From Proteiniborus ethanoligenes (GTDB lineage: Bacteria > Bacillota > Clostridia > Tissierellales > Proteiniboraceae), in the NCBI RefSeq assembly GCF_900107485.1, contig NZ_FNQE01000016.1, positions 1-64,000 on the forward strand: 64,000 nt of DNA, given 5' to 3'. The position numbers and the translations under genes are program-made. Shown in pieces: positions 1 through 64,000 of the stretch. Positions within the stretch are counted from its first letter, which is position 1. Each line of letters starts with the position of its first letter. The notes under the pieces are model-generated. The model was not told the DNA's origin. It worked only from the letters and a program-made list of their open reading frames with translations, and made no database searches.

Positions 1-149
1 AAAAATAGATAGTTGCAGAATGGAAATTGAGAATTATCCACAGGAATTAGATAAAATCTATTAAGGATATCAAATTACCAACAGATAAAAGGCATAGGAA
101 AACAAAGGTTTAACTCAACCTTTTAAATTTAATATTCAGTTGATTAAAA
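1..149. other. Downstream flank of the IS transposase
   Basis: No gene is visible. This should be the 3' side of the insertion sequence whose transposase ends at 150. I looked here for a copy of the terminal sequence found at the other end (around 1655-1671, reading AGCCATTTCAATATA) and found none, so the left end of the element is probably outside the window. Confidence 0.4.
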
Positions 150-1580
150 CTAAGCTATTAAAGATTTGATAGCAAGTGGATTATCATAGTTTTTAGTCTT
201 AAACATAAGTATAAAAGCAATTAACTGTGAAATGCAAGCGAGTAAAATATCTGATTTTAGAGATACTGTATTTCTAACTCTGGATGATTTGATTTGTATG
301 AAATTTTTAATTTGGCAAATTGATCTTTCACAAATGGTTCTTAACTTGAATAATAGTTGCCACTTCAAGCTATCACGGGGCATTGAGGTATTAAATCTGT
401 AATTATGGTGTATAGTAATTTGTTTAACTCGACCCATTTTGGATGAAGTACAAGGACTTTCACATTTAAGAGAATAGGTAGTTGTCCCATTAGAACAAAT
501 TTTTAATGCCTTTGGACAAATATACTTTATTCTATCAGCCCTACCTTTTTCACGAGTAATGCCGTCATAAACCATAGGCAAAGAAGAATCGTATGGACAA
601 AGTGGAACTCCTATCTCGTTAAATCCAGGTTGAGGTATATTGGGAGAATTGCGTGGATTTAAGGAGATAATAGGCATAATGTTTTTTTGGTGGAGATAAG
701 CATAGTTATCATCAGCATCAAATCCAGCATCCCCTAAGAAATATTTATATGAAAAACTGGGATGCAGTTGAAAAAAAGTTTCTAGAGTGGGGATCAAAGA
801 TTTAGCATCATAAGTATCTTTAATATCTTGGGGTCTTAGATCTTGGTCAAGATTGTTATTGACATCATAGAAGTTAACATTCCTAACAACACCAAGTGCA
901 TTAGTTGAAATAACACATTTTTGAAAGTAGCCGAAATGGCCATTAAGATAAGTAAGCTTAGCATCAGAATTGGATGAAGCGAACTTAGGCATTTGACCTT
1001 GAGCATATTTTTCAATATCAAAAGTTGAATCAGGATTATCTTTTGTAAAAATCTTAGCATATGTTTTAGCTTTACGTAGTTGGGATTGATAGAATTTAGG
1101 ATTATTCTCAGTAACATAAGCCTCAAAACCTGTGGTATCAGTAATTAAGATAGAGGCTAAAAAAGGATTAACTTCCTTACAGAAGTCCTCAGTTACATCT
1201 ACTAGATTGTTGAATAAATCATTTAAACTATCTAAGAAATTATCTTTAAATCGTGAGAACTGAGACTTATGAGGAACTTTAAGGAATCCACAAAATTGAC
1301 GCATTTCAGAGGAAATATTAAGTAATGTAATCAATAGGTCAATAGAGGGAATAGATAAAATGTTTTTAAGTATAAAAGCATAAATCATGGATTCTAAAGA
1401 GAAATCTCTCTTTCTACCAAAATGAGAATAATACTTTTGGTAAAAAGAAAATGGAATAAAATCACTAATATTAATAAATTCGTTTAACAAATCAAGCAAA
1501 TTGTTTTGATTTTGATTATAAAACTTATCAAAGTCAGTGGAAATATCACAAAGGTTTAATTGTTTAGCTGAAATTGGCAT
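150..1580 (-). CDS. IS transposase, DDE type (IS1182-like)
   Basis: A full-length transposase of 476 residues. An N-terminal helical region carries the FGRKRDFSLESM block. A DDE catalytic core follows, with candidate acidic residues in ILITDTTGF, FLGDAGFDADD and the C-terminal CERSICQIKNF. The open frame runs upstream to 1661, but the start at 1580 has a good ribosome binding site (AAGGAGAATCCT directly before ATG), so I use that. No frameshift or internal stop is seen, so the element may be active. The family assignment rests on overall layout and length; IS4/IS5-group relatives are the alternative. The putative right end near 1671 matches both ends of a short element at 62.34 kb. Confidence 0.8.
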   Translation of the reverse strand: MPISAKQLNLCDISTDFDKFYNQNQNNLLDLLNEFINISDFIPFSFYQKYYSHFGRKRDFSLESMIYAFILKNILSIPSIDLLITLLNISSEMRQFCGFLKVPHKSQFSRFKDNFLDSLNDLFNNLVDVTEDFCKEVNPFLASILITDTTGFEAYVTENNPKFYQSQLRKAKTYAKIFTKDNPDSTFDIEKYAQGQMPKFASSNSDAKLTYLNGHFGYFQKCVISTNALGVVRNVNFYDVNNNLDQDLRPQDIKDTYDAKSLIPTLETFFQLHPSFSYKYFLGDAGFDADDNYAYLHQKNIMPIISLNPRNSPNIPQPGFNEIGVPLCPYDSSLPMVYDGITREKGRADRIKYICPKALKICSNGTTTYSLKCESPCTSSKMGRVKQITIHHNYRFNTSMPRDSLKWQLLFKLRTICERSICQIKNFIQIKSSRVRNTVSLKSDILLACISQLIAFILMFKTKNYDNPLAIKSLIA

Positions 1581-1654
1581 AGGATTCTCCTTTCTTAATT
1601 GATTTTGAGTTATACACATCTTGTCAATGTATATATACCCAAAATGGGGGAATC

Positions 1655-1671
1655 CAGCCATTTCAATATAA
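1655..1671. repeat. Putative right terminal sequence of the IS
   Basis: The sequence CCAGCCATTTCAATATA lies just outside the transposase start. On the opposite strand it reads TATTGAAATGGCTGGATTCC, nearly the same as the left end of the small element at 62342. That external match is the reason for calling it an IS end. The exact boundary and any target duplication are not resolved. Confidence 0.45.
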
Positions 1672-1742
1672 TAAAGATGTAGTGTTTATGCGAGTTGTAG
1701 AGTTTTACAACGAGCTATTAAGTAAGGTAAAGGGGGAAAAAA

Positions 1743-2534
1743 TTGGAGACTTTAAAAGGGAAAACTGTGTTTTTACTAGATATGGATGGGACTATCTATC
1801 TTGGAGATGAATTAATAGATGGCTCAAAACGATTTCTAGAAACTATAAATCAAAAAGGAAAAAGATATATTTTTCTTACAAACAATTCATCAAAAAACAA
1901 AGAAACATATGTGGATAAGCTTAATAATTTAGGTATACAGGCTTCAGCAGAAGAGGTATTTACTTCAGGAGAAGCCACTACTATGTACTTAAAAAAACAA
2001 AAAGAGGGCGCTAAAATTTTTCTATTAGGAACTGAGGCATTAGAAGAAGAGTTTATAAGAGAAGGCTTTATTTTAGAAAAGGAAAGACATAAAAATATAG
2101 ATTATGTAGTTTTGGGATTCGATACTACATTGACTTATGAGAAATTATGGGCTGCATGTGAATATATATCTGAGGGAGTAGAGTATATAGCTACACATCC
2201 AGACTTTAATTGTCCTTTGCCTAATGATAAATTTATGCCGGATGCAGGTGCAATGGCTGCCTTTATCGAAGCTTCTACTGGAAAGACCCCAAAAGTAATA
2301 GGTAAACCAAATAAAGAGGTAGTAGAAAGCATTGCTTTAAAATACGGTTTAAATAAAGAAGATATGGTAATGGTAGGAGATCGATTATATACAGATATTA
2401 AGACTGGAGAAAATGCAGGTATAGCTTCTGTATTAGTTTATTCTGGTGAAACTAAGGAAGAGGACTATAAAAATAGTGAAATCAGAGCAGATTATGTGTT
2501 TAATTCTGTAAAAGATATGATAGAATTATTATAA
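1743..2534 (+). CDS. HAD-IIA family phosphatase (NagD-like)
   Basis: A cytoplasmic phosphatase of 263 residues, the usual length of the NagD / 4-nitrophenylphosphatase family. Motif I is DMDGTIYLGD with the nucleophile and acid-base aspartates, motif II is TNNSSK, the motif III lysine lies in GKPNKE, and motif IV is VGDRLYTDI. The C2-type cap lies between motifs II and III. It starts at TTG behind a GGGGG ribosome binding site. It sits directly upstream of glpP, so glycerol 3-phosphate or another sugar phosphate is a possible substrate, but family members are promiscuous and nothing in the sequence decides this. Confidence 0.85.
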   Translation: METLKGKTVFLLDMDGTIYLGDELIDGSKRFLETINQKGKRYIFLTNNSSKNKETYVDKLNNLGIQASAEEVFTSGEATTMYLKKQKEGAKIFLLGTEALEEEFIREGFILEKERHKNIDYVVLGFDTTLTYEKLWAACEYISEGVEYIATHPDFNCPLPNDKFMPDAGAMAAFIEASTGKTPKVIGKPNKEVVESIALKYGLNKEDMVMVGDRLYTDIKTGENAGIASVLVYSGETKEEDYKNSEIRADYVFNSVKDMIELL

Positions 2535-2588
2535 GCTAGAACTGCATACAAAAAGTGAATTCACTTATTAAAATTAAGGAATGATAGT

Positions 2589-3155
2589 ATGAATGAAACA
2601 TTAATTGATAAGGTTGAATTGAATCCGGTCATTGCGGCTGTTCAAAGTGAAGAGGACCTAGAACCTGCAATCAATTCTCGAGTATCTACTATATTCTTGC
2701 TTTGTGCTGATATTTTTAATGCCAAATCATTGGTTCATAAAATTAAAAATGCAGGTAAAAACGCTTTTATCCATATTGATTTTCTCGAAGGAATAGGAAA
2801 AGATGCCAAAGCTATTGATTACATTATCCAAGTTATTCAACCAGATGGTATAATTAGTACAAAAAGTAGTCATATAAAGATTGCTAGAGAAAAAGGAGCT
2901 TTCACAATACAGAGATTCTTTTTGATTGATAATAAGTCATTTGAAATGACTATAAAAAGTGTGAAATCTATAAAGCCAGACATGATTGAGATTATGCCTG
3001 GGGTTATGCCAGGGATAATATATCGTATGACTAGTCAACTGTCTATACCTGTTATAGCTGGAGGCTTAATAAGTAACAAACAGGATATAATGGAGGCTCT
3101 AAAGGCAGGAGCAATAGGAGCATCCACCAGTAAAAAGGATTTATGGGAGCTATAG
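2589..3155 (+). CDS. glpP: Glycerol-3-phosphate-responsive antiterminator GlpP
   Basis: A TIM-barrel-like RNA-binding antiterminator of 188 residues, the usual GlpP length. Family blocks seen are NPVIAAVQSEEDLE at the N-terminus, FIHIDFLEGIGKD, DGIISTKSSHIKIAREKG, IEIMPGVMPGII and PVIAGGLISNKQD. In Bacillus GlpP binds glycerol 3-phosphate and then glp leader RNA, letting polymerase pass a terminator. A matching leader terminator follows at 3213-3263 before the dehydrogenase genes, so the likely regulatory target is adjacent. No glpK or glpF gene lies in the window. Confidence 0.93.
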   Translation: MNETLIDKVELNPVIAAVQSEEDLEPAINSRVSTIFLLCADIFNAKSLVHKIKNAGKNAFIHIDFLEGIGKDAKAIDYIIQVIQPDGIISTKSSHIKIAREKGAFTIQRFFLIDNKSFEMTIKSVKSIKPDMIEIMPGVMPGIIYRMTSQLSIPVIAGGLISNKQDIMEALKAGAIGASTSKKDLWEL

Positions 3156-3212
3156 CACAAATAATATGATGCTATAATTACAAAAAAATATTTTTTGGCT
3201 GAGAATAGGAGA

Positions 3213-3263
3213 GCCGTGGAACTAAATCTATTTTAAATAGGTTATGTTTACACGGTTTTTTTT
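3213..3263 (+). promoter_or_regulatory. GlpP-controlled leader terminator
   Basis: A stem GCCGTGGAAC pairs with the distal GTTTACACGG and is followed by eight T residues, a classical intrinsic terminator lying between glpP and the glycerol-3-phosphate dehydrogenase-like genes. Its position and the GAGAATAGGAGAGCC stretch just before it fit a GlpP antitermination target. The hairpin is seen directly; the GlpP link is inferred from context. Confidence 0.75.
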
Positions 3264-3330
3264 ATCTTTTTAAAAACTCTAAGATTTTCGTGTGTATGGA
3301 CTATAAGATTTTATAAGGGAGGAATAAAAA

Positions 3331-4761
3331 ATGCATGATATCACAATCGTTGGAGCAGGTATAATAGGTACATTTATAGCTAGAGAGCTTTCAAGATATG
3401 ATCTAAGAGTGCTATTAATCGATAAAGAAAATGATATAGCTAATGGAACTACAAAAGCAAATAGCGCTATAGTTCATGCAGGCTATGATGCTGCAGAAGG
3501 AACATTAAAAGCTAAATTAAATGTAAGGGGAAACGAACTTTATGAAGATGTATGTAAAGAATTACATGTTCCTTTTAAAAGAATAGGCTCTTTAGTTGTT
3601 GCCTTTAACGAACAGGAGATGAAAACAGTAAAAGAGCTATTCCATAGAGGAATAAAAAATGGTGTCCCTCATTTGGAAATATTGGACAAGGCTAGTGTGT
3701 TAAAGCTTGAAAATAATTTAAGTGAAGAAATAGTAGGAGCCCTATATGCAAAAACAGGTGGAATAGTTGGGCCATGGGAATTAGCCATTGCTTTAGCTGA
3801 AAATGCATTGGAAAACGGAGTAGAATTGATGCTTAATAGTCCAGTAACTGACATTAAAAAAACAGCAGATGGCTACTGTATCACAGCTGGAGATAGAAAG
3901 ATAGAAAGTAAAATGATTATTAATTGTGCTGGGATTCATTCTGATGATATCAATAATATGGTAAATAGTCCTAGCTTCGAGATATTACCTAATCGAGGAG
4001 AGTATAATTTATTTGATAAATCAGTAGGAAATATGGTCAATACAGTAGTTTTTGGATGTCCTTCAGAAGCGGGTAAGGGAGTAGTAATTATGCCTACGGT
4101 CCATGGTAACCTACTTATTGGTCCAACATCAGAATATGTAGATGGAAAAACTAATTTTGCTACCACACTTGAAGGACTAAATTCTATCAATGAACATGCT
4201 CAGCAAACATTGAAGGGAATAGGCTTTCAAAATGTTATTACTTCCTTTATTGGCTTAAGAGCAAAGACTAAAACACAGGATTTTATTATTGAAGAATCAG
4301 AGGAGTCTGTTGGATTCTTTAATGTAGCAGGAATTGATTCTCCGGGACTTACAGCAGCTCCTGCCATTGCAGAATATGTTATAGAGCTAGTGAAAAGAAG
4401 AATAGATAATATAGAGCTAAAAAAAGATTTTAATCCTAATAGAAAACCTAATATTCACTTCATGGAATTGTCTGATTCTGAGAAAGCCAAGCTTATTGAA
4501 AAGGATCCTAGCTTTGGAAGAATTATCTGCCGCTGTGAGCATATTACGGAAGGAGAAATCGTAGATGTTATCAAAAGAAAAGCAGGAGCAACAACAGTGG
4601 ATGGAGTAAAGAGGAGAGCAAGGCCAGGCTCTGGAAGATGCCAAGGTGGATTCTGTGCTCCAAGGGTAATGGAAATTCTTGCAAGAGAACTTGAGATAGA
4701 TATTACAGAGGTTGTAAAGGATAGTCAGGCTTCTCATATATTAACTGGAAAGACCAAGTAG
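3331..4761 (+). CDS. FAD-dependent glycerol-3-phosphate dehydrogenase-like protein with [2Fe-2S] domain
   Basis: A flavoprotein of 476 residues. The N-terminal FAD fold has GAGIIGTFIARELS, and a DAO-type domain covers about residues 1-360. The C-terminal BFD-like [2Fe-2S] domain is marked by ICRCEHITEGEI and by GRCQGGFCAPR (Cys-x-Cys and Cys-x4-Cys). This layout is that of anaerobic GlpA-type dehydrogenases, which oxidise glycerol 3-phosphate to dihydroxyacetone phosphate. It lies behind the GlpP leader and is followed within 30-odd bases by a second flavoprotein and a DUF1667 protein, which together should form the electron-accepting complex. An L-2-hydroxyglutarate-type oxidase is a less likely alternative. 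Confidence 0.85.
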   Translation: MHDITIVGAGIIGTFIARELSRYDLRVLLIDKENDIANGTTKANSAIVHAGYDAAEGTLKAKLNVRGNELYEDVCKELHVPFKRIGSLVVAFNEQEMKTVKELFHRGIKNGVPHLEILDKASVLKLENNLSEEIVGALYAKTGGIVGPWELAIALAENALENGVELMLNSPVTDIKKTADGYCITAGDRKIESKMIINCAGIHSDDINNMVNSPSFEILPNRGEYNLFDKSVGNMVNTVVFGCPSEAGKGVVIMPTVHGNLLIGPTSEYVDGKTNFATTLEGLNSINEHAQQTLKGIGFQNVITSFIGLRAKTKTQDFIIEESEESVGFFNVAGIDSPGLTAAPAIAEYVIELVKRRIDNIELKKDFNPNRKPNIHFMELSDSEKAKLIEKDPSFGRIICRCEHITEGEIVDVIKRKAGATTVDGVKRRARPGSGRCQGGFCAPRVMEILARELEIDITEVVKDSQASHILTGKTK

Positions 4762-4790
4762 TATAAAAATCTAGAAGAGTAGGAGGGAGC

Positions 4791-6059
4791 ATGTTGTTAT
4801 ACTATGATATTGTAGTAATCGGTGGAGGACCTGCAGGGTTAGCGGCTGCTATAGAAGCACGAAAAAATGGAGTAAAAAATATATTAGTAATAGAGAGAGA
4901 TAGAGAATTAGGTGGTATATTACAGCAATGCATTCATAATGGGTTTGGACTCCAGGTTTTCAAAGAGGAGCTTACGGGTCCAGAGTATGCAGAAAGGTTT
5001 ATTAAAGAGCTCATTACTATGGGTATAGAATATAAATTAGATACAATGGCTCTAGAAGTTTCAGACAATAAAGTTATTACAGCTATGAACTCAACAGATG
5101 GCATACTTAATATTCAAGCTAAGGCTATAATACTAGCCATGGGTTGTAGAGAAAGAACTAGAGGGGCTATCAGAATACCGGGAACTAGACCAGCAGGAGT
5201 TTTGACAGCTGGAACAGCTCAGAGATTTGTTAATATGGAAGGTTATATGATTGGGAAAAGAATTGTTATTCTTGGTTCAGGAGATATAGGACTAATTATG
5301 GCAAGACGTTTAACTCTTGAAGGAGCTAATGTATTAGCTGTTGCTGAATTAATGCCATATTCAGGAGGATTAACAAGAAATATAGTTCAATGCTTAGAGG
5401 ATTTTAATATCCCTCTTTACTTAAGTCATACAGTAGTAGATATAGAAGGACATGATAGAGTAGAGTCTGTGACCATTGCTCAGGTTGACCATAGGCTTAA
5501 ACCAATTAAGGGGACAGAAAAGAAGTTTGAATGCGATACTTTACTATTATCTGTAGGACTGATTCCTGAGAATGAGCTTTCAAAATCAGCAGGAATAGAG
5601 CTTCACAATATTACTGGAGGTCCAATTGTAAACGAATCCATGGAAACATCTGTTGAAGGAATTTTTGCCTGTGGCAATGTGGTTCATGTTCATGATTTAG
5701 TGGATTGGGTCACAGAAGAAAGTCAAAAAGCTGGAAGAAGTGCCGCTAAATACATTAAAGGGCAGATAGAAAGCAATTGTAAAACCATAAAAGTTAAGGG
5801 GATAAATGGAGTACGATATGTGGTTCCTCATCAAATAAGATTAGATAATATAGATCAAGTAGTTGAGCTAATGATGCGTGTAGATAATATATACAAAGAT
5901 ATAAAACTTGTTATAAGAAGCAATGAAAAAGTAATTGAAGAGGTAAAAAGAAAGCATGTTGCACCTGGAGAAATGGAAACTATAAAATTAGATTTAAATA
6001 AAATTAATCTACAGGCTAGTGATGAAATTTGTATAGAAGTTGTTAAGGAGGAGGCATAA
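4791..6059 (+). CDS. NAD(P)/FAD-dependent oxidoreductase, partner subunit
   Basis: A pyridine-nucleotide-disulfide-type flavoprotein of 422 residues. It has two dinucleotide-binding motifs, GGGPAGLAAAIEARKNG near the N-terminus and LGSGDIGLIMARRLTLEG near residue 160, and a distal FAD-contact segment GIFACGNVVHVHDLVD. ARKNG is followed by CxxxGFG-like residues rather than a CxxxxC redox pair, so it is probably an electron-transfer subunit that moves electrons from the upstream dehydrogenase to NAD or another carrier. The next gene starts two bases after its stop, indicating translational coupling. Confidence 0.85.
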   Translation: MLLYYDIVVIGGGPAGLAAAIEARKNGVKNILVIERDRELGGILQQCIHNGFGLQVFKEELTGPEYAERFIKELITMGIEYKLDTMALEVSDNKVITAMNSTDGILNIQAKAIILAMGCRERTRGAIRIPGTRPAGVLTAGTAQRFVNMEGYMIGKRIVILGSGDIGLIMARRLTLEGANVLAVAELMPYSGGLTRNIVQCLEDFNIPLYLSHTVVDIEGHDRVESVTIAQVDHRLKPIKGTEKKFECDTLLLSVGLIPENELSKSAGIELHNITGGPIVNESMETSVEGIFACGNVVHVHDLVDWVTEESQKAGRSAAKYIKGQIESNCKTIKVKGINGVRYVVPHQIRLDNIDQVVELMMRVDNIYKDIKLVIRSNEKVIEEVKRKHVAPGEMETIKLDLNKINLQASDEICIEVVKEEA

Positions 6060-6061
6060 CC

Positions 6062-6475
6062 ATGGAAGCTAAAGATATGGTTTGTATTGTTTGCCCTTTA
6101 GGTTGTAAGTTAAAGGTTATTAAAAATGAAGGAAGTCAAACAGGATACACTGTTGAAGGGAATAAATGCTTTAGAGGGGCAGATTATGGCATTAAAGAAA
6201 TGACTAATCCTACAAGGGTATTGACAACAACTGTTATTATATATGATGCCCCTTTAAACAGGCTCCCAGTTAAAACATCGGGAGCAATTCCTAAGTATCA
6301 AATTGAGCGTGCAATGGAGATAATTAACGGAGTGGAGGTTAAAGCACCAATAAAAGCAGGACAGATTATAATAAAAAATATTCTTGATACAGGTGTAGAT
6401 GTAATAGCTTCTAGGAGTATGTATGGAAATTATAAGCATGAGGATTATTTAAAAGATTATCTGGTTCAAGGATAG
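6062..6475 (+). CDS. DUF1667 protein (small subunit of the G3P dehydrogenase set)
   Basis: A 137-residue protein that starts two bases after the preceding flavoprotein gene. It carries the DUF1667 signature: CIVCPLGCKLKV at residues 8-19 and a later GNKCFRG, giving a four-cysteine site that may hold a metal or Fe-S cluster. DUF1667 genes are commonly found third in this FAD protein / NAD-FAD protein / DUF1667 arrangement in clostridia and Thermotoga-like bacteria. Its biochemical role is not established; an electron-transfer or assembly role is inference. Confidence 0.85.
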   Translation: MEAKDMVCIVCPLGCKLKVIKNEGSQTGYTVEGNKCFRGADYGIKEMTNPTRVLTTTVIIYDAPLNRLPVKTSGAIPKYQIERAMEIINGVEVKAPIKAGQIIIKNILDTGVDVIASRSMYGNYKHEDYLKDYLVQG

Positions 6476-6515
6476 AGCATTTCAAAGATAAGCAATATAA
6501 AGGAGGTAGAGATTA

Positions 6516-7217
6516 TTGATAAGTAATGGGGAAGTTATACTAAGATTAGTTTTATCAGCTCTAGCAGGAGGTATTGTTGGTATGGAAAGAGAGGCTAACC
6601 ATAGCTCTGCTGGACTTAGAACCCACATATTAGTTACTTTAGGCTCTACCCTTATTATGCTAATATCTATGTATGGTTTTCAAGGACTTGGGGCCAATAA
6701 CAACGGGGGAGAACCTGCTAGATTAGCAGCACAAGTAGTTAGTGGGATTGGATTTCTAGGAGCAGGAACTATTTTAAGAACGGGGAACAATATTCGAGGT
6801 TTAACTACTGCTGCAAGTATATGGGTTTGTGGGGGTATTGGATTAGCTATAGGAAATGGTTATTATATAGGAGGAATTGCAACTACTATAATAGTTTTAT
6901 TTACCTTGAGAGGCTTGGTTTTTATACAAAATAAATTATCTAAAGGTCCGAATAAACTATTAATAGTGCATTGCAAAGAGCGAGCTGGATTAATAGGTGA
7001 CATAGGACATATATTAGGTAAAAATAATATTATCATTAATGAAATTAAGGTTAATAGCGAAGATAATATTGTAGAAAATGGAGATTATTTGATAGAAATT
7101 AGATTTACGGTGAAGCTTCCCTCTAAATTTTTAAGCAGAAGTTTTTTTGATGAAATTTTAAGCGTGAACGGAGTAGAAAATGCAATATGGGAGGGCGATT
7201 TAGAAAAAGCTTTTTAA
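6516..7217 (+). CDS. MgtC/SapB family membrane protein
   Basis: A 233-residue protein. The N-terminal half has about four membrane segments and the MgtC core blocks GGIVGMEREANHSSAGLRTHILVTLGS and GIGFLGAGTILRTGN. A soluble ACT-like domain follows from about residue 145. It starts at TTG behind AAAGGAGGT. MgtC proteins are linked to magnesium homeostasis and to control of ATP synthase in enterobacteria; the clostridial members are not well characterised. It lies 40 bases after the DUF1667 gene and may be co-transcribed, but no functional link is evident. Confidence 0.9.
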   Translation: MISNGEVILRLVLSALAGGIVGMEREANHSSAGLRTHILVTLGSTLIMLISMYGFQGLGANNNGGEPARLAAQVVSGIGFLGAGTILRTGNNIRGLTTAASIWVCGGIGLAIGNGYYIGGIATTIIVLFTLRGLVFIQNKLSKGPNKLLIVHCKERAGLIGDIGHILGKNNIIINEIKVNSEDNIVENGDYLIEIRFTVKLPSKFLSRSFFDEILSVNGVENAIWEGDLEKAF

Positions 7218-7287
7218 TACTTAATTTTAAGTCATGCATTTTCAAGTACTTAGCTTATTAATATTTAAAGATAACGAATTAATATGG

Positions 7288-7334
7288 GAAACTCCAGCTA
7301 TAAGGAATTATTGGTTCAAGGTTGGAGTTTTTTG
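7288..7334 (+). terminator. Intrinsic terminator
   Basis: AAACTCCA pairs with TGGAGTTT followed by a T-run, 70 bases after the MgtC gene. Confidence 0.75.
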
Positions 7335-7416
7335 TTTTCGTCTTCTATTTTAATAAAATAAAAGCAGGAAAAACCCTTCTTACCATAGAATAAAATACAA
7401 TAAGGAGGCTGAGAAA

Positions 7417-7755
7417 ATGAAAAAAATTGCTTTTTTCGCTTTTAAGGGAGAACAGATGTGTTTTATGCACATACTATTAAATGCTTTAGACCTTCATGAA
7501 AAGGGTATTGAAGCTAAAATTATTATGGAGGGTGAAGCAGTTAAGCTGATTAAAGAGCTTGAAGAGTCAAACAATAAGCTTTACAAAAAAGCTAAGGAGT
7601 TAAATCTGTTTGACTGTATATGTAAGGCTTGCTCTGCTAAAATGGGAGTTTTAGAGTATAATGAAGCCTGTGGTATTCCATTAAACGGAGATTTGCAAGG
7701 GCATCCTGCAATGTATGACTATATTAAAGAAGGCTTTGAGATTATTACATTATAG
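7417..7755 (+). CDS. DsrE-like small cytoplasmic protein
   Basis: A 112-residue protein with the alternating strand/helix pattern of the DsrE/DsrF/YchN fold: KKIAFFAFKGEQMCFMHILLNAL at the N-terminus, then KAKIIMEGEAVKLI. A cysteine block CICKACSAKMG lies near residues 70-80, and a later cysteine in EACGIPLNGD. Several conserved-looking cysteines suggest sulfur or redox handling, as in other DsrE-fold proteins, but no function is known for this subgroup. It stands alone between two terminators. Confidence 0.75.
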   Translation: MKKIAFFAFKGEQMCFMHILLNALDLHEKGIEAKIIMEGEAVKLIKELEESNNKLYKKAKELNLFDCICKACSAKMGVLEYNEACGIPLNGDLQGHPAMYDYIKEGFEIITL

Positions 7756-7773
7756 CTTAGTATAAATTATAAA

Positions 7774-7813
7774 AAATAAAGATTCGGGGATTCCTGAATC
7801 TTTATTTTTATGT
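7774..7813. terminator. Intrinsic terminator
   Basis: AAATAAAGATTC pairs with GAATCTTTATTT around a short loop, ending in T residues just after the DsrE-like gene. Confidence 0.85.
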
Positions 7814-7897
7814 AGAATAATATACAAGCATACCGAACATATGTTTGTCACACTTTGTATTATATTATATAATATATAAATAAAGGGAGGCGATATT

Positions 7898-8539
7898 ATG
7901 TTATATCAAATTCAACATATCCCAAAAGATACAGCCTACAACAAAAGACCAGGAGTGGCTATGGAGCCTAGTTATTTAACTATACACAGTACTGGGAATC
8001 CAAGCAGTACTGCTATAAACGAGAGAAATTGGCTAACTAATCCCGAAAACACTAAAACTGCTAGCTGGCATATTGTAGTAGATGAAAATGTTGCTATAGA
8101 GGCTATACCCACATCTGAGATGGCTTGGCATGCTGGAGATGGGAAAAATGGAAAGGGCAACAGAGAATCTATATCTATAGAAATATGTGAGAGCGGTAAC
8201 AGGAAAAAGACTGTGGGAAATGCAGCTAAATTAGCTGCTAAAATACTTTATGAAAATGGCTGGGGAGTTGAGCGGTTAAAAAGACATTATGACTGGAGTG
8301 GCAAGCATTGTCCTAAAATATTTTCAGACAACAACTGGGAAGAGTGGTACAGGTTTAAGGATATAGTTTCTTATGAACTAGAGCAGCTATTTATTAGTCC
8401 ATGGGCAAAGGATGCTGTTGATTGGGCAACAAGTCCAGATGTAAATATTACAGATGGTAGTCTGCTTAAAGAGCCTTTAACCTTAGAACGTATGCTCACT
8501 ATATTGCATAGATACGACAAATTAAGATATAAGAAATAA
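7898..8539 (+). CDS. N-acetylmuramoyl-L-alanine amidase (Amidase_2, T7-lysozyme type)
   Basis: A 213-residue peptidoglycan amidase. The zinc-site residues are in LTIHSTGNP near residue 27, the HIVVDEN strand, and RHYDWSGKHCP near residue 125, with the usual His and Cys ligands. A C-terminal segment of about 45 residues (WAKDAVDWATSP onward) resembles the short wall-associated repeat seen in some clostridial endolysins. No signal peptide is visible, which favours a phage-endolysin-like origin or export by another route. No other phage genes are nearby, so it is probably a domesticated stand-alone lysin. Confidence 0.88.
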   Translation: MLYQIQHIPKDTAYNKRPGVAMEPSYLTIHSTGNPSSTAINERNWLTNPENTKTASWHIVVDENVAIEAIPTSEMAWHAGDGKNGKGNRESISIEICESGNRKKTVGNAAKLAAKILYENGWGVERLKRHYDWSGKHCPKIFSDNNWEEWYRFKDIVSYELEQLFISPWAKDAVDWATSPDVNITDGSLLKEPLTLERMLTILHRYDKLRYKK

Positions 8540-8760
8540 TATTTATTGAAATATTAAGATTGTAATTTTAAATAATAAAGATAATTTTAATAAAGTTTTG
8601 TGCTTTTATGTATATATAATGGTGATAGCACATATGAAATCTTTTACAGCTAAAGTAGCTATTTTGAATCATTATCTAGAAACTATTATAAAATTAGCCT
8701 TAGTCTCTATGTCTAAGGTTATTTTCATAATATTTTTAAATATTATTTTGGAGGGATATT

Positions 8761-11187
8761 ATGAACAATAAAGCTTTTAAAACTCTTACTGCGTTAATTC
8801 TAATTTTATCCATGCTTATAATGACTGGATGCCAAGCAGTTAAAAATATTCTGCCAGAAAAGGAGGATATAAAAAAAATCCTTGAAGCTACAAGGGGAGA
8901 AAAAGAGCAAGACCTTGAAAACATTTTTGAAATAATCAATATAGATTCTAAAAACATAGGAAAGGTAAGCACTCAGATGCTAACCTTAGCAAAGCTTTAT
9001 TATGATCTATCCTATCCTAAAATAGAAAATAATACTGGAGATCTAAAGTTAAAGCTACCATTAAATCCAGATTTTAAGGGAAAAACATTAGACAAAGCAA
9101 AAAGTCATGAGTTAAGCGAGCTTTCAGCATCAGCAGCAATCACCATGTCTATGCCTTATTTCTCCATATCGAGTAGTGCATTGGCTTTTGCATATGCACC
9201 TGATTCTGCATTTGCTGTACATAACTTAGCTGCTTCCATTCGTCTTGCAATAGAGAATAATGACAAAAGTGTATTTGAAATCGAGGGGCTTTACCCCTTA
9301 GAAGATAGTGCAGCCTTGTACCTTTATTCTATTGCCATAGAGCCAGAGAGGATAGAATCATACATAAATCTAGGAAATATATTTATGGAAATGGCTGGAG
9401 AAGATGTGGATGTAGTTAGTACGCCTTATTTTTCTGGAGATATGACTAAGGCTCAAATGCTAAATTACGCTAAAGGTTTATTTGAAAAGGCTTATTCTAT
9501 TGATAATGAAAGTAGCTTAGCCTGTACAGGTATGGCAAATTATTATTATGCCAAGGGAGATAGAGATAAATGGCTAGAATGGATAGTAAAAGCTTCAAAA
9601 GGAGTTGCTTTTTATAAAAAGGTTGATCAAAAAGTAGAAGAAATAGAGACTGTAACCAAGAAAGTAGGAGAACAGGGATATATCTCTGGAGACGTTGCAA
9701 AGGAAGCTATTGATCAATTAAGTAAAATAGAGGTATTTACTACTGCGGACTATTTTGAAGAACTAAGCCCAGATATTGCTACTGCTATTCGCAAGAAAAT
9801 GAATAGCTTACCTAAGGACGATGTAATATTTAAAATCAATACTCAGCCCTATGTTGCTGGTGTAACCTCTTATGAGCTTTACTCTAAGCAGTATAGCATT
9901 GCTGCAGAGGATTATTATTTTAGTATAATAAACAGCCTGGAAAAATGGAGAGAGGAAGTGTCTGAAAAAAAACAGGCCATAGATGAAAAACTATATTCAC
10001 AGACTGAAGAAATTGATAGTAGCATAATGGAGGAACTAGCTGAGCGGTTAGGAAAAGGAGATTTATCGGCTCTAGAAGAAATAAAAAAATATTTAAATTC
10101 AGTTGCTCCTAATATAGATTTATTTCCAGGCTATGATTATTCCCAAATTGAATCAGTAAAAAACTCCATAGCTGTGAACAATCAAATGCTACTTCAACTA
10201 AGAACTACGTATTATATGCTATATCTGGATCATGAATTAAATAAGGCTCAAGAGCTTGATTGGAATAAAAAGCAACTATTTTATGAAAAAGCTAATAGTT
10301 TATTCGAACAGGAAGATGCAGAGATAGAGCCTTTATCTGCAAAGCTTAATAATGCTGATGAATATGAAGCAGCAATTATAGCGAAAGAGATCAGCAAAAT
10401 AAGGAACGAATATTCTCGTAAACGTAATGAACTTAGGCAAACTGGCTTTGCAGATTTAACAGGAGAAATATTCCCTAAATATCCTAAGGCAATGAATACT
10501 TTGATGAAAATGTGGGAGGAATGTGCTCCTCTTATACGCTTTATTGAGGATGAGCAGACAAGGAATTATAAGTATTATGAATTAAGTGAATACACTGTTC
10601 ACATTGCCACGAGCTATATGTATTTAGCAGCTAACTTAAATGGCTTTGGAAGCTGGGAAGATGCTACAACCATGGAATGGGAAGAATTGAATGCAGAGCA
10701 ATCAAAGATTGAAAAGCAGGCAGAAGAAGCTCAAAAAGAGGCTATTGCCAAAGCAGAAGCGGAAAAGGCATATCAAAAAATACCTGTTCCAGTTAGGGCT
10801 TTGCAAGCATTACTAGGAGATACAACATTTTCAAAAAGCTTCGGTCCCATTAGCATATCAGTGTCTCCAACAAATATATCTATGGCAGGTGCACTCATAG
10901 CAGCAGGAGAGATTGGCTACAATTGGGTAGAGGATACTGGTACAGTAGGTCTCGGCTTAGGAGCACAAATGAAAGGTAAAGGCGTTGGGGGCAGTGCTTC
11001 AACCTTATTGACATTGACCTTTGATGCAAATACTGGAAATGTAAAGGAAATAGACTGGAAGGCCTCAGCAGACGCATCTTTTGATATTGGAGTCTTTAGC
11101 CTTGGAGGAGGCTATTCTACATCAGTTATGCATGGAGGAGATTTTTCGTCTTCCCTTGGTTGGGGGGATTATGGGATTTCAAGATAA
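8761..11187 (+). CDS. Large predicted lipoprotein of unknown function
   Basis: An 808-residue protein with a clear lipoprotein signal (hydrophobic stretch, then LIMTGC with the acylated Cys near residue 23). The body is largely helical, with TPR-like segments such as IEPERIESYINLGNIFMEMAG and YAKGLFEKAYSIDNESS around residues 190-270, then long charged helices up to about residue 660 with a coiled-coil stretch (QSKIEKQAEEAQKEAIAKAEAEKAY in part). The last 130 residues change character and become Gly/Ser/Ala-rich beta (GLGLGAQMKGKG, FSLGGGYSTS). I do not recognise the family. It is monocistronic, flanked by a 220-bp gap and a terminator. Confidence 0.7.
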   Translation: MNNKAFKTLTALILILSMLIMTGCQAVKNILPEKEDIKKILEATRGEKEQDLENIFEIINIDSKNIGKVSTQMLTLAKLYYDLSYPKIENNTGDLKLKLPLNPDFKGKTLDKAKSHELSELSASAAITMSMPYFSISSSALAFAYAPDSAFAVHNLAASIRLAIENNDKSVFEIEGLYPLEDSAALYLYSIAIEPERIESYINLGNIFMEMAGEDVDVVSTPYFSGDMTKAQMLNYAKGLFEKAYSIDNESSLACTGMANYYYAKGDRDKWLEWIVKASKGVAFYKKVDQKVEEIETVTKKVGEQGYISGDVAKEAIDQLSKIEVFTTADYFEELSPDIATAIRKKMNSLPKDDVIFKINTQPYVAGVTSYELYSKQYSIAAEDYYFSIINSLEKWREEVSEKKQAIDEKLYSQTEEIDSSIMEELAERLGKGDLSALEEIKKYLNSVAPNIDLFPGYDYSQIESVKNSIAVNNQMLLQLRTTYYMLYLDHELNKAQELDWNKKQLFYEKANSLFEQEDAEIEPLSAKLNNADEYEAAIIAKEISKIRNEYSRKRNELRQTGFADLTGEIFPKYPKAMNTLMKMWEECAPLIRFIEDEQTRNYKYYELSEYTVHIATSYMYLAANLNGFGSWEDATTMEWEELNAEQSKIEKQAEEAQKEAIAKAEAEKAYQKIPVPVRALQALLGDTTFSKSFGPISISVSPTNISMAGALIAAGEIGYNWVEDTGTVGLGLGAQMKGKGVGGSASTLLTLTFDANTGNVKEIDWKASADASFDIGVFSLGGGYSTSVMHGGDFSSSLGWGDYGISR

Positions 11188-11488
11188 AAGCAAATAAAAT
11201 ATTGTTAGATAAGATCAGTGGGTATATTATCCATTGGTCTTTTTTATTATAAATTTAGTACGAAATAGCACTTATTACATTGTTATTTAATCATTAGTTG
11301 TGGTATTATATAATACAATATTTAATTCAGCCTATAAATTGTTAACAAAAATATAATCGTTTTTGTATACAGAAAAAGCAGAACAATATATAATATTATT
11401 TAAGGCAGAGTTTATATCTTCACTGGAGAGCAATTGAATTTTTATCTAATCTTTAAGTTGTTAAAACAAGTAAAAGGAGGACAATTTA
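11188..11488 (+). terminator. Terminator plus gene-free gap
   Basis: A terminator (AAGATCAGTGG pairing with CCATTGGTCTT, then a T-run) occupies 11211-11246. The rest of this 301-base gap holds a perfect 14-base palindrome GTATTATATAATAC at 11303-11316 and is otherwise plain AT-rich leader before the sigma-54 regulator gene. I see no small gene in it. Confidence 0.7.
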
Positions 11489-13330
11489 ATGGATTATGAA
11501 AAAATCGGCATTATAGAATATCGTCAGTTGTCACAAAAGGTAGCTGAGGCTATAAAGGCTGTTCTTGGCATTGACGTAACAATAATGAATGAATGGATGG
11601 AGCGTATAGCAGGTACAGGAATCTATAAGTCATTAATTAATGATAATATTGAGGAAAATTCAGCATTTGGTAGATGCTTTTCTACTGGTAAAGCACAAGT
11701 GATTACAAATAGATGTCAAGAAGATTCATTATTTATTGGCTGTTCAAGACTTTCAACATGTGCAGAACAAGCAACTATATGTGTTCCTATTAAGCAGGAG
11801 GATAAAACCATAGGAGTCTTAGGTATTGTTGCCTTCAATGGAGAACAGAAAAAACAGGTAATTAATAATGAAGATGTATACTTAAATTATCTGGAAAAGA
11901 TGGCTTTTCTTTTGGAAGGGAAATATTCAGAATATCAGTCAAACCTAGAGAAGAAAGTTTTATCCGATAGAATGAAAGGCATACTAGATACAATTAATTC
12001 AGGTGTAGTAATATACGATGGGGATGGAAATGTTTTATACAAAAATAACTCTCTAGTTAGAATATTAAATGAAATAGGCATAGAAAACATGGATAATTTT
12101 GTAAATGAAATAAGGAAAAATGATCTTCTCCAAAGCTTGCTAGATAATGATGAGTGCACTCATCCATGCGAGATTGCTATTGATATTCTTGGCGTAAAAT
12201 ACAATCTTCTTGTGACTATAACTTATTTGAAAACAGACAGTTTTTCTAATGAAGTCATGCTGACTATTCAAAATATTAACTATTTTAAAAAGCAGGTTAT
12301 GCAGTCTATAGAAAAAAATCATGTTAGGCTTCAATTTGACAATATTCTAGGCGTGTCAGAGAACTTCCTTGAGGTTAAATCTCTTGCAGAAAAAGCAGCA
12401 TTATCTGATTCAAATGTGTTGCTTCTAGGTGAAAGTGGAACTGGAAAAGAACTTTTCGCTAGAGCTATACACAATCATAGTGAGAGAAAAGACAATGCTT
12501 TTGTTCCTATTAACTGCGGTGCCATACCAGATGCATTGTTTGAAAGTGAGCTTTTCGGTTATGAAAAAGGTGCATTCACAGGAGCCTATTCTAATAAAAT
12601 AGGAAAGTTTGAAATTGCTGATAAGGGTACAGTTTTTTTAGATGAAATTAGTGAATTACCATATCGCCTACAGGTAAAGCTTTTAAGAATTTTGCAAGAT
12701 AAGGAAGTATCAAGGATTGGAAGCAACATTATACACAAAATTGATATTAAAATAATAGCTGCTTCAAATGTGGATTTAAAACAAAGAGTAAAAGAAGGGC
12801 TTTTTAGAGAGGATTTATATTACAGACTTAATGTAATACCACTCTATATTCCACCGCTTAGAAAGCGTGAGGATGATATTATATTTATTGCTAACCATTT
12901 CATTAAATATTATTCTGAAATGTTAAAGAAGGATATTAGAGGAATAAGTCAAGATGCCATATCTATGCTTTTGAAATATCCATGGCCAGGAAATGTAAGA
13001 GAGCTTCAAAATGTAATAGAGTATGCAGTTAACTTCGAGCAAAGGGACATAATTCATAGTGAATTAATTGAAAGAAGACTTTTATCCAATAACGATAAGT
13101 GCAGCTTGACGAAGCATTTAAGTGGAAAATCCCTTGGGAACTGCTTAAAGGAATTAGAAAGAGAAATTATATCCAGCTCAATTAGTAGATATTCATTTCC
13201 AAATAGTAAAGATTATATAACTCAGCAGGTGTGTAGAGAATTAGATATTAGCAGGGCAACTCTTTATAGAAAAATCAAGGAGCTAGACATAAATCTCAAC
13301 GATGAGAATTTTCTCATTAATGAGATTTGA
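11489..13330 (+). CDS. Sigma-54-dependent transcriptional activator with Cys-rich GAF-like sensor
   Basis: A 613-residue enhancer-binding protein. Residues 1-150 form a GAF-like sensor with cysteines at 63, 76, 85, 91 and 98, a cluster that could bind metal, an Fe-S cluster or sense thiol redox state. A PAS-like domain covers about 155-265. The AAA+ domain follows, with Walker A GESGTGKE at 314-321, the sigma-54 contact GAFTGA at 361-366, and DEISELP. A Fis-type helix-turn-helix ends the protein (SRATLYRKIKEL). Three palindromic sites lie at its 3' end and downstream, followed by a -24/-12 promoter in front of the selenoprotein-transporter operon, so that operon is its evident target. It is not preceded by a receiver domain, so it senses a ligand directly. 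Confidence 0.9.
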   Translation: MDYEKIGIIEYRQLSQKVAEAIKAVLGIDVTIMNEWMERIAGTGIYKSLINDNIEENSAFGRCFSTGKAQVITNRCQEDSLFIGCSRLSTCAEQATICVPIKQEDKTIGVLGIVAFNGEQKKQVINNEDVYLNYLEKMAFLLEGKYSEYQSNLEKKVLSDRMKGILDTINSGVVIYDGDGNVLYKNNSLVRILNEIGIENMDNFVNEIRKNDLLQSLLDNDECTHPCEIAIDILGVKYNLLVTITYLKTDSFSNEVMLTIQNINYFKKQVMQSIEKNHVRLQFDNILGVSENFLEVKSLAEKAALSDSNVLLLGESGTGKELFARAIHNHSERKDNAFVPINCGAIPDALFESELFGYEKGAFTGAYSNKIGKFEIADKGTVFLDEISELPYRLQVKLLRILQDKEVSRIGSNIIHKIDIKIIAASNVDLKQRVKEGLFREDLYYRLNVIPLYIPPLRKREDDIIFIANHFIKYYSEMLKKDIRGISQDAISMLLKYPWPGNVRELQNVIEYAVNFEQRDIIHSELIERRLLSNNDKCSLTKHLSGKSLGNCLKELEREIISSSISRYSFPNSKDYITQQVCRELDISRATLYRKIKELDINLNDENFLINEI

Positions 13331-13397
13331 CGGCTTCGACTAATACAATTACTATATATACACATCTATATATTGGCAACATGTCTCATGATTGAGA
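13294..13397 (+). promoter_or_regulatory. Three upstream activating sites, TCTCA-N4-TGAGA
   Basis: Copies lie at 13294-13307 (spacer ACGA), 13312-13325 (spacer TTAA) and 13384-13397 (spacer TGAT). The first two are 18 bases apart and the third is 72 bases further on, four times that distance, although 18 is not an integral number of helical turns. The first two overlap the 3' end of the activator gene. They precede the sigma-54 promoter by about 43 to 133 bases, where enhancer sites are expected. Binding by the adjacent activator is inference. Confidence 0.75.
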
Positions 13398-13439
13398 CTT
13401 TTAGACAAGGGGTATAAGGTAATAACAGGGGTTCTTTTG

Positions 13440-13455
13440 TGGCATGATTATTGCA
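13440..13455 (+). promoter_or_regulatory. Sigma-54 (-24/-12) promoter
   Basis: TGGCATGATTATTGCA matches the TGGCAC-N5-TTGCA consensus with correct GG/GC spacing and one mismatch in the -24 element. It lies 65 bases before the selenoprotein start, in the gap after a sigma-54 activator. Confidence 0.85.
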
Positions 13456-13519
13456 TTATAGTAAGACTATATTGACGCTTATTAAAAATAATATGGAAAA
13501 CATCACGGGAGGTATACGT

Positions 13520-13792
13520 ATGAAGAAAATCATTGTTTTTGGAAGTAAGCATTGACCAGGCTGTGCACCTATGAAAGAGTTTCTTTCAGATGAAAATATT
13601 AAATTTTTATATCTAGATATTTCTGAGAATATGTTAAACTTAAAAACCTTTTTAAAATATAGGGACAGTGCTCCTGAGTTTGAAGAAATTAAAAAGGCTG
13701 GTAGAGTTGGATTGCCTTGTATAGTAATCAATAATGGTGAAGAAATAGTTTTTGATAAGGCTTCGTTAGATATTGAAGAGTTGAAGAAATAG
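13520..13792 (+). CDS. Selenocysteine-containing glutaredoxin-like protein (TGA at codon 12 read as Sec)
   Basis: A 90-residue thioredoxin-fold protein if the in-frame TGA at 13553-13555 is read as selenocysteine. The start at 13520 has a GGGAGG ribosome binding site. The first 18 residues run MKKIIVFGSKHUPGCAPM, placing Sec12 and Cys15 where glutaredoxin-related proteins (COG4545 type) carry a CxxC pair. The cis-Pro loop is GLPCIVINNGEE. A hairpin suited to a bacterial SECIS element follows the TGA. An annotation that starts at the ATG at 13571 would lose the active site. It is the first gene after the sigma-54 promoter and is followed 16 bases later by the transporter permease gene, so it should act with that transporter, perhaps reducing its cargo after uptake. 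That role is inference. Confidence 0.88.
13572..13588 (+). promoter_or_regulatory. Candidate bacterial SECIS hairpin
   Basis: TGAAAG pairs perfectly with CTTTCA around the loop AGTTT. The loop begins 22 bases after the TGA codon and has G at its second position, which fits the known rules for bacterial SECIS elements (loop about 16-37 bases downstream, G in the first two loop positions). Confidence 0.7.
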
Positions 13793-13808
13793 TAAGGAGG
13801 TAAATAAG

Positions 13809-15218
13809 TTGATAAAAAGTCTCGGAGTGACATTTGAGAAAATGTATAAACGCCCCTTTTATAAAGTGTTGCTGCTTATATTTGGATTTCTTTCTCTTCC
13901 TTTTGTTTTAGTTAAATATATGAAAAATAAAAGGAACAATGATTATGCTATTTTAAGACAAAGTATCTATCAGAGGCTTGAAAAAGAAGGGGTTAGAGAA
14001 GAAACATACAATAATGCTCAAGAACAGCTTAAAAACAAATTGTCATTTTTTAAGAAAGAATTAAGCCCAGAAGAATTTGAACGTCAAGTTAAAGAAATTA
14101 CAGATAAAAAGTTTAATGAAATTATTCATAATGAATTAAATATAATATCTAGACAAAAACATGTTAAAAATGTTAACTTTTGCAATACATTTATAGAAAT
14201 GTTTAATAATAAGCTATTTCTTACCCTTTCAATAATACTGTCTTTTCCAATGTATATATTGATTTTAATATTCAGCAATCCTTATGCAAAATACATTGTT
14301 GAAAGACTTTTCATGATGGTCTTTGTCATATTTGGTGTTACTTGGTTAGTATTTACAATACTATATTTGTCACCTATGGACCCTGCCACTAACATATTAG
14401 GACAAACAGCAACACCAGAGCAAGTTGCACAGTTCAATAGTATTTATGGTCTTGACAAACCATATCATATACAGCTAATAGGTACTTTTAAAAGCCTGTT
14501 TTCATTTGATTTAGGTAAATCCTATGTAGGAAATGAAGATGTTCTCTCAGCAATAATGAGAAAATTTCCTGTTACATTACAATTGACATTTGCTTCTCTT
14601 ATAATAGCAGTTTTGATTGCAATACCTGCAGGAATAATATCTGCAATAAAACAATACTCATCATTTGATTATATATTTATGCTTGGTGCTCTATTAGGGC
14701 TATCAATACCAAATTTCTGGTTAGGACTAATTATGATATTAAACTTTTCGATTAAGCTAAAATGGCTGCCTGCTACTTTTGTGGTAGGTGATTGGAAAAC
14801 ACTTATTATGCCAAGTATAGTTTTAGGAACAGCTTTGGCTGCCAGTGTAGCCCGAATGACAAGATCCTCAATGCTAGAGGTTAAGAACATGGATTATATT
14901 TTTACTGCTCGTGCAAAAGGATTAAGTGAAAGAAAGGTTATAACAAAGCATATTCTTGGCAATGCAATGATACCTATTGTTACGGTTATAGGATTACAAT
15001 TTGGTGGTATGCTTGGAGGCTCTGCAGTTACAGAAAAAGTATTCAATATTAATGGTATCGGAAGCTTTATAGTGGACAAGCAGTTTGTTCCAGACATACC
15101 TATTGTTCTTGCAGGAGTAGTTTATGTCGCAGTAATCATAAGCTTAGCTAATTTAATAGTTGATATCATGTATGCATTTTTGGATCCAAGAATCAAATCC
15201 AAAATGAAATCCTATTAA
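13809..15218 (+). CDS. Peptide-type ABC transporter permease (OppB/DppB family) with N-terminal extension
   Basis: A 469-residue permease; ordinary DppB proteins are about 310-340. Residues 1-155 are extra: one membrane segment (about 17-37), a charged helical stretch of about 90 residues, then a second membrane segment. The DppB part starts near residue 160 (ERLFMMVFVIFGVTWLVF) and is complete: LSPMDPA, the EAA-type loop with RAKGLSERKVITKHILGNAMIP, and the terminal LDPRIK. It starts at TTG behind AAGGAGG. It pairs with the next gene. The extension suggests an added cytoplasmic or regulatory module. Confidence 0.9.
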   Translation: MIKSLGVTFEKMYKRPFYKVLLLIFGFLSLPFVLVKYMKNKRNNDYAILRQSIYQRLEKEGVREETYNNAQEQLKNKLSFFKKELSPEEFERQVKEITDKKFNEIIHNELNIISRQKHVKNVNFCNTFIEMFNNKLFLTLSIILSFPMYILILIFSNPYAKYIVERLFMMVFVIFGVTWLVFTILYLSPMDPATNILGQTATPEQVAQFNSIYGLDKPYHIQLIGTFKSLFSFDLGKSYVGNEDVLSAIMRKFPVTLQLTFASLIIAVLIAIPAGIISAIKQYSSFDYIFMLGALLGLSIPNFWLGLIMILNFSIKLKWLPATFVVGDWKTLIMPSIVLGTALAASVARMTRSSMLEVKNMDYIFTARAKGLSERKVITKHILGNAMIPIVTVIGLQFGGMLGGSAVTEKVFNINGIGSFIVDKQFVPDIPIVLAGVVYVAVIISLANLIVDIMYAFLDPRIKSKMKSY

Positions 15219-15233
15219 GGAGAGTTAGAAACT

Positions 15234-16742
15234 ATGGAGAATAAACAATATAAGAAAAGAATCCAACAAAGAAAATTGAATAGTTTTCAAGAATACAAGA
15301 CATCTACATTTGCTTGGGGAGCATCATTTCTTTTGTTTTTAATAATTCTCATTTCAAGTGTAGACATAGCAAGTGGCCAGATAAAGAAATTATCTTTAGC
15401 TGTGTCTTTAGTATTTCTTGTATCAGGAATAATTCAATATCTTGTTACTAATAAAATTAGGAAAGAGATATTAAAATATGATGATATTAAATCTTCAACA
15501 AGATTAATTGGCTATTTTTTAATTCCTTTTGCTTTAACAGGAAATTTTTTTATAGCTATAGCTGGATTTACATTGATTAAAAAAGAAAAAACTATTGAGT
15601 ATACTCTCTGTATATATTCAATATTAACTACTTTTACAATTATGCTTGTATCATCATTAAATCTATTTAAAGAATATGTATCTAATACTTTTATGATTGG
15701 AATGGGCATATTGCTTGGTATTACTTTGTTCTATGTGTTTACTATGTTTATGGTTTCAAAGTACGTCAAAGGCAAGCATGTGGATAAAAAGCTAGTACCC
15801 ATTGCTATTCCTCTTATTCTCAGTATTGGAATAGGTAATTTATTTGCATTTCTCTTAGGCTTGATAATTATTAGCAAGGCAAGACATAAAGACGAGGAAA
15901 TATCTATTGAATGGATTGATGTCCTAAGAAGGCTCTTTAGAAACTATATGTCTGTATTAGGTATGTTTGTAGTAACACTTCTTATATCATTATCTATTTG
16001 TAGCTATTTAACCTTTGATTATTCAATAGCTATTGACAATAACTATTCTGCTATACTTCTGTCACCTTCATTAGAGTATCCTTTCGGTACAGATAATTAT
16101 GGTAGATGTGTATTTACAAGAATTATTTTTGGAGCTAGAATTTCTCTAGTAGTAGGTACAATAGCGACTTTAGTTCCTATTGTAATAGGAGGTATTTTAG
16201 GTGCTTTATCAGGCTACTATGGAAAAAGAACAGACAATATTATTATGAGACTTTTGGACGTACTTTACGCTGTTCCAGGGATACTTCTAGCTATTGCAAT
16301 AGTTGCAGCTTTTGGCGCCAGTACAATGAACTTAATTTTAGCCTTAAGTATTGGTTCCATACCTATGTATGCAAGAACTGTCAGAGCTACTGTTATGAGC
16401 ATTGCAAACCAGGAGTTTGTTGAGGCTGCAAAGGCATGTGGTGCAAAAGATTTCACTATTGTATTTAAACATATTATACCTAACTCTTTGGCACCTATTA
16501 TTGTAAGGGCAACGCTAGGAATAGGAGGAGCCGTGCTTTCCACCAGTTCTTTAAGCTATTTAGGATTAGGTGTAGAGCCACATATTCCAGAGTGGGGAAA
16601 TATTCTTAAAATTGGAAGTGCTTATCTTGAAACCAGCCCATATTTAGCTATTTTCCCAGGACTGGCAATTATATTAATAGTTTTAGCCTTCAACTATTTT
16701 GGTGATGGTCTTAGAGATGCTTTAGATCCTAAGTTGAAGTAA
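15234..16742 (+). CDS. Peptide-type ABC transporter permease (OppC/DppC family) with long multi-span N-terminus
   Basis: A 502-residue permease; typical DppC proteins are about 280-310. Residues 1-220 hold about six extra hydrophobic segments, then LRRLFRNYMSVLGMFVV begins the DppC core. The core shows PFGTDNYGRCVFTRIIFGAR, the EAA loop AKACGAKDFTIVFKHIIPNS and the terminal GDGLRDALDPKLK. Two copies of a similar pattern (FALTGNFFIAIAGFTLI and IGIGNLFAFLLGLIII) suggest an internal duplication in the extension. Both permeases of this operon are enlarged, so the extensions may contact each other. Confidence 0.9.
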   Translation: MENKQYKKRIQQRKLNSFQEYKTSTFAWGASFLLFLIILISSVDIASGQIKKLSLAVSLVFLVSGIIQYLVTNKIRKEILKYDDIKSSTRLIGYFLIPFALTGNFFIAIAGFTLIKKEKTIEYTLCIYSILTTFTIMLVSSLNLFKEYVSNTFMIGMGILLGITLFYVFTMFMVSKYVKGKHVDKKLVPIAIPLILSIGIGNLFAFLLGLIIISKARHKDEEISIEWIDVLRRLFRNYMSVLGMFVVTLLISLSICSYLTFDYSIAIDNNYSAILLSPSLEYPFGTDNYGRCVFTRIIFGARISLVVGTIATLVPIVIGGILGALSGYYGKRTDNIIMRLLDVLYAVPGILLAIAIVAAFGASTMNLILALSIGSIPMYARTVRATVMSIANQEFVEAAKACGAKDFTIVFKHIIPNSLAPIIVRATLGIGGAVLSTSSLSYLGLGVEPHIPEWGNILKIGSAYLETSPYLAIFPGLAIILIVLAFNYFGDGLRDALDPKLK

Positions 16743-16758
16743 GGAAGGAGGTTAAATT

Positions 16759-17730
16759 TTGGATAATAATATATTAGAAATAAAGAATCTTCATGTTCAT
16801 TATATTACAGAGGATGAAACCGTTAGGGCGGTAAATGGACTGAACTTATCCTTACAAAAAGGAGAGAGCTTGGGATTAGTAGGTGAAACAGGTGCTGGTA
16901 AAACAACTACTGCATTGTCAATAATGCAATTGGTACCCTACCCACCTGGAGTTATTACAGATGGAGAGATAATATTCCAAGGCAAAAACCTTATTTATAA
17001 TACAGATAAAGAGAATCAACAAATGAGAGGTAATGGTATATCTATGATATTTCAAGATCCTATGACTTCTCTCAATCCAATAATGACTATAGGAGAACAG
17101 TTAGTAGAGGTTATCTTAACTCATAAAAAAGTCACCAAGGAAGAGGCAAAACAGCAAGCAATTGAATTATTAAAGGTTGTAGGAGTTAAAGAAGACAGAT
17201 TTAATGATTATCCACATCAGTTTTCAGGTGGCATGAAGCAAAGAGTAGTTATTACTATGGCGCTCTTATGTAACCCTCAGCTTTTAATTGCAGATGAGCC
17301 TACTACCGCTTTAGATGTGACTATACAAGCTCAGGTTTTGGATATCATAAGAGAGCTTCAACAAAAATACAACATGTCTATGATACTCATAACCCATGAT
17401 CTAGGTGTTGTTGCAGAAACATGTGACAAGGTTGCCATTATGTATGCTGGTGAAATAGTAGAAACAGGAACGATAGAGGAAGTATATACTAATGCTAAAC
17501 ACCCCTATACTAGAGGATTATTTGAGTCAATACCAAAACTAGATGAGGATAATGAAAAACTGATACCTATTCCAGGTAGCACTCCTAATGCTGCAGCATT
17601 GCCGGATGGATGCTTTTTCCATCCTAGATGTAAGTATAAACAGGAAATATGCGAGAAGGTTTCACCACCTGTAATGGGAGAAGGACACTGTTATAAATGT
17701 CATTTTTCATTATTTGAAAAGGAGCAATAA
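16759..17730 (+). CDS. Peptide ABC transporter ATP-binding protein (OppD/DppD family)
   Basis: A 323-residue ATPase with Walker [11 protein letters not shown]-loop [10 protein letters not shown], signature FSGGMKQR, Walker [13 protein letters not shown] and the switch His in LITHDLG. The C-terminal oligopeptide/dipeptide extension is present ([14 protein letters not shown] and later Cys), which in relatives can carry an Fe-S cluster. It starts at TTG behind AAGGAGG. Confidence 0.94.
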
Positions 17731-17732
17731 AT

Positions 17733-18716
17733 ATGAGGCCTTTATTGGAAGTAAAAAACTTAAAAAAATATTTTGATGTGCCTAATGGACATTTGCATGC
17801 AGTTGATAATGTTAGCCTACAGATTAAAGAAGGAGAGACCTTGGGTATTGTTGGAGAATCAGGATGTGGGAAAAGCACCTTAGGAAGAGTTATTCTTCGC
17901 CTACATGAGCCTACTTCTGGAAGCATTATCTATGACGGAATGGATATTACAACCTTTAACAAAGAAGAAATGCGTCAAATGAGAAAAAACATGCAAATAA
18001 TTTTCCAGGATCCATATGCATCCTTAAATCCGAGGTATACTATCTCACAGATAATTGAAGAACCTTTGAGATTGCATAATATCTATAAAAACGATAAAGA
18101 GAGAAAGGAACGAGTTGAAAGTCTAATGGAGTATGTAGGCTTGTCAAAGCGTGCTTACAATCTATACCCACATGAATTTGATGGTGGAAGACGTCAGCGT
18201 GTTGTTATAGCCAGAGCATTAGCCATAGATCCAAAATTTATAGTTTGTGATGAACCAGTAAGCGCACTAGACGTTTCTGTACAAGCTCAAATATTGAATT
18301 TAATGATGGAGCTTCAAAATGAATTTGGCTTAACCTATATTTTTATTTCTCATGATTTGTCAGTTGTTAAGCATATATCAAACGATATTGGAGTTATGTA
18401 TTTAGGTCAGCTAATTGAAAAAGCACCTAAGAAGGATATATTTAAGCAGCCCCTACATCCTTATACAATAGCCTTGTTATCAGCTATACCTTCTACTAAT
18501 ATCAAGGTCAAGAAAAAGAAGATTATCCTAAAGGGAGAAATAGTATCACCAATTAATCCCAAGCCTGGCTGTAGATTTTCAGTTAGATGTCCCTTTGCTA
18601 CTGAGCAATGTGTTCAAGAAGACCCACAATTCATTGAGGTTGAAGAGGAGCACTTTGTTGCTTGCTTTAGATATGAAGAGATTAAAGCTGGGGCATTACA
18701 CTTTGAAACCAAGTAG
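17733..18716 (+). CDS. Peptide ABC transporter ATP-binding protein (OppF/DppF family)
   Basis: A 327-residue ATPase beginning three bases after oppD ends. It has Walker [10 protein letters not shown], Walker [13 protein letters not shown] and the switch His in FISHDLS. The signature reads FDGGRRQR rather than LSGGQRQR: the key serine is replaced by aspartate, while OppD keeps a normal signature. This suggests one degenerate ATP site in the heterodimer. The C-terminal Cys-containing extension ([15 protein letters not shown]) is present. Confidence 0.93.
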
Positions 18717-18827
18717 GTAAAGATATTAAGGATTTAAGCTTTATTGAGGAGGTGGTAAGGGATATAAGGCTTTAGAATATTTAAGAATTGTGCTAACTAA
18801 TAATATAAAACAAAGGAGAGATAAGGA

Positions 18828-20654
18828 ATGAAAAAAACAATAGCTCTATTGCTAGTTACAATAATGATGCTAGGAGTACTAGCAGGTTGTAATGTAAAGA
18901 CAAAAGACCAGGTAACTGGTGGGGATACAGAAGGACCTGCTGTCAATGCTCAGCCAGTTGATATCACCCTATTGGCTATGAGTGCTTATGAAAAAGATGT
19001 TAATATTGTAAGAGATCAGCTTTCAAAAGCAGGCTTTAATGTTAAGCTAAACCTACAGCCAGACTATGGTAGCTTTGTTGGTCAAAAAGATGCAGGTAAT
19101 TATGATCTAGCAATATCAGGCTGGACTACAGTTACAGGAAACCCTGATTATGCTGTAAGATCATTGTTTACAACAGGTGGAGATTATAATGATTATGGTC
19201 TATCAAATTCAGACCTTGATAGACTTGTAGAAGAGGCAGCTACTCAAACACCTGATCAATATGTTAATACCTACAAGGAATTTGAAAAAATACTTGTAGA
19301 AGACAATGCATATATTGTTCCACTATATTCTAGCTATAAGAGCCAAGCTATTAACAAAGAAATATTGAAGCTTGACAGTGTTAGATTAAGTAAATCTCGT
19401 TCATTACCTTGGGAAGAACTTGATTTTGTAGATGAGTCAAAAAGAACATCAGAGCCTTTCCTTTTTAGCCAAACTATGCCATCACTTACTTCCTTAGATC
19501 CTATAAAAGGTAACGATGGTTCTATAAATATAATCAATACAAATCAATATATTAGATTAGTAAACCTTACAGATGATGATGAGGTAACTTCAAAGGGCTC
19601 TTTATCTTATAACAATGTTATAGGAGAAGGTAATCAAGAGTACTACTTTGTATTAAGAGATGATGTAAGATTTGCTAAAGTAGAAAATAAAAAGGCTGTT
19701 GATTCTGGAGAGCTTGTAGCAGCAGAAGATGTTGTTTTCTCAATGAACAGAGCAAAGGATAAAAACTCAGTTCCTGATCACAGAACTTACAGCTTACATT
19801 CAAGTATGGACAAAATAGAAATTGTTACTGACATTGCAGAATTAGAATCTAAAAATGAATCAGGTAAAAATACAAATGTTAAAGAAGCATTAGAAAAAGG
19901 GTTACCAAGCCCAATTAATCAACTTGTTGCTGATAAAAAAGATGTAAATAATGCAGCTGGAAGCTATCAAGTAGTAAAAATAACTACTAACAAGCCATTT
20001 CCACAAGTATTAAATTATCTAGCACATCAATCAGCAGGTATTGTTTCTAAATCACAAGTAGAAGCTATAAACACTTATGATGTGGCTACTTATGACAGAA
20101 ATAAGGATATAGCTTATGGAGATCAAACTACTATAACAGAAGGCTCAACATATAACAATACTTTAGCTACTAGTGGACCGTATATTGCTATTTACAAGAA
20201 TGACTATGAAGTAGTATTTGAAAAGAACCCTGGATACATGAAAGGTACAGAGCATGAGCCTAGAATATCAAAGGTAGTTGTTAAATTCATTAAAGATGCT
20301 GATAGTTCACTTTCTGCTTTCAGAAGTGGAGAGGTTCATTTATTATACAGTGTTCCAGAAGATAAATATTCCTTAGTAGAAAGTGATTCTAAATTATTCC
20401 TTCAAAAAAGACCTAGTAATGCTGTAAATTATGCATTCTTCAACTTAAAAGGGAATAGCAAATTTTCTGATGTTAATTTAAGAAAAGCAGTATTAAGCAG
20501 CGTCAATCAAGATGAGTTTTTAGCTGTATATAACAACTTAAAGCTTAAAGCGTATTCTACAGTTTCTCCACTAGTAGACACTGGAAATGTTCATACTGCT
20601 GATCCTGCTAAGGCAAAAGAATATTTAAATCTATACTGGGAAAGTCAAAAATAG
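18828..20654 (+). CDS. Circularly permuted family-5 substrate-binding lipoprotein
   Basis: A 608-residue lipoprotein (LAGC, acyl-Cys at residue 21). Family-5 binding proteins normally begin with the LxPxx segment, reach GxGPY and the lobe II core, and end with the 'iGi-v-ld...dyDl...gW...dpd' region. Here that usual C-terminal region comes first (about residues 44-190: DITLLAMSAYEK, QLSKAGFNVKLN, YDLAISGWTTVTGNPDY, DLDRLVEEA). The usual N-terminal region follows from about residue 223 (LDPIKG, YYFVLRDDVRF, AAEDVVFSMNR, SGPYIAI, NYAFFNLKG, VNLRKAVLSSVNQDEF). The protein stops at AKAKEYLNLYWESQK, exactly where a normal protein would run on into the segment now at the front. It is the only binding protein of this operon and should capture its cargo outside the membrane. 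Confidence 0.88.
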   Translation: MKKTIALLLVTIMMLGVLAGCNVKTKDQVTGGDTEGPAVNAQPVDITLLAMSAYEKDVNIVRDQLSKAGFNVKLNLQPDYGSFVGQKDAGNYDLAISGWTTVTGNPDYAVRSLFTTGGDYNDYGLSNSDLDRLVEEAATQTPDQYVNTYKEFEKILVEDNAYIVPLYSSYKSQAINKEILKLDSVRLSKSRSLPWEELDFVDESKRTSEPFLFSQTMPSLTSLDPIKGNDGSINIINTNQYIRLVNLTDDDEVTSKGSLSYNNVIGEGNQEYYFVLRDDVRFAKVENKKAVDSGELVAAEDVVFSMNRAKDKNSVPDHRTYSLHSSMDKIEIVTDIAELESKNESGKNTNVKEALEKGLPSPINQLVADKKDVNNAAGSYQVVKITTNKPFPQVLNYLAHQSAGIVSKSQVEAINTYDVATYDRNKDIAYGDQTTITEGSTYNNTLATSGPYIAIYKNDYEVVFEKNPGYMKGTEHEPRISKVVVKFIKDADSSLSAFRSGEVHLLYSVPEDKYSLVESDSKLFLQKRPSNAVNYAFFNLKGNSKFSDVNLRKAVLSSVNQDEFLAVYNNLKLKAYSTVSPLVDTGNVHTADPAKAKEYLNLYWESQK

Positions 20655-20679
20655 TAAATAATAATTTAATAGAGATAAG

Positions 20680-20713
20680 AGAAGACAGGGAAATGAAAGC
20701 TTTCCTGTCTTCT
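20680..20713. other. Strong intergenic hairpin
   Basis: AGAAGACAGG pairs perfectly with CCTGTCTTCT, with AA/TT extending the stem. No T-run follows, so it is more likely an mRNA processing or stabilising structure than a full terminator. It separates the binding-protein gene from the cysteine synthase gene. Confidence 0.55.
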
Positions 20714-20800
20714 GTCTCTACAGCGACTTTATGCAATAGATTATTTTTAATAAGATGATAAATTATGAGCATAATAAAATTCATATAAGGAGGGAAATTC

Positions 20801-21844
20801 ATGTGTCCTGAATCCTTAAATAACCGAATTAAAAATTTATCTGGTATGATTGGAAATACTCCTCTATTGGAGATAAAACTAAAATATAAAGGCGAAGAGC
20901 GTACTGTTTATGCAAAGGCAGAACATTATAATTTAACAGGTAGTATAAAAGATAGAATGGCACTGCATATTATGAAAAAATCATATGAGCTTGAGAGACT
21001 AAAGCCAGGAGATACTATAGTTGAAGCTACCAGTGGAAATACAGGTATAGCCTTTTCAGCAATAGGTAGAGCATTAGGACATAAAGTAACTATTTTTATG
21101 CCTGATTGGATGAGTCAGGAAAGAATAAACCTAATAAAAAGCTATGGAGCTGATATTCAACTAGTCAGTAAAGAAGAAGGCGGTTTCTTAGGTAGTATAA
21201 GTAAAGCAGAAGGATTAGCTGAAACTAGTGATAATTTTTTCCTACCATGTCAATTTTCCAATACGGATAATTGTGAAGCTCATTATACAACTACTGGACC
21301 AGAAATCTGGCATCAACTACAGAAGCTAAATTTAGAGCCAGATGCAATAGTAGCTGGTGTGGGTACAGGTGGAACCATTATGGGAGCAGGAAGATATTTA
21401 AAAGAAAAGAACCCAAACATTAAGCTTTATCCTTTAGAGCCTTCTAACTCTCCTACCCTATCTACTGGATACCAAGTAGGTAAGCATAGAATTCAAGGGA
21501 TATCTGACGAGTTTATTCCCTCCATTGTGAAGCTTGAAAAGCTAGACGATATAATTCATGTTGATGATGGAGATGCTATTATAATGGCGCAGAAATTAGC
21601 TGCTACATTAGGGTTAGGTGTAGGAATTTCCTCGGGTGCTAATTTATTAGGATCCATTATTGCACAAGAAAAGCTAGGCAAGGATAGTATTATTGTGACT
21701 ATTTTTGCTGATGACAATAAAAAATATTTAAGTACTGACTTAATGAAAGAAGAGCCTATTGGAAAAGATTTTCTTTCCCCAGATATAGAGTTAATAAGCG
21801 TAAAAGCCCATAGTCGAGTATGCACTACTTGTAATGAAGAATAA
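20801..21844 (+). CDS. Cysteine synthase family PLP enzyme
   Basis: A 347-residue fold-type II PLP enzyme. IGNTPLLEI lies near residue 17, the Schiff-base lysine is K50 in TGSIKDR, the phosphate/substrate loop is EATSGNTGI, and the PLP-phosphate loop is [11 protein letters not shown]. Relatives make cysteine from O-acetylserine and sulfide or act as beta-lyases. The C-terminus carries a short tail with CTTC, absent from ordinary CysK, which could be a redox or metal site. It lies 147 bases downstream of the binding-protein gene and may belong to the same sigma-54 unit, supporting a sulfur-compound theme. Cystathionine beta-synthase-like activity is an alternative. Confidence 0.88.
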
Positions 21845-21949
21845 TATTATTTTGAACAAAAAATCATAGCAAAATATTTCTAAGCTATACATAATAATAC
21901 ATCTTATGGATAAAATATTATGGAACTACTATAAGAAAGGAGTTTATGT

Positions 21950-22084
21950 ATGGCAAAGAATAAAAATAACAAAGACAACAAAAATAGCAATCTAAACAAT
22001 CTAAACAAAAATGACAACAAAAACAATAAGGACAGCAAGGATAAAAAGGACAATAAAGAGGACAAAGATCTTAGATACAGATAG
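21950..22084 (+). CDS. Lys/Asn/Asp-rich 44-residue peptide
   Basis: An open frame of 44 codons behind AGAAAGGAGTTT and ATG. The peptide is made almost wholly of Lys, Asn and Asp repeats (KNKNNKDNKN and similar), ending DLRYR. The ribosome binding site and the terminator right after it argue for a real gene. It should be disordered and highly charged. No family recognised. Confidence 0.55.
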   Translation: MAKNKNNKDNKNSNLNNLNKNDNKNNKDSKDKKDNKEDKDLRYR

Positions 22085-22114
22085 TAATTATTTTAAATCT
22101 GTATAGTCAACACA

Positions 22115-22150
22115 AATATAATAAGCCACAGAAGTGGCTTATTATATTTT
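22115..22150. terminator. Bidirectional terminator
   Basis: TATAATAAGCCAC pairs with GTGGCTTATTATA, with T-rich flanks on both strands. It sits between the small Lys/Asn gene and the convergent DUF1836 gene. Confidence 0.88.
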
Positions 22151-22745
22151 ATTTAGATTGTTTAAAATACGAATCTATTATCTTTTCTGCAAGTCTTTTT
22201 TGAGCATAGGCCTGGCTTATGAGTGTAAGAACTACTAATAAAAGCTCATGCTTAGAATATTCGTGTTTATTTTTTTCTGATAAATTATCTTTAATTCTTT
22301 TAAGTCTATTTTCAAAATCTTTATTAAAGGAATCCAACTCTTCAGTTTTTATCCCGATAAATGTTGAGTAGAGATGGTCTAAAGAAATATTTTCATGGCC
22401 ATTAACCTCTAAATCCTTGAGTAAGGGCTTCAATAATGATTTAATATCATTTATTGATAATATTTGCTTTAAATTATATATTAGTATCAATAATATCATA
22501 TGTTCCTTACTGTATTTTTTACTCTTAGGGGGTATAAGTACTTTATCCTTTGTATAATTATTTATCATAGTTTTAGTTAAAATAGGATCCTTTTCATCTC
22601 TTTTCAAATGACCAAGCTTTTCATCAAAAAAAGTTGTTATCTGATCCATATATAGGTCTATACAAGGGATATCTCTAATATCAATTTCATTACACTTTGA
22701 TATTTCTTCAACAAGACTAAAAAGCTTATCTTCTTCTAATTTCAT
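22149..22745 (-). CDS. DUF1836 domain protein
   Basis: A 198-residue protein with the DUF1836 layout: DQITTFFDEKL, then LTKTMINNYTKDKVLIPPKSKKYSKEHM, which resembles a MerR-like winged-helix DNA-binding segment (a short helix-turn-helix followed by a K/P-rich wing). The C-terminal half is helical. Members occur widely in clostridia and are presumed regulators. No neighbour suggests a target. Confidence 0.8.
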   Translation of the reverse strand: MKLEEDKLFSLVEEISKCNEIDIRDIPCIDLYMDQITTFFDEKLGHLKRDEKDPILTKTMINNYTKDKVLIPPKSKKYSKEHMILLILIYNLKQILSINDIKSLLKPLLKDLEVNGHENISLDHLYSTFIGIKTEELDSFNKDFENRLKRIKDNLSEKNKHEYSKHELLLVVLTLISQAYAQKRLAEKIIDSYFKQSK

Positions 22746-22824
22746 AAGATCACCTCTTCTATATTATAGCATAAAGAAAAACTTGTATAATAATAATTAT
22801 TAATATAAAATATAAATAATTATT

Positions 22825-22854
22825 TTGGCGTTTTAATATAAATAGTGGTATAAT
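22825..22854 (+). promoter_or_regulatory. Probable promoter of the DegV gene
   Basis: TTGGCG, an 18-base spacer and TATAAT, about 100 bases upstream of the DegV start. Seen by eye only. Confidence 0.4.
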
Positions 22855-22953
22855 AATATATAGTATTTAAAACCATATGCAAAAACTTTAAAGGCTTTGG
22901 GCCTTAAGTATAAACAGGATTAGTTAAAAAATGAAAACGAAAGGGGATAATGT

Positions 22954-23790
22954 ATGAAATTTAAAGTTATTGCCGATAGCTGCTGTGATTTAAACCAAGA
23001 AATAAAAAATAAGATGGAAATAAAATTGGTACCCTTAACTATTCATATAGGAGATAGAATTTATACTGATGATGAAAATTTAGATGTAAAAGAATTGCTA
23101 AGTGTAATGAAATCTTCAGAAGCTGCTCCTCAAACAGCAAGTCCTTCACCAGGAGATTTTATGCGAGAATATGAAGAAGCTGAAAATATTTTTGTAGTTA
23201 CACTATCATCTATGCTTAGTAGTACATATAGTCATGCAATGATGGCTAAGAAAATGGTGTTGGAAGAAGTAGGTAATAAGTTCATACATGTTTTTGATTC
23301 CCTTAGTGCATCAGTAGGAGAGACCCTAATTAGCATGAAAATACATGAGGTACTTAAGACAGAACAAGATCCGCCTAAAATAGTTGAAAAAGTAAATGAA
23401 TATATTAAAAGCATGAAGACTTTTTTTGTTCTTGAGTCTTTGGAAAATTTAGTCAAGGCAGGTAGAATAAGCTCCTTAAAGGGGAAGATTGCTTCACTAC
23501 TATCTATAAAACCTATTATGAGGGGAACCGAAAAAGGTGAGATAAACATGCTAGAAAGCGTGAGAGGTTCAAAGAAGGCCTTTAAGAGATTAGTTGAGGT
23601 AATAGGTGAGCAGGGAGAAAAGCTAGAGGATAAAATTCTAGGTATAGCTCATTGTAACTCCTTTGAAAAAGCACTTAAGTTTAAAGAAGAGGTTCAAAAA
23701 AGATATCAATTCAAGGATATTATTATAGTAGAAACAGCAGGTATAAGTACGGTTTACGCCAACGATGGGGGCCTGATTATAGCATTCTAG
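22954..23790 (+). CDS. DegV family fatty-acid-binding protein
   Basis: A 278-residue DegV protein: N-terminal ADSCCDLN, then VPLTIHIGDRIYTD, the TASPSPGDFM loop and VTLSSMLSSTYSHA, which hold lipid-carboxylate contacts in known structures. DegV/FakB proteins bind a fatty acid for phosphorylation by FakA. Which fatty acid, and whether FakA is its partner, cannot be seen here. It is flanked by terminators and appears monocistronic. Confidence 0.92.
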   Translation: MKFKVIADSCCDLNQEIKNKMEIKLVPLTIHIGDRIYTDDENLDVKELLSVMKSSEAAPQTASPSPGDFMREYEEAENIFVVTLSSMLSSTYSHAMMAKKMVLEEVGNKFIHVFDSLSASVGETLISMKIHEVLKTEQDPPKIVEKVNEYIKSMKTFFVLESLENLVKAGRISSLKGKIASLLSIKPIMRGTEKGEINMLESVRGSKKAFKRLVEVIGEQGEKLEDKILGIAHCNSFEKALKFKEEVQKRYQFKDIIIVETAGISTVYANDGGLIIAF

Positions 23791-23816
23791 TAAGGGTGGA
23801 CTTTGTCCACCCTTTA
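23791..23816. terminator. Convergent terminator hairpin
   Basis: AAGGGTGGAC pairs perfectly with GTCCACCCTT around a three-base loop. It lies between the convergent degV and helicase genes and can serve both, although the T-run is short. Confidence 0.75.
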
Positions 23817-23824
23817 ACTCTTAC

Positions 23825-25924
23825 CTACACTATTTCTAGAAGGCCTTTTTCCAAACAGCTATGCAATGAAAGTCGTTTTTTACCTTCCTTGTGAAATTTT
23901 ATAGTTATTGTATCATTAGTTATATTTATTATATTGCCCTTTCCAAATTTGGAATGACTTATTTCATTTCCAACAACAAGCTGTTTTTTCACCTGGATTT
24001 CCTTTAAGCTTAGCATTATCCATTCAAGCTCCTTAACAAATCTAGAGTTTTGGACTTCTTCATTATTCATGGTGCTTAATGTTATAATATCTAGAACGGT
24101 TTTAGCCCTTGTCATTCCAACGTAAAATAATCTTCTTTCTTCTTCTAATAGCTTATAGTTTCCTTCTTCAAAGGCTTCTATACTTGCTTGAGACGGGAAA
24201 TCACCATCAACTAAATCTATCATATATATTTCCTCAAATTCTAGTCCCTTTGCAGAGTGTATAGTTGATAGATATACAGCATTTTTTCCTTTATTATATC
24301 TTGAATCTTCAATAGCCCTTTGCATATTATTAAGCTTTTCTAAAAACTCTTGAATAGTTTTAGTTTCTTTAGCGATTATTTTTATATTAGATATTATAGC
24401 TTTTATGCTTTCATATGAGTATCCTAAGCTCTTACAATTATCCCTTAGATAGTTTGCATATTCTAATTCTTTTTCAATGAAGCTTATTCCTTCATATGGG
24501 TTTTTTCTTGATAAGGATTTAAATTCTCTTTTCAAGCTACGTATTCTATCTAGTTGAAAATACTGAAAACCAGGGTACTCAAGCAATATATCAAATACAG
24601 AATGAGACATATTAGCTTTTAACACATAGCTAATAGAATCCTTTGAAATATATCTATTCATTTTATAATATATTTTTTCAAAGGCCAGACTATTTTTAGG
24701 CTCCAATGCTACCTCCAAAAAGGCTACTATATCCTTTAATACCCAATGATTAAAAAAGCTCATTTTAGAGTCTCTTACATAAAAGGGTATATTATGGCGA
24801 ATAAGACCTTCTACCATACCTATTAAGGAGATATTATTTCTATATAAGATTGCAGAATTATAAAAACATTGTTTTTTCGATATATTTTCTATTATGTATT
24901 TATATTGTTGGTATTGGTCTTTTACCTTAACTATGGTTATTGGTCTATTATTAGAATTAGAAGTAATCAGATTTTTAATATATCTGCTAGTGTTTTTCTT
25001 AATAAATTCGTTACATATATATACAATATTTTTAGAAGAACGATAATTTTCTTCCATATAGAACATTTTAGTATTAGGATAAATACTTTTAAAATCTAAT
25101 AGCTCCTCTGGAACAGCTCCTCTGAATCCATATATACTTTGGTCATCATCTGCAACTATAAATAAATTGTTCTTTGGACTGACAATAGCTTTAATTATTT
25201 CATTTTGTATCTTTGAAGTATCTTGTCCTTCATCAACCTGCACATACTCATATTTATCTCTGTACTTATTTAATAATTTAGAATTTGATTTAAGAATTTC
25301 ATAAGAAAGTGTTAGCATATCATCAAAATCTATGTAATTATGTTCCTTTTTATAGCTTTCATAGAGATTATATATTTCACTAAAGTTGTTAAAGGAAGTG
25401 TTGTTAGCCTTAATAAAATCATCAATTTTCAACATCATATTTTTGATGTAGCTTATGTGACTAAGCAGTTCCTCTAGTTTATCTTCATTGAGAAAAGAAT
25501 TATTTACAGTTCTATATATCTCTCTAAGTATGAGAGTCTTATTTGTAGATGAACTCTCACCTTCTATAAGTCTATAGGATTTTTTAGCTATGCATGCATA
25601 ATCTCTAATTATAGAATATGCAAAGCTATGTATAGTAGAAAAATTAGCTTTGCTTCCAATGCCTTGTCCAAATATAGATGAAAATCTATCCTTCATATCT
25701 CTTGCTGCTGCCTTACTAAAGGTAATAGACAATATATTTTCTGGGTTGATATTATGATTTAATATAAGATTTGCAGTACGAGAGATTAAAACGGTGGTCT
25801 TGCCCGCTCCAGGAACTGCTAATACTATTGCTGGACCATTTTTATGTAATACAGCTTGCTTTTGCTGTTTATTTAAATCAATACTATATTTCATCTTTAG
25901 CAAATCAAAAAAGCTACTACTCAA
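23825..25924 (-). CDS. UvrD/PcrA-like superfamily 1 DNA helicase
   Basis: A 699-residue ATP-dependent 3'-5' helicase, slightly shorter than PcrA/UvrD (about 720-740). The motifs are in order: Q-motif LNKQQKQAVLH, Walker A VPGAGKTTVL, motif Ia TFSKAAARDMKDR, Walker B VDEGQDTSKIQ, motif III ADDDQSIYGFRGA, motif V STIHSAKGLEFEEIYMIDL and motif VI RRLFYVGMTRAK. The usual alanine of DEAQD/DECQD is Gly here. It starts at TTG behind AAAGGGGT. It stands alone; a role in repair or conflict resolution is expected from the family. Confidence 0.92.
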   Translation of the reverse strand: MSSSFFDLLKMKYSIDLNKQQKQAVLHKNGPAIVLAVPGAGKTTVLISRTANLILNHNINPENILSITFSKAAARDMKDRFSSIFGQGIGSKANFSTIHSFAYSIIRDYACIAKKSYRLIEGESSSTNKTLILREIYRTVNNSFLNEDKLEELLSHISYIKNMMLKIDDFIKANNTSFNNFSEIYNLYESYKKEHNYIDFDDMLTLSYEILKSNSKLLNKYRDKYEYVQVDEGQDTSKIQNEIIKAIVSPKNNLFIVADDDQSIYGFRGAVPEELLDFKSIYPNTKMFYMEENYRSSKNIVYICNEFIKKNTSRYIKNLITSNSNNRPITIVKVKDQYQQYKYIIENISKKQCFYNSAILYRNNISLIGMVEGLIRHNIPFYVRDSKMSFFNHWVLKDIVAFLEVALEPKNSLAFEKIYYKMNRYISKDSISYVLKANMSHSVFDILLEYPGFQYFQLDRIRSLKREFKSLSRKNPYEGISFIEKELEYANYLRDNCKSLGYSYESIKAIISNIKIIAKETKTIQEFLEKLNNMQRAIEDSRYNKGKNAVYLSTIHSAKGLEFEEIYMIDLVDGDFPSQASIEAFEEGNYKLLEEERRLFYVGMTRAKTVLDIITLSTMNNEEVQNSRFVKELEWIMLSLKEIQVKKQLVVGNEISHSKFGKGNIINITNDTITIKFHKEGKKRLSLHSCLEKGLLEIV

Positions 25925-26100
25925 GTGGATACCCCTTTCAAATTATACTACTAGTATATTTTATCATATATTATTGTTCATTAGGGCTTAATAATTTAGT
26001 ATCAGAAACTAAAAAAAGTTTAATATTTTTGGATTATTTAGAAAAATATAAATAAAATATAGTATAATAATCGTATATAGATTGCGAGGGAGGATAAAAG

Positions 26101-26943
26101 GTGACTATCCATACAGAAGGATATATGAAATCATATGATAGTACTGAGCTTTACTATGTAAAAGACATGGTAGATAATCCTAAGGGTATAATAGTGATAG
26201 TTCATGGATTTGCAGAACACTTAGGAAGATACAATCATATAACTAAAAGACTAAACCAGGAAGGCTATGGAATTTACAGATTTGATAACAGAGGGCATGG
26301 AAGAACGAAAGGGGAAAAAGGCCATATTGAAAGCTTTGAAAGCTTCATTTTAGATACGGATTACATTGTAAACATGGCAAAGAGAGAAAATTCGAGAGTA
26401 CCTATTTTTATGCTTGGTCATAGTATGGGAGGCTTTATTACAGCCTCATATGGCATAAGATATAAGGACAAGCTAAATGGTCAGATTTTTTCAGGTGCAG
26501 CTACTACTAGGGCCTCTGAGGTTAAAGGAATTAAGGGCTCTATCTTTAAGCTTTTAAATATAGCTGTGCCTAAATTTAGAATTAAAAATCCTATATCTAA
26601 TACATTATGTAGCAATGAACGTGTTGTAGAGAATTATATAAGTGACCCCCTTAATCTAAAGGATGCTACTCTAAATTTTTATGTTGAATTTTTAGTTAAT
26701 GGAGTTGACTGGCTGAACATGCATATGGAAACCTATAACTATCCATGTCTTATTTTACATGGTAGTGAAGATAAGATAGTATCTAAAGATGCATCTATAA
26801 ATTTTTATAATAAAATACAATCCTTAGACAAAAATATAATCATATATGAAGACCTTTATCATGAAATAATGAATGAAAAGACAAAAGATAAAGTAATAGA
26901 TGATATAATTCTTTGGTTAAAGGATAGAATTCCTACTAATTAA
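26101..26943 (+). CDS. Alpha/beta hydrolase (monoacylglycerol lipase-like)
   Basis: A 280-residue hydrolase_4/PldB-type protein. The oxyanion segment is VHGFAEHLGRY, the nucleophile elbow GHSMGG has its Ser near residue 107, the acid lies in LHGSEDKIVS and the His in EDLYHEIMNE. These are the hallmarks of monoacylglycerol lipases and lysophospholipases. No signal peptide is seen, so it is cytoplasmic. It starts at GTG behind GGGAGG. Confidence 0.9.
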   Translation: MTIHTEGYMKSYDSTELYYVKDMVDNPKGIIVIVHGFAEHLGRYNHITKRLNQEGYGIYRFDNRGHGRTKGEKGHIESFESFILDTDYIVNMAKRENSRVPIFMLGHSMGGFITASYGIRYKDKLNGQIFSGAATTRASEVKGIKGSIFKLLNIAVPKFRIKNPISNTLCSNERVVENYISDPLNLKDATLNFYVEFLVNGVDWLNMHMETYNYPCLILHGSEDKIVSKDASINFYNKIQSLDKNIIIYEDLYHEIMNEKTKDKVIDDIILWLKDRIPTN

Positions 26944-26994
26944 CCATATGTAGAGTTTTCACAAATTACATTATTTATAGATTATCGACAAAAA

Positions 26995-27022
26995 TTGACC
27001 AAATTTTTCTACATTATATGAT
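26995..27022 (+). promoter_or_regulatory. Probable promoter of the HTH/TPR regulator gene
   Basis: TTGACC, a 16-base spacer and TATGAT, about 70 bases before the TTG start at 27094. Confidence 0.4.
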
Positions 27023-27093
27023 AAACTTTTATAATAAATAGGAAGGCTTTTTATATAGTATATAAATCTAAGACTAGCTAGGAGTGATTAAGA

Positions 27094-27864
27094 TTGAAAG
27101 AACTAAACATTTTAAGTCCTGGACAACGTCTAAAGGAAATAAGGAAGCTGCTAAGACTGAGACAAGATGAGTTAGCTGGAGATAGGTTTTCTAAGAATTA
27201 TATATCTATGTTTGAAAATGGAAAAAGAACTATTAACGCTATTAATGCAGCATATTTGGCAAGTCAAATCAACGAGTTTGCTAAAATGAAAGGTAAGGAT
27301 ATTAACCTAAATGCTTCTTATTTATTAAAAAGCGAAAGGGATATGGCTAAGGAAAATTGTGAAAAATGGATAGATGAACTAGAGCTAAAGCCTAATATGA
27401 GCTTTAGGGATTATAATATCAATCTTTATAAAATAATACATATATCTTCAAAATATGGACTAGCTAGTTATAAGGCCAAGGCTTTACATTTAAAAGGGTT
27501 GTTATATTTGGAAAGTGGGAGATATGAATGTGCAATGACACAGTTTTTAGGTGCATTAGTTTATTATGGCAAAGAAAATGATTTTATGAATATAAGTGAA
27601 ATATACAAAAGACTAGGAACCATAGCTTATAAAAACAAACAATTACAACAGGCCTTTGTATACTTTACTTTAGGACATACAATTGTTAAAATGAACAATA
27701 AAAATGATATCAAAAAAATAGACGAATTAAATTATCTTATTGCGTTGTGCTACTATGATATGGGGCAATACCCTATGGCAGAGAAAATATTAGAATTGTG
27801 TGAAGTTAGAAACAATAAATATTTAGACTTAAATGAAAAAATAAATAAGGCTCTTTTAGCTTAA
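27094..27864 (+). CDS. Helix-turn-helix regulator with TPR-like C-terminus
   Basis: A 256-residue protein. Residues 1-70 are an XRE-type helix-turn-helix (GQRLKEIRKLLRLRQDELAG, then SKNYISMFENGKR). The rest is made of TPR-like helix pairs (YNINLYKIIHISSKYG, LLYLESGRYECAMTQFLGAL, IYKRLGTIAYKNKQ, ALCYYDMGQYPMAEKILE). This is the architecture of Rgg/PlcR-like and related peptide-sensing regulators, but no small peptide gene is evident beside it, so a peptide ligand is only possible. It starts at TTG. Confidence 0.82.
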   Translation: MKELNILSPGQRLKEIRKLLRLRQDELAGDRFSKNYISMFENGKRTINAINAAYLASQINEFAKMKGKDINLNASYLLKSERDMAKENCEKWIDELELKPNMSFRDYNINLYKIIHISSKYGLASYKAKALHLKGLLYLESGRYECAMTQFLGALVYYGKENDFMNISEIYKRLGTIAYKNKQLQQAFVYFTLGHTIVKMNNKNDIKKIDELNYLIALCYYDMGQYPMAEKILELCEVRNNKYLDLNEKINKALLA

Positions 27865-27873
27865 ATAAGTGTT

Positions 27874-27904
27874 AAAAAGAGAAAGCAATTTGCTTTCTCT
27901 TTTC
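27874..27904. terminator. Bidirectional terminator
   Basis: AAAGAGAAAGC pairs with GCTTTCTCTTT around AATTT, with A- and T-runs on the two sides. It lies between convergent genes. Confidence 0.88.
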
Positions 27905-28698
27905 TAATTAGAAGCTTCTCTAGTTAATTCATCCATAGCTGAGCTTACTAGCTTTGAGTGCTCTATTTGTGAATTAGATAAATTCTTAAGCTTATCAATC
28001 TCTATATTTATTTTATATATCTCTTCAGATAATTTTCCCAAGATTTCATTGATTTCTGAGGCAAATTGTTCACTATTTCCGGCTAACACTTGAACTTCCT
28101 TAGCGACTACAGCAAATCCTTTCCCATACTCTCCAGCTCTTGCAGCCTCTATATTTGCATTTAAGCCTAGTATTTTAGTTTGGTTAGCTATTTTGTTTAC
28201 ATATTGAACAACCTTATCACTTTCTTCTATATATTTTTTTGAAGTTTCAGTTGAATGAACTAGATTTTCACTTACAGAATGTACTTTGTTAATTGAATCA
28301 TATATAGAATGAAGATTTTCTTGCACAGATGCTGAAGTGTGGTTAATGATTTCAATTTGCTTATTCATTTTTTCTAATGTACTCATATTTCCATCAACTA
28401 AGGTAGATACTAATAATGCGGCATGAGAATCAATTATTTTATATCTGCTTTCAAATTTCTCTATAAGAATATCAGCAACCCTTTGTGTACCAGTTGCTTC
28501 TATTATCATGTCTACAGGGACCTTTGAAATATCATCTATTGATACTGAATGTCTTATTCCTAGATTTTTCGCTAATACTATACCAGGAGCATTTGAATCT
28601 AAGTCTACAACCATAGTTATTTTTATACTGTCAACCCCAGCTAGGGATCGAATAAGATTTGCACCGCCTCTTCCTGCTCCAACTATTGCAATATTCAA
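27904..28698 (-). CDS. Soluble chemoreceptor-like protein with N-terminal Rossmann domain
   Basis: About 264 residues from the TTG at 28698, chosen because AAGGAGG lies eight bases before it; the open frame extends to 28728. The N-terminal 110 residues are a dinucleotide-binding fold ([18 protein letters not shown], then [11 protein letters not shown] and IIEATG). The C-terminal part is an MCP signalling domain with coiled coil and the hairpin tip [32 protein letters not shown] (in part). There is no membrane segment. It may couple NAD(P)(H) or another nucleotide state to CheA, or to a non-chemotactic signalling array. No che genes are nearby. Confidence 0.85.
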
Positions 28699-28884
28699 TT
28701 TAGCCTCCTCCTTAAAATCAATTATCATTGTTCACAATTCTACAAAAAAACATAAAATCCTTTTATAGATAAATTAAATAAATTTAAGATATAATTTTGT
28801 TCAATAATTATACTGGAAGGGGTATAATATTGACTTACCTTTATGATACTACCCATATCAACCATATATAAACGGGGTGAACAG

Positions 28885-29091
28885 ATGCTTTATATAGGAA
28901 TAATATTTATTCTCTTAGGCGTATATAATATTTTTAGTGATATATTTGATATAAAAATCTTTTTTAAAGAGGGAAAAATATCCAAAGATAAATGCTTTAA
29001 GCTTGATGAATACGATAATATAAAAATAGTAGTTGGCATTTTTGCAATTATTGTAGGGCTTCTTTCTTTAGCCAATTACTTTTACTATTAA
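28885..29091 (+). CDS. Small two-span membrane protein
   Basis: A 68-residue protein from the ATG at 28885, behind GGGGTGA; the frame is open further upstream but without a ribosome binding site. A hydrophobic segment starts at the N-terminus (YIGIIFILLGVYNIF) and another ends the protein (IVVGIFAIIVGLLSLANYF), with a charged loop between. Function unknown. It lies 10 bases before the next membrane-protein gene and is probably co-transcribed with it. Confidence 0.65.
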   Translation: MLYIGIIFILLGVYNIFSDIFDIKIFFKEGKISKDKCFKLDEYDNIKIVVGIFAIIVGLLSLANYFYY

Positions 29092-29101
29092 GGGTGCAGC
29101 C

Positions 29102-31063
29102 ATGGCTAAATATAGAATAAAAATAATATCCATATTTCTTATAGTAGCTTTTAGCTTTCTATGCTCATATAATGCAAATGCTACACAGCATAGGTCCAAC
29201 AAGATTTTAATTATAGCTTTAGACCAGTTAGATCTATCAATGTGTGAAGATATAATGAGCCATAATCTATCTTTGGGACTTATGAGCATAAAAAACCCTG
29301 AGATATATAAAAGGGTTAATGCTGAAAGTCTTTTTATGACTATGTCAACTGGAAGAAGAGTTAAGCTTGATAAAGGCTCATATAGTGGAATAAAGGAAGG
29401 GGACAATAATTATATATTTATAGAGGACTATGAGAATATAGTCAAGGATTTAAATAAGAAAAATAAAAATCTTCCTATGGAGATTGATTTGCTAGGAGAC
29501 TCATTAGCAAAAAACAATGTTAATACAGGAGTCCTAGGAGTAGGTTCTTCAGCTATGCTAATAGCTGACAGAGAGGGCATTATACAAAATGGATTTAAAG
29601 AAATAAAGTATGATGAAAAATGGCTTAAGAGTACTACAGAGGAGCTATTTAAAGCTGTAGACCTACTAGTTGTTTCATATAATATTCATGGACAGAAGGA
29701 CAGAATAAATATTTTAAAGTCATACATAGAGGAATTTAACCATTTATATATCTTTGTCTTTCCCGAAAATATAAACGGTGACATTTTGTATAAGTTTAAT
29801 ACTACTCTTGTTCCATTAATATATAGTGACGGTAGAGGTGAAGGGGGAATACTAACAAGCAATACAACTAGAAGAGAAGGACTAATAACTAATTTAGATA
29901 TTAGACCAACCATAGAGTACATTTACGGGATAAAGTCAAAGGGTGCTATAGGGAATAAAATAGGTGTAATTAAAGGAACTAATATTATTGAAGAAAATAA
30001 AAATAATCTGCTGGAATTTTTAAATTTAAACATTATTAAATATGCTTTCCATGGATATGTCATTGCTGCTCAGCTTTATGTTATATATAATTGTGCTTTG
30101 AGAGGAAGAAAAGATTATAAAAAATATAACATGATTATGATGAGTATACTTTTATGCATATTGTTATCTTTAATAGCAGGTATATTTAATATTCACAGGT
30201 ACATAGTGATTTATCTAGGAACGATTATTTTTACCTCTATTTTTATTTCTAGATTCCTTATTAACAAAGGACTGATACCACTTTCAACCATATCAATAGG
30301 GACTAATATATTGATTTTAGTAGGAGCATTTTTCAATATGGATATAATCTATAATTCATTTATCGGCTATAATAATATTATTGCAGGAGGAAGGTTTTAT
30401 GGCTTTAATAACGAAATTATGGGAGTACTATTAGCTACGTCTATTATTACAGTGTATAGACTTAAAAAAATAATTAGAAATTGGGCAGTATTATATTTTC
30501 TAATATCTATACTAGCTCTTTCAGGAAAATATGGAGCAAATGTAGGCGGTTATATAACCTCAATATTAGGATTTTTAATACTCATATATACTAATTTGTT
30601 CAATAAAAAGAAAGGTATGAAAAGCTTTATTGCATTATCAGCTCTAGGCATATCTGCTTTAGCATTAAACTTATACTTTGACATACATAATGGTACTGTT
30701 AGCCACGGAGGAGGCCTTATGCAAAGGATAAAAATCTTTGGAATATATGAGCTATATAATATGATTGCTATAAAGCTTAAACAGCTCCTTACTATTTCTA
30801 TTTTACCTCCTTGGAATATAATTCTTTGTGGGCAGACGTACTTTATCAGAAGGTTTTTTAAGGACAACAGAGGATTTTTAAGGAGTATAGATAAAACTGG
30901 TATTGAATCTCCTGATAAATACGGTATAATATTTATAATATCCCTTATTGCTTTTGTAACTAATGATACTGGGATAGTGGCATTTACTTATATTAATACA
31001 TACTTAATTGCATACATCTTAAATGCATATAGAGTAAAAAAATCCTTGGATGGTGATGATTGA
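29102..31063 (+). CDS. Membrane protein with degenerate alkaline-phosphatase-like domain
   Basis: A 653-residue protein. A signal-peptide-like segment (ISIFLIVAFSFLCSYNANA) is followed by an extracytoplasmic domain of about 270 residues that recalls the alkaline phosphatase superfamily: KILIIALDQLDLSM at the start and TRREGLITNLDIRPTIEYIYG near its end, the block that usually follows the metal site. The usual His metal ligands are not obvious. About nine membrane segments then follow (residues 310-645). Similar proteins occur in clostridia without known function. It overlaps the next gene by 14 bases. Confidence 0.65.
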   Translation: MAKYRIKIISIFLIVAFSFLCSYNANATQHRSNKILIIALDQLDLSMCEDIMSHNLSLGLMSIKNPEIYKRVNAESLFMTMSTGRRVKLDKGSYSGIKEGDNNYIFIEDYENIVKDLNKKNKNLPMEIDLLGDSLAKNNVNTGVLGVGSSAMLIADREGIIQNGFKEIKYDEKWLKSTTEELFKAVDLLVVSYNIHGQKDRINILKSYIEEFNHLYIFVFPENINGDILYKFNTTLVPLIYSDGRGEGGILTSNTTRREGLITNLDIRPTIEYIYGIKSKGAIGNKIGVIKGTNIIEENKNNLLEFLNLNIIKYAFHGYVIAAQLYVIYNCALRGRKDYKKYNMIMMSILLCILLSLIAGIFNIHRYIVIYLGTIIFTSIFISRFLINKGLIPLSTISIGTNILILVGAFFNMDIIYNSFIGYNNIIAGGRFYGFNNEIMGVLLATSIITVYRLKKIIRNWAVLYFLISILALSGKYGANVGGYITSILGFLILIYTNLFNKKKGMKSFIALSALGISALALNLYFDIHNGTVSHGGGLMQRIKIFGIYELYNMIAIKLKQLLTISILPPWNIILCGQTYFIRRFFKDNRGFLRSIDKTGIESPDKYGIIFIISLIAFVTNDTGIVAFTYINTYLIAYILNAYRVKKSLDGDD

Positions 31064-31526
31064 ATTGTTAAGTGATTTGATAAATGAGGACGTCATTGAA
31101 CTAAATGTTAATGCTACAAACTGGGAAGAAGCAGTTAGAATAGGCGGAGAACTTTTAGAAAAGAACCATGCTGTAGAAAACAGATATGTAGATGCAATGG
31201 TTCATATGGTTAGGAAGCTAGGACCCTATATAGTAATATCTAAGGGGATAGCATTTCCACATGCAAGACCTGAAGAAGGCGTTTTAAAAACAGGGTTGAG
31301 CCTTATAACTCTGAAGGAAGGCATTGAATTCGGAGATAAGGACAATGACCCGATTAGATTGGTAATATCCTTTTGCTCCACAGATGCAGAAGGACATCTA
31401 CAAGCCCTATCTGAATTAGTAGATTTTATAAGAGACGAGGCTGCAGTAGATAGTGTAATAAATGCAAGGAGCAAAAAAGAAATAATCCGAATAATTGAAA
31501 GACTATATAGCAGGGTAGAGTACTAG
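31050..31526 (+). CDS. PTS IIA domain protein (fructose/mannitol/Ntr type)
   Basis: A 158-residue PTS_EIIA_2 protein. The phosphorylated His is in GIAFPHARPEEGV near residue 72, with the family blocks IELNVNATNWEEAVRIGG and VISFCSTDAEGHLQALSELV. No IIB, IIC or EI gene is near, so it is either a subunit for a transporter elsewhere or a regulatory IIA. The overlap with the preceding membrane-protein gene implies coupled translation. Confidence 0.88.
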   Translation: MVMIELLSDLINEDVIELNVNATNWEEAVRIGGELLEKNHAVENRYVDAMVHMVRKLGPYIVISKGIAFPHARPEEGVLKTGLSLITLKEGIEFGDKDNDPIRLVISFCSTDAEGHLQALSELVDFIRDEAAVDSVINARSKKEIIRIIERLYSRVEY

Positions 31527-31545
31527 TATCCTGCTTTTTATTTTT
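31507..31545 (+). terminator. Intrinsic terminator
   Basis: AGCAGGGTA pairs with TATCCTGCT, followed by TTTTTATTTTT. The left arm lies inside the last codons of the PTS IIA gene. Confidence 0.75.
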
Positions 31546-31575
31546 ATACTAATATAAGATATCCTGTAGCAAAAG

Positions 31576-31626
31576 AAAAACCTCCACATAATATAATATT
31601 GCAAAAGACATGAATAAGGAGGTTTT
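31576..31626 (+). promoter_or_regulatory. Inverted repeat that can bury a ribosome binding site
   Basis: AAAACCTCC at about 31577-31585 is complementary to GGAGGTTTT at 31618-31626, and the latter contains the Shine-Dalgarno sequence of the gene starting at 31631. Pairing would block initiation. The arms are about 32 bases apart, so the structure would need help to form or may be coincidental. Confidence 0.4.
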
Positions 31627-31630
31627 ATAT

Positions 31631-32029
31631 ATGGATGATATGGACAGATTATATAGAGACTCAGACATGTATAATATGTATCCAGAGCTATATCATAGAC
31701 TATATCCAAAGGTCCATGATTGTGTATGGAGATATATAAGAGAAAAAGGAGAGGACTGGGAGCCTTCTAAGAGAGAAATGGAAGATATGATTGATGAAAT
31801 ATACGAAAGAATGATGAAGGAATGTCCTGAGATAGATAATGATATGGACGAAAGAAGATATGGCATGAGTAATGATGTAGAAGGAATGCAAAGGCCTTTC
31901 TTTGGTAGACGAAGAATATTTAGAGATTTAATAGGTATTGTGCTGCTAGGAACTTTGCTGGGAAGGAGAAGAAGAAGAAGATATTATAATTACCCTGGAT
32001 ATGACTATGGCCCTGGATATTGGTATTAA
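31631..32029 (+). CDS. Small protein with Arg-rich and Tyr/Gly/Pro-rich C-terminus
   Basis: A 132-residue protein from the ATG at 31631 behind AAGGAGG. The N-terminal two thirds is acidic and helical with many Met and Tyr residues (MYNMYPELYHRLYPKVHD). A short hydrophobic stretch (LIGIVLLGTLLG) is then followed by six arginines and a YYNYPGYDYGPGYWY tail. It may be membrane-associated, with the Arg block as a topology signal. The Met/Tyr-rich layout recalls sporulation or cell-surface small proteins of clostridia, but I do not recognise it. Confidence 0.65.
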   Translation: MDDMDRLYRDSDMYNMYPELYHRLYPKVHDCVWRYIREKGEDWEPSKREMEDMIDEIYERMMKECPEIDNDMDERRYGMSNDVEGMQRPFFGRRRIFRDLIGIVLLGTLLGRRRRRRYYNYPGYDYGPGYWY

Positions 32030-32056
32030 TAAGGATGGATCTTTCCATCCTTATTA
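32028..32056 (+). terminator. Intrinsic terminator
   Basis: AATAAGGATGGA pairs with TCCATCCTTATT around TCTT. Confidence 0.85.
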
Positions 32057-32190
32057 TATTTGAGCTATGCTGTAATTATCTAAATCTTTGATCTTATGAC
32101 AAAAGCATTCAGCAAATCGGGCTAGGTCATTATCCAGTGTATATATTGACAGGGGATAATAAATGTTCTATACTATTTAGAGTATCAAAA

Positions 32191-32207
32191 ATATCGTGGT
32201 ACGATAT
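32191..32207 (+). promoter_or_regulatory. Palindromic operator before the MarR gene
   Basis: ATATCGT-GGT-ACGATAT, a perfect 7-base inverted repeat directly upstream of the AGGAGG of the MarR-type gene. This is the expected position for autoregulation of the regulator and exporter unit. Confidence 0.6.
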
Positions 32208-32223
32208 ATTAGGAGGAAAGAAA

Positions 32224-32664
32224 TTGTCTTTAGAGAATCAAACTGAAGAAATAGTAAAAAATGTCCGTCTAATAAGCAGAATGATACATATGAAGCGTCA
32301 TGAGATAGCTCAATGCCATAACTTGACTCTTGATCAGTTTCATACTCTTATTTATTTAAATAACATTGAAAGCCCACCTACTATAGGAGAAATGGCTACA
32401 GAAATAAGAAAGGCACAGAATACTATATCAGAAAGAGTATCTAGGCTTGAGGAAAAAGATTTAGTGGAAAGAATTAAGGATAAGCATGATAGGAGAATAA
32501 GTAGAGTAGCCCTAACAAAAAAAGGCACAGAACTAATAAGCTCTATAAACTATCAAGCTGGTAATGAGTTTGTTAGAAAAGCCTTAATAAATATTGATGA
32601 AAAAACAGTAGAAAACATGGTATATGGGTTAGAACAGCTTGCTAAAAGCTTGGACATAAAATAA
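32224..32664 (+). CDS. MarR family transcriptional regulator
   Basis: A 146-residue winged-helix regulator from TTG at 32224 behind TTAGGAGG; the open frame reaches 32137 but runs through the operator. Core blocks are LTLDQFHTLIYL, PTIGEMATEIRKAQNTISERVSRLEEKDLVER and the wing DKHDRRISRVALTKKG. It lies 13 bases upstream of an ABC exporter gene and probably represses both through the palindrome at 32191. Ligand unknown. Confidence 0.9.
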   Translation: MSLENQTEEIVKNVRLISRMIHMKRHEIAQCHNLTLDQFHTLIYLNNIESPPTIGEMATEIRKAQNTISERVSRLEEKDLVERIKDKHDRRISRVALTKKGTELISSINYQAGNEFVRKALINIDEKTVENMVYGLEQLAKSLDIK

Positions 32665-32677
32665 AGGAGGATTCATT

Positions 32678-34417
32678 ATGATTAAAAGATTTATTTCTTA
32701 CTACAAGCCCCATCGTAAGCTTTTTTTATTAGATATGGCTTGTGCATTTTTAATTGCGGCACTAGATTTAGTATTTCCTATAGTTACAAGGGATGTAATC
32801 AACAATATAATTCCTGAAGGAAGAATTAGATCTCTTTTCATCATCACAGGTGTTTTAGTCTTATTATATATAGTTAGATATATTGCAAACTACATAGTGG
32901 ATTATTATGGACATGTTGTAGGTACTAGGATGGAATTTGACATGAGAAAGGAAATATTTTCTCATATTCAATCCTTATCCTTTTCTTATTTTGATAATAC
33001 AAAAACTGGACATATAATGTCTAGAATAGTCAATGACTTAAGAGAAATCACAGAGCTGGCTCATCATGGACCTGAGGATCTTTTTATTTCATTTGTTATG
33101 CTTATAGGCTCATTTGTAATCCTTCTTAGAGTAGAATGGAGACTTACACTAATAATTTTTGCATTTATTCCAATTATGATTTGGTTTGCCATATCTAAAA
33201 GAAATAAGCTGGAGCAGGCTTTTAGAGCTCAAAGAGTAAAGATAGCCAAGGTCAATGCACAGCTAGAGAATAGTATATCTGGCGTAAGAGTAGCTAAGTC
33301 CTTTACTAATGAAGAGTATGAAATAGAAAAGTTTGATGTAGGTAATAGTGAATTTAAAGAATCAAGAGAGCATGCCTTCAAAACCATGGCAGAGTTTACT
33401 GCAGGGATTCAATTTTTCTCAAACATATTAAATATATTAGTAATTAGCTTAGGTGGTTATTTTGCATATAAAGGGTATATAAATATGGGAGATTTATTTG
33501 CATATTTATTATATGTTACGTTTTTTCTTCAACCTATAAGAAGACTTGCCCAATTCATACAGCAATATCAAGATGGAATGACAGGCTTTGAAAGATTTGT
33601 TGAAATAATGAACATAGAACCAGATATAGCAGATAGCGAGAATGCAGTGGACTTAGAAAATGTAAAAGGCAAAATAGAGCTTAAAAATGTAACCTTTAGC
33701 TATGAGGATAATAAGAAAACTGTATTATCGGGACTTAATTATACTATTGATGCAGGAGAAACTCTTGCATTAGTTGGACCTTCAGGCGGCGGGAAGACTA
33801 CATTATGTCATTTGATACCTAGATTTTATGAGCTGGATGAAGGCGAAATATTAATTGATGGTATTAGCATAAGAGATATTAAATTAAAATCCTTAAGAAA
33901 AAACATAGGCTTAGTCCAGCAGGATGTATTCCTTTTTACAGGAACTATTAAGGAAAATATCTTATATGGAAATCTGGATGCTACAGATGAAGAAGTAATA
34001 GAAGCTGCTAAAAATGCTAATATACATGATTTTATAATGACTTTACCTAATGGATATGAGACTTATATTGGGGAAAAGGGAGTAAAGCTTTCTGGTGGTC
34101 AAAAACAAAGACTTTCAATAGCTAGGGTATTTTTAAAAAATCCACCAATATTAATTCTTGATGAGGCTACCTCAGCACTAGACAATGAAACGGAAATAGC
34201 TATTCAAGAGTCCTTAGAAAGACTTTCAAAGGGTAGGACTACCTTAGTAATAGCCCATAGACTTTCGACTATAAGAAATGCTGATGAAATAGTAGTGCTT
34301 ACTGATAAGGGCATAGAGGAGCAAGGAAGGCATGAGGAGCTTTTAGATAAGGAAGGCTTATATGCTAAGCTATACAAAGCACAGTTCAAAGGCTATATCC
34401 CTGATGGGGCAGCTTAA
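32678..34417 (+). CDS. ABC exporter, fused permease-ATPase (MsbA/BmrA-like)
   Basis: A 579-residue half-transporter with six membrane segments (residues 1-320) and one ATPase domain: Walker A GPSGGGKTT, Q-loop VQQDVFLF, signature LSGGQKQR, Walker B ILILDEATSALD and H-loop VIAHRLST. It should act as a homodimer exporting a lipid, drug or peptide. Control by the adjacent MarR regulator suggests xenobiotic export. No partner half-transporter is next to it. Confidence 0.92.
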   Translation: MIKRFISYYKPHRKLFLLDMACAFLIAALDLVFPIVTRDVINNIIPEGRIRSLFIITGVLVLLYIVRYIANYIVDYYGHVVGTRMEFDMRKEIFSHIQSLSFSYFDNTKTGHIMSRIVNDLREITELAHHGPEDLFISFVMLIGSFVILLRVEWRLTLIIFAFIPIMIWFAISKRNKLEQAFRAQRVKIAKVNAQLENSISGVRVAKSFTNEEYEIEKFDVGNSEFKESREHAFKTMAEFTAGIQFFSNILNILVISLGGYFAYKGYINMGDLFAYLLYVTFFLQPIRRLAQFIQQYQDGMTGFERFVEIMNIEPDIADSENAVDLENVKGKIELKNVTFSYEDNKKTVLSGLNYTIDAGETLALVGPSGGGKTTLCHLIPRFYELDEGEILIDGISIRDIKLKSLRKNIGLVQQDVFLFTGTIKENILYGNLDATDEEVIEAAKNANIHDFIMTLPNGYETYIGEKGVKLSGGQKQRLSIARVFLKNPPILILDEATSALDNETEIAIQESLERLSKGRTTLVIAHRLSTIRNADEIVVLTDKGIEEQGRHEELLDKEGLYAKLYKAQFKGYIPDGAA

Positions 34418-34436
34418 ATACAGGAGGTGAACTTTA

Positions 34437-34547
34437 ATGGCAGTATGGAAATGTTCAGTATGTGGAGAAACTAAAGAGGGCAGATGCAGACCAAAAGAAT
34501 GTCCTAAATGTGGTGCTCCAAAAGAAAAATTTGAGAAGGACGAATAA
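34437..34547 (+). CDS. Rubredoxin-like zinc/iron miniprotein
   Basis: A 36-residue protein behind CAGGAGGTGA. Four cysteines form two knuckles, WKCSVCGE at residues 4-11 and ECPKCGAPKEKF at 21-32, plus a Cys at 17. This is the pattern of small RCKP-type rubredoxin-like domains usually fused to rubrerythrins. Standing alone it could be an electron carrier or a zinc-binding peptide. It lies 20 bases downstream of the exporter gene and before a terminator, so it is the last gene of that operon. Confidence 0.8.
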   Translation: MAVWKCSVCGETKEGRCRPKECPKCGAPKEKFEKDE

Positions 34548-34578
34548 GAGGATGGGCTTAACCCGTCTTCTTTTTTTA
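34546..34578 (+). terminator. Intrinsic terminator
   Basis: AAGAGGATGGG pairs with CCCGTCTTCTT and is followed by a T-run. Confidence 0.82.
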
Positions 34579-34667
34579 TTCATTAAATAAAGGATTTATA
34601 CTACAGCATAGCGAAATTCTTTTATAAATGTTGTGCTTTATAAAGAGGATTAAAGGAAGGAACGATT

Positions 34668-35843
34668 ATGAAACGAGAAAAGCTTAAGCTTTATTATGTT
34701 TTTAAAATATTAGTATCATCAATTTTATTTTATGCATCGCTGAAGTTTGAGAATGTAGCTGGTAAAAGGCTTATTGTTTTAGCTTTTTCATTTATCATCT
34801 ATATTTTAATAGGTGTCATAAGAGAATCAGTTATAAAAAAAGAAAGGCTATATTTATTTTCCTTCTTAATAGATGTTGGAGTAATATTTTTTTTGGAGAG
34901 CAATTCTAAATACTTAATTAATTATTTTTTGCATATATTTTATATTTTGATCCTGCTAGAGGCTTCATTACTCTTAAGGAGAAAACAAAGCTTTTTTGTA
35001 AGTATAATTACTCTAGGAGTATCATTGTCCAAGTACTTTATACTGATATATTACAAAAGAAGCTTAAGCAGTGTTTCAGAGATGATGTTTTTTGGGGTAA
35101 TTAGCATATTTATAGTATCCATAATCTATTTTTCACAGTATTATAAAGAAGAAAAGGAAAAGAAGGATGTGCTTTATGCAGAGCTACTGTCAGCACATAA
35201 AAATCTAAAGGAGTATTCGGAAAAGGTTGAAAGGCTTGCTACCATTGAAGAGAGAAATAGAATAGCTAGAGATATTCACGATACATTAGGTCATGACATG
35301 ACTGCTCTTTTAATGCAGCTAGAGCTTGCAAGTAGATTTATAGATAAAGATATTAATCAGGCAAAAAATATTCTTTTAGAGCTAAAGGATTCTACAAGAG
35401 AAAATCTAGTTAAAGTCAGAGAAATAGTCCAAACATTGAATCCTGATGAGGATATATGTAAAGGAATAAAATCCATAGAAGAGCTTGTAGAGGAATTTTG
35501 TAAAAAAACAGGAGTCAAGGCAAACTTAAATATTGAGGGAGATATGGTTAAAGCAAATCCATCTGTAAATATTACAATTTACAGAATAGTCCAGGAGTCT
35601 ATGACAAATGCAGTTAGACATGGGAAGGCTAATGAAATAAATATTATAATAAGATATATGCCTAATAGAATAAGCTTTAGGATATATAATAATGGTTTAG
35701 TAGAGAAGGAAATTAAGGAAGGTTTTGGATTAAAGGCTATGAGAGAAAGAGTAGAGACCTTAGATGGAAGGATATACTTCTCAAATCATGAGATGTTTAC
35801 AGTAGAAGGTTTTTTGCCATTGGAGGTGAAGGGAAATGATTAG
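34668..35843 (+). CDS. Sensor histidine kinase, NarL-partner type (HisKA_3)
   Basis: A 391-residue kinase with about six N-terminal membrane segments (residues 10-165), no large outside loop, then the HisKA_3 phospho-acceptor region with His in RIARDIHDTLGHDMTALLMQ and a HATPase domain (VQESMTNAVRHGKANEI and GFGLKAMRERVETL). Membrane-embedded sensing of this sort is typical of kinases that detect cell-envelope stress or antibiotics. It overlaps the response regulator gene by eight bases. Confidence 0.92.
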   Translation: MKREKLKLYYVFKILVSSILFYASLKFENVAGKRLIVLAFSFIIYILIGVIRESVIKKERLYLFSFLIDVGVIFFLESNSKYLINYFLHIFYILILLEASLLLRRKQSFFVSIITLGVSLSKYFILIYYKRSLSSVSEMMFFGVISIFIVSIIYFSQYYKEEKEKKDVLYAELLSAHKNLKEYSEKVERLATIEERNRIARDIHDTLGHDMTALLMQLELASRFIDKDINQAKNILLELKDSTRENLVKVREIVQTLNPDEDICKGIKSIEELVEEFCKKTGVKANLNIEGDMVKANPSVNITIYRIVQESMTNAVRHGKANEINIIIRYMPNRISFRIYNNGLVEKEIKEGFGLKAMRERVETLDGRIYFSNHEMFTVEGFLPLEVKGND

Positions 35844-36483
35844 AGTAATAATAGCAGATGATCAAAAGATACTTAGAGAGGGCTTAAAAACAATAATCAA
35901 CATGGAAAAAGATATAGAGGTATGCTCGTTGGCAGAAAATGGACAAGAGGCCTATGATATGAGCTTAAAATATAAGCCAGATGTTGTTCTTATGGATATT
36001 AAAATGCCTCTTTTAAATGGTGTTGAGGCTACAAAAAAAATCAAAAGTAGAATTCCAACTATAAAAATAATCGTTCTTACAACCTTTAATGATGATGAGT
36101 ATATATTTGATGCCCTGAAGTTTGGAGCATCAGGATACCTTTTAAAGGAGACGACTCCAGAAGGGATAATAGAGGCCATAAGAACAGTGCATCATGGTGG
36201 AGCACTTATTCAGCCAGATGTGGCTGTAAAGGTTTTAGATAAATTTTCTCAAATGGCTAAGGGTGACAAGGACATCCATATAGATGAAAGAGTTAAGCTT
36301 TTGACCCGTAGGGAGCTAGCCATATGTAGACTTGTAGGAGAAGGCAAAAGCAACAAAGAAATGTCGGAGGAGCTTTTTTTAAGTGAGGGGACTATTAAAA
36401 ATCATATTACAAATATTTTAAACAAGTTAGAGCTAAGGGACAGAACTCAGCTTGCAGTATTTACTATTAAAAATAATATATAA
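35836..36483 (+). CDS. Response regulator, NarL/LuxR type
   Basis: A 215-residue regulator. The receiver has IIADDQKILREGL, the phospho-acceptor Asp in DVVLMDIKMPLLNG and the Lys in SGYLLKETTPEG. The C-terminal LuxR helix-turn-helix has LTRRELAICRLVGEGKSNKEMSEELFLSEGTIKNHITNIL (in part). It is coupled to the preceding kinase, and its likely targets are the ABC-2 genes just downstream. Confidence 0.94.
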   Translation: MIRVIIADDQKILREGLKTIINMEKDIEVCSLAENGQEAYDMSLKYKPDVVLMDIKMPLLNGVEATKKIKSRIPTIKIIVLTTFNDDEYIFDALKFGASGYLLKETTPEGIIEAIRTVHHGGALIQPDVAVKVLDKFSQMAKGDKDIHIDERVKLLTRRELAICRLVGEGKSNKEMSEELFLSEGTIKNHITNILNKLELRDRTQLAVFTIKNNI

Positions 36484-36493
36484 TTTGTATAAG

Positions 36494-36518
36494 GAAGGAC
36501 GCTGTAGTCCTTCTTTTT
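36494..36518 (+). terminator. Intrinsic terminator
   Basis: GAAGGAC pairs with GTCCTTC, followed by TTTTT. It separates the two-component genes from the transporter set. Confidence 0.82.
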
Positions 36519-36646
36519 AATATATTATGTGCAAAAAGTCATGTGTCATTTTTCTATTTAGTGAGGTTTGGTACATGATTTATATTATAATTATCCTTAT
36601 AATATAAATAAAATAAGATATTTAATAGCTTTAGGAGGAATAGAAT

Positions 36647-37669
36647 ATGAAGAGAATCATGGCTGTTGTCATTAGCTTAATACTTTTGTTTTCCATTACA
36701 GGATGTAGCACTGATGCATTTAAGGCTTATCGAGAGGCTAGAGAAAAAACTAGTGGAATAACACAAGGGCATTTAATACAAGAAATAATAATAGAAAACA
36801 AGTATAATACAGAAGGATTAAGTGATGAAGATATTAAGGAGCTAAGCTATTTTAATCAAATCCAATCAAAAATGGACATTGTATTCAAAGAAGATAAAGG
36901 GAATACGAAAATTATATCAAGAAATTATTTTAATTTAGGGGGACTTGGGTTTGATTCTGCCTTTTATAAGGATAAAGAAAGAATGTACATTAAAACACCT
37001 ATTCTAGGAAAGTATGTTGTACTAGATGAGTTTTTAGAAAATGGAGAAAAAACAGATATTTTTGGAGACAGGGACAATGAGGGGAACCATTTTGAAGAAC
37101 AAATAATCTCTAAAATAGGCGAAATATGGGTAGGAGTACTTAAAGAAAAAGATGTAGTTTCAGGGAAGAAAACCTTGCTTTCTACTGAGGATGGGGAGGT
37201 TAAAGCTACAGAGTTTTCCATAGACCCTTCTGAGGAGCAGATTAAAGAATTAATGAAAGAAGTTGCTACATTATTATCTGCTAACGAGGAGTTTAAGCAA
37301 ATGATAGCTTTAGTCTATGGAAATAATAAGGAAGAAAAAATAGAGACAGAGAGCATATTCCAAGATTTTATTAATAAAATAGATGATATAAATGTATCTG
37401 GATTTAAATATACAGGCTATATTGATATAGACGGATATATAACTCAAGAAGAAATCAGTTTAATAATCAGTAATGAAAAAGCTAAGTCTAAAGAAATTAA
37501 GGAAAGCAATATAAGTATTAAAATAAAGAACCTAAGTATTGAGAGAGAACAAGCCTTTGATTTTCCTGATCTAAATGAAAATAACACCCTGGATATTGAA
37601 TATTTAAAAGGGGGTATGCCTTTCATGCTAGAAGGATTTTTCAATAAAACCGAAGGAGGGGCAAAATAA
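36647..37669 (+). CDS. Predicted lipoprotein of the ABC-2 transporter unit
   Basis: A 340-residue lipoprotein (LLFSITGC, acyl-Cys near residue 19). The body has a mixed strand pattern with phrases such as KMDIVFKEDKGNTKIISRNYFNLGG and GYIDIDGYITQEEISLIIS, reminiscent of LolA/LppX-like beta-sheet lipoproteins seen in Gram-positives, but I cannot assign a family. Its stop is immediately followed by the ABC ATPase start, so it belongs to the transporter operon and may capture or sense the transported compound outside the cell. Confidence 0.75.
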   Translation: MKRIMAVVISLILLFSITGCSTDAFKAYREAREKTSGITQGHLIQEIIIENKYNTEGLSDEDIKELSYFNQIQSKMDIVFKEDKGNTKIISRNYFNLGGLGFDSAFYKDKERMYIKTPILGKYVVLDEFLENGEKTDIFGDRDNEGNHFEEQIISKIGEIWVGVLKEKDVVSGKKTLLSTEDGEVKATEFSIDPSEEQIKELMKEVATLLSANEEFKQMIALVYGNNKEEKIETESIFQDFINKIDDINVSGFKYTGYIDIDGYITQEEISLIISNEKAKSKEIKESNISIKIKNLSIEREQAFDFPDLNENNTLDIEYLKGGMPFMLEGFFNKTEGGAK

Positions 37670-38605
37670 ATGGCATTATTAGAGATTACTAACATTAGTA
37701 AGAAGTATAAGGAAATAAAGGCAGTAGATGAAATAAGTTTTGAAATAAAGGCAGGAGAAGTCTTTGGATTATTAGGGCCTAATGGAGCTGGTAAGTCTAC
37801 TACCATATCTATGATATCAACTTTAATAAAACCAGATAATGGAGATATAGTCTATAATGGAGAGAGTATAATCAAAAAACCTAAGGCGATTCAGAACAAG
37901 CTAGGTGTAGTAACACAGGAAATAGCACTTTATCCAACATTGACAGGATATGATAATTTAAAATTTTGGGGTCGTGCATATGGCTTAAAAGGGAAATTAC
38001 TAAAGGAAAGAATAGAAGAAGTAGCAGATATAATAGGACTTAAAGATAGACTAAGGGACCGAGTAGATAAGTATTCAGGAGGAATGAAGAGGAGAATAAA
38101 TATAGGAGCAGCACTTCTTCACAAGCCTGAAATACTTATAATGGATGAACCAACTGTAGGAATAGATCCACAATCAAGAAATCACATATTAGATACAGTA
38201 TTACAATTAAATAAAGAAGGTATGACTATAATATATACTAGTCACTACATGGAAGAGGTAGAGTATTTATGTACTAGAGTTAGTATTATGGACAAAGGTA
38301 AAATCATAGCTACAGGGAATAAGGATGAGCTAGTAAATATAATAAAGGGCAAGAAAAAAACAAAAATAGTATTTGATAACTTAAACGAAGAGCTATTAGG
38401 AAGACTTAAAGGCATTGACTATATAGTCAATGTAGAGGTTATGGATAATGAAGTAACATTAACTACAGAAAATGGGAAGGACATATTTGTGGATATTATT
38501 TCAAAAGTATCTAGTGCTAACTCTAATATACTTTCAGTAGATATCCAAAAACCTAATCTAGAATCCGTGTTTCTGCATCTTACTGGTAGAGCTTTGAGAG
38601 ATTAA
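37670..38605 (+). CDS. ABC transporter ATP-binding protein (drug/antimicrobial export, LnrL-like)
   Basis: A 311-residue ATPase: Walker A GPNGAGKST, Q-loop VTQEIALYPTLTG, signature YSGGMKRR, Walker B ILIMDEPTVGID and H-loop IYTSHYMEEVE, then a C-terminal regulatory segment of the DrrA/CcmA type. It starts right after the lipoprotein stop codon. It partners the two ABC-2 permeases downstream. Confidence 0.94.
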   Translation: MALLEITNISKKYKEIKAVDEISFEIKAGEVFGLLGPNGAGKSTTISMISTLIKPDNGDIVYNGESIIKKPKAIQNKLGVVTQEIALYPTLTGYDNLKFWGRAYGLKGKLLKERIEEVADIIGLKDRLRDRVDKYSGGMKRRINIGAALLHKPEILIMDEPTVGIDPQSRNHILDTVLQLNKEGMTIIYTSHYMEEVEYLCTRVSIMDKGKIIATGNKDELVNIIKGKKKTKIVFDNLNEELLGRLKGIDYIVNVEVMDNEVTLTTENGKDIFVDIISKVSSANSNILSVDIQKPNLESVFLHLTGRALRD

Positions 38606-38616
38606 GGGGTGAGTAT

Positions 38617-39996
38617 ATGGACATCATTTTTATTATATTAAAGGATTTAAAAATATTGCTATCAGATAAAAAAGCAACTGCAATATTAATTCTCATGCCT
38701 ATAGTACTCATATCCATACTAGGTTCAGCTTTAAAAAGCTCTTTTTTAACAGACATAGAAAAGCCGATAATAAAGGTGGCAGTTGTATTAGAGTATGACC
38801 AAAGTAAGGAAACAGAAGAGTTTATAAATTTTTTTAGCAGGAATGGTTTTGTGAAGGACTCAGAAGATGCAGGATTAAATGAAATGACTAAAGTATTACA
38901 GAATTTAAACCTAGAAAGTATGCTGATAGAGGATTTTCTAGAGAATGAAGAAGTTAAAAAAATAATAAGCTATGAAATAACTCATAGGGAAAGGGCGAAG
39001 GAGCTTCTTCAAAATGGAAAGGTATCTGGAATAATAATCATGCCTGAAAACTTTGTATATGATATGTATATAAACTTTCTTACGCCCTTTAGAAACACAG
39101 TAAATATTCAAGTATTAGGACATCCAGATAGATATATATCTAGTCAAATAATAGAAGGAATAATGAGAGGATTTGCAGATGGCTTATCTGCAACAATAAT
39201 AGGAAAAAATGTATTTATAGAAGCAGGGTTAGAGGAGGGAGTAGGCTTTGAAGTCTATGACCATATGGAAGCTATAATAAGCAATATAGCTGAGGCTATG
39301 GAAAGCTCAAGGATTAAAATAAATCACATAACTGCCAATGAAAAAAAACCTATTTCAGGGACTCAATATTATGCTTCTGCAATGATTGGAATGTTTGTGT
39401 TATTTTGTGCTTCCATGGGAGGGAAGCTTTTGCTTAAAGAAAAAAAAGATGTTACATATCAAAGAACAATTATAGCAGGGATAGAAAAATGGAGAATATT
39501 AAGTGGAAAGTTCTTTACTATTTTTTTATTAGGACTTGTACAGGTAGCTATAATAATACTAGTAACTAGCTTAGTTTACAAAGTTAGATGGGGAAATATT
39601 TTATATGTGGTACTAATATCATTATGCACAGTCTTCTCTGTAGCAGGAATAGGCATACTTATATCTGCATTAACTCTTAAAAATGATAACTATATGGCTG
39701 CCAATGTGTTTGAAAGTGTATTTATTAATGGGATGGCACTTCTTGGGGGGAGCTTTATGCCCATAGATGCTTTTCCTGAACCAATGAAGGTATTAAGTAA
39801 TTTTACCGTTACAGGATTAACTATAAAATCATATCAAAGAGTAATGATGGATTATGGAATAGAAAAGATAGCCCCTGGGCTATTAGGACTAATCCTGATG
39901 GGAATAGTATTTATATTATTGGCTGTTTTAGTGATTAAGGGTAAAAAGGAGGAAGCATATGCTGAACATAATAAGGCTCAGATTGCTGAAATTTAA
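38617..39996 (+). CDS. ABC-2 type permease (LnrM-like)
   Basis: A 459-residue ABC-2 permease. One N-terminal membrane segment is followed by a large extracytoplasmic domain (about residues 40-240) and then five membrane segments with the usual motif region GGSFMPIDAFPEPMKVLSNFTVTG. It overlaps the next permease gene by 38 bases, so translation is coupled; the two should form a heterodimer. Confidence 0.9.
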   Translation: MDIIFIILKDLKILLSDKKATAILILMPIVLISILGSALKSSFLTDIEKPIIKVAVVLEYDQSKETEEFINFFSRNGFVKDSEDAGLNEMTKVLQNLNLESMLIEDFLENEEVKKIISYEITHRERAKELLQNGKVSGIIIMPENFVYDMYINFLTPFRNTVNIQVLGHPDRYISSQIIEGIMRGFADGLSATIIGKNVFIEAGLEEGVGFEVYDHMEAIISNIAEAMESSRIKINHITANEKKPISGTQYYASAMIGMFVLFCASMGGKLLLKEKKDVTYQRTIIAGIEKWRILSGKFFTIFLLGLVQVAIIILVTSLVYKVRWGNILYVVLISLCTVFSVAGIGILISALTLKNDNYMAANVFESVFINGMALLGGSFMPIDAFPEPMKVLSNFTVTGLTIKSYQRVMMDYGIEKIAPGLLGLILMGIVFILLAVLVIKGKKEEAYAEHNKAQIAEI

Positions 39997-41125
39997 AGAC
40001 GAATATCTTGTCCTAGTAATGATGACCGCAATGGCTCTTATTTTTACCTATCTTATGGGAGCAGCTCAAAATAGTGACTATACATCTATAGTAGCCATAA
40101 TAGATAAGGACAATACAGAATATTCAGCAAGGATTATAGACGAATTAAAGCTAGATAACACATTTATATTTAGTGAGGATAGCTACCAGGATTCTACAAT
40201 AAAAGTAGAGGAAGGCAAAATATTAGCAGCTGTAGTATTAGAAGAGGGCTTTGAAAATAAAGTTAAGAACTCAGAAAGCTCTGCAATTACAATAATGAGG
40301 ATTAAAGAGGATAGAGATATATATACACTAGAAAGCCTGCTCTCAAGCATAGTAGGAAGAACTATAGTAAATTATAAAATAGCTCAGCTTACAGGAGATT
40401 ATCTCCAATCAAACTTAAATATAGACAAAAATACTGCTTCTGATAATGCATATAGAAAAGTAGTAGAAGCCTGGAGATATAAAAAGCCTGTAACAGTTAT
40501 GACAGAGACCTTAGATTCAACTAATAAATACGACAATATGAAGCATATGACCCTAGGCTTTGCTTTGTTCTTCTCCATGTATACTATAGCGTTTGGAGTA
40601 GGGGAGATATTAACCGAAAGAGAAAACAACACATGGCAAAGACTTTTAATATCTCCTGCTTCAAAATTTACTATATTAGGAGGCAAATTTGTTACCGCAT
40701 ACTTAATAGGTGTATTTCAAATAGGACTGCTCCTGATAGGTGGTAAATATTTGTTTAAAATGGATTTTGGGGATAGCTTTTTAGGCATTATGGTTGTGGG
40801 ATTGGCATTTGTATTTACTACTACTTCCTTAGGATTATTTTTAGCAGGATTAGTAAAGACACATTCACAGCTTTCAGCATTATTACCTGTTGTTTTGACT
40901 AGTACATCCATGCTGGGAGGTTGTATGTGGCCATTAGACATTGTAAACTCAAAGATTTTACTTGGGATAGCAAACTTTATGCCTCAAAAATGGGCACTTG
41001 AGGGCATGGAGAAAATCGCCATGTATGGGAGCGGATTTAATGCTGCAATAATGCCAACCTTTGTATTAGTAGTTATGGGGTTAATATTCTTTATTCTTGG
41101 TGTAAAGCTAGTTAGATTTGAATAG
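39959..41125 (+). CDS. ABC-2 type permease (LnrN-like)
   Basis: A 388-residue ABC-2 permease with an N-terminal anchor, an extracytoplasmic domain (about residues 40-190) and a C-terminal membrane core containing LTERENNTWQRLLISPASKFTILGGK (in part) and GGCMWPLDIVNSKILLGIANFMPQKWALEG (in part), the standard ABC-2 signature. It ends the operon. The set of kinase, regulator, ATPase and two permeases matches the LnrJK-LMN arrangement known for linear polyene resistance in Bacillus; the substrate here is unknown. Confidence 0.9.
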   Translation: MLNIIRLRLLKFKDEYLVLVMMTAMALIFTYLMGAAQNSDYTSIVAIIDKDNTEYSARIIDELKLDNTFIFSEDSYQDSTIKVEEGKILAAVVLEEGFENKVKNSESSAITIMRIKEDRDIYTLESLLSSIVGRTIVNYKIAQLTGDYLQSNLNIDKNTASDNAYRKVVEAWRYKKPVTVMTETLDSTNKYDNMKHMTLGFALFFSMYTIAFGVGEILTERENNTWQRLLISPASKFTILGGKFVTAYLIGVFQIGLLLIGGKYLFKMDFGDSFLGIMVVGLAFVFTTTSLGLFLAGLVKTHSQLSALLPVVLTSTSMLGGCMWPLDIVNSKILLGIANFMPQKWALEGMEKIAMYGSGFNAAIMPTFVLVVMGLIFFILGVKLVRFE

Positions 41126-41291
41126 CTGTATTTAAATATGAAGTATTACTAAATTCTATTTCGTCTTAATAAAAAAATAATTGAAGGAATATTTATATTT
41201 TTCTGCAAAAATCAAAAAAGTATTTTACAAAATGTCTAATGCTGACTATAATAGTATTTAATGATTTAATAATATAGAAGGAAGATGCCAA

Positions 41292-41846
41292 ATGAAGCAT
41301 TTAAAAAGATTTCTTATCTTTGGTGACAATAGAATTTTTCATGTATTTAATACAAAAATAAGCTGCAAAATACTAGACTTTATCATGCCTCGAATAACTG
41401 AATTAGGAGGATTAATTTTTTCTGGTATCATGCCTCTTGTGTTAATAGTGCTTAATATAGGGAAATCTAGACCCTTAGGCTTTGAGCTACTAGCCTCTCT
41501 ATCCTTTAGTCAGGTTTTCGTTCAAATACTTAAGAGAACCATGTCTAGAGAAAGACCTTACAATATATTAGAAAATATTAAGACCTTTGATATAGTATTA
41601 AAGGATTACTCTTTCCCATCAGGGCATACAACGGCAAGCTTTTCAATGGCTACAATATTTTCTTTTTATTTACCGCAGTTTATGTTTATTTTCATAGCAT
41701 TAGCAACCCTAGTAGGAATTTCTAGAATTTACTTAGCCGTTCATTATCCTTCGGATGTAATAGTAGGTGTTATACTAGGTGTATCATCAGCCTTTGTAAC
41801 ACATTCATATATAGTTAATAATATGTTTAAGGCCAGTATAATATAA
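41292..41846 (+). CDS. PAP2 family membrane phosphatase
   Basis: A 184-residue PAP2 enzyme with the three-part signature KRTMSRERP, PSGHTTAS and SRIYLAVHYPSDV, and about five membrane segments. Likely substrates are undecaprenyl pyrophosphate or phosphatidic acid / phosphatidylglycerol phosphate. The family does not decide between them. Monocistronic, ending in a terminator. Confidence 0.92.
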   Translation: MKHLKRFLIFGDNRIFHVFNTKISCKILDFIMPRITELGGLIFSGIMPLVLIVLNIGKSRPLGFELLASLSFSQVFVQILKRTMSRERPYNILENIKTFDIVLKDYSFPSGHTTASFSMATIFSFYLPQFMFIFIALATLVGISRIYLAVHYPSDVIVGVILGVSSAFVTHSYIVNNMFKASII

Positions 41847-41872
41847 GGAGCATTTATCAATGCTTCTTTTTT
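41845..41872 (+). terminator. Intrinsic terminator
   Basis: AAGGAGCATT pairs with AATGCTTCTT, then T residues. Confidence 0.8.
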
Positions 41873-41903
41873 ATTAAGTTTTTTTCATAATCTATTTGCC
41901 TAA

Positions 41904-41932
41904 TTGACAATTATATTTAGAAATAGTATACT
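41904..41932 (+). promoter_or_regulatory. Promoter of the metal ATPase gene
   Basis: TTGACA, a 17-base spacer and TATACT, near-consensus for the housekeeping sigma factor. Confidence 0.8.
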
Positions 41933-41945
41933 TTAACTGAGTGAA

Positions 41946-41967
41946 CATATGAACAACTATTCATATG
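41946..41967 (+). promoter_or_regulatory. ArsR/SmtB-type metal-responsive operator
   Basis: CATATGAA-N6-TTCATATG, a perfect 8-base inverted repeat just after the promoter start region. It has the layout of CzrA/CadC/SmtB operators. No ArsR-family gene is adjacent, so the repressor must be encoded elsewhere. Confidence 0.8.
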
Positions 41968-42010
41968 TATTCGGACTAATAATAAATTTCATAATAAGGG
42001 GGCTAGGAGC

Positions 42011-44179
42011 ATGATTAAGAAAGATATCATTTTAGATGGTTTAAACTGTGCAAGCTGTGCTGCAAAGATTGAAAACAAGGTAAATACTATGAAGGAGATT
42101 AAGAGTGCAAGCTTTAGCTTTGCAACTAAGGTACTATCTATAGAATATGAAGATAGTCTAGGATTTGAAGCTATATTAGATAAGATAAAAAAAATAGTGA
42201 ATACATTAGAGCCAGATGTTATTGTAAAAACAAAGAATTACTATGAAGAGCTTGGAAGGCATAATCATCCTATTAAGGATGAGTGCTGTTCAGGTCATGA
42301 CCATTCACATGGACATAGCCATGGAGAAGGAAGTCACAGTTTATTAAACAAAAAAAATGTGAGGATAGCCCTAGGGGCATTATTGTTTTTAGGAGGAGTT
42401 ATTTTAAAACAAAATCAGTATATTCAGCTGCCTTTGTATATATTTAGCTATTTTTTAATAGGCGGAGATGTTTTGCTTAGAGCAGCTAGGAATATAATGA
42501 GGGGTCAAGTATTTGATGAAAACTTTTTAATGGCTATTGCAACTATAGGAGCTTTTGCTATAAAAGAATATCCTGAAGGAGTAGCAGTAATGCTGTTTTA
42601 CCAAATAGGTGAGCTTTTCCAAGATATTGCTGTGGAGCGTTCAAGAAAATCTATCAAATCACTATTAAATATTAGACCTGATTATGCAAATTTAAAGACA
42701 GAAGAAGGCTTAGTTGTGACAAAGCCAGAGCTGATTAAAGTAGGAAACACTATAGTGGTGAAGCCTGGAGAGAGAGTACCTCTAGATGGAATAATTCTAG
42801 AAGGGGAATCCATGGTAGAAACCTCAGCTCTTACAGGCGAATCTGTTCCCAGAAGAGTGAAGGCTGGGGATACAATATTAAGTGGATTTGTAAATACAAA
42901 CGGACTTTTAAATATAGAAGTAAAAAAAGAGTTTGGTGAATCTACAGTATCTAGAATTTTAGATTTAGTTCAAAATGCAAGCAACAAAAAAGCTCCTACA
43001 GAAAACTTTATTACAAAGTTTGCAAGGTTTTATACTCCACTAGTAGTTATTGGAGCAGCATTAGTAGCTATAATTCCTCCAATAGTTACAGGTGAAGCTT
43101 TTGCAGATTGGCTATATCGTGCATTAATATTTTTAGTAATATCCTGTCCATGTGCATTAGTTATTTCTATTCCACTAGGATTTTTCGGTGGAATAGGTGG
43201 TGCATCTAAGTCAGGGATATTAGTAAAAGGAGGCAATTACCTAGAGGCATTAAATGGAGTAGATACAGTTGTATTTGATAAGACTGGTACCCTTACTCAA
43301 GGAGTATTTAAGGTAAGAGAAATAAATGTAGCAGAAGGCTTTACTAGGAGTGAGGTTTTAAGGCTGGCAGCAATGGCAGAGATACACTCAAATCATCCAA
43401 TTGCTAAGTCTATTATAGAAGAGTATAATGGTGAAGTTGATGAAGGCTTAATTAACAGCTATGAGGAAATCTCAGGTCATGGTATAAAAGCTAATATAGA
43501 AGGCAAGGAAGTGTTGGCAGGAAACATTAAATTGCTTCATAGAGAAGGAGTAGCAGCTTCCCAATTGGATAGTTCAGGAACCATAGTATATATTAGCATA
43601 GATAAGAAGTTTGCAGGAAGCATAACTATTTCCGATATAATAAAGGAAGATTCAGCAAAAGCTATTAAAGCACTAAAAAAACAAGGAATTAAAAAGCTTA
43701 TTATGCTAACGGGAGATTTAGACAATGTAGCTAAACAGGTTTCAGAGGAGCTTCGTCTTGACGAATACTATTCAGAGCTATTACCTGAGGACAAGGTCAA
43801 TGTACTTGAAAGAATAAAAGAAACAAAATCAGAAAAAGGCAAGCTAGTATTTGTAGGTGATGGAATAAATGATGCTCCAGTTTTAGCAATGGCAGATATA
43901 GGGGTTGCTATGGGGGGACTAGGCTCAGATGCTGCTATAGAAGCAGCAGATGTGGTACTGATGACTGATGAGCCTTCAAAGCTATCAGAGGCAATATCCA
44001 TAGCCAGAAAAACAAAAAAAATAGTTCTTCAAAATATTATTTTAGCTTTAGGAGTCAAAGGTATAGTCCTAATTTTAGGTGCCTTTGGAGTAGCTACCAT
44101 GTGGGAAGCTGTATTTGCAGATGTAGGAGTAGCATTATTAGCAGTTTTGAATTCAATGAGGGTATTAAAAACTAAATAA
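42011..44179 (+). CDS. Zn/Cd/Pb-translocating P1B-type ATPase
   Basis: A 722-residue metal exporter. One N-terminal heavy-metal-associated domain has GLNCASCAAKIE, followed by a His-rich linker HDHSHGHSHGEGSH around residue 98. Membrane helices carry the CPC metal motif in ISCPCALVIS; the phosphorylation site is DKTGTLT, the nucleotide motif HSNHP, and the hinge GDGINDAP. CPC together with the His-rich linker favours zinc, cadmium or lead over copper (ZntA/CadA class). Expression is probably released by metal through the operator at 41946. Confidence 0.93.
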   Translation: MIKKDIILDGLNCASCAAKIENKVNTMKEIKSASFSFATKVLSIEYEDSLGFEAILDKIKKIVNTLEPDVIVKTKNYYEELGRHNHPIKDECCSGHDHSHGHSHGEGSHSLLNKKNVRIALGALLFLGGVILKQNQYIQLPLYIFSYFLIGGDVLLRAARNIMRGQVFDENFLMAIATIGAFAIKEYPEGVAVMLFYQIGELFQDIAVERSRKSIKSLLNIRPDYANLKTEEGLVVTKPELIKVGNTIVVKPGERVPLDGIILEGESMVETSALTGESVPRRVKAGDTILSGFVNTNGLLNIEVKKEFGESTVSRILDLVQNASNKKAPTENFITKFARFYTPLVVIGAALVAIIPPIVTGEAFADWLYRALIFLVISCPCALVISIPLGFFGGIGGASKSGILVKGGNYLEALNGVDTVVFDKTGTLTQGVFKVREINVAEGFTRSEVLRLAAMAEIHSNHPIAKSIIEEYNGEVDEGLINSYEEISGHGIKANIEGKEVLAGNIKLLHREGVAASQLDSSGTIVYISIDKKFAGSITISDIIKEDSAKAIKALKKQGIKKLIMLTGDLDNVAKQVSEELRLDEYYSELLPEDKVNVLERIKETKSEKGKLVFVGDGINDAPVLAMADIGVAMGGLGSDAAIEAADVVLMTDEPSKLSEAISIARKTKKIVLQNIILALGVKGIVLILGAFGVATMWEAVFADVGVALLAVLNSMRVLKTK

Positions 44180-44191
44180 CCTGCACTTTAT

Positions 44192-44232
44192 AGAGACGGT
44201 TCTTTTATATTAACCTATACCGTCTCTTTTTA
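44192..44232 (+). terminator. Intrinsic terminator
   Basis: AGAGACGG pairs with CCGTCTCT, then TTTTT. Confidence 0.85.
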
Positions 44233-44330
44233 ATGCTTAAAACAATTAGAAGGTAATTTGCATTAAATATAGAATAAGATACTATATGTTTTAGAATGCA
44301 AGAGATTTAAATAATTACAGGGTGATTAAA

Positions 44331-45653
44331 TTGATAGTAATAGTTAACTTTTTTACTAACATTATTGATGTATGTATGATGTTCTTTTTTCTAAAGGCTT
44401 CCTTTGCAGAAGAAAAAACTAATAAAAAAAATATAATTACTGGGTTAATAATAGTTATAGCTTTTGGTACTATTGTTAATAGTATTCTTGGATTAGCAAA
44501 TTTTATAGGATTTATATTAATTCTTTTAGTTACCAATATTATGTTTTCTCTAATTTTCAAAAAAAGATTTTTGATTGTTTCAGCTATGTTAATTATAGGT
44601 GTAGTCATAATGTTTATTTTAGAATTAATTACAGTTAACCTCATTACATATATTTTTCAAATACCACCATCTGTTATTCTAGAACTTAATATTTATAGAA
44701 TTTTAGGGATAATTATTGGAAAGGGGAGCTTTATTCTGATTACAAGGTATTGGGTTAATAAAAGAAAAATATATTCTTATGCTCAAAACAGGAAGAATTC
44801 ACCAATGGTTTTTATTCTTTTATTCAATTTAATAATTATGTATGTTGCGTTTATTGTTTTTAAATACGTGGAAATTAATTCTTATATGGATTACATAATT
44901 TTATCTATACTTACATTATGCACTATTGTATTCAATTGGCTAATCTATATATTTACAAAAAAAATAATTAAACAGGAACAGCAAGAGGAGCTAATGAAGC
45001 TAAAAATAAAAGAATATGAAAATCAAAATTTCTATATCAAAAGCATGGAGGACATATTGTTAAATATTCGTGCTCAGAGACATGAGTTCAATAACTATAT
45101 GAGCACATTATATGGTTTGATTCTTTTAGACAAAAAAGAAGAAGCTGAAAAATATATTTTAAATCTATCGGAAGATATTTCTTTTATTAACAAAATAATT
45201 GATGTTGGACATCCTGCTATTACTGCTCTTATTAATGTAAAAAGGGACAAGATATTGAGAGAAAAAATTAAGTTGGATTTAGAGGTTCAATTGCCTGATG
45301 ATATAGCCCTTGACTATATAGATTTATCTGTAGTTATAGGAAATCTTTTAGACAATGCAATAGAGGCATGCTTACAACCTAATATAAATGACCCGTATAT
45401 TGAGTTTAAAATGTTTACTAAGGAAAATTATTTAGTTATCACTGTATACAATTCAAAATCGAACATATCATCAATCCATTCAGAAGCCTTAGGAGAAAGA
45501 TATACTACAAAAGATGATAAGGAAAACCATGGATATGGTTTAAATAACATACAAAGAATAGTAAATGAGTACAAAGGAGCATTAAGAATTGAAGATAAAG
45601 ACCATAGCTTTAATGTGAATATTGAATTACCTATAGAAAAGGATATACATTGA
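44331..45653 (+). CDS. GHKL-type sensor histidine kinase (AgrC-like), orphan
   Basis: About 440 residues from the TTG at 44331, chosen for the CAGGGTGA ribosome binding site (GTG at 44322 is an alternative). Six or so membrane segments fill residues 1-215. The phospho-acceptor is His in RAQRHEFNNYMSTLYGLI, the form used by the AgrC/Spo0B group, followed by a GHKL ATPase (VIGNLLDNAIEAC and HGYGLNNIQRIV). No LytTR response regulator gene is adjacent. The next gene is a secreted peptidase, which may or may not be linked. Confidence 0.88.
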   Translation: MIVIVNFFTNIIDVCMMFFFLKASFAEEKTNKKNIITGLIIVIAFGTIVNSILGLANFIGFILILLVTNIMFSLIFKKRFLIVSAMLIIGVVIMFILELITVNLITYIFQIPPSVILELNIYRILGIIIGKGSFILITRYWVNKRKIYSYAQNRKNSPMVFILLFNLIIMYVAFIVFKYVEINSYMDYIILSILTLCTIVFNWLIYIFTKKIIKQEQQEELMKLKIKEYENQNFYIKSMEDILLNIRAQRHEFNNYMSTLYGLILLDKKEEAEKYILNLSEDISFINKIIDVGHPAITALINVKRDKILREKIKLDLEVQLPDDIALDYIDLSVVIGNLLDNAIEACLQPNINDPYIEFKMFTKENYLVITVYNSKSNISSIHSEALGERYTTKDDKENHGYGLNNIQRIVNEYKGALRIEDKDHSFNVNIELPIEKDIH

Positions 45654-45706
45654 TATATAGTTATCTTTTTGTGTATATAATATAACATATACGAGGTGTT
45701 ATAGTC

Positions 45707-47134
45707 TTGAAAATTAAAAAGAGATTAACTATATTTATCTTTATAACATTAATTATCTCTTTAATACTTGGTGGTTGTTCTTTAGCTAATGTTAGAGGAA
45801 GTGTTCAAGAACAAACTACAGGCTTTCAAAATATTAAAGAAAAGCATATTAATTCAAAAAATATTATGCAGACAATTGAAGAGCTTACTTCGGAGGAATA
45901 CAAGGGAAGACTTGCAGGAACAAAGGGAAATGAACTTGCTACTAATTATATAGCAAATTATTTTAAAAAAATAGGTCTTAAAAATCCAGATGCCCTTGAA
46001 AATTATTTACAGCATTATAAACAAAAAGTAAGGTTTACTTATAGTGCTCCTGAATTAGAGGTTGTAACTAGTAGTGGAGAGACCGTAAAAAAATATGAGT
46101 ACATAAAAGATTTTACAGTTAATACATATTCCAGTTCTTTTAGTATAAAAGGTGAAGCAAAAGGAGAAGCTTTGTTTGTCCAAAGCACAGAGAAGTTTTT
46201 TGATTATTCGAAGAAATACACAGGGAAAATCCTATTGATTTCAGAAAGTATGTTAGCTCGTGAGGGTAACACGAATCTTCTTACTAGTATTTTGCTAAAA
46301 GATAGTAGTGTTGGTGGAATAATCACAGAAGTGGACATAAATAAGACCTATGGTAGTTTTGTAGTAGGACCCAATGCTAATCCAGCAGTTAAATTTTATG
46401 AAGACAGACCCTTGCTTTTCAGCTGCAATAGTTCAACTTTTAAAGAGTTAATAGATTATTCAAAAGAAGGACATGAAATATACATAAAAGCAGATTATGC
46501 AGTAGAAAATGTAGAGCCTGCTAATGTAATTGGACTAATAGAAGGAAGCCATAAGACACTGAAAGACGAATTCATAATAATAGGGGCACATTTTGACCAT
46601 GTGGGAGACAACAAAAACGGAACATATAATCCAGGAGCGCTAGATAATGCCTCTGGTACTGCGGTAATGATGGAAATAGCAAGAGTATTAAAAGAAGGAA
46701 AATATAAGCCTAAAAAATCCATATTATTCATTGGTTTTAATGGAGAGGAAGAGGGCTTATACGGCTCTCAGCATTATACGGATAATCCCATATATCCATT
46801 GAAGAATACTACAGCCATGATTAATTTAGACATGGTAGGTTCTAAGCATATAGACACACTTACCCTATTGAGCTATGATAAAACTAATGCAGATTTAAAG
46901 GGAGAATTTTATCAATATGCTAAAAACCTTGAACTTAAAAGTATTCAAGCTGTAGGTCAAGGAAGTGACCATAGTCATTTTGGTGCTAAGGGAGTATCTT
47001 CATTATGTTTAATTGATATGGACCTTAAAAATGGATACCATACTCCAGGAGATACTATAGACAATATAGATGAGGATAGAATTAGAGAAATAGCTAAATT
47101 AGTTTTATACTACTTAGACAAAAATGCTTTTTAA
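45707..47134 (+). CDS. M28 family metallopeptidase lipoprotein
   Basis: A 475-residue exported aminopeptidase-like protein. The signal ends LILGGC (acyl-Cys near 23). A PA-type insert lies about residues 130-260. The zinc-site motifs of M28 follow: IIGAHFDHVGD, NPGALDNASGTAVMME, FNGEEEGLYGS, NLDMVGS and GSDHSHFGAKGV. It starts at TTG behind GAGGTG. It should act on peptides at the outer face of the membrane. Confidence 0.93.
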   Translation: MKIKKRLTIFIFITLIISLILGGCSLANVRGSVQEQTTGFQNIKEKHINSKNIMQTIEELTSEEYKGRLAGTKGNELATNYIANYFKKIGLKNPDALENYLQHYKQKVRFTYSAPELEVVTSSGETVKKYEYIKDFTVNTYSSSFSIKGEAKGEALFVQSTEKFFDYSKKYTGKILLISESMLAREGNTNLLTSILLKDSSVGGIITEVDINKTYGSFVVGPNANPAVKFYEDRPLLFSCNSSTFKELIDYSKEGHEIYIKADYAVENVEPANVIGLIEGSHKTLKDEFIIIGAHFDHVGDNKNGTYNPGALDNASGTAVMMEIARVLKEGKYKPKKSILFIGFNGEEEGLYGSQHYTDNPIYPLKNTTAMINLDMVGSKHIDTLTLLSYDKTNADLKGEFYQYAKNLELKSIQAVGQGSDHSHFGAKGVSSLCLIDMDLKNGYHTPGDTIDNIDEDRIREIAKLVLYYLDKNAF

Positions 47135-47135
47135 T

Positions 47136-47179
47136 AACTAAGGCACTGAAGTAAAGTTTCAGTGCCTTAGTTTTATTTT
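47136..47179 (+). terminator. Strong intrinsic terminator
   Basis: AACTAAGGCACTGAA pairs with TTCAGTGCCTTAGTT and is followed by a T-rich run. Confidence 0.92.
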
Positions 47180-47273
47180 TTGGTCCTTATGTCCTAAATG
47201 TAAAAAATACATAAATAAACACGAAAATTAGTTGCAACCATATATTATTTGCCTTATAATTAAATACAATAAT

Positions 47274-47320
47274 ACACAATATATATGTATTGTTAACAAC
47301 AATACCACAATATAAGGGGG
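47274..47320 (+). promoter_or_regulatory. Pair of NrdR-like boxes
   Basis: ACACAATATATATGTA at 47274 and CCACAATATAAGGGGG at 47305 both carry the CACAATAT core of NrdR boxes and are 31 bases apart, the usual three-turn spacing. The second box is degenerate in its right half. They lie directly before nrdD. No nrdR gene is in the window. Confidence 0.55.
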
Positions 47321-47327
47321 AAATGAC

Positions 47328-49448
47328 ATGATAACTAGGGTACAGAAAAGAAACGGAGATATTGTCGATTTTGATATGGGGAAAATTGAAAACGCAATAT
47401 TTGCAGCAGCAAAGTCAGTTGGTGGGGATGATAGAAGTATAGCAAAGAAATTGGCTAATATGGTTGTTAATATAGTAACAGAAGCATTTGGAGCAAGCAT
47501 ACCTACTGTAGAAGATATACAGGATATAGTAGAGAAGGTTTTAATAGAAGAAGGTCATGCTAAGACTGCAAAGGCCTATATATTATATAGAAGAAAGCAT
47601 GAAGAATTGAGAGATACTAAAAATCTCTTTATGGATGCGGAGACATTAGTTGACGAATATGTGTCATTAGATGATTGGCGAATCAATGAAAATGCAAATA
47701 TGGGCTTTAGCTTACAGGGTCTTAACAATCATATTGTAGAATCTATTACAAAAAAATATTGGCTAAATAAAATATACAGAAAAGAATTAAGAGACCCTCA
47801 TATAAAAGGTGATTTACATATTCATGATTTAGGGCTTTTAGCTCCTTATTGTTGTGGTTGGGATCTTGAGGCATTGCTAAATGAAGGCTTTAAAGGGGCA
47901 AGTGGAAAGATAGAGTCTTCACCTGCTAAGCATCTTCAATCTTTTTTAGGACAGATTGTTAACTGGTTGTATACATTGCAAGGTGAAGCAGCAGGAGCTC
48001 AGGCAGTTAGCTCATTAGATACATATGTGGCTCCATTTATATATTATGATGGCTTAGATTATGATGATGTAAAAAAGGCAGTTCAAAGCTTTGTATTTAA
48101 TTTAAATATACCTACGAGAGTTGGCTTTCAAACACCTTTTACAAATATAACATTAGATATTACGCCACACCCTATGTTAAAAAACATGGAGGTTATCATT
48201 GGTGGCAAGAGAATGGATAAAACCTATGGAGAATTCCAAAAAGAAATGGATATGTTTAATAAGGCTTATTGTGAGGTTATGATGGAGGGTGATGGTGCAG
48301 GCAGAAGCTTTAGCTTTCCCATACCTACAATAAATATTACAAAGGATTTTCCATGGGATTCAGAGGTAGCTAATTCCATTATGGAAATGACAAGGAAATT
48401 TGGTACTCCATATTTTGCAAACTTTGTAAATAGTGATTTAGATCCTGAAGATGTAAGGAGCATGTGCTGTAGACTTAGACTTGATAACCGTGAGCTAAGA
48501 AGAAGAGGTGGAGGCTTATTTGGTGCTAATCCTCTTACTGGCTCTATAAATGTGGTTACTTTAAATATGGGACGTATTGGCTATACAGCAAAATCAGTTG
48601 AGGAGTTTAAAAGAAGAGTAAGAGAGCTAATGGAAATATCAAAGGAAATATGTGAAACAAAACGTAAGGTTCTTGAGAGATATATGGATGTAGGTCTATA
48701 TCCTTATTCTAAGTTTTATCTTCAAGCTATAAAGGATGCTGAAGGAGAATATTTTAAAAATCATTTTAGCACCATAGGCTTAAATGGTATGAATGAGGCT
48801 TGTGTCAATTTACTTGGAAAGGATATAACCACAGAAGAAGGAAAAGAATTTGCGATAGACATAATGGAATTCATGAACAGAGTAATTCAAATATTCCAAG
48901 AGGAAACAGGAAGCCTTTGGAATCTGGAAGCTTCACCAGCAGAAGGTGCTGCCTATAGATTTGCAAGGATGGATAAGAGAATGTATCCTAAAATATATAC
49001 TCAAGGTGGAGATGAGCCATATTATACAAACTCTACACAGCTTCCAGTAGACCATACTAAGGATATATTTGAAGCTATTGAACATCAAGATAAGCTTCAA
49101 ACACTATATACTGGTGGCACAGTATTACATGGATTTATTGGAGAAGAGATTGACAGTCCTGAAACTGTTAAGCTTTTATTAAAAAGAGCCTTTGAAAATA
49201 GCAGAATACCATATTTAACTATTACTCCTACTTATAGCATTTGTCCAGACCATGGATACTTAAAAGGAGAACAGTTTACTTGTCCAGAATGTAGCAAGGA
49301 AACAGAGGTATGGACTAGGGTTGTAGGCTTCCACAGGCCTGTTCAATCATGGAACAAGGGTAAAAAGGAAGAATATAAGGACAGAGTTGAATTTGATACT
49401 GAAGAAAGTTTAAATGACAAAAATTATACTGTAAAGAAAGCTATTTAA
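47328..49448 (+). CDS. nrdD: Anaerobic ribonucleoside-triphosphate reductase
   Basis: A 706-residue class III reductase. The ATP-cone (VQKRNGDIVDFDMGKIENAIFAA in part) covers residues 1-95. The catalytic barrel follows, with active-site cysteines in the MCCRLRLDNRELRRRGGG region. The C-terminal zinc site contains ICPDHGY and CPEC, and the glycyl radical is Gly in RVVGFHR near residue 679. It reduces NTPs to dNTPs without oxygen after activation by the product of the next gene. Confidence 0.96.
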   Translation: MITRVQKRNGDIVDFDMGKIENAIFAAAKSVGGDDRSIAKKLANMVVNIVTEAFGASIPTVEDIQDIVEKVLIEEGHAKTAKAYILYRRKHEELRDTKNLFMDAETLVDEYVSLDDWRINENANMGFSLQGLNNHIVESITKKYWLNKIYRKELRDPHIKGDLHIHDLGLLAPYCCGWDLEALLNEGFKGASGKIESSPAKHLQSFLGQIVNWLYTLQGEAAGAQAVSSLDTYVAPFIYYDGLDYDDVKKAVQSFVFNLNIPTRVGFQTPFTNITLDITPHPMLKNMEVIIGGKRMDKTYGEFQKEMDMFNKAYCEVMMEGDGAGRSFSFPIPTINITKDFPWDSEVANSIMEMTRKFGTPYFANFVNSDLDPEDVRSMCCRLRLDNRELRRRGGGLFGANPLTGSINVVTLNMGRIGYTAKSVEEFKRRVRELMEISKEICETKRKVLERYMDVGLYPYSKFYLQAIKDAEGEYFKNHFSTIGLNGMNEACVNLLGKDITTEEGKEFAIDIMEFMNRVIQIFQEETGSLWNLEASPAEGAAYRFARMDKRMYPKIYTQGGDEPYYTNSTQLPVDHTKDIFEAIEHQDKLQTLYTGGTVLHGFIGEEIDSPETVKLLLKRAFENSRIPYLTITPTYSICPDHGYLKGEQFTCPECSKETEVWTRVVGFHRPVQSWNKGKKEEYKDRVEFDTEESLNDKNYTVKKAI

Positions 49449-49478
49449 ATAATGGTTTTAACATATAGAGGTGAAATT

Positions 49479-50165
49479 ATGGAATTTAAAGGACATCAGA
49501 AATCTTCATTCATAGATTATCCAGATAAAATATGCACAGTATTTTTCACCGGTGGCTGCAACTTCAGATGTCCATACTGTCATAATTCTAACCTTGTATA
49601 TAATGAAGGTGAATATATAGCAGAGGAATTTGCTCTTGAGTACCTAGACAAAAGGGCAAATTTCTTGGATGCAGTATGTATATCAGGCGGAGAGCCTACA
49701 CTTCATAAAGGATTATACGATTTTATAAAAAAAGCTAAGGACAAAGGATATTTAGTAAAGCTAGATACAAATGGAACCAATCCAAAAGTGCTTAAAAGGC
49801 TTATAGACGACAATCTAGTAGATTATATTGCAATGGATATTAAGGCACCCTTGCCTAAGTATTATGAAGTAGTAAATACTAATGTAGATATAAATAGCAT
49901 ACTTGAAAGTATCAGTTTAATAAAAAGCTCTTGTACGGATTATGAGTTTAGAACTACTGTATGTAAAGAGCTACTAACATATGAGGATATAATAGAAATA
50001 GGAGAATATCTAAAAGGCAGTAATAGATACTACATACAAAATTTTAAGGACGGAGACACAATTCTAGGAGGGCAAAAAAAATTCAGCTCATATGACTTAG
50101 ATACATTAAAGAAAATAGAAGAAAGGCTCAAGGGATACTTTCAAATATTTAAAATACGAAATTAA
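49479..50165 (+). CDS. nrdG: Anaerobic ribonucleotide reductase activating protein (radical SAM)
   Basis: About 228 residues from the ATG at 49479, which has AGAGGTGAAATT before it; the frame opens at 49452. The radical SAM motif is CNFRCPYCHNSNL, with GGEPTLHKGL later. The motif and length fit the longer clostridial activase form that uses S-adenosylmethionine to generate the glycyl radical on NrdD. It follows nrdD directly. Confidence 0.94.
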   Translation: MEFKGHQKSSFIDYPDKICTVFFTGGCNFRCPYCHNSNLVYNEGEYIAEEFALEYLDKRANFLDAVCISGGEPTLHKGLYDFIKKAKDKGYLVKLDTNGTNPKVLKRLIDDNLVDYIAMDIKAPLPKYYEVVNTNVDINSILESISLIKSSCTDYEFRTTVCKELLTYEDIIEIGEYLKGSNRYYIQNFKDGDTILGGQKKFSSYDLDTLKKIEERLKGYFQIFKIRN

Positions 50166-50177
50166 TATATTAGATAT

Positions 50178-50232
50178 AAAGACAATAGAAATATTTGCGA
50201 CTACGAGCGAACATTTCTATTGTCTTTTTTTT
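50178..50232 (+). terminator. Intrinsic terminator
   Basis: AAAGACAATAGAAAT pairs with ATTTCTATTGTCTTT and ends in eight T residues. Confidence 0.92.
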
Positions 50233-50452
50233 GAAGATTATTTATAACTCTAAGTCTTCATAAGACCTTCGTTTTCATATGGTTTAGCTAGTTATATTGT
50301 AATATCTGTAATGTTAGTTTATAATTTCTTTAATAGCATATTTATGAAAAGGGTTTTATTTAACACATTGTAGGAAAGACTACCGTCTTTCGCATGTTCC
50401 GTATTAAAAAATTATTTAAATAAAGCTTATATAATATGAGGTGGGTCTTTTC
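50233..50452. other. Gene-free gap with a small hairpin
   Basis: The gap after the nrdG terminator contains no supported gene. A perfect short hairpin GAAAGAC-N4-GTCTTTC lies at 50376-50393, about 60 bases before the next start. Its role is unknown. Confidence 0.4.
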
Positions 50453-50788
50453 ATGGAAGAAAAAATTATTATGCAGGGGATTGCTAATCGAGTAAAGAGT
50501 ACGTTTAATGTTCAAAATGGCTATGGAATATTAACTAATCAAAGGTTTATTTATTCTAAACACAGTCTCGCCAAAATAGCTCTTATAGGAGTTTTGGTAA
50601 ACCTTACAAAAGGCGATTATGAGTTTGATATCCCTCTAAGTGAAATAAAGGAAATTACTAGAGGGAAGCAAGGTATAAGCAAGAATGTTCTAGTTATCAC
50701 TAAAAAAAACGATGAGACTTTTAAATTTGCTGTAACAAAGTATATAGAATGGGAAATTGCATTTAAAAATTTATTATTAAACTCCTAG
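50453..50788 (+). CDS. Bacterial PH / GRAM-like domain protein
   Basis: A 111-residue single-domain protein from the ATG at 50453 (GAGGTG eight bases upstream). The pattern GYGILTNQRFIYSKHS, IPLSEIKEITRGKQGISKNVLVITKKND and the terminal helix YIEWEIAFKNLL is that of bacterial PH-like domains (YdjM/bPH group). There is no membrane segment. Function unknown. Confidence 0.75.
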   Translation: MEEKIIMQGIANRVKSTFNVQNGYGILTNQRFIYSKHSLAKIALIGVLVNLTKGDYEFDIPLSEIKEITRGKQGISKNVLVITKKNDETFKFAVTKYIEWEIAFKNLLLNS

Positions 50789-50999
50789 CCGATTAGTGGC
50801 AGCATATATTTTATATAGTAATGTACCTAATAAAAGTAGTATGTATTTTTACATAGAAGGGAAACTGCATGATTAATATTTAAGATGAAAGGATTTGTTT
50901 AAGAGTATTAAGATTATTATGATATGCAGTATAGATGGGAAGATAAACTGAACTATATATTCTGAAACCCAAATGACTTAAAATGAGGAGGCTATAGAA

Positions 51000-51314
51000 A
51001 TGACAGAAAAAAAGAAACAGTTCATTTATGTATTGAAATTAGTACCAAGCTTACTAAATGAAGCGAATTGGACAGAAAAAGAAGAAGAAATCGTAAGTAG
51101 ACATTTTAGCAGCCTACAGGAATTGTTAAATGAAGGGAAGCTTGTTTTAGCAGGCAGAACATTAAATATGGACGAAAAAACATTTGGAATTGTTGTATTA
51201 GAAGCAGATTCAGAGGAAGAGGCAAAACAAATTATGGAAAATGACCCTGCAGTAGCTGAAGGAATAATGCTATCCGAATTATTTCCTTATAGAGTTGCTC
51301 TAATGAGAAAATAA
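51000..51314 (+). CDS. YciI-like protein
   Basis: A 104-residue ferredoxin-like-fold protein with the YciI family blocks FIYVLKLVPSLLN, HFSSLQELLNEGKLVLAGRTL, GIVVLEADSEEEAKQIMENDPAV and LFPYRVA. The conserved His/Asp pair of the family is partly visible in SRHFSSL and ENDPAV. It may be a small catabolic enzyme or binding protein; no specific role is known here. Confidence 0.85.
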   Translation: MTEKKKQFIYVLKLVPSLLNEANWTEKEEEIVSRHFSSLQELLNEGKLVLAGRTLNMDEKTFGIVVLEADSEEEAKQIMENDPAVAEGIMLSELFPYRVALMRK

Positions 51315-51380
51315 AATAACTTTAGACGAAATAGGATTTGTTGGACTATAATCCTGTAATTCAGAGGAGGTCTTTTTACA

Positions 51381-52169
51381 GTGAAGCTAGGAATGCCTGC
51401 TTTAATTGAATATAGTAACCTAGAAGAAAATTTAAGGCTCTGTAAAGAGCTAGAGCTAGATTTTATTGAATTAAACATGAATTATCCTATTTTCATGCCT
51501 GAAAGTTTTAGTTATGAGGAAGTAAGGAGCATTAAGAAAGAATATCATATTGACTTCACAGCTCATCTTCCAGAGGAAATTGATTTAACTTCCTTTCATC
51601 CTTCTATTAGAAAGGGACATTTAGAACGCTGAAAAGAACTAATAAGGTGGACAAGCTTGGCAGATATAAAAATTGTTAATATGCATATTAATAATGGTAT
51701 TCATTGCACATTACCTTATAAAAGGCAATGGATTAACGAAACATATGAATTAGAGTTTAGAAAATTGCTATTTGAATCCTATTCTGAACTAAATAACTTA
51801 GCTAATTCACTAGGTGTAATATTATGTATTGAAAATACGTCTAATTTTCACATTCCTTTCATACAAAGGGCACTTGAAATGTTGAGCTCATTTGATAACT
51901 TCAATTTAACCTGGGATGTAGGACATGATGCAAAGGCTAATTTTAACGAGAAGCCTGTTTTATTAAGATTTAAGGATAGGATTAAGCATATGCACCTTCA
52001 TGACTTTAATAATAATTCAGATCATCAGCCTCTATATACTGGAATAATACCTATAGATGATAGGCTTAGTTTTGCTAAGGCTAACAATATATCTGTTGTT
52101 ATAGAGGTAAAGACTAGTGAAGCCTTAAAAGAATCTGTAAATAAACTAAGAGCTTTTATACAAATATGA
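51381..52169 (+). CDS. TIM-barrel sugar phosphate isomerase/epimerase-like protein with in-frame TGA
   Basis: One continuous frame of 262 codons plus stop, interrupted only by TGA at 51630-51632 (codon 84). The part before reads KLGMPALIEYSNLEENL and ELDFIELNMNYP. The part after reads VNMHINNGIHCTLP, LCIENTSNFH, NLTWDVGHD, MHLHDFN and VVIEVKTSEAL, so the AP-endonuclease-2-type barrel with metal ligands in ELN, MHIN, IENT, DVGHD and HLHD is complete across both halves. Either TGA is selenocysteine (context HLER-U-KELIRW) or the gene has a fresh nonsense mutation. A weak hairpin follows the TGA. The residue is not an evident catalytic position, so a pseudogene remains at least as likely. Confidence 0.7.
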
Positions 52170-52294
52170 GAAATTAGGAGAACAATTAGAAATAGATAGA
52201 TTATATATTTAAAACTTGTATTCAATTTAACAAAAAACCACCTTATGGTATAATATATATATTATAGAATCTGCATAGCAAGGGGGAGAAAATT

Positions 52295-53035
52295 ATGTAC
52301 ATTGTAATTTTCGTAGGGATCTTAATGATAGTACTAGGTATTCTGATTAAACACTTTAAATGTTATTGGCTTATATCAGGCTATAATACCATGTCTAAAG
52401 AGAAAAAGAAAAATGTTGATACCGAAGGACTAGGCAGATTTATGGGAAACTCATTGTTTGTAATGGGTGGCATATTTATACTAGGTAGTATATTGGAGTA
52501 TTTAGGCATAAAGATAGGTATGATAGCTTCTATATTATCTTTATTTATTATTGTTCCTTATATATTAATAAATAGTCAAAAATATGATAAAAACGCTTTA
52601 GAGCCGGATGGAAGTATGAAAAAAAGTACAAAGCTAATCGTAGGTACTATAATAGGTGTAACTGGGATTATATTTATTTTTGTTGCTCTTACTTTTATAT
52701 ATGGAGCACAGCCGCCAAGCGTTGATATAAAAGACCAGTATATAAGCATTGGTGGTATGTATGCATCTACAGTTTATTTAGAGGATATAAAAGAGGTAAT
52801 ATTATTAGATTCTATACCTAATATTATCAGAAAGCAGAATGGATTTGATTTGGGAAATATATTAAGAGGCAAATTTAGTCTTGAAAGCATTGGAAAAGGA
52901 AGATTATATATAAATAATGGAAAGCCACCCTATGTTTATTTAAAGCTGAAAAAGGGGTATATAATAATAAACTATAATAACAGTGAAAAAACCCAGGACC
53001 TATATAATGAAATAAAATTCAGTATTAACGGATAA
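52295..53035 (+). CDS. DUF3784-like membrane protein with PH-like C-terminus
   Basis: A 246-residue protein with four membrane segments: residues 1-18, 50-70, 75-90 and 112-135. The N-terminal HFKCYWLISGYNTMSKEKKKNVD is the DUF3784 hallmark. The outside or cytoplasmic C-terminal domain (SVDIKDQYISIGGMYASTVYLEDIKEVILLD in part) looks PH-like. Function unknown. Confidence 0.75.
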   Translation: MYIVIFVGILMIVLGILIKHFKCYWLISGYNTMSKEKKKNVDTEGLGRFMGNSLFVMGGIFILGSILEYLGIKIGMIASILSLFIIVPYILINSQKYDKNALEPDGSMKKSTKLIVGTIIGVTGIIFIFVALTFIYGAQPPSVDIKDQYISIGGMYASTVYLEDIKEVILLDSIPNIIRKQNGFDLGNILRGKFSLESIGKGRLYINNGKPPYVYLKLKKGYIIINYNNSEKTQDLYNEIKFSING

Positions 53036-53143
53036 TAAATATTATTAATAAAATCTAAAATTATTTCATATCTTCATATTTTCTTCAAATTTGTTTTGTA
53101 TTATAAAAAAGAGGGAAGATAATTATATGAAGGAGGAAATAAT

Positions 53144-53389
53144 ATGTGTCGCGGATTTGGAATGGGATTTGGCTTTGGTGGTGGTGCAGGCTTACCTTGG
53201 ATGTTAGGTATGGGAATATCTAGAGTATTAGTAGCAGCTTTAGTTATATTTCTTATATATAAGCTAATTAAAGGGCTTAATAATACATCAAGAGATTCAG
53301 ATAGAGCACTAGAAATATTAAATGAAAGATATGTAAATGGAGAAATTGACGACGAGGAATATGAAAAAATGAAGAAAAGAATTAGATAA
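53144..53389 (+). CDS. Small SHOCT-domain membrane protein
   Basis: An 81-residue protein. A Gly/Phe/Met-rich start (MCRGFGMGFGFGGGAGLPWMLGMG) leads to one membrane segment (VLVAALVIFLIYKLI), and a SHOCT domain ends it (ALEILNERYVNGEIDDEEYEKMKKRI). SHOCT domains are short oligomerisation modules often found on membrane proteins. It lies just upstream of a two-component system but is separated from it by a terminator-like hairpin. Confidence 0.85.
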   Translation: MCRGFGMGFGFGGGAGLPWMLGMGISRVLVAALVIFLIYKLIKGLNNTSRDSDRALEILNERYVNGEIDDEEYEKMKKRIR

Positions 53390-53402
53390 TACTATTTATT
53401 TT

Positions 53403-53432
53403 AATGACCAGTATTGAAAGATACTGGTCATT
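53403..53432 (+). terminator. Terminator-like hairpin
   Basis: AATGACCAGTAT pairs with ATACTGGTCATT around TGAAAG. A loose T-rich stretch follows. Confidence 0.75.
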
Positions 53433-53466
53433 GTAGTATTTTTGATTTAGTGAGGTGAATTCTATT

Positions 53467-54156
53467 ATGCACAATACAAAAAATATACTTGTAGTAGATG
53501 ATGAGGCTCAGATAACAGAGGTAATAAAAGCCTATCTTCAAAAAGAAAATTATAATGTATATACAGCCCATAATGGACAGGATGCAATGAATATATTTAA
53601 CAGAGAATCTATTGATTTTATAGTCCTTGATTTAATGCTTCCAGATTTGTCAGGCGAGGAGATATGTAAAAGAATAAGAGTTAAATCTACAGTCCCTATT
53701 CTTATGCTGACAGCTAAGGCAGAAGAGGAAGATAGGGTTACCGGGCTATATCTAGGGGCAGATGATTATCTTGTAAAGCCTTTTAGTCCAAAAGAGCTCG
53801 TAGCTAGGATAAAAGCCATATTTAGAAGAACAGAAAAGGACTTTATAAAAGCAGAAATAATCGAATTTAAAGATGGAGATTTAAGTGTGGATATTAATAA
53901 AATGGAATTATATAAAAAAGGAGTGCAAAGAGAGCTTACTCCTACTGAATTTAAGTTAGCTGCTACATTAATGCAAAATCCAAGCAAAGTATTTAGCAGA
54001 GAAGAGTTAATAGAAAAGGTATTAGGCTATGACTATGAAGGCTATGATAGGACCATAGATACTCATATTAAAAATATAAGACAAAAGATAGAGGACGAAA
54101 ATAATAAATATATCCATACTGTTTATGGAGTAGGATATAAGTTTGTAGGTGAATAG
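53467..54156 (+). CDS. Response regulator, OmpR/PhoB type
   Basis: About 229 residues from the ATG at 53467 (GAGGTG nine bases upstream; GTG at 53455 is the longer option). The receiver has VVDDEAQITEV, the phospho-acceptor Asp in DFIVLDLMLPDLSG and the Lys in DYLVKPFSP. The winged-helix C-terminus has LTPTEFKLAATLMQNP and YDRTIDTHIKNIRQKIE. The kinase gene begins two bases after its stop. Confidence 0.95.
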   Translation: MHNTKNILVVDDEAQITEVIKAYLQKENYNVYTAHNGQDAMNIFNRESIDFIVLDLMLPDLSGEEICKRIRVKSTVPILMLTAKAEEEDRVTGLYLGADDYLVKPFSPKELVARIKAIFRRTEKDFIKAEIIEFKDGDLSVDINKMELYKKGVQRELTPTEFKLAATLMQNPSKVFSREELIEKVLGYDYEGYDRTIDTHIKNIRQKIEDENNKYIHTVYGVGYKFVGE

Positions 54157-54157
54157 G

Positions 54158-55561
54158 ATGAAAAAGCTTAAAACTAAAATTATTATACTAATGCTAAGTG
54201 TAGCCATATTATCTGTTGTTCTAGTAGCTGTAATAACTAACTTAACTATATTTAATAAATTTAACACCTATATGGAGGAGGAGCATGCTGACAGAATTAG
54301 TGATATTGTTAAAATGGTTGAATACTCCTACTCTATAGATAATAGCTGGTCAAACAAGGTTTTGAGAAACATAAGTAATTCCAGCCTTATAGATAATTTT
54401 ATGATTCAGATAATAAATGAAAATGGCAATGTTGTTTTTGAAAATAATGTAGACAATAGTATGATGAGAATGCATAATCAAATGATGGGAAGAATGGGCA
54501 AAAGAATAATGAGAGGAGCAGATAATAGTAAAATAAGTGATTCTAATACTACAGTTAAATTGCAAGAGCTAATAGTTGATGGTAAGAGAATAGGCACTAT
54601 TGAAATAGGCTATACTGGAAATTTTATAGTATCTCAAAGAGAAGTCGACTTTACTAAAGGCATAAACAGCTCTATACTGTATGCATCAATCATATCTATT
54701 ATTTTAGCTATTATTTTAGGGCTATACAACTCAAAAGTAATGTCACAGCCTATACTTAAAATCACTAATGCTGCTAATAATATTAGAGAAGGGGATTTGG
54801 ATACTAAAATCCAGATTAAAAATGATGCTAGGGAGCTAATAGAGCTATCAGAAGCTATTAACCATTTAGCTCAATCTCTTAAGGAACAGCAGATTTTGAG
54901 AAAAAGACTAACTACAGACATATCTCATGAGCTAAGAACACCTTTGACTATATTGCTAAGCCACATTGAAGCCTTTAGTGATGGTGTATGGCAGCCTACT
55001 AAAGAAAGATTAAGTATATGTAGAGATGAGGTTATCAGGCTCAAAAAGCTTGTAGAACAGCTAAAATATATAACAGATATTGAAAATCATAGAGTAGAGC
55101 TTGAAATAGAAAGCTTTAATCTATCAGAGCTATTAGAGGGGATAGTAGAAAGCTTTGAATATGAGTTCCAAATAAAGAGCGTAAGGCTAGAAAGACATAT
55201 AGAAGAAAATATAATAATTGAAGGAGACATGGACAAGGTTAGACAAATAATTATAAATCTCATTTCAAACGCCTTAAAATTCACAGACTCAGAAGGAAGG
55301 GTCAATGTAGCTCTTAACAAAGACAGTAATAAAACTATACTAGAAATAATAGATACAGGTATTGGAATTAATGAAGAAGATATTCCTTTTGTTTTTGAAA
55401 GGTTTTATAGAAGTGACAAGTCAAGAAGCAGAGATACAGGTGGTGCAGGCATTGGACTTACGATAACTAAAACCTTAGTAGAAGCCCATGGAGGAAAAAT
55501 AAGTGTTGCTAGTGAAAAGGAAAAGGGCAGCAGGTTTACAATTGTTTTTCCTAATATATAA
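54158..55561 (+). CDS. Sensor histidine kinase with Met-rich outside domain
   Basis: About 467 residues from the ATG at 54158. A membrane segment (IIILMLSVAILSVVLVAVIT) is followed by an outside domain of about 140 residues containing a run rich in methionine (SMMRMHNQMMGRMGKRIMRG near residues 105-124), a second membrane segment near 175-195, HAMP, the phospho-acceptor His in DISHELRTPLTILL, and the ATPase (QIIINLISNALKF and GGAGIGLTITKTLVEAHGG). Met clusters of this type can bind Cu(I) or Ag(I), so metal sensing is possible but unproven. Confidence 0.93.
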   Translation: MKKLKTKIIILMLSVAILSVVLVAVITNLTIFNKFNTYMEEEHADRISDIVKMVEYSYSIDNSWSNKVLRNISNSSLIDNFMIQIINENGNVVFENNVDNSMMRMHNQMMGRMGKRIMRGADNSKISDSNTTVKLQELIVDGKRIGTIEIGYTGNFIVSQREVDFTKGINSSILYASIISIILAIILGLYNSKVMSQPILKITNAANNIREGDLDTKIQIKNDARELIELSEAINHLAQSLKEQQILRKRLTTDISHELRTPLTILLSHIEAFSDGVWQPTKERLSICRDEVIRLKKLVEQLKYITDIENHRVELEIESFNLSELLEGIVESFEYEFQIKSVRLERHIEENIIIEGDMDKVRQIIINLISNALKFTDSEGRVNVALNKDSNKTILEIIDTGIGINEEDIPFVFERFYRSDKSRSRDTGGAGIGLTITKTLVEAHGGKISVASEKEKGSRFTIVFPNI

Positions 55562-55660
55562 ATATTGGATAGAATATTTTAAAATGATGAACCTATTAAT
55601 AAACTCTTAAATATGTTAGACTATAGCTATTGACAATGAATGTAAGAGGTGTAGATATTG

Positions 55661-56593
55661 ATGAGGCAAAGACTTAAAAAAATTAATCGCAGAAATAATT
55701 ATGTAATTTTAGCAGAAAATTTTCTTGATGAAGATAATAAGGAAAAGGCCTTACAATTTTTCAAGAAAGCATTAAAATTTAAGGGTGAAGAGTTTGAAAC
55801 TATAGATATTTTGTTTTATATAGCTCTTTTATATGATGAAATTGGCTTTAAGGAAAAGGCCTTTGAAACATATAATAGTATACTTAGATTAAATCCTAAT
55901 GAGGCGGGAGCATATTATGGCATTGCTATAATATACGATGAAAGAGGAGAAAAGGGAAAGGCACTAAGAAATTACCTAAAGGCTATTCAGTTAGATCCAG
56001 AATATGATAGGGCATATTTTTATGCAGGGAATATATATGACGAAGAAGGAGACAAAGAAAAAGCCATTGAGTATTATAAAAAGGTTATTGAACTAACACC
56101 AGATGATTATATGGCATACAATAATCTAGGCTCTATATATGAAGAAATCAAGGAGTACCAAAAAGCATTTGAAATGATTGAAAAAAGTATAGAAATAGAA
56201 GATGGATATTACAGATCCTTATTTAATATGGGTGTAATTCAAAAGCATTTAGGAAACATTGAAAGGGCAATTGATTATTATAAAAGGTCTATAGAAGCCT
56301 ATAGTGGCTACCCATATGCTTATTTAAATATTTCAGCAATATATATAGAAGAGAAAAAATATAAAGAAGCCATAAGGATACTTACGGAAGGAATAGAAAA
56401 AAATCCTGATGCAGGCTTTCTATATTACAACAGGGCTTGCTGCAATATAAATTTAAAAAATATTGACATAGCAATTACTGACTTAATCAAAGCAAAGGAG
56501 CTTTATCCAGATTTTATTGAAATGGTAAAGTCAGATAAAGATCTTAAGGTTATAAGAGAAAATAAAAGATATAGATTTCTTTTGGAGGATTAA
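55661..56593 (+). CDS. Tetratricopeptide repeat protein
   Basis: About 310 residues, made of roughly eight TPR units after a basic N-terminus: NEAGAYYGIAIIYDERGEKGKALRNYLKAIQLDP is one, PEYDRAYFYAGNIYDEEGDKEKAIEYYKKVIEL the next (both in part). There is no signal peptide or membrane segment, so it is cytoplasmic. It should be a protein-protein interaction scaffold. ATG at 55661 or TTG at 55658 could be the start. Confidence 0.85.
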   Translation: MRQRLKKINRRNNYVILAENFLDEDNKEKALQFFKKALKFKGEEFETIDILFYIALLYDEIGFKEKAFETYNSILRLNPNEAGAYYGIAIIYDERGEKGKALRNYLKAIQLDPEYDRAYFYAGNIYDEEGDKEKAIEYYKKVIELTPDDYMAYNNLGSIYEEIKEYQKAFEMIEKSIEIEDGYYRSLFNMGVIQKHLGNIERAIDYYKRSIEAYSGYPYAYLNISAIYIEEKKYKEAIRILTEGIEKNPDAGFLYYNRACCNINLKNIDIAITDLIKAKELYPDFIEMVKSDKDLKVIRENKRYRFLLED

Positions 56594-56597
56594 ACTT

Positions 56598-56646
56598 AGC
56601 TCCCATTCTTTCTAAGTACATTAAGAAAGGATGGGAGCTTTGCATT
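56598..56646 (+). terminator. Intrinsic terminator
   Basis: AGCTCCCATTCTTTCT pairs with AGAAAGGATGGGAGCT around about ten bases, ending TTTGCATTTT. Confidence 0.88.
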
Positions 56647-56678
56647 TTGCTAGATTACAATACATACGAAAAAACATA

Positions 56679-56737
56679 TTCCACTTAGCGGAAATGTTTA
56701 GTGTATACCTTTTATTTCACAAAAATAATTGTATAAT
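56679..56737 (+). promoter_or_regulatory. IclR-type operator/promoter module 1
   Basis: TTCCAC-TTA-GCGGAA at 56679-56693, then 38 bases, then TATAAT at 56732-56737. The operator is a near-perfect palindrome of the type bound by IclR-family proteins, and lies upstream of the -10 as an activator site would. No strong -35 is seen, fitting activation. Confidence 0.65.
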
Positions 56738-56760
56738 GTAGTTGAAGCACAAAAGTACTA

Positions 56761-56840
56761 TAGTATTTTAAAACTCAACAAACTAAAATACTAAAGCTAA
56801 AAAGCTACGCATACATTGAAAACAAAAGGTTTTTATGCGT
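56761..56840 (+). other. Two inverted repeats in the leader between the two promoters
   Basis: TAGTATTTTA at 56761-56770 pairs with TAAAATACTA at 56784-56793. ACGCATA at 56807-56813 pairs with TATGCGT at 56834-56840, with AAAAC/GTTTT inside. A transcript from module 1 would contain both hairpins. No T-run follows either, so neither is a clear terminator. No gene is seen between 56647 and 57004. Confidence 0.45.
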
Positions 56841-56917
56841 TTGAAATATTTTTAATCCACTACAATTATTAATGTATTATTTATGATAATTATGAAAAAC
56901 TACAATAAGAAAACCTC

Positions 56918-56976
56918 TTCCGCATAGCGGAAATATTTAATACATGTATTTAGTTGATAAAAATTTAGAGTATAAT
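56918..56976 (+). promoter_or_regulatory. IclR-type operator/promoter module 2
   Basis: TTCCGC-ATA-GCGGAA at 56918-56932, a perfect palindrome, then 38 bases, then TATAAT at 56971-56976, the same spacing as module 1. It immediately precedes the catabolic operon. Confidence 0.75.
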
Positions 56977-57004
56977 TTAATTAGAAAGATTGGAGGTAAA
57001 ATTT

Positions 57005-57793
57005 ATGGATGAAAAGCTTATTAAAGATTGTGCCTTGGAAATATATAATGCTGAAAAAAATTGTAGTCCTATGGGAGCGCTGACAGACAGGTTTTCAGAC
57101 ATTACAATTGAGGATGCCTATAAGATTCAAATGGCTGTTGTCGATTTAAAGCTTAAAGACGGAGAAAAGATTATTGGAAAGAAGATAGGTTTAACAAATA
57201 AAGCCATTAGAGAGCAGATAGGAGTACATGAACCAGACTATGGAATCATAACATCTTCAGGATTTGTTGGAGATGGGGGAGAGCTTGACTCTACAACACT
57301 GATTGCTCCAAGAATCGAACCTGAGATAGCATTTGTTTTAAAATCAGATTTAACTGTAGATATGTACCCTGTAAATAACATGGATATAATTAATGCTACT
57401 CTAGGAATTTGTCCTGCACTTGAAGTCGTAGATAGTAGAGTAAAGGATTGGAAGATAAAGATACAAGATACAATTAGCGACAGTGCTTCCTATGCAAGAA
57501 TAGTTCTTGGCAATAGAATAACACCACTAGATGGCCTGGACTTAAGAGTAATAGGCATGGCTTCTTATGTAAATGGAGAGCTAGTTACACATGGTTCTAG
57601 TGCAAATGTAATGGGGAATCCAATTGAAGCTGTTACATGGCTAACTAATAAATTATTGAAATATGGGGTTGAATTAAAAGCAGGTGAAATTATACTGTCA
57701 GGCTCCTTCACACCAGTGTTCTCTATAAAAAAAGGTGATAGTGTGTTAGCTATATTTGACCGTCTTGGCGAAGTGTCTGTAAGAGTGATATGA
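57005..57793 (+). CDS. 2-keto-4-pentenoate hydratase (MhpD/XylJ family)
   Basis: About 262 residues from the ATG at 57005, chosen because GGAGGT lies seven bases before it; the frame opens at 56990. Family blocks: DAYKIQ, IGKKIGLTNKAIREQIGV, DYGIITS, PRIEPEIAFVLK with metal-binding Glu residues, ALEVVDSRVKDWK and GEIILSGSFTPVF. Family members hydrate 2-hydroxypenta-2,4-dienoate to 4-hydroxy-2-oxovalerate or decarboxylate related acids, with a divalent metal. It heads the operon whose later genes cleave 4-hydroxy-2-oxovalerate. Confidence 0.9.
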   Translation: MDEKLIKDCALEIYNAEKNCSPMGALTDRFSDITIEDAYKIQMAVVDLKLKDGEKIIGKKIGLTNKAIREQIGVHEPDYGIITSSGFVGDGGELDSTTLIAPRIEPEIAFVLKSDLTVDMYPVNNMDIINATLGICPALEVVDSRVKDWKIKIQDTISDSASYARIVLGNRITPLDGLDLRVIGMASYVNGELVTHGSSANVMGNPIEAVTWLTNKLLKYGVELKAGEIILSGSFTPVFSIKKGDSVLAIFDRLGEVSVRVI

Positions 57794-57794
57794 G

Positions 57795-58601
57795 ATGAGA
57801 GATAAAAATCAGATCCAATCAATTATTAAAGCATTTAACATTTTAGAGCTATTTTCTAGAGAGAATAATGAGTTAAGAATTAAAGATATATCTATAGCTT
57901 TAGATTTACCACTAAGTACAGCTCATAGAATATTGTCTAACCTATTAGAATTAGGATATATATCTCAAAATCAAGAGAATGGAAAGTATAGATTAGGGGT
58001 AAACGCTTTTATATTAGGTTCCAATGTGAATCATATCAATAATCTAGTGGATATATCTTTACCCTTGATTGCATTTCTTGCAGATAAATATAATTGTATG
58101 TCTCATCTAGTTGTAGAGCAAAATGGTAAAGTTTTATGCGTTGGCAAAATTGGAACTGTAAAGCGTGATAACACTACTATACCTGCACGAGGTGAAGTAC
58201 ATCATATGCAAGTTACAAGTGTTGGAAAGGCTATACTGGCATTTTTGCCAGAAAGCAGACAAAAATCAATAATTGATAATAAAATTGAATTTAAAAAATT
58301 TACAGCTAATTCAATATTAACAAAGGAAGAGTTGTATAAAGAGCTTAAAACCATAAGAAAAAAAGGCTATGCAACTGATAACGAAGAATCAGAAATTGGA
58401 TTATTTTGTTATGGCGTTCCTATTTTCAATAACAATTTTGAAGCTCAAGGCGCAATATCCTTATCAATCTATGACAGCAAAAGCCCATCAAATTATTTGG
58501 AGATTATAGAGGATTTAAAAAGAACAGCATCATTTATCTCTAACATCTACTGTGCTAATACTTCAAATTTTTTAAACAAAAAAAATAATTTAACTTACTA
58601 A
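57795..58601 (+). CDS. IclR family transcriptional regulator
   Basis: A 268-residue regulator beginning one base after the hydratase stop. The N-terminal winged helix has FNILELFSRENNELRIKDISIALDLPLSTAHRILSNLLELGY (in part); the GAF-like effector domain follows, with MSHLVVEQNGKVLCVGKIG, TSVGKAILAFLP and the YATDNEESEIGLFCYGVPIF block. It should bind the two TTCC-N-GGAA palindromes upstream of the operon. Their distance from the -10 elements suggests activation by a pathway acid. Confidence 0.93.
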   Translation: MRDKNQIQSIIKAFNILELFSRENNELRIKDISIALDLPLSTAHRILSNLLELGYISQNQENGKYRLGVNAFILGSNVNHINNLVDISLPLIAFLADKYNCMSHLVVEQNGKVLCVGKIGTVKRDNTTIPARGEVHHMQVTSVGKAILAFLPESRQKSIIDNKIEFKKFTANSILTKEELYKELKTIRKKGYATDNEESEIGLFCYGVPIFNNNFEAQGAISLSIYDSKSPSNYLEIIEDLKRTASFISNIYCANTSNFLNKKNNLTY

Positions 58602-58614
58602 TATCTAATGCGAA

Positions 58615-58636
58615 TTAACTAGCTTGCCCTAGTTAA
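58615..58636. other. Perfect 8-base inverted repeat
   Basis: TTAACTAG-N6-CTAGTTAA in the gap between the IclR gene and the aldehyde dehydrogenase gene. It could be an operator or an mRNA hairpin; there is no T-run. Confidence 0.5.
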
Positions 58637-58731
58637 ACGCTGCCCACAAAGACATTTTATTACAAAATTTACAATTAATTAAAACAAATTGCAATAATGC
58701 AAACGTTAACTAATAAAGGAGGTTATTATAA

Positions 58732-59610
58732 ATGAGTCAAAAAGTAAAAGTGGCAATAATAGGACCAGGAAATATAGGAACAGATTTAATGTACAAGGTA
58801 CAAAGAAGCTCTGTTCTAGAAATGAGTGCTATGATTGGCATTATGGAATCTGAAGGAATTAATAGAGCTAGAAACCTAGGTATACCAACATCTATAGAAG
58901 GAATCAAGTTTATTGAGGACAATCCAGATATTGCAGATATAGTTATAGATGCTACAACTGCAAAAGCACACAGTGAAATTCATGGACCTATTTTGGAAAA
59001 ACTAGGAAAAATCGCTATAGACTTAACTCCAGCTGCAATAGGAAAAATAGTTTCCCCAATGGTAAATATGGAAGACGCACTAAAGGTTAAGAATGTAAAT
59101 TTAATAACTTGTGGAGGACAAGCTACTACACCAATTATCTATACAATTGGTAAGCATGTTGGAATTGAATACGCAGAAGTTGTAACTGCAGTTGCTAGTA
59201 AAAGTGCAGGGCCAGGAACTAGAAATAATATAGATGAATATACAAGAACAACTGCTAGAGCAATTGAATTATTAACAAACTCCGATAGGGCAAAGGTTCT
59301 TACAATATTTAACCCTGCAATTCCAGAAGTACCTATGAGAAACACTATATTCTGCATTCCTAAAGAAGAATATGATATAGAAGAAATTGCAAAAGCAGTA
59401 GAGGAAATGGTTAAGAGTATCCAAGAATATGTACCAGGATATACATTAACTCTTCGCCCTACAGTGGATAAAGGAATTATTACTACAATTGTAACCATAG
59501 AGGGACAAGGAGATTTTCTACCGCCATATGCAGGAAATTTAGACATTGAAACTGCATCTGCAGTTAAGATAGCTGAATTATACGCAAAAAATATATTGAA
59601 AAACAACTAA
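58732..59610 (+). CDS. mhpF: Acetaldehyde dehydrogenase, acetylating (MhpF/BphJ family)
   Basis: A 292-residue enzyme of usual family length. The NAD-binding motif is IIGPGNIGTDLMYKV; the catalytic Cys is in NLITCGGQATTP near residue 127; the substrate region is KSAGPGTRNNIDEYTRTTARAIE and the C-terminal domain LRPTVDKGIITT. It turns acetaldehyde, CoA and NAD into acetyl-CoA. In the known bacterial complex the aldehyde is channelled from the aldolase encoded by the next gene, which starts 17 bases later. Confidence 0.95.
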   Translation: MSQKVKVAIIGPGNIGTDLMYKVQRSSVLEMSAMIGIMESEGINRARNLGIPTSIEGIKFIEDNPDIADIVIDATTAKAHSEIHGPILEKLGKIAIDLTPAAIGKIVSPMVNMEDALKVKNVNLITCGGQATTPIIYTIGKHVGIEYAEVVTAVASKSAGPGTRNNIDEYTRTTARAIELLTNSDRAKVLTIFNPAIPEVPMRNTIFCIPKEEYDIEEIAKAVEEMVKSIQEYVPGYTLTLRPTVDKGIITTIVTIEGQGDFLPPYAGNLDIETASAVKIAELYAKNILKNN

Positions 59611-59627
59611 AGATTGGAGGAGAAGAA

Positions 59628-60653
59628 ATGGGAAGAAAAATAAAGCTAATAGATACAACAATGCGTGATGGAAGCCATGCTATTCATCATCAATATACAA
59701 AGGAAAAGGTTATGGCAATAGCAAAAGGAGCTGAAGAAGCAGGACTTTATTGTATTGAAGTAGGACATGGTGCCGGAGTGGGTGGCTCAGTGCTTCAATA
59801 TGGTTTAGAAAAAGAAAGCACTATTGAGTTGATAAAAGCTGCCAAATCAATGTGTAAAAATACTAAGGTAGGAACATTGCTTGTTCCAGGCCTAGGAACA
59901 ATGGAAGATTTAAAAAAAGCAGTTGAGGCAGGTCTTGACTTAGTAAGAGTTGCAGTACACTGTACAGAAGCAGATGTTGGAGCACAACACATAAGATTAG
60001 CTAAAAGCTTAGGCTTAGAAGCTATAATGTTCTTCATGATGACACATATGACTAGCCCAGTAGAACTAGCAGAGCAAGCAAAAATGGCTGAGGAATACGG
60101 AGCAGATGTAGTATATTTTGCAGATTCATCAGGTGCTATGACACCAGATGACATAAAAGACAGAGTAAATGCCATTCGTTCAAAAGTAAGTATCCCTATA
60201 GGAGTACACACTCATAATAATTTAGGCTTAGGAGTAGGTAATGCTATAGCTGGAATAGTTGCAGGATGTGATTATGTAGACGGAACCTTTGAAGGCTTGG
60301 GAGCAGGCTGTGGGAATGGAAACCTTCAAGCTATAGTAGCAGTACTAAATAAAATGGGAATTGAAACAGGTGTTGATTTATACAAGCTTATAGAGGTTGG
60401 AAAGAATGAAGTGAGACCAATTATTGAGCATTCCTTAGAGATAACTGGTGAGTCAATACTATTAGGCTACATTGGAATTTACTCTAGCTTCTATCTACAT
60501 GTTATTGAATATGCTGAAAAGTTTGGTATAGATTCTAAACTGATCTTCGAAGAATTAGGAAAACGTAAGGTTGTTGGAGGACAAGAAGATCAAATTTTAG
60601 ATATTTGCCATGAAATCATTGAAAAAAGAAAGGGGAATGTAAATGAGAAGTAG
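59628..60653 (+). CDS. mhpE: 4-hydroxy-2-oxovalerate aldolase (MhpE/BphI family)
   Basis: A 341-residue HMG-CoA-lyase-like TIM-barrel aldolase: [16 protein letters not shown] with the catalytic Asp/Arg/His, [23 protein letters not shown] and the metal-binding [13 protein letters not shown], then the communication domain. It splits 4-hydroxy-2-oxovalerate into pyruvate and acetaldehyde. It overlaps the dehydratase gene by 11 bases. Confidence 0.95.
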
Positions 60654-62301
60654 TCAGGTTACTAAAGGATACCAAAGAGCTACACAAAGATCGCTATTAA
60701 AAGCTACAGGTCTTTCAGATGATGACTTAAAAAAACCATTAATTGGAGTAGTTAATTCATTTAATGAGGTTAATCCAGGACATATTCACCTAAATGAAAT
60801 CACATATTCAGTTAAACTAGGGGTTGCATCAAAGGGTGGTGTTCCAATAGAAATACCAGCTATAGCTATATGTGATGGTATAGCTATGGGACACTCAGGG
60901 ATGCATTATCCTTTAGCTTCACGTGAGCTAATTGCAGACTCAATAGAAGCAATGACAGAGGCTCATCAATTAGATGGTCTAGTAATGGTTACAAACTGTG
61001 ACAAAATCACACCAGCTATGCTAATAGCAGCAGCTCGTTTGAATATTCCATCAATTGTAATAGCTGGAGGACCAATGTACGCTGGAAGATATAAAGGTGA
61101 ACCAACAGATGGAAGCTTACTTTACGAGGCTGCAGGAAAGGTTGCAGCTGGAGATATGACACTAGAAGAGCTTAGTGAATTTGAAGAAGAAGCTTCACCA
61201 GGCTGTGGCGCATGTGGACTTTTAGGTACTGCAAACTCTATGAATTGCATGGCAGAAGCTTTAGGTATGGCATTACCATTTAATTCTTCAATACCAGCAT
61301 ATTTAGCAAAGAGAAAAGCATTGTCAAAGAAAACAGGAGAGCAAATAATGTACTTGGTTGAAAATAATATTAAGCCAAGAGATATTATGACTCGACAAGC
61401 ATTTTTAAACGCATTAGCAGTAGATATGGCAATTGGAGGCTCAAGCAATACCGTACTACATTTAATTGCTATTGCACATGAAGCAGGAGTAGAGTTAACT
61501 ATAAAGGATTTTGATGAAAAGAGTAGGGTATCACCTAAGCTATGTTCATTTAGCCCAGGAGGAAAATATCACTTAGAAGATTTATATAGAGCTGGTGGTT
61601 TACAAGCAGTTATAAATGAGGTAGCAAATCTTGATTATGTAGATTTAAATATTATGACTGTAACAGGTAAAACTATGCTTGAAAACGTTAAAGGTATGAC
61701 AAGTAAGATTTATGATGTAGTTAGACCTTTTAATGACCCTTATTATGCAGAAGGTGGTATAGCAATATTATACGGAAATCTGGCACCAGAAGGAGCAGTA
61801 ATCAAGCAATCAGCTTGTGACCCTTCAATGTATAAGCATACTGGACCAGCTCGCGTATTTGATAAAGAAGAAGATGCAGTTGCTGCAATACTAAATGGAG
61901 AAATCAAGAAAAAAGATGTAGTTGTAATTAGATATGAAGGTCCTAAGGGTGGACCAGGTATGAGGGAAATGCTTACACCTACATCAGCTATGATGGGGGC
62001 TGGATTAGGTCTTGATTGTGCCCTAATTACAGATGGAAGATTTTCAGGTGCAACTAGAGGGGCATGTATAGGACACGTATCACCGGAAGCGGCTGAAGGT
62101 GGTCCAATAGCCTTAATTAAAGAAGGCGATATTATTGAATTGGATGTAATCAATCGTTCATTAAATATATTAATTAGTGATGAAGAGTTAGCACAAAGAA
62201 AAGCACAATGGGCTCCTATAGAGCCAAAGATTAAAACTGGTTACTTAAAGCGTTATGCTAAAACAGTTAAATCAGCTTCACATGGAGCCATAGTGGAATA
62301 G
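60643..62301 (+). CDS. IlvD/Edd family dehydratase, probably catabolic
   Basis: A 552-residue dehydratase: [41 protein letters not shown], Fe-S cysteine in [11 protein letters not shown], a Cys-rich [17 protein letters not shown] in place of the more usual SCxGM form, and [19 protein letters not shown]. It is of IlvD length and N-terminus, but the cysteine block differs and no other branched-chain biosynthesis genes are present. Overlap with the aldolase gene ties it to the catabolic pathway. A 2,3-dihydroxy acid such as 2,3,4-trihydroxypentanoate would give the aldolase substrate directly. A house-keeping dihydroxy-acid dehydratase role cannot be excluded. Confidence 0.88.
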
Positions 62302-62341
62302 ATAGCTTAAGATATACTAAAAACATTGATTGCGTTATTAA

Positions 62342-62432
62342 AATATTGAAATTGGGCTAGGTTCCTCATTTAAAGGCACTTGTTCTTACAACATAAATAC
62401 CCCAAACTAGTAAGACCTAGCCATTTCAATAT
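62342..62432. repeat. About 90-bp inverted-repeat element (MITE-like)
   Basis: The left end AATATTGAAATTGGGCTAGGT and the right end ACCTAGCCATTTCAATAT are inverted copies with two small indels. The same end sequence is found next to the transposase gene at 1655-1671. The interior codes for nothing. It sits between the dehydratase and permease genes and could also fold as RNA in the operon transcript. Target duplications are not evident. Confidence 0.6.
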
Positions 62433-62505
62433 ACTTGAATGAATTCACTATGTAGGAGAAAACGCTTTACATTCAATAAATTATAAAATAACAAGGGGGA
62501 TTATA

Positions 62506-63864
62506 ATGCCAGTATTATTAAGTTTAGCAATAACCATTGTATTAATTATTTTCTTGATTATTAAGCTTAAGACAAACCCAGCTGTAGCACTATTTATAGG
62601 ATCATTATTTATGGGGATATCATCTAAGCTAGGACTAGTTACTACTGTTAGCACAATTACCACTGGTTTTGGAAACACAATGGCTGCGCTTGGATTTAGC
62701 GTAGGCTTTGGAGTTATGCTAGGTGAATTAGTTGCAGCAACAGGAGCAGTTCAGTCAATTGCAAACAATATTGTTAAATTTTTTAGTAAGGACAAATCAG
62801 AATATGCACTAGGCTTAACAGGATTTATTGTTTCTATTCCAGTTTTTTATGATGTTGGTTATGTGGTTCTAATGCCACTTGCTAGAGCATTATCTAAGAA
62901 AGGTAATAAAATTATCCCTTATTTTGCGGGTGCATTAGTAGCAGGCCTTGGTATCGCACATACATTTATTCCACCAACTCCTGGACCTTTAACTGGAGCA
63001 AGCTTGCTTGGAGTTGATGTAGGAGCAATGATTCTTTGGGGAATAGTAATAGGATTTCCTACATTTATACTTGCAATGTTTGTATATGACAAATTCTTTT
63101 TATCAAGAAAAAACTTCTGGGATCCGACTAAAGATGAAGAATATGATGAAGCACATGCTGCAGAGCAAAGAAAGCTAGAAAGTGAACTAATAAAGGATGA
63201 AAAAGAGTTACCAGGATTTTTCTTATCATTACTACCAGTATTTGTGCCAATTATTTTAATCATATTAGGAACTGTTTCATCAGTTACAATGGGAGCTGAA
63301 AATGTACCTGAAATAATAAAATTTGTTTCAGATAAGCACGTGGCTATGTTCTTTGGATTATTATCAGCAATATTATTAGCTTTATCTCGTAATATGAAGC
63401 TAGGAGAAATAGAAAAAGTATTGAACACATCCCTTTCATCAATAGGTACTGTTCTATTTATCACAGGCTCAGGAGCTTCCTTAGGAGCAGTTTTAGGTGC
63501 TGTAAAGGTTGGAGATGCACTATTAGAAGTTGTAGGAGCTATTAATATTCATCCAATTTTATTCGTATGGCTAATAGCTGCATTACTAAAGCTAGCCCAA
63601 GGCTCAGGAACTGTAGCAATGATAACAACAGTATCAATGGTTGCCCCTATGGCAGCACAACTAGATGTAGCACCTGTATTTTTAGCATTAGCAGCATTCT
63701 CTGGAACATTGGCAACTGCTCATGTTAACGACAGTGCATTTTGGATAACAAGTAAAATGGCAGGGTTAACAGTAACAGGCGGCTTCAAGGTATATACACT
63801 AGTATGTGCTTTGCAGGCAGTAATAAGCTTAATACTAATTTTCGCAGCAAGCTTTATATTCTAA
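62506..63864 (+). CDS. GntP family permease (gluconate/organic-acid:H+ symporter)
   Basis: A 452-residue membrane protein with about 12-14 segments. GntP family blocks: FGVMLGELVAATGAVQSIANNI, IPVFYDVGYVVLMPLAR, IAHTFIPPTPGPLTGASLLGVD, LKLAQGSGTVAMITT and FSGTLATAHVNDSAFWI. Family substrates are aldonates, hydroxy acids and related compounds. Placement in the 4-hydroxy-2-oxovalerate operon suggests it imports the C5 acid that feeds the pathway. Confidence 0.93.
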   Translation: MPVLLSLAITIVLIIFLIIKLKTNPAVALFIGSLFMGISSKLGLVTTVSTITTGFGNTMAALGFSVGFGVMLGELVAATGAVQSIANNIVKFFSKDKSEYALGLTGFIVSIPVFYDVGYVVLMPLARALSKKGNKIIPYFAGALVAGLGIAHTFIPPTPGPLTGASLLGVDVGAMILWGIVIGFPTFILAMFVYDKFFLSRKNFWDPTKDEEYDEAHAAEQRKLESELIKDEKELPGFFLSLLPVFVPIILIILGTVSSVTMGAENVPEIIKFVSDKHVAMFFGLLSAILLALSRNMKLGEIEKVLNTSLSSIGTVLFITGSGASLGAVLGAVKVGDALLEVVGAINIHPILFVWLIAALLKLAQGSGTVAMITTVSMVAPMAAQLDVAPVFLALAAFSGTLATAHVNDSAFWITSKMAGLTVTGGFKVYTLVCALQAVISLILIFAASFIF

Positions 63865-63878
63865 TATTTACTGAAGCT

Positions 63879-63922
63879 ACTACCAAGGTAACTCTAACTT
63901 GTTCCTTGGTAGTTGGTTTTTA
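63879..63922 (+). terminator. Intrinsic terminator
   Basis: ACTACCAAGG pairs with CCTTGGTAGT, followed by TGGTTTTTATT, after the permease gene. Confidence 0.82.
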
Positions 63923-63954
63923 TTGCTAGACTAGGGATGAAATGGAGGGAAAAT

Positions 63955-64000
63955 ATGAAAATAGTAATTGTTGGTGGAGTTGCTGCAGGAATGAGTGCAG
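63955..64000 (+). CDS. FAD-dependent oxidoreductase, N-terminal fragment (cut by window end)
   Basis: Only 15 codons are in the window: MKIVIVGGVAAGMSA behind ATGGAGGGAAAAT. The GGVAAGMSA nucleotide-binding start is typical of NADH oxidase / CoA-disulfide reductase flavoproteins. The rest lies beyond the edge. Confidence 0.65.
   Translation, partial: MKIVIVGGVAAGMSA

Follow-up and report, generated by a model that had tools for sequence, protein, structure and literature searches.

A substrate-binding lipoprotein of Proteiniborus ethanoligenes carries the two blocks of the family-5 (DppA/OppA) fold in exchanged order, with the C-terminal block ahead of the N-terminal block. Its gene lies in the window analysed here, a stretch of 64,000 nucleotides of genomic DNA, and is an intact open reading frame encoding 608 aa (18828..20654, + strand). 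The protein was confirmed as a natural permuted family-5 binding protein. Permutation of a binding protein is already known from Treponema pallidum Tp0684 (MglB-2), an ABC binding protein with a natural circular permutation that is placed in 'Cluster Bc' and has relatives in Gram-positives (PMC4990184). Tp0684 has a sugar-binding Cluster B fold, and its strands from near the usual N-terminus are found near the C-terminus; it belongs to another family than the window protein. Among the matches listed from the open-licence literature, no permuted family-5 protein was described. Many ABC binding proteins fall into family 5, and a widespread natural permutant offers a fixed test of the termini and hinge crossings that the Venus-flytrap mechanism requires.

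The chain runs from signal peptide to C-block, linker and N-block. The signal peptide ends in the lipobox VLAGC (18828..18890, +), whose Cys21 is invariant across 20 aligned members; the earlier note had put both signal and lipobox at the new N-terminus, where they indeed lie. The C-terminal block (residues 44-204; 18957..19439, +) corresponds by sequence and structure matches to about DppA 342-507 and includes the joining linker at about residues 181-204. By the same kinds of match, the N-terminal block (residues 205-608; 19440..20651, +) corresponds to about DppA 1-343. The block borders given earlier were nearly right, except that the N-block begins at about residue 205-215 and not at 223. 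The chain, said to stop at AKAKEYL, continues for 8 residues beyond this motif. The curated PF00496 profile scores the protein at 145.8 bits against a cut-off of 32.4, which places it in family 5, and among the best 50 matches listed its sequence and fold matches are to the same family. The window protein has the fold pieces of DppA, OppA and GsiB (SBP family 5, PF00496), but the canonical block order is absent and the protein is a variant rather than a plain member of the family.

The exchanged order, proposed in the earlier note, is demonstrated by rotation of the sequence, after which matches that had been split run through without a break. Against a reference profile built from 19 normal-order relatives, the native protein was matched in two blocks: residues 53-180 matched profile positions 377-507 (61.5 bits), and residues 205-601 matched positions 41-358 (120.8 bits). 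When the chain was instead cut at residue 205-215 and rejoined, one block covered profile positions 54/56-507 at 183-184 bits. Among eight other cut points, six split the match again, and cuts at 150 and 223 gave one main block with lower scores (167.4 and 177.2 bits). A shuffled sequence gave no block with this profile. Rotation at other cut points and the shuffled sequence together rule out a chance order of motifs. Summed scores are nearly equal (187.0 bits native; 169.9-190.4 rotated, with 190.1 for the cut at 450) because HMMER adds separate blocks, and the evidence therefore lies in one block versus two, not in the total score. PF00496 behaved in the same way (two stretches in the native protein; one stretch, 14-367 of 368, at 155.3 bits after rotation), as did 1dpp among the PDB sequences (46.2 bits in two stretches native, 53.9 bits in one rotated). 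The single continuous alignment that had been predicted for the rotated protein was obtained with all three references, and native order does not give the better full-length alignment, since it splits where the rotated sequence gives one block. Profile searches, as seen here, break permuted proteins into pieces.

Structure prediction agrees with this arrangement. An AlphaFold2 model of the whole chain, built from 20 sequences, reached a mean pLDDT of 80.7 and a pTM of 0.79, and sequential structural alignment placed residues 209-608 on 1dpp (DppA) 1-343 (Z 20.2, 324 residues, 3.6 Å). When the C-block (residues 42-206) was modelled alone, the model was weak (pLDDT 67.4, pTM 0.50). Its best match, also weak, was to 5u4o 361-521, the C-terminal part of a family-5 protein (Z 7.3), and it was weakly aligned with 1dpp 342-507 (Z 6.3, 147 residues, 6.5 Å). 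Inside the whole-chain model, ten-residue means for this block were 83-95 over residues 41-210, except for 68 at 101-110. Sequential aligners given the whole model matched mainly the N-block (Foldseek TM about 0.3-0.5). Taken together, the structural alignments and the sequence match show that the window protein has every part of the DppA fold in a single copy. That the C-block is better modelled in the whole chain than alone would suit a single interlocked fold better than a pair of partial lobes.

The permuted order extends well beyond the window genome. Both congeners have the same block order at 86% identity, and one of them is a one-contig genome; an assembly error is ruled out by this shared order and by its presence in several other one-contig genomes. 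Judged by which profile match comes first in the chain, 55 distinct window-type sequences in the fetched loci are permuted. Their sources include Staphylococcus-like genomes as well as Tissierella, Paenibacillus, Lysinibacillus and Lachnospiraceae, and the mean column identity in their conserved core is 71% (20 rows). Identity of the window protein to normal-order relatives is about 22-35%. The earlier note had asked whether homologs with the same order define a clade, and they form one group with 100% SH-aLRT. Patterns found 21 loci in genome contigs, 19 of them complete and 2 running into a contig end; besides Tissierella, Paenibacillus, Lysinibacillus and Lachnospiraceae, these loci also represent Oscillospiraceae and others. 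The wide genome searches, which scored the best 3-4 candidates per genome, gave a near-whole-protein match in 34 of 398 genomes of one class (Bacilli by inference), several of which are one-contig genomes. At E 1e-60, the window genome itself was the one match among 291 genomes of its own class, and a phylum sample had the permuted protein in 4 of 398 genomes, the window genome included. Left out of the counts were L070 and L125 (odd coverage), L042 and L044 (genes cut by locus ends) and L116. The last of these, from genome G1154, holds the final third of a permuted gene only (10185-10832, +; 68% identity), which is either a remnant or an assembly gap.

The gene of the window protein is part of an operon that is kept in both congeners (L131 and L132). 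The order is a sigma-54 activator, a sigma-54-type promoter, a glutaredoxin-like gene, OppB, OppC, two ATPases, the permuted protein and a cysteine-synthase-like gene. Profile matches identify the regulator as a GAF and sigma-54 activator protein (AAA+, Fis-type HTH; 11489..13330, +). The promoter, TGGCATGATTATTGCA (13440..13455, +), lies between the activator gene and the operon and was the sole match to the search pattern on both strands of the 64 kb; similar sites, found with a slightly looser pattern, precede the operon in L131, L132 and Tissierella sp. P1 (L029). By sequence comparison, the next gene encodes a glutaredoxin-like protein (13520..13792, +) with an in-frame TGA (13553-13555), read as UPGC, and this TGA is conserved in L029, L041, L043, L131 and L132. 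The window genome encodes SelB (362.7 bits), which as a control scored above the cut-off in 2 of 14 genomes. A SECIS-like fold behind the TGA gave no signal above shuffles (z 0.5), and an Rfam search around the TGA gave no match at the gathering threshold. The glutaredoxin-like frame is likely a selenoprotein gene.

Genes for a cognate transporter of OppBCDF type adjoin the permuted gene. Profile matches identify an OppB-type permease with an N-terminal extension of about 160 aa (13809..15218, +), an OppC-type permease with one of about 225 aa (15234..16742, +), an OppD/DppD-type ATPase (16759..17730, +) and an OppF/DppF-type ATPase (17733..18716, +). Hydropathy predicts about 2 and about 6 extra membrane segments in the two permease extensions. 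A search for a normal-order forerunner by means of the OppC extension, over 329 genomes, gave matches only in G000 and G389, and G389 also carries the permuted protein. Downstream of the permuted gene, in the window and in both congeners, is the cysteine-synthase-like gene, in the window a PLP enzyme of the cysteine synthase family by profile matches below NCBIfam cut-offs (20801..21844, +). In Tissierella sp. P1 the gene that follows the binding protein belongs to the serine-dehydratase-alpha (SDH_alpha) family instead.

The window protein has been linked, through close staphylococcal relatives, to GisD of Staphylococcus aureus (SAUSA300_0203), which has the same permuted order and is homologous over nearly the full length. 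In three Staphylococcus-like loci (L113-L115), a fused divergent ATPase gene is followed by two permeases, the permuted protein and a gene of 669-670 aa, which is the published layout of S. aureus GisABCD-Ggt. The permuted protein of L113 is 36% identical to the window protein over nearly its full length, and those of L113-L115 are 75-82% identical to a partial S. aureus protein. The partial gisD gene encoding the latter, in L084, matches window protein residues 1-227 and so spans the C-to-N junction. The L084 record (NZ_CP077929.1), an S. aureus 'plasmid' entry, folds back as an inverted copy within gisD and looks like an assembly artefact. The gene beside the permuted protein in L113 is a gamma-glutamyltranspeptidase (PF01019, TIGR00066), and those in L114 and L115, judged from like first residues, are probably the same. 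The window permeases are 42-46% identical to the permeases of L113-L115, the counterparts of GisB and GisC. However, gisA is one fused divergent ATPase gene, a form also present in Paenibacillus and Lysinibacillus loci, whereas the window operon has two ATPase genes; and ggt lies in the S. aureus operon, whereas none lies beside the permuted gene in the window operon. The window system is therefore called Gis-like and is not filed as Gis. No PF01019 transpeptidase was found in the window genome at E 1e-10, while both congeners have one, and the family is missing from 2 of 11 permutant-bearing genomes tested; in the window genome, released cargo would need another hydrolase.

The S. aureus gis locus is reported to support GSH and GSSG as sulfur sources, with GisD as the predicted binding lipoprotein (PMC10355420), and a second study used gisD mutants (PMC12510641). 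The string 'permut' has 0 occurrences in the main texts of both. GisD is a described nutrient-uptake protein whose block order departs from what a homology model would assume. The earlier note was silent on this kinship, on the operon context and on the recurrence of permutation within the family.

Permuted order has also been found in other family-5 groups. In the group labelled THB, a junction query gave one unbroken match in 21 of 358 genomes (57-100% identity), one of which, G551, has a TAG within the match. The same search found at least 17 genomes with two separate matches in normal order (38-64% identity). The 18 regions fetched comprised 7 permuted THB loci, 9 loci in normal order, one distant permuted locus (L164) and one without a family ORF (L165). 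Eleven of 12 short loci (L137-L148) were permuted, six of them duplicating genes of the fetched regions, and no family ORF was recovered from L139, the one with a TAG. THB comprises 17 distinct sequences in all. Profile positions 354-370 mark the start of the C-block and 362-363 the end of the N-block, which is the same loop as in the window protein. On the tree, THB rows form one clade (99) that is nested among normal-order rows by starred nodes. In nine fetched genomes, a given set of normal-order genes is matched by the C-block and the N-block of THB alike, with 44-64% identity for each block, and these sisters offer a direct before/after comparison. With plasmids as the target of the junction query, all of the best 25 of 2440 records were matched in two pieces.

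A second permuted type is encoded by L013 (1018-2682, -), in a genome of the same taxonomic order that consists of one contig. Its cut falls at profile 295 | 298, about 60 profile positions before the window cut, at what we take to be the start of lobe 2. The native protein scored 151.3 and 201.2 bits in two blocks, and rotation gave 354.6 bits in one. Among the matches listed for 150 genomes of the order, the full-length match of this type was in its own genome only. The L164 protein (3779-5590, +) is a distant permuted family-5 protein matched by profile 384-505 and then 38-362; its placement in the tree is unsure, and it is probably a fourth permuted group. The L164 genome has a second junction-spanning match (G343:C29:10441-11145), from which no ORF was recovered.

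Could the order of the blocks have another source than permutation of a single gene? Blocks from different genes might merely resemble a permutation, as has been raised for Tp0684. The low identity of the window protein to normal relatives would be compatible with such a chimera, but the two blocks complete each other, with hardly anything duplicated or missing (profile 377-507 and 41-358; DppA 1-343 and 342-507), and the paired blocks of THB share their normal-order counterparts, as permutation of one gene would give. This origin is considered improbable. Even less credible, to the point of being nearly negligible, is the view of the protein as a relic, degenerate or only partly folded. The truncated gene of L116 is the one observation in its favour and bears on that gene and not on the window gene; long intact frames in all 55 distinct sequences, the strongly conserved core, and intact permeases and ATPases alongside in the congeners and in most loci where ORF picking showed genes all speak against decay.

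A more serious alternative concerns the cargo. A sound permuted protein might bind another peptide, a cystine-like compound or a D- or gamma-linked peptide, with the thiol genes serving general sulfur use. The window genome without a transpeptidase would fit, as would the varied neighbours elsewhere, including an amidohydrolase in L042, the SDH_alpha gene in L029 and genes that look peptidase-like from their first residues only. Ligand identity may differ given the 36% identity to the staphylococcal protein. However, homology is near full length, the permeases are of the same kind as in the gis locus, and the glutaredoxin-like gene lies within the operon; a cargo unrelated to glutathione is possible, though we would not favour it. 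Because of the homology to GisD and the glutaredoxin-like and cysteine-synthase-like genes in the operon, the most likely cargo would be glutathione, GSSG or a related gamma-glutamyl/thiol peptide.

On the computed order, conservation, operon and homology, we consider it quite probable that the window protein is a natural circular permutant with one closed fold that docks on its own transporter and binds a ligand of this kind. The N- and C-termini of normal family-5 members lie close together, and a foldable permutant could for this reason arise if a gene were duplicated in tandem and then lost its outer parts, or by fusion and a new start. A search for duplication relics near permuted genes, by tblastn with four queries at 20 loci, found none. 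In the proposed course, the short linker would connect the old C- and N-termini, and the new chain ends would come from a break in the loop that leads from a helix (DPAKAKEYL) to the following strand (VDITLLAM), at about DppA 343/344. This loop presumably lies inside lobe 2, so the export signal and lipid anchor would sit on lobe 2, whereas on the same assumed lobe borders they sit on lobe 1 in DppA, OppA, GsiB and other normal members. Once folded, the protein would still be a single Venus-flytrap able to close on its ligand, and it would dock on the permeases and ATPases encoded beside it.

Permutation in family 5 appears to have had more than one origin. In the first row set, one origin for the window clade and THB was compatible with the data (p-AU 0.34), and one origin for THB and L013 was rejected (p-AU 6.6e-5). 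The fuller set brings in L164, further THB rows and nine genes of normal order that are close to THB, takes nine of the later permuted entries, and drops 8 normal rows, 9 of 17 GIS rows and 2 of the 4 first THB rows; with it, a single origin for the window clade and THB was rejected (AU p=0.008). Both trees are 'quick' trees with long branches, that of the window clade being 1.8-1.9, and on them at least three permutation events are the best reading. A broader proposal is put forward tentatively: family-5 proteins of Bacillota would undergo recurrent permutation, with three or more separate events, of which two or three fell at the same loop and one took place within an otherwise similar operon. 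Placing the N-terminus, anchored or free, on lobe 2 may alter tethering or permease docking and may have been selected for this effect. Anchoring as a general driver was rejected, since 7 of the 17 THB proteins have no lipobox-like motif in their first 100 residues (loose motif; some ORF starts uncertain), and it cannot be the sole reason.

The further groups also have transport genes nearby. Permuted and normal THB-type members alike precede OppB/OppC/OppD-type genes in the loci where ORF picking showed them. The neighbours of the L013 gene are ABC permease and ATPase genes, an amidohydrolase gene and an aminotransferase gene. In THB-type loci, all four neighbours picked for comparison are Peptidase C26 genes (gamma-glutamyl hydrolase type), one beside a permuted member (L151) and three beside normal-order members (L158, L159 and L166).
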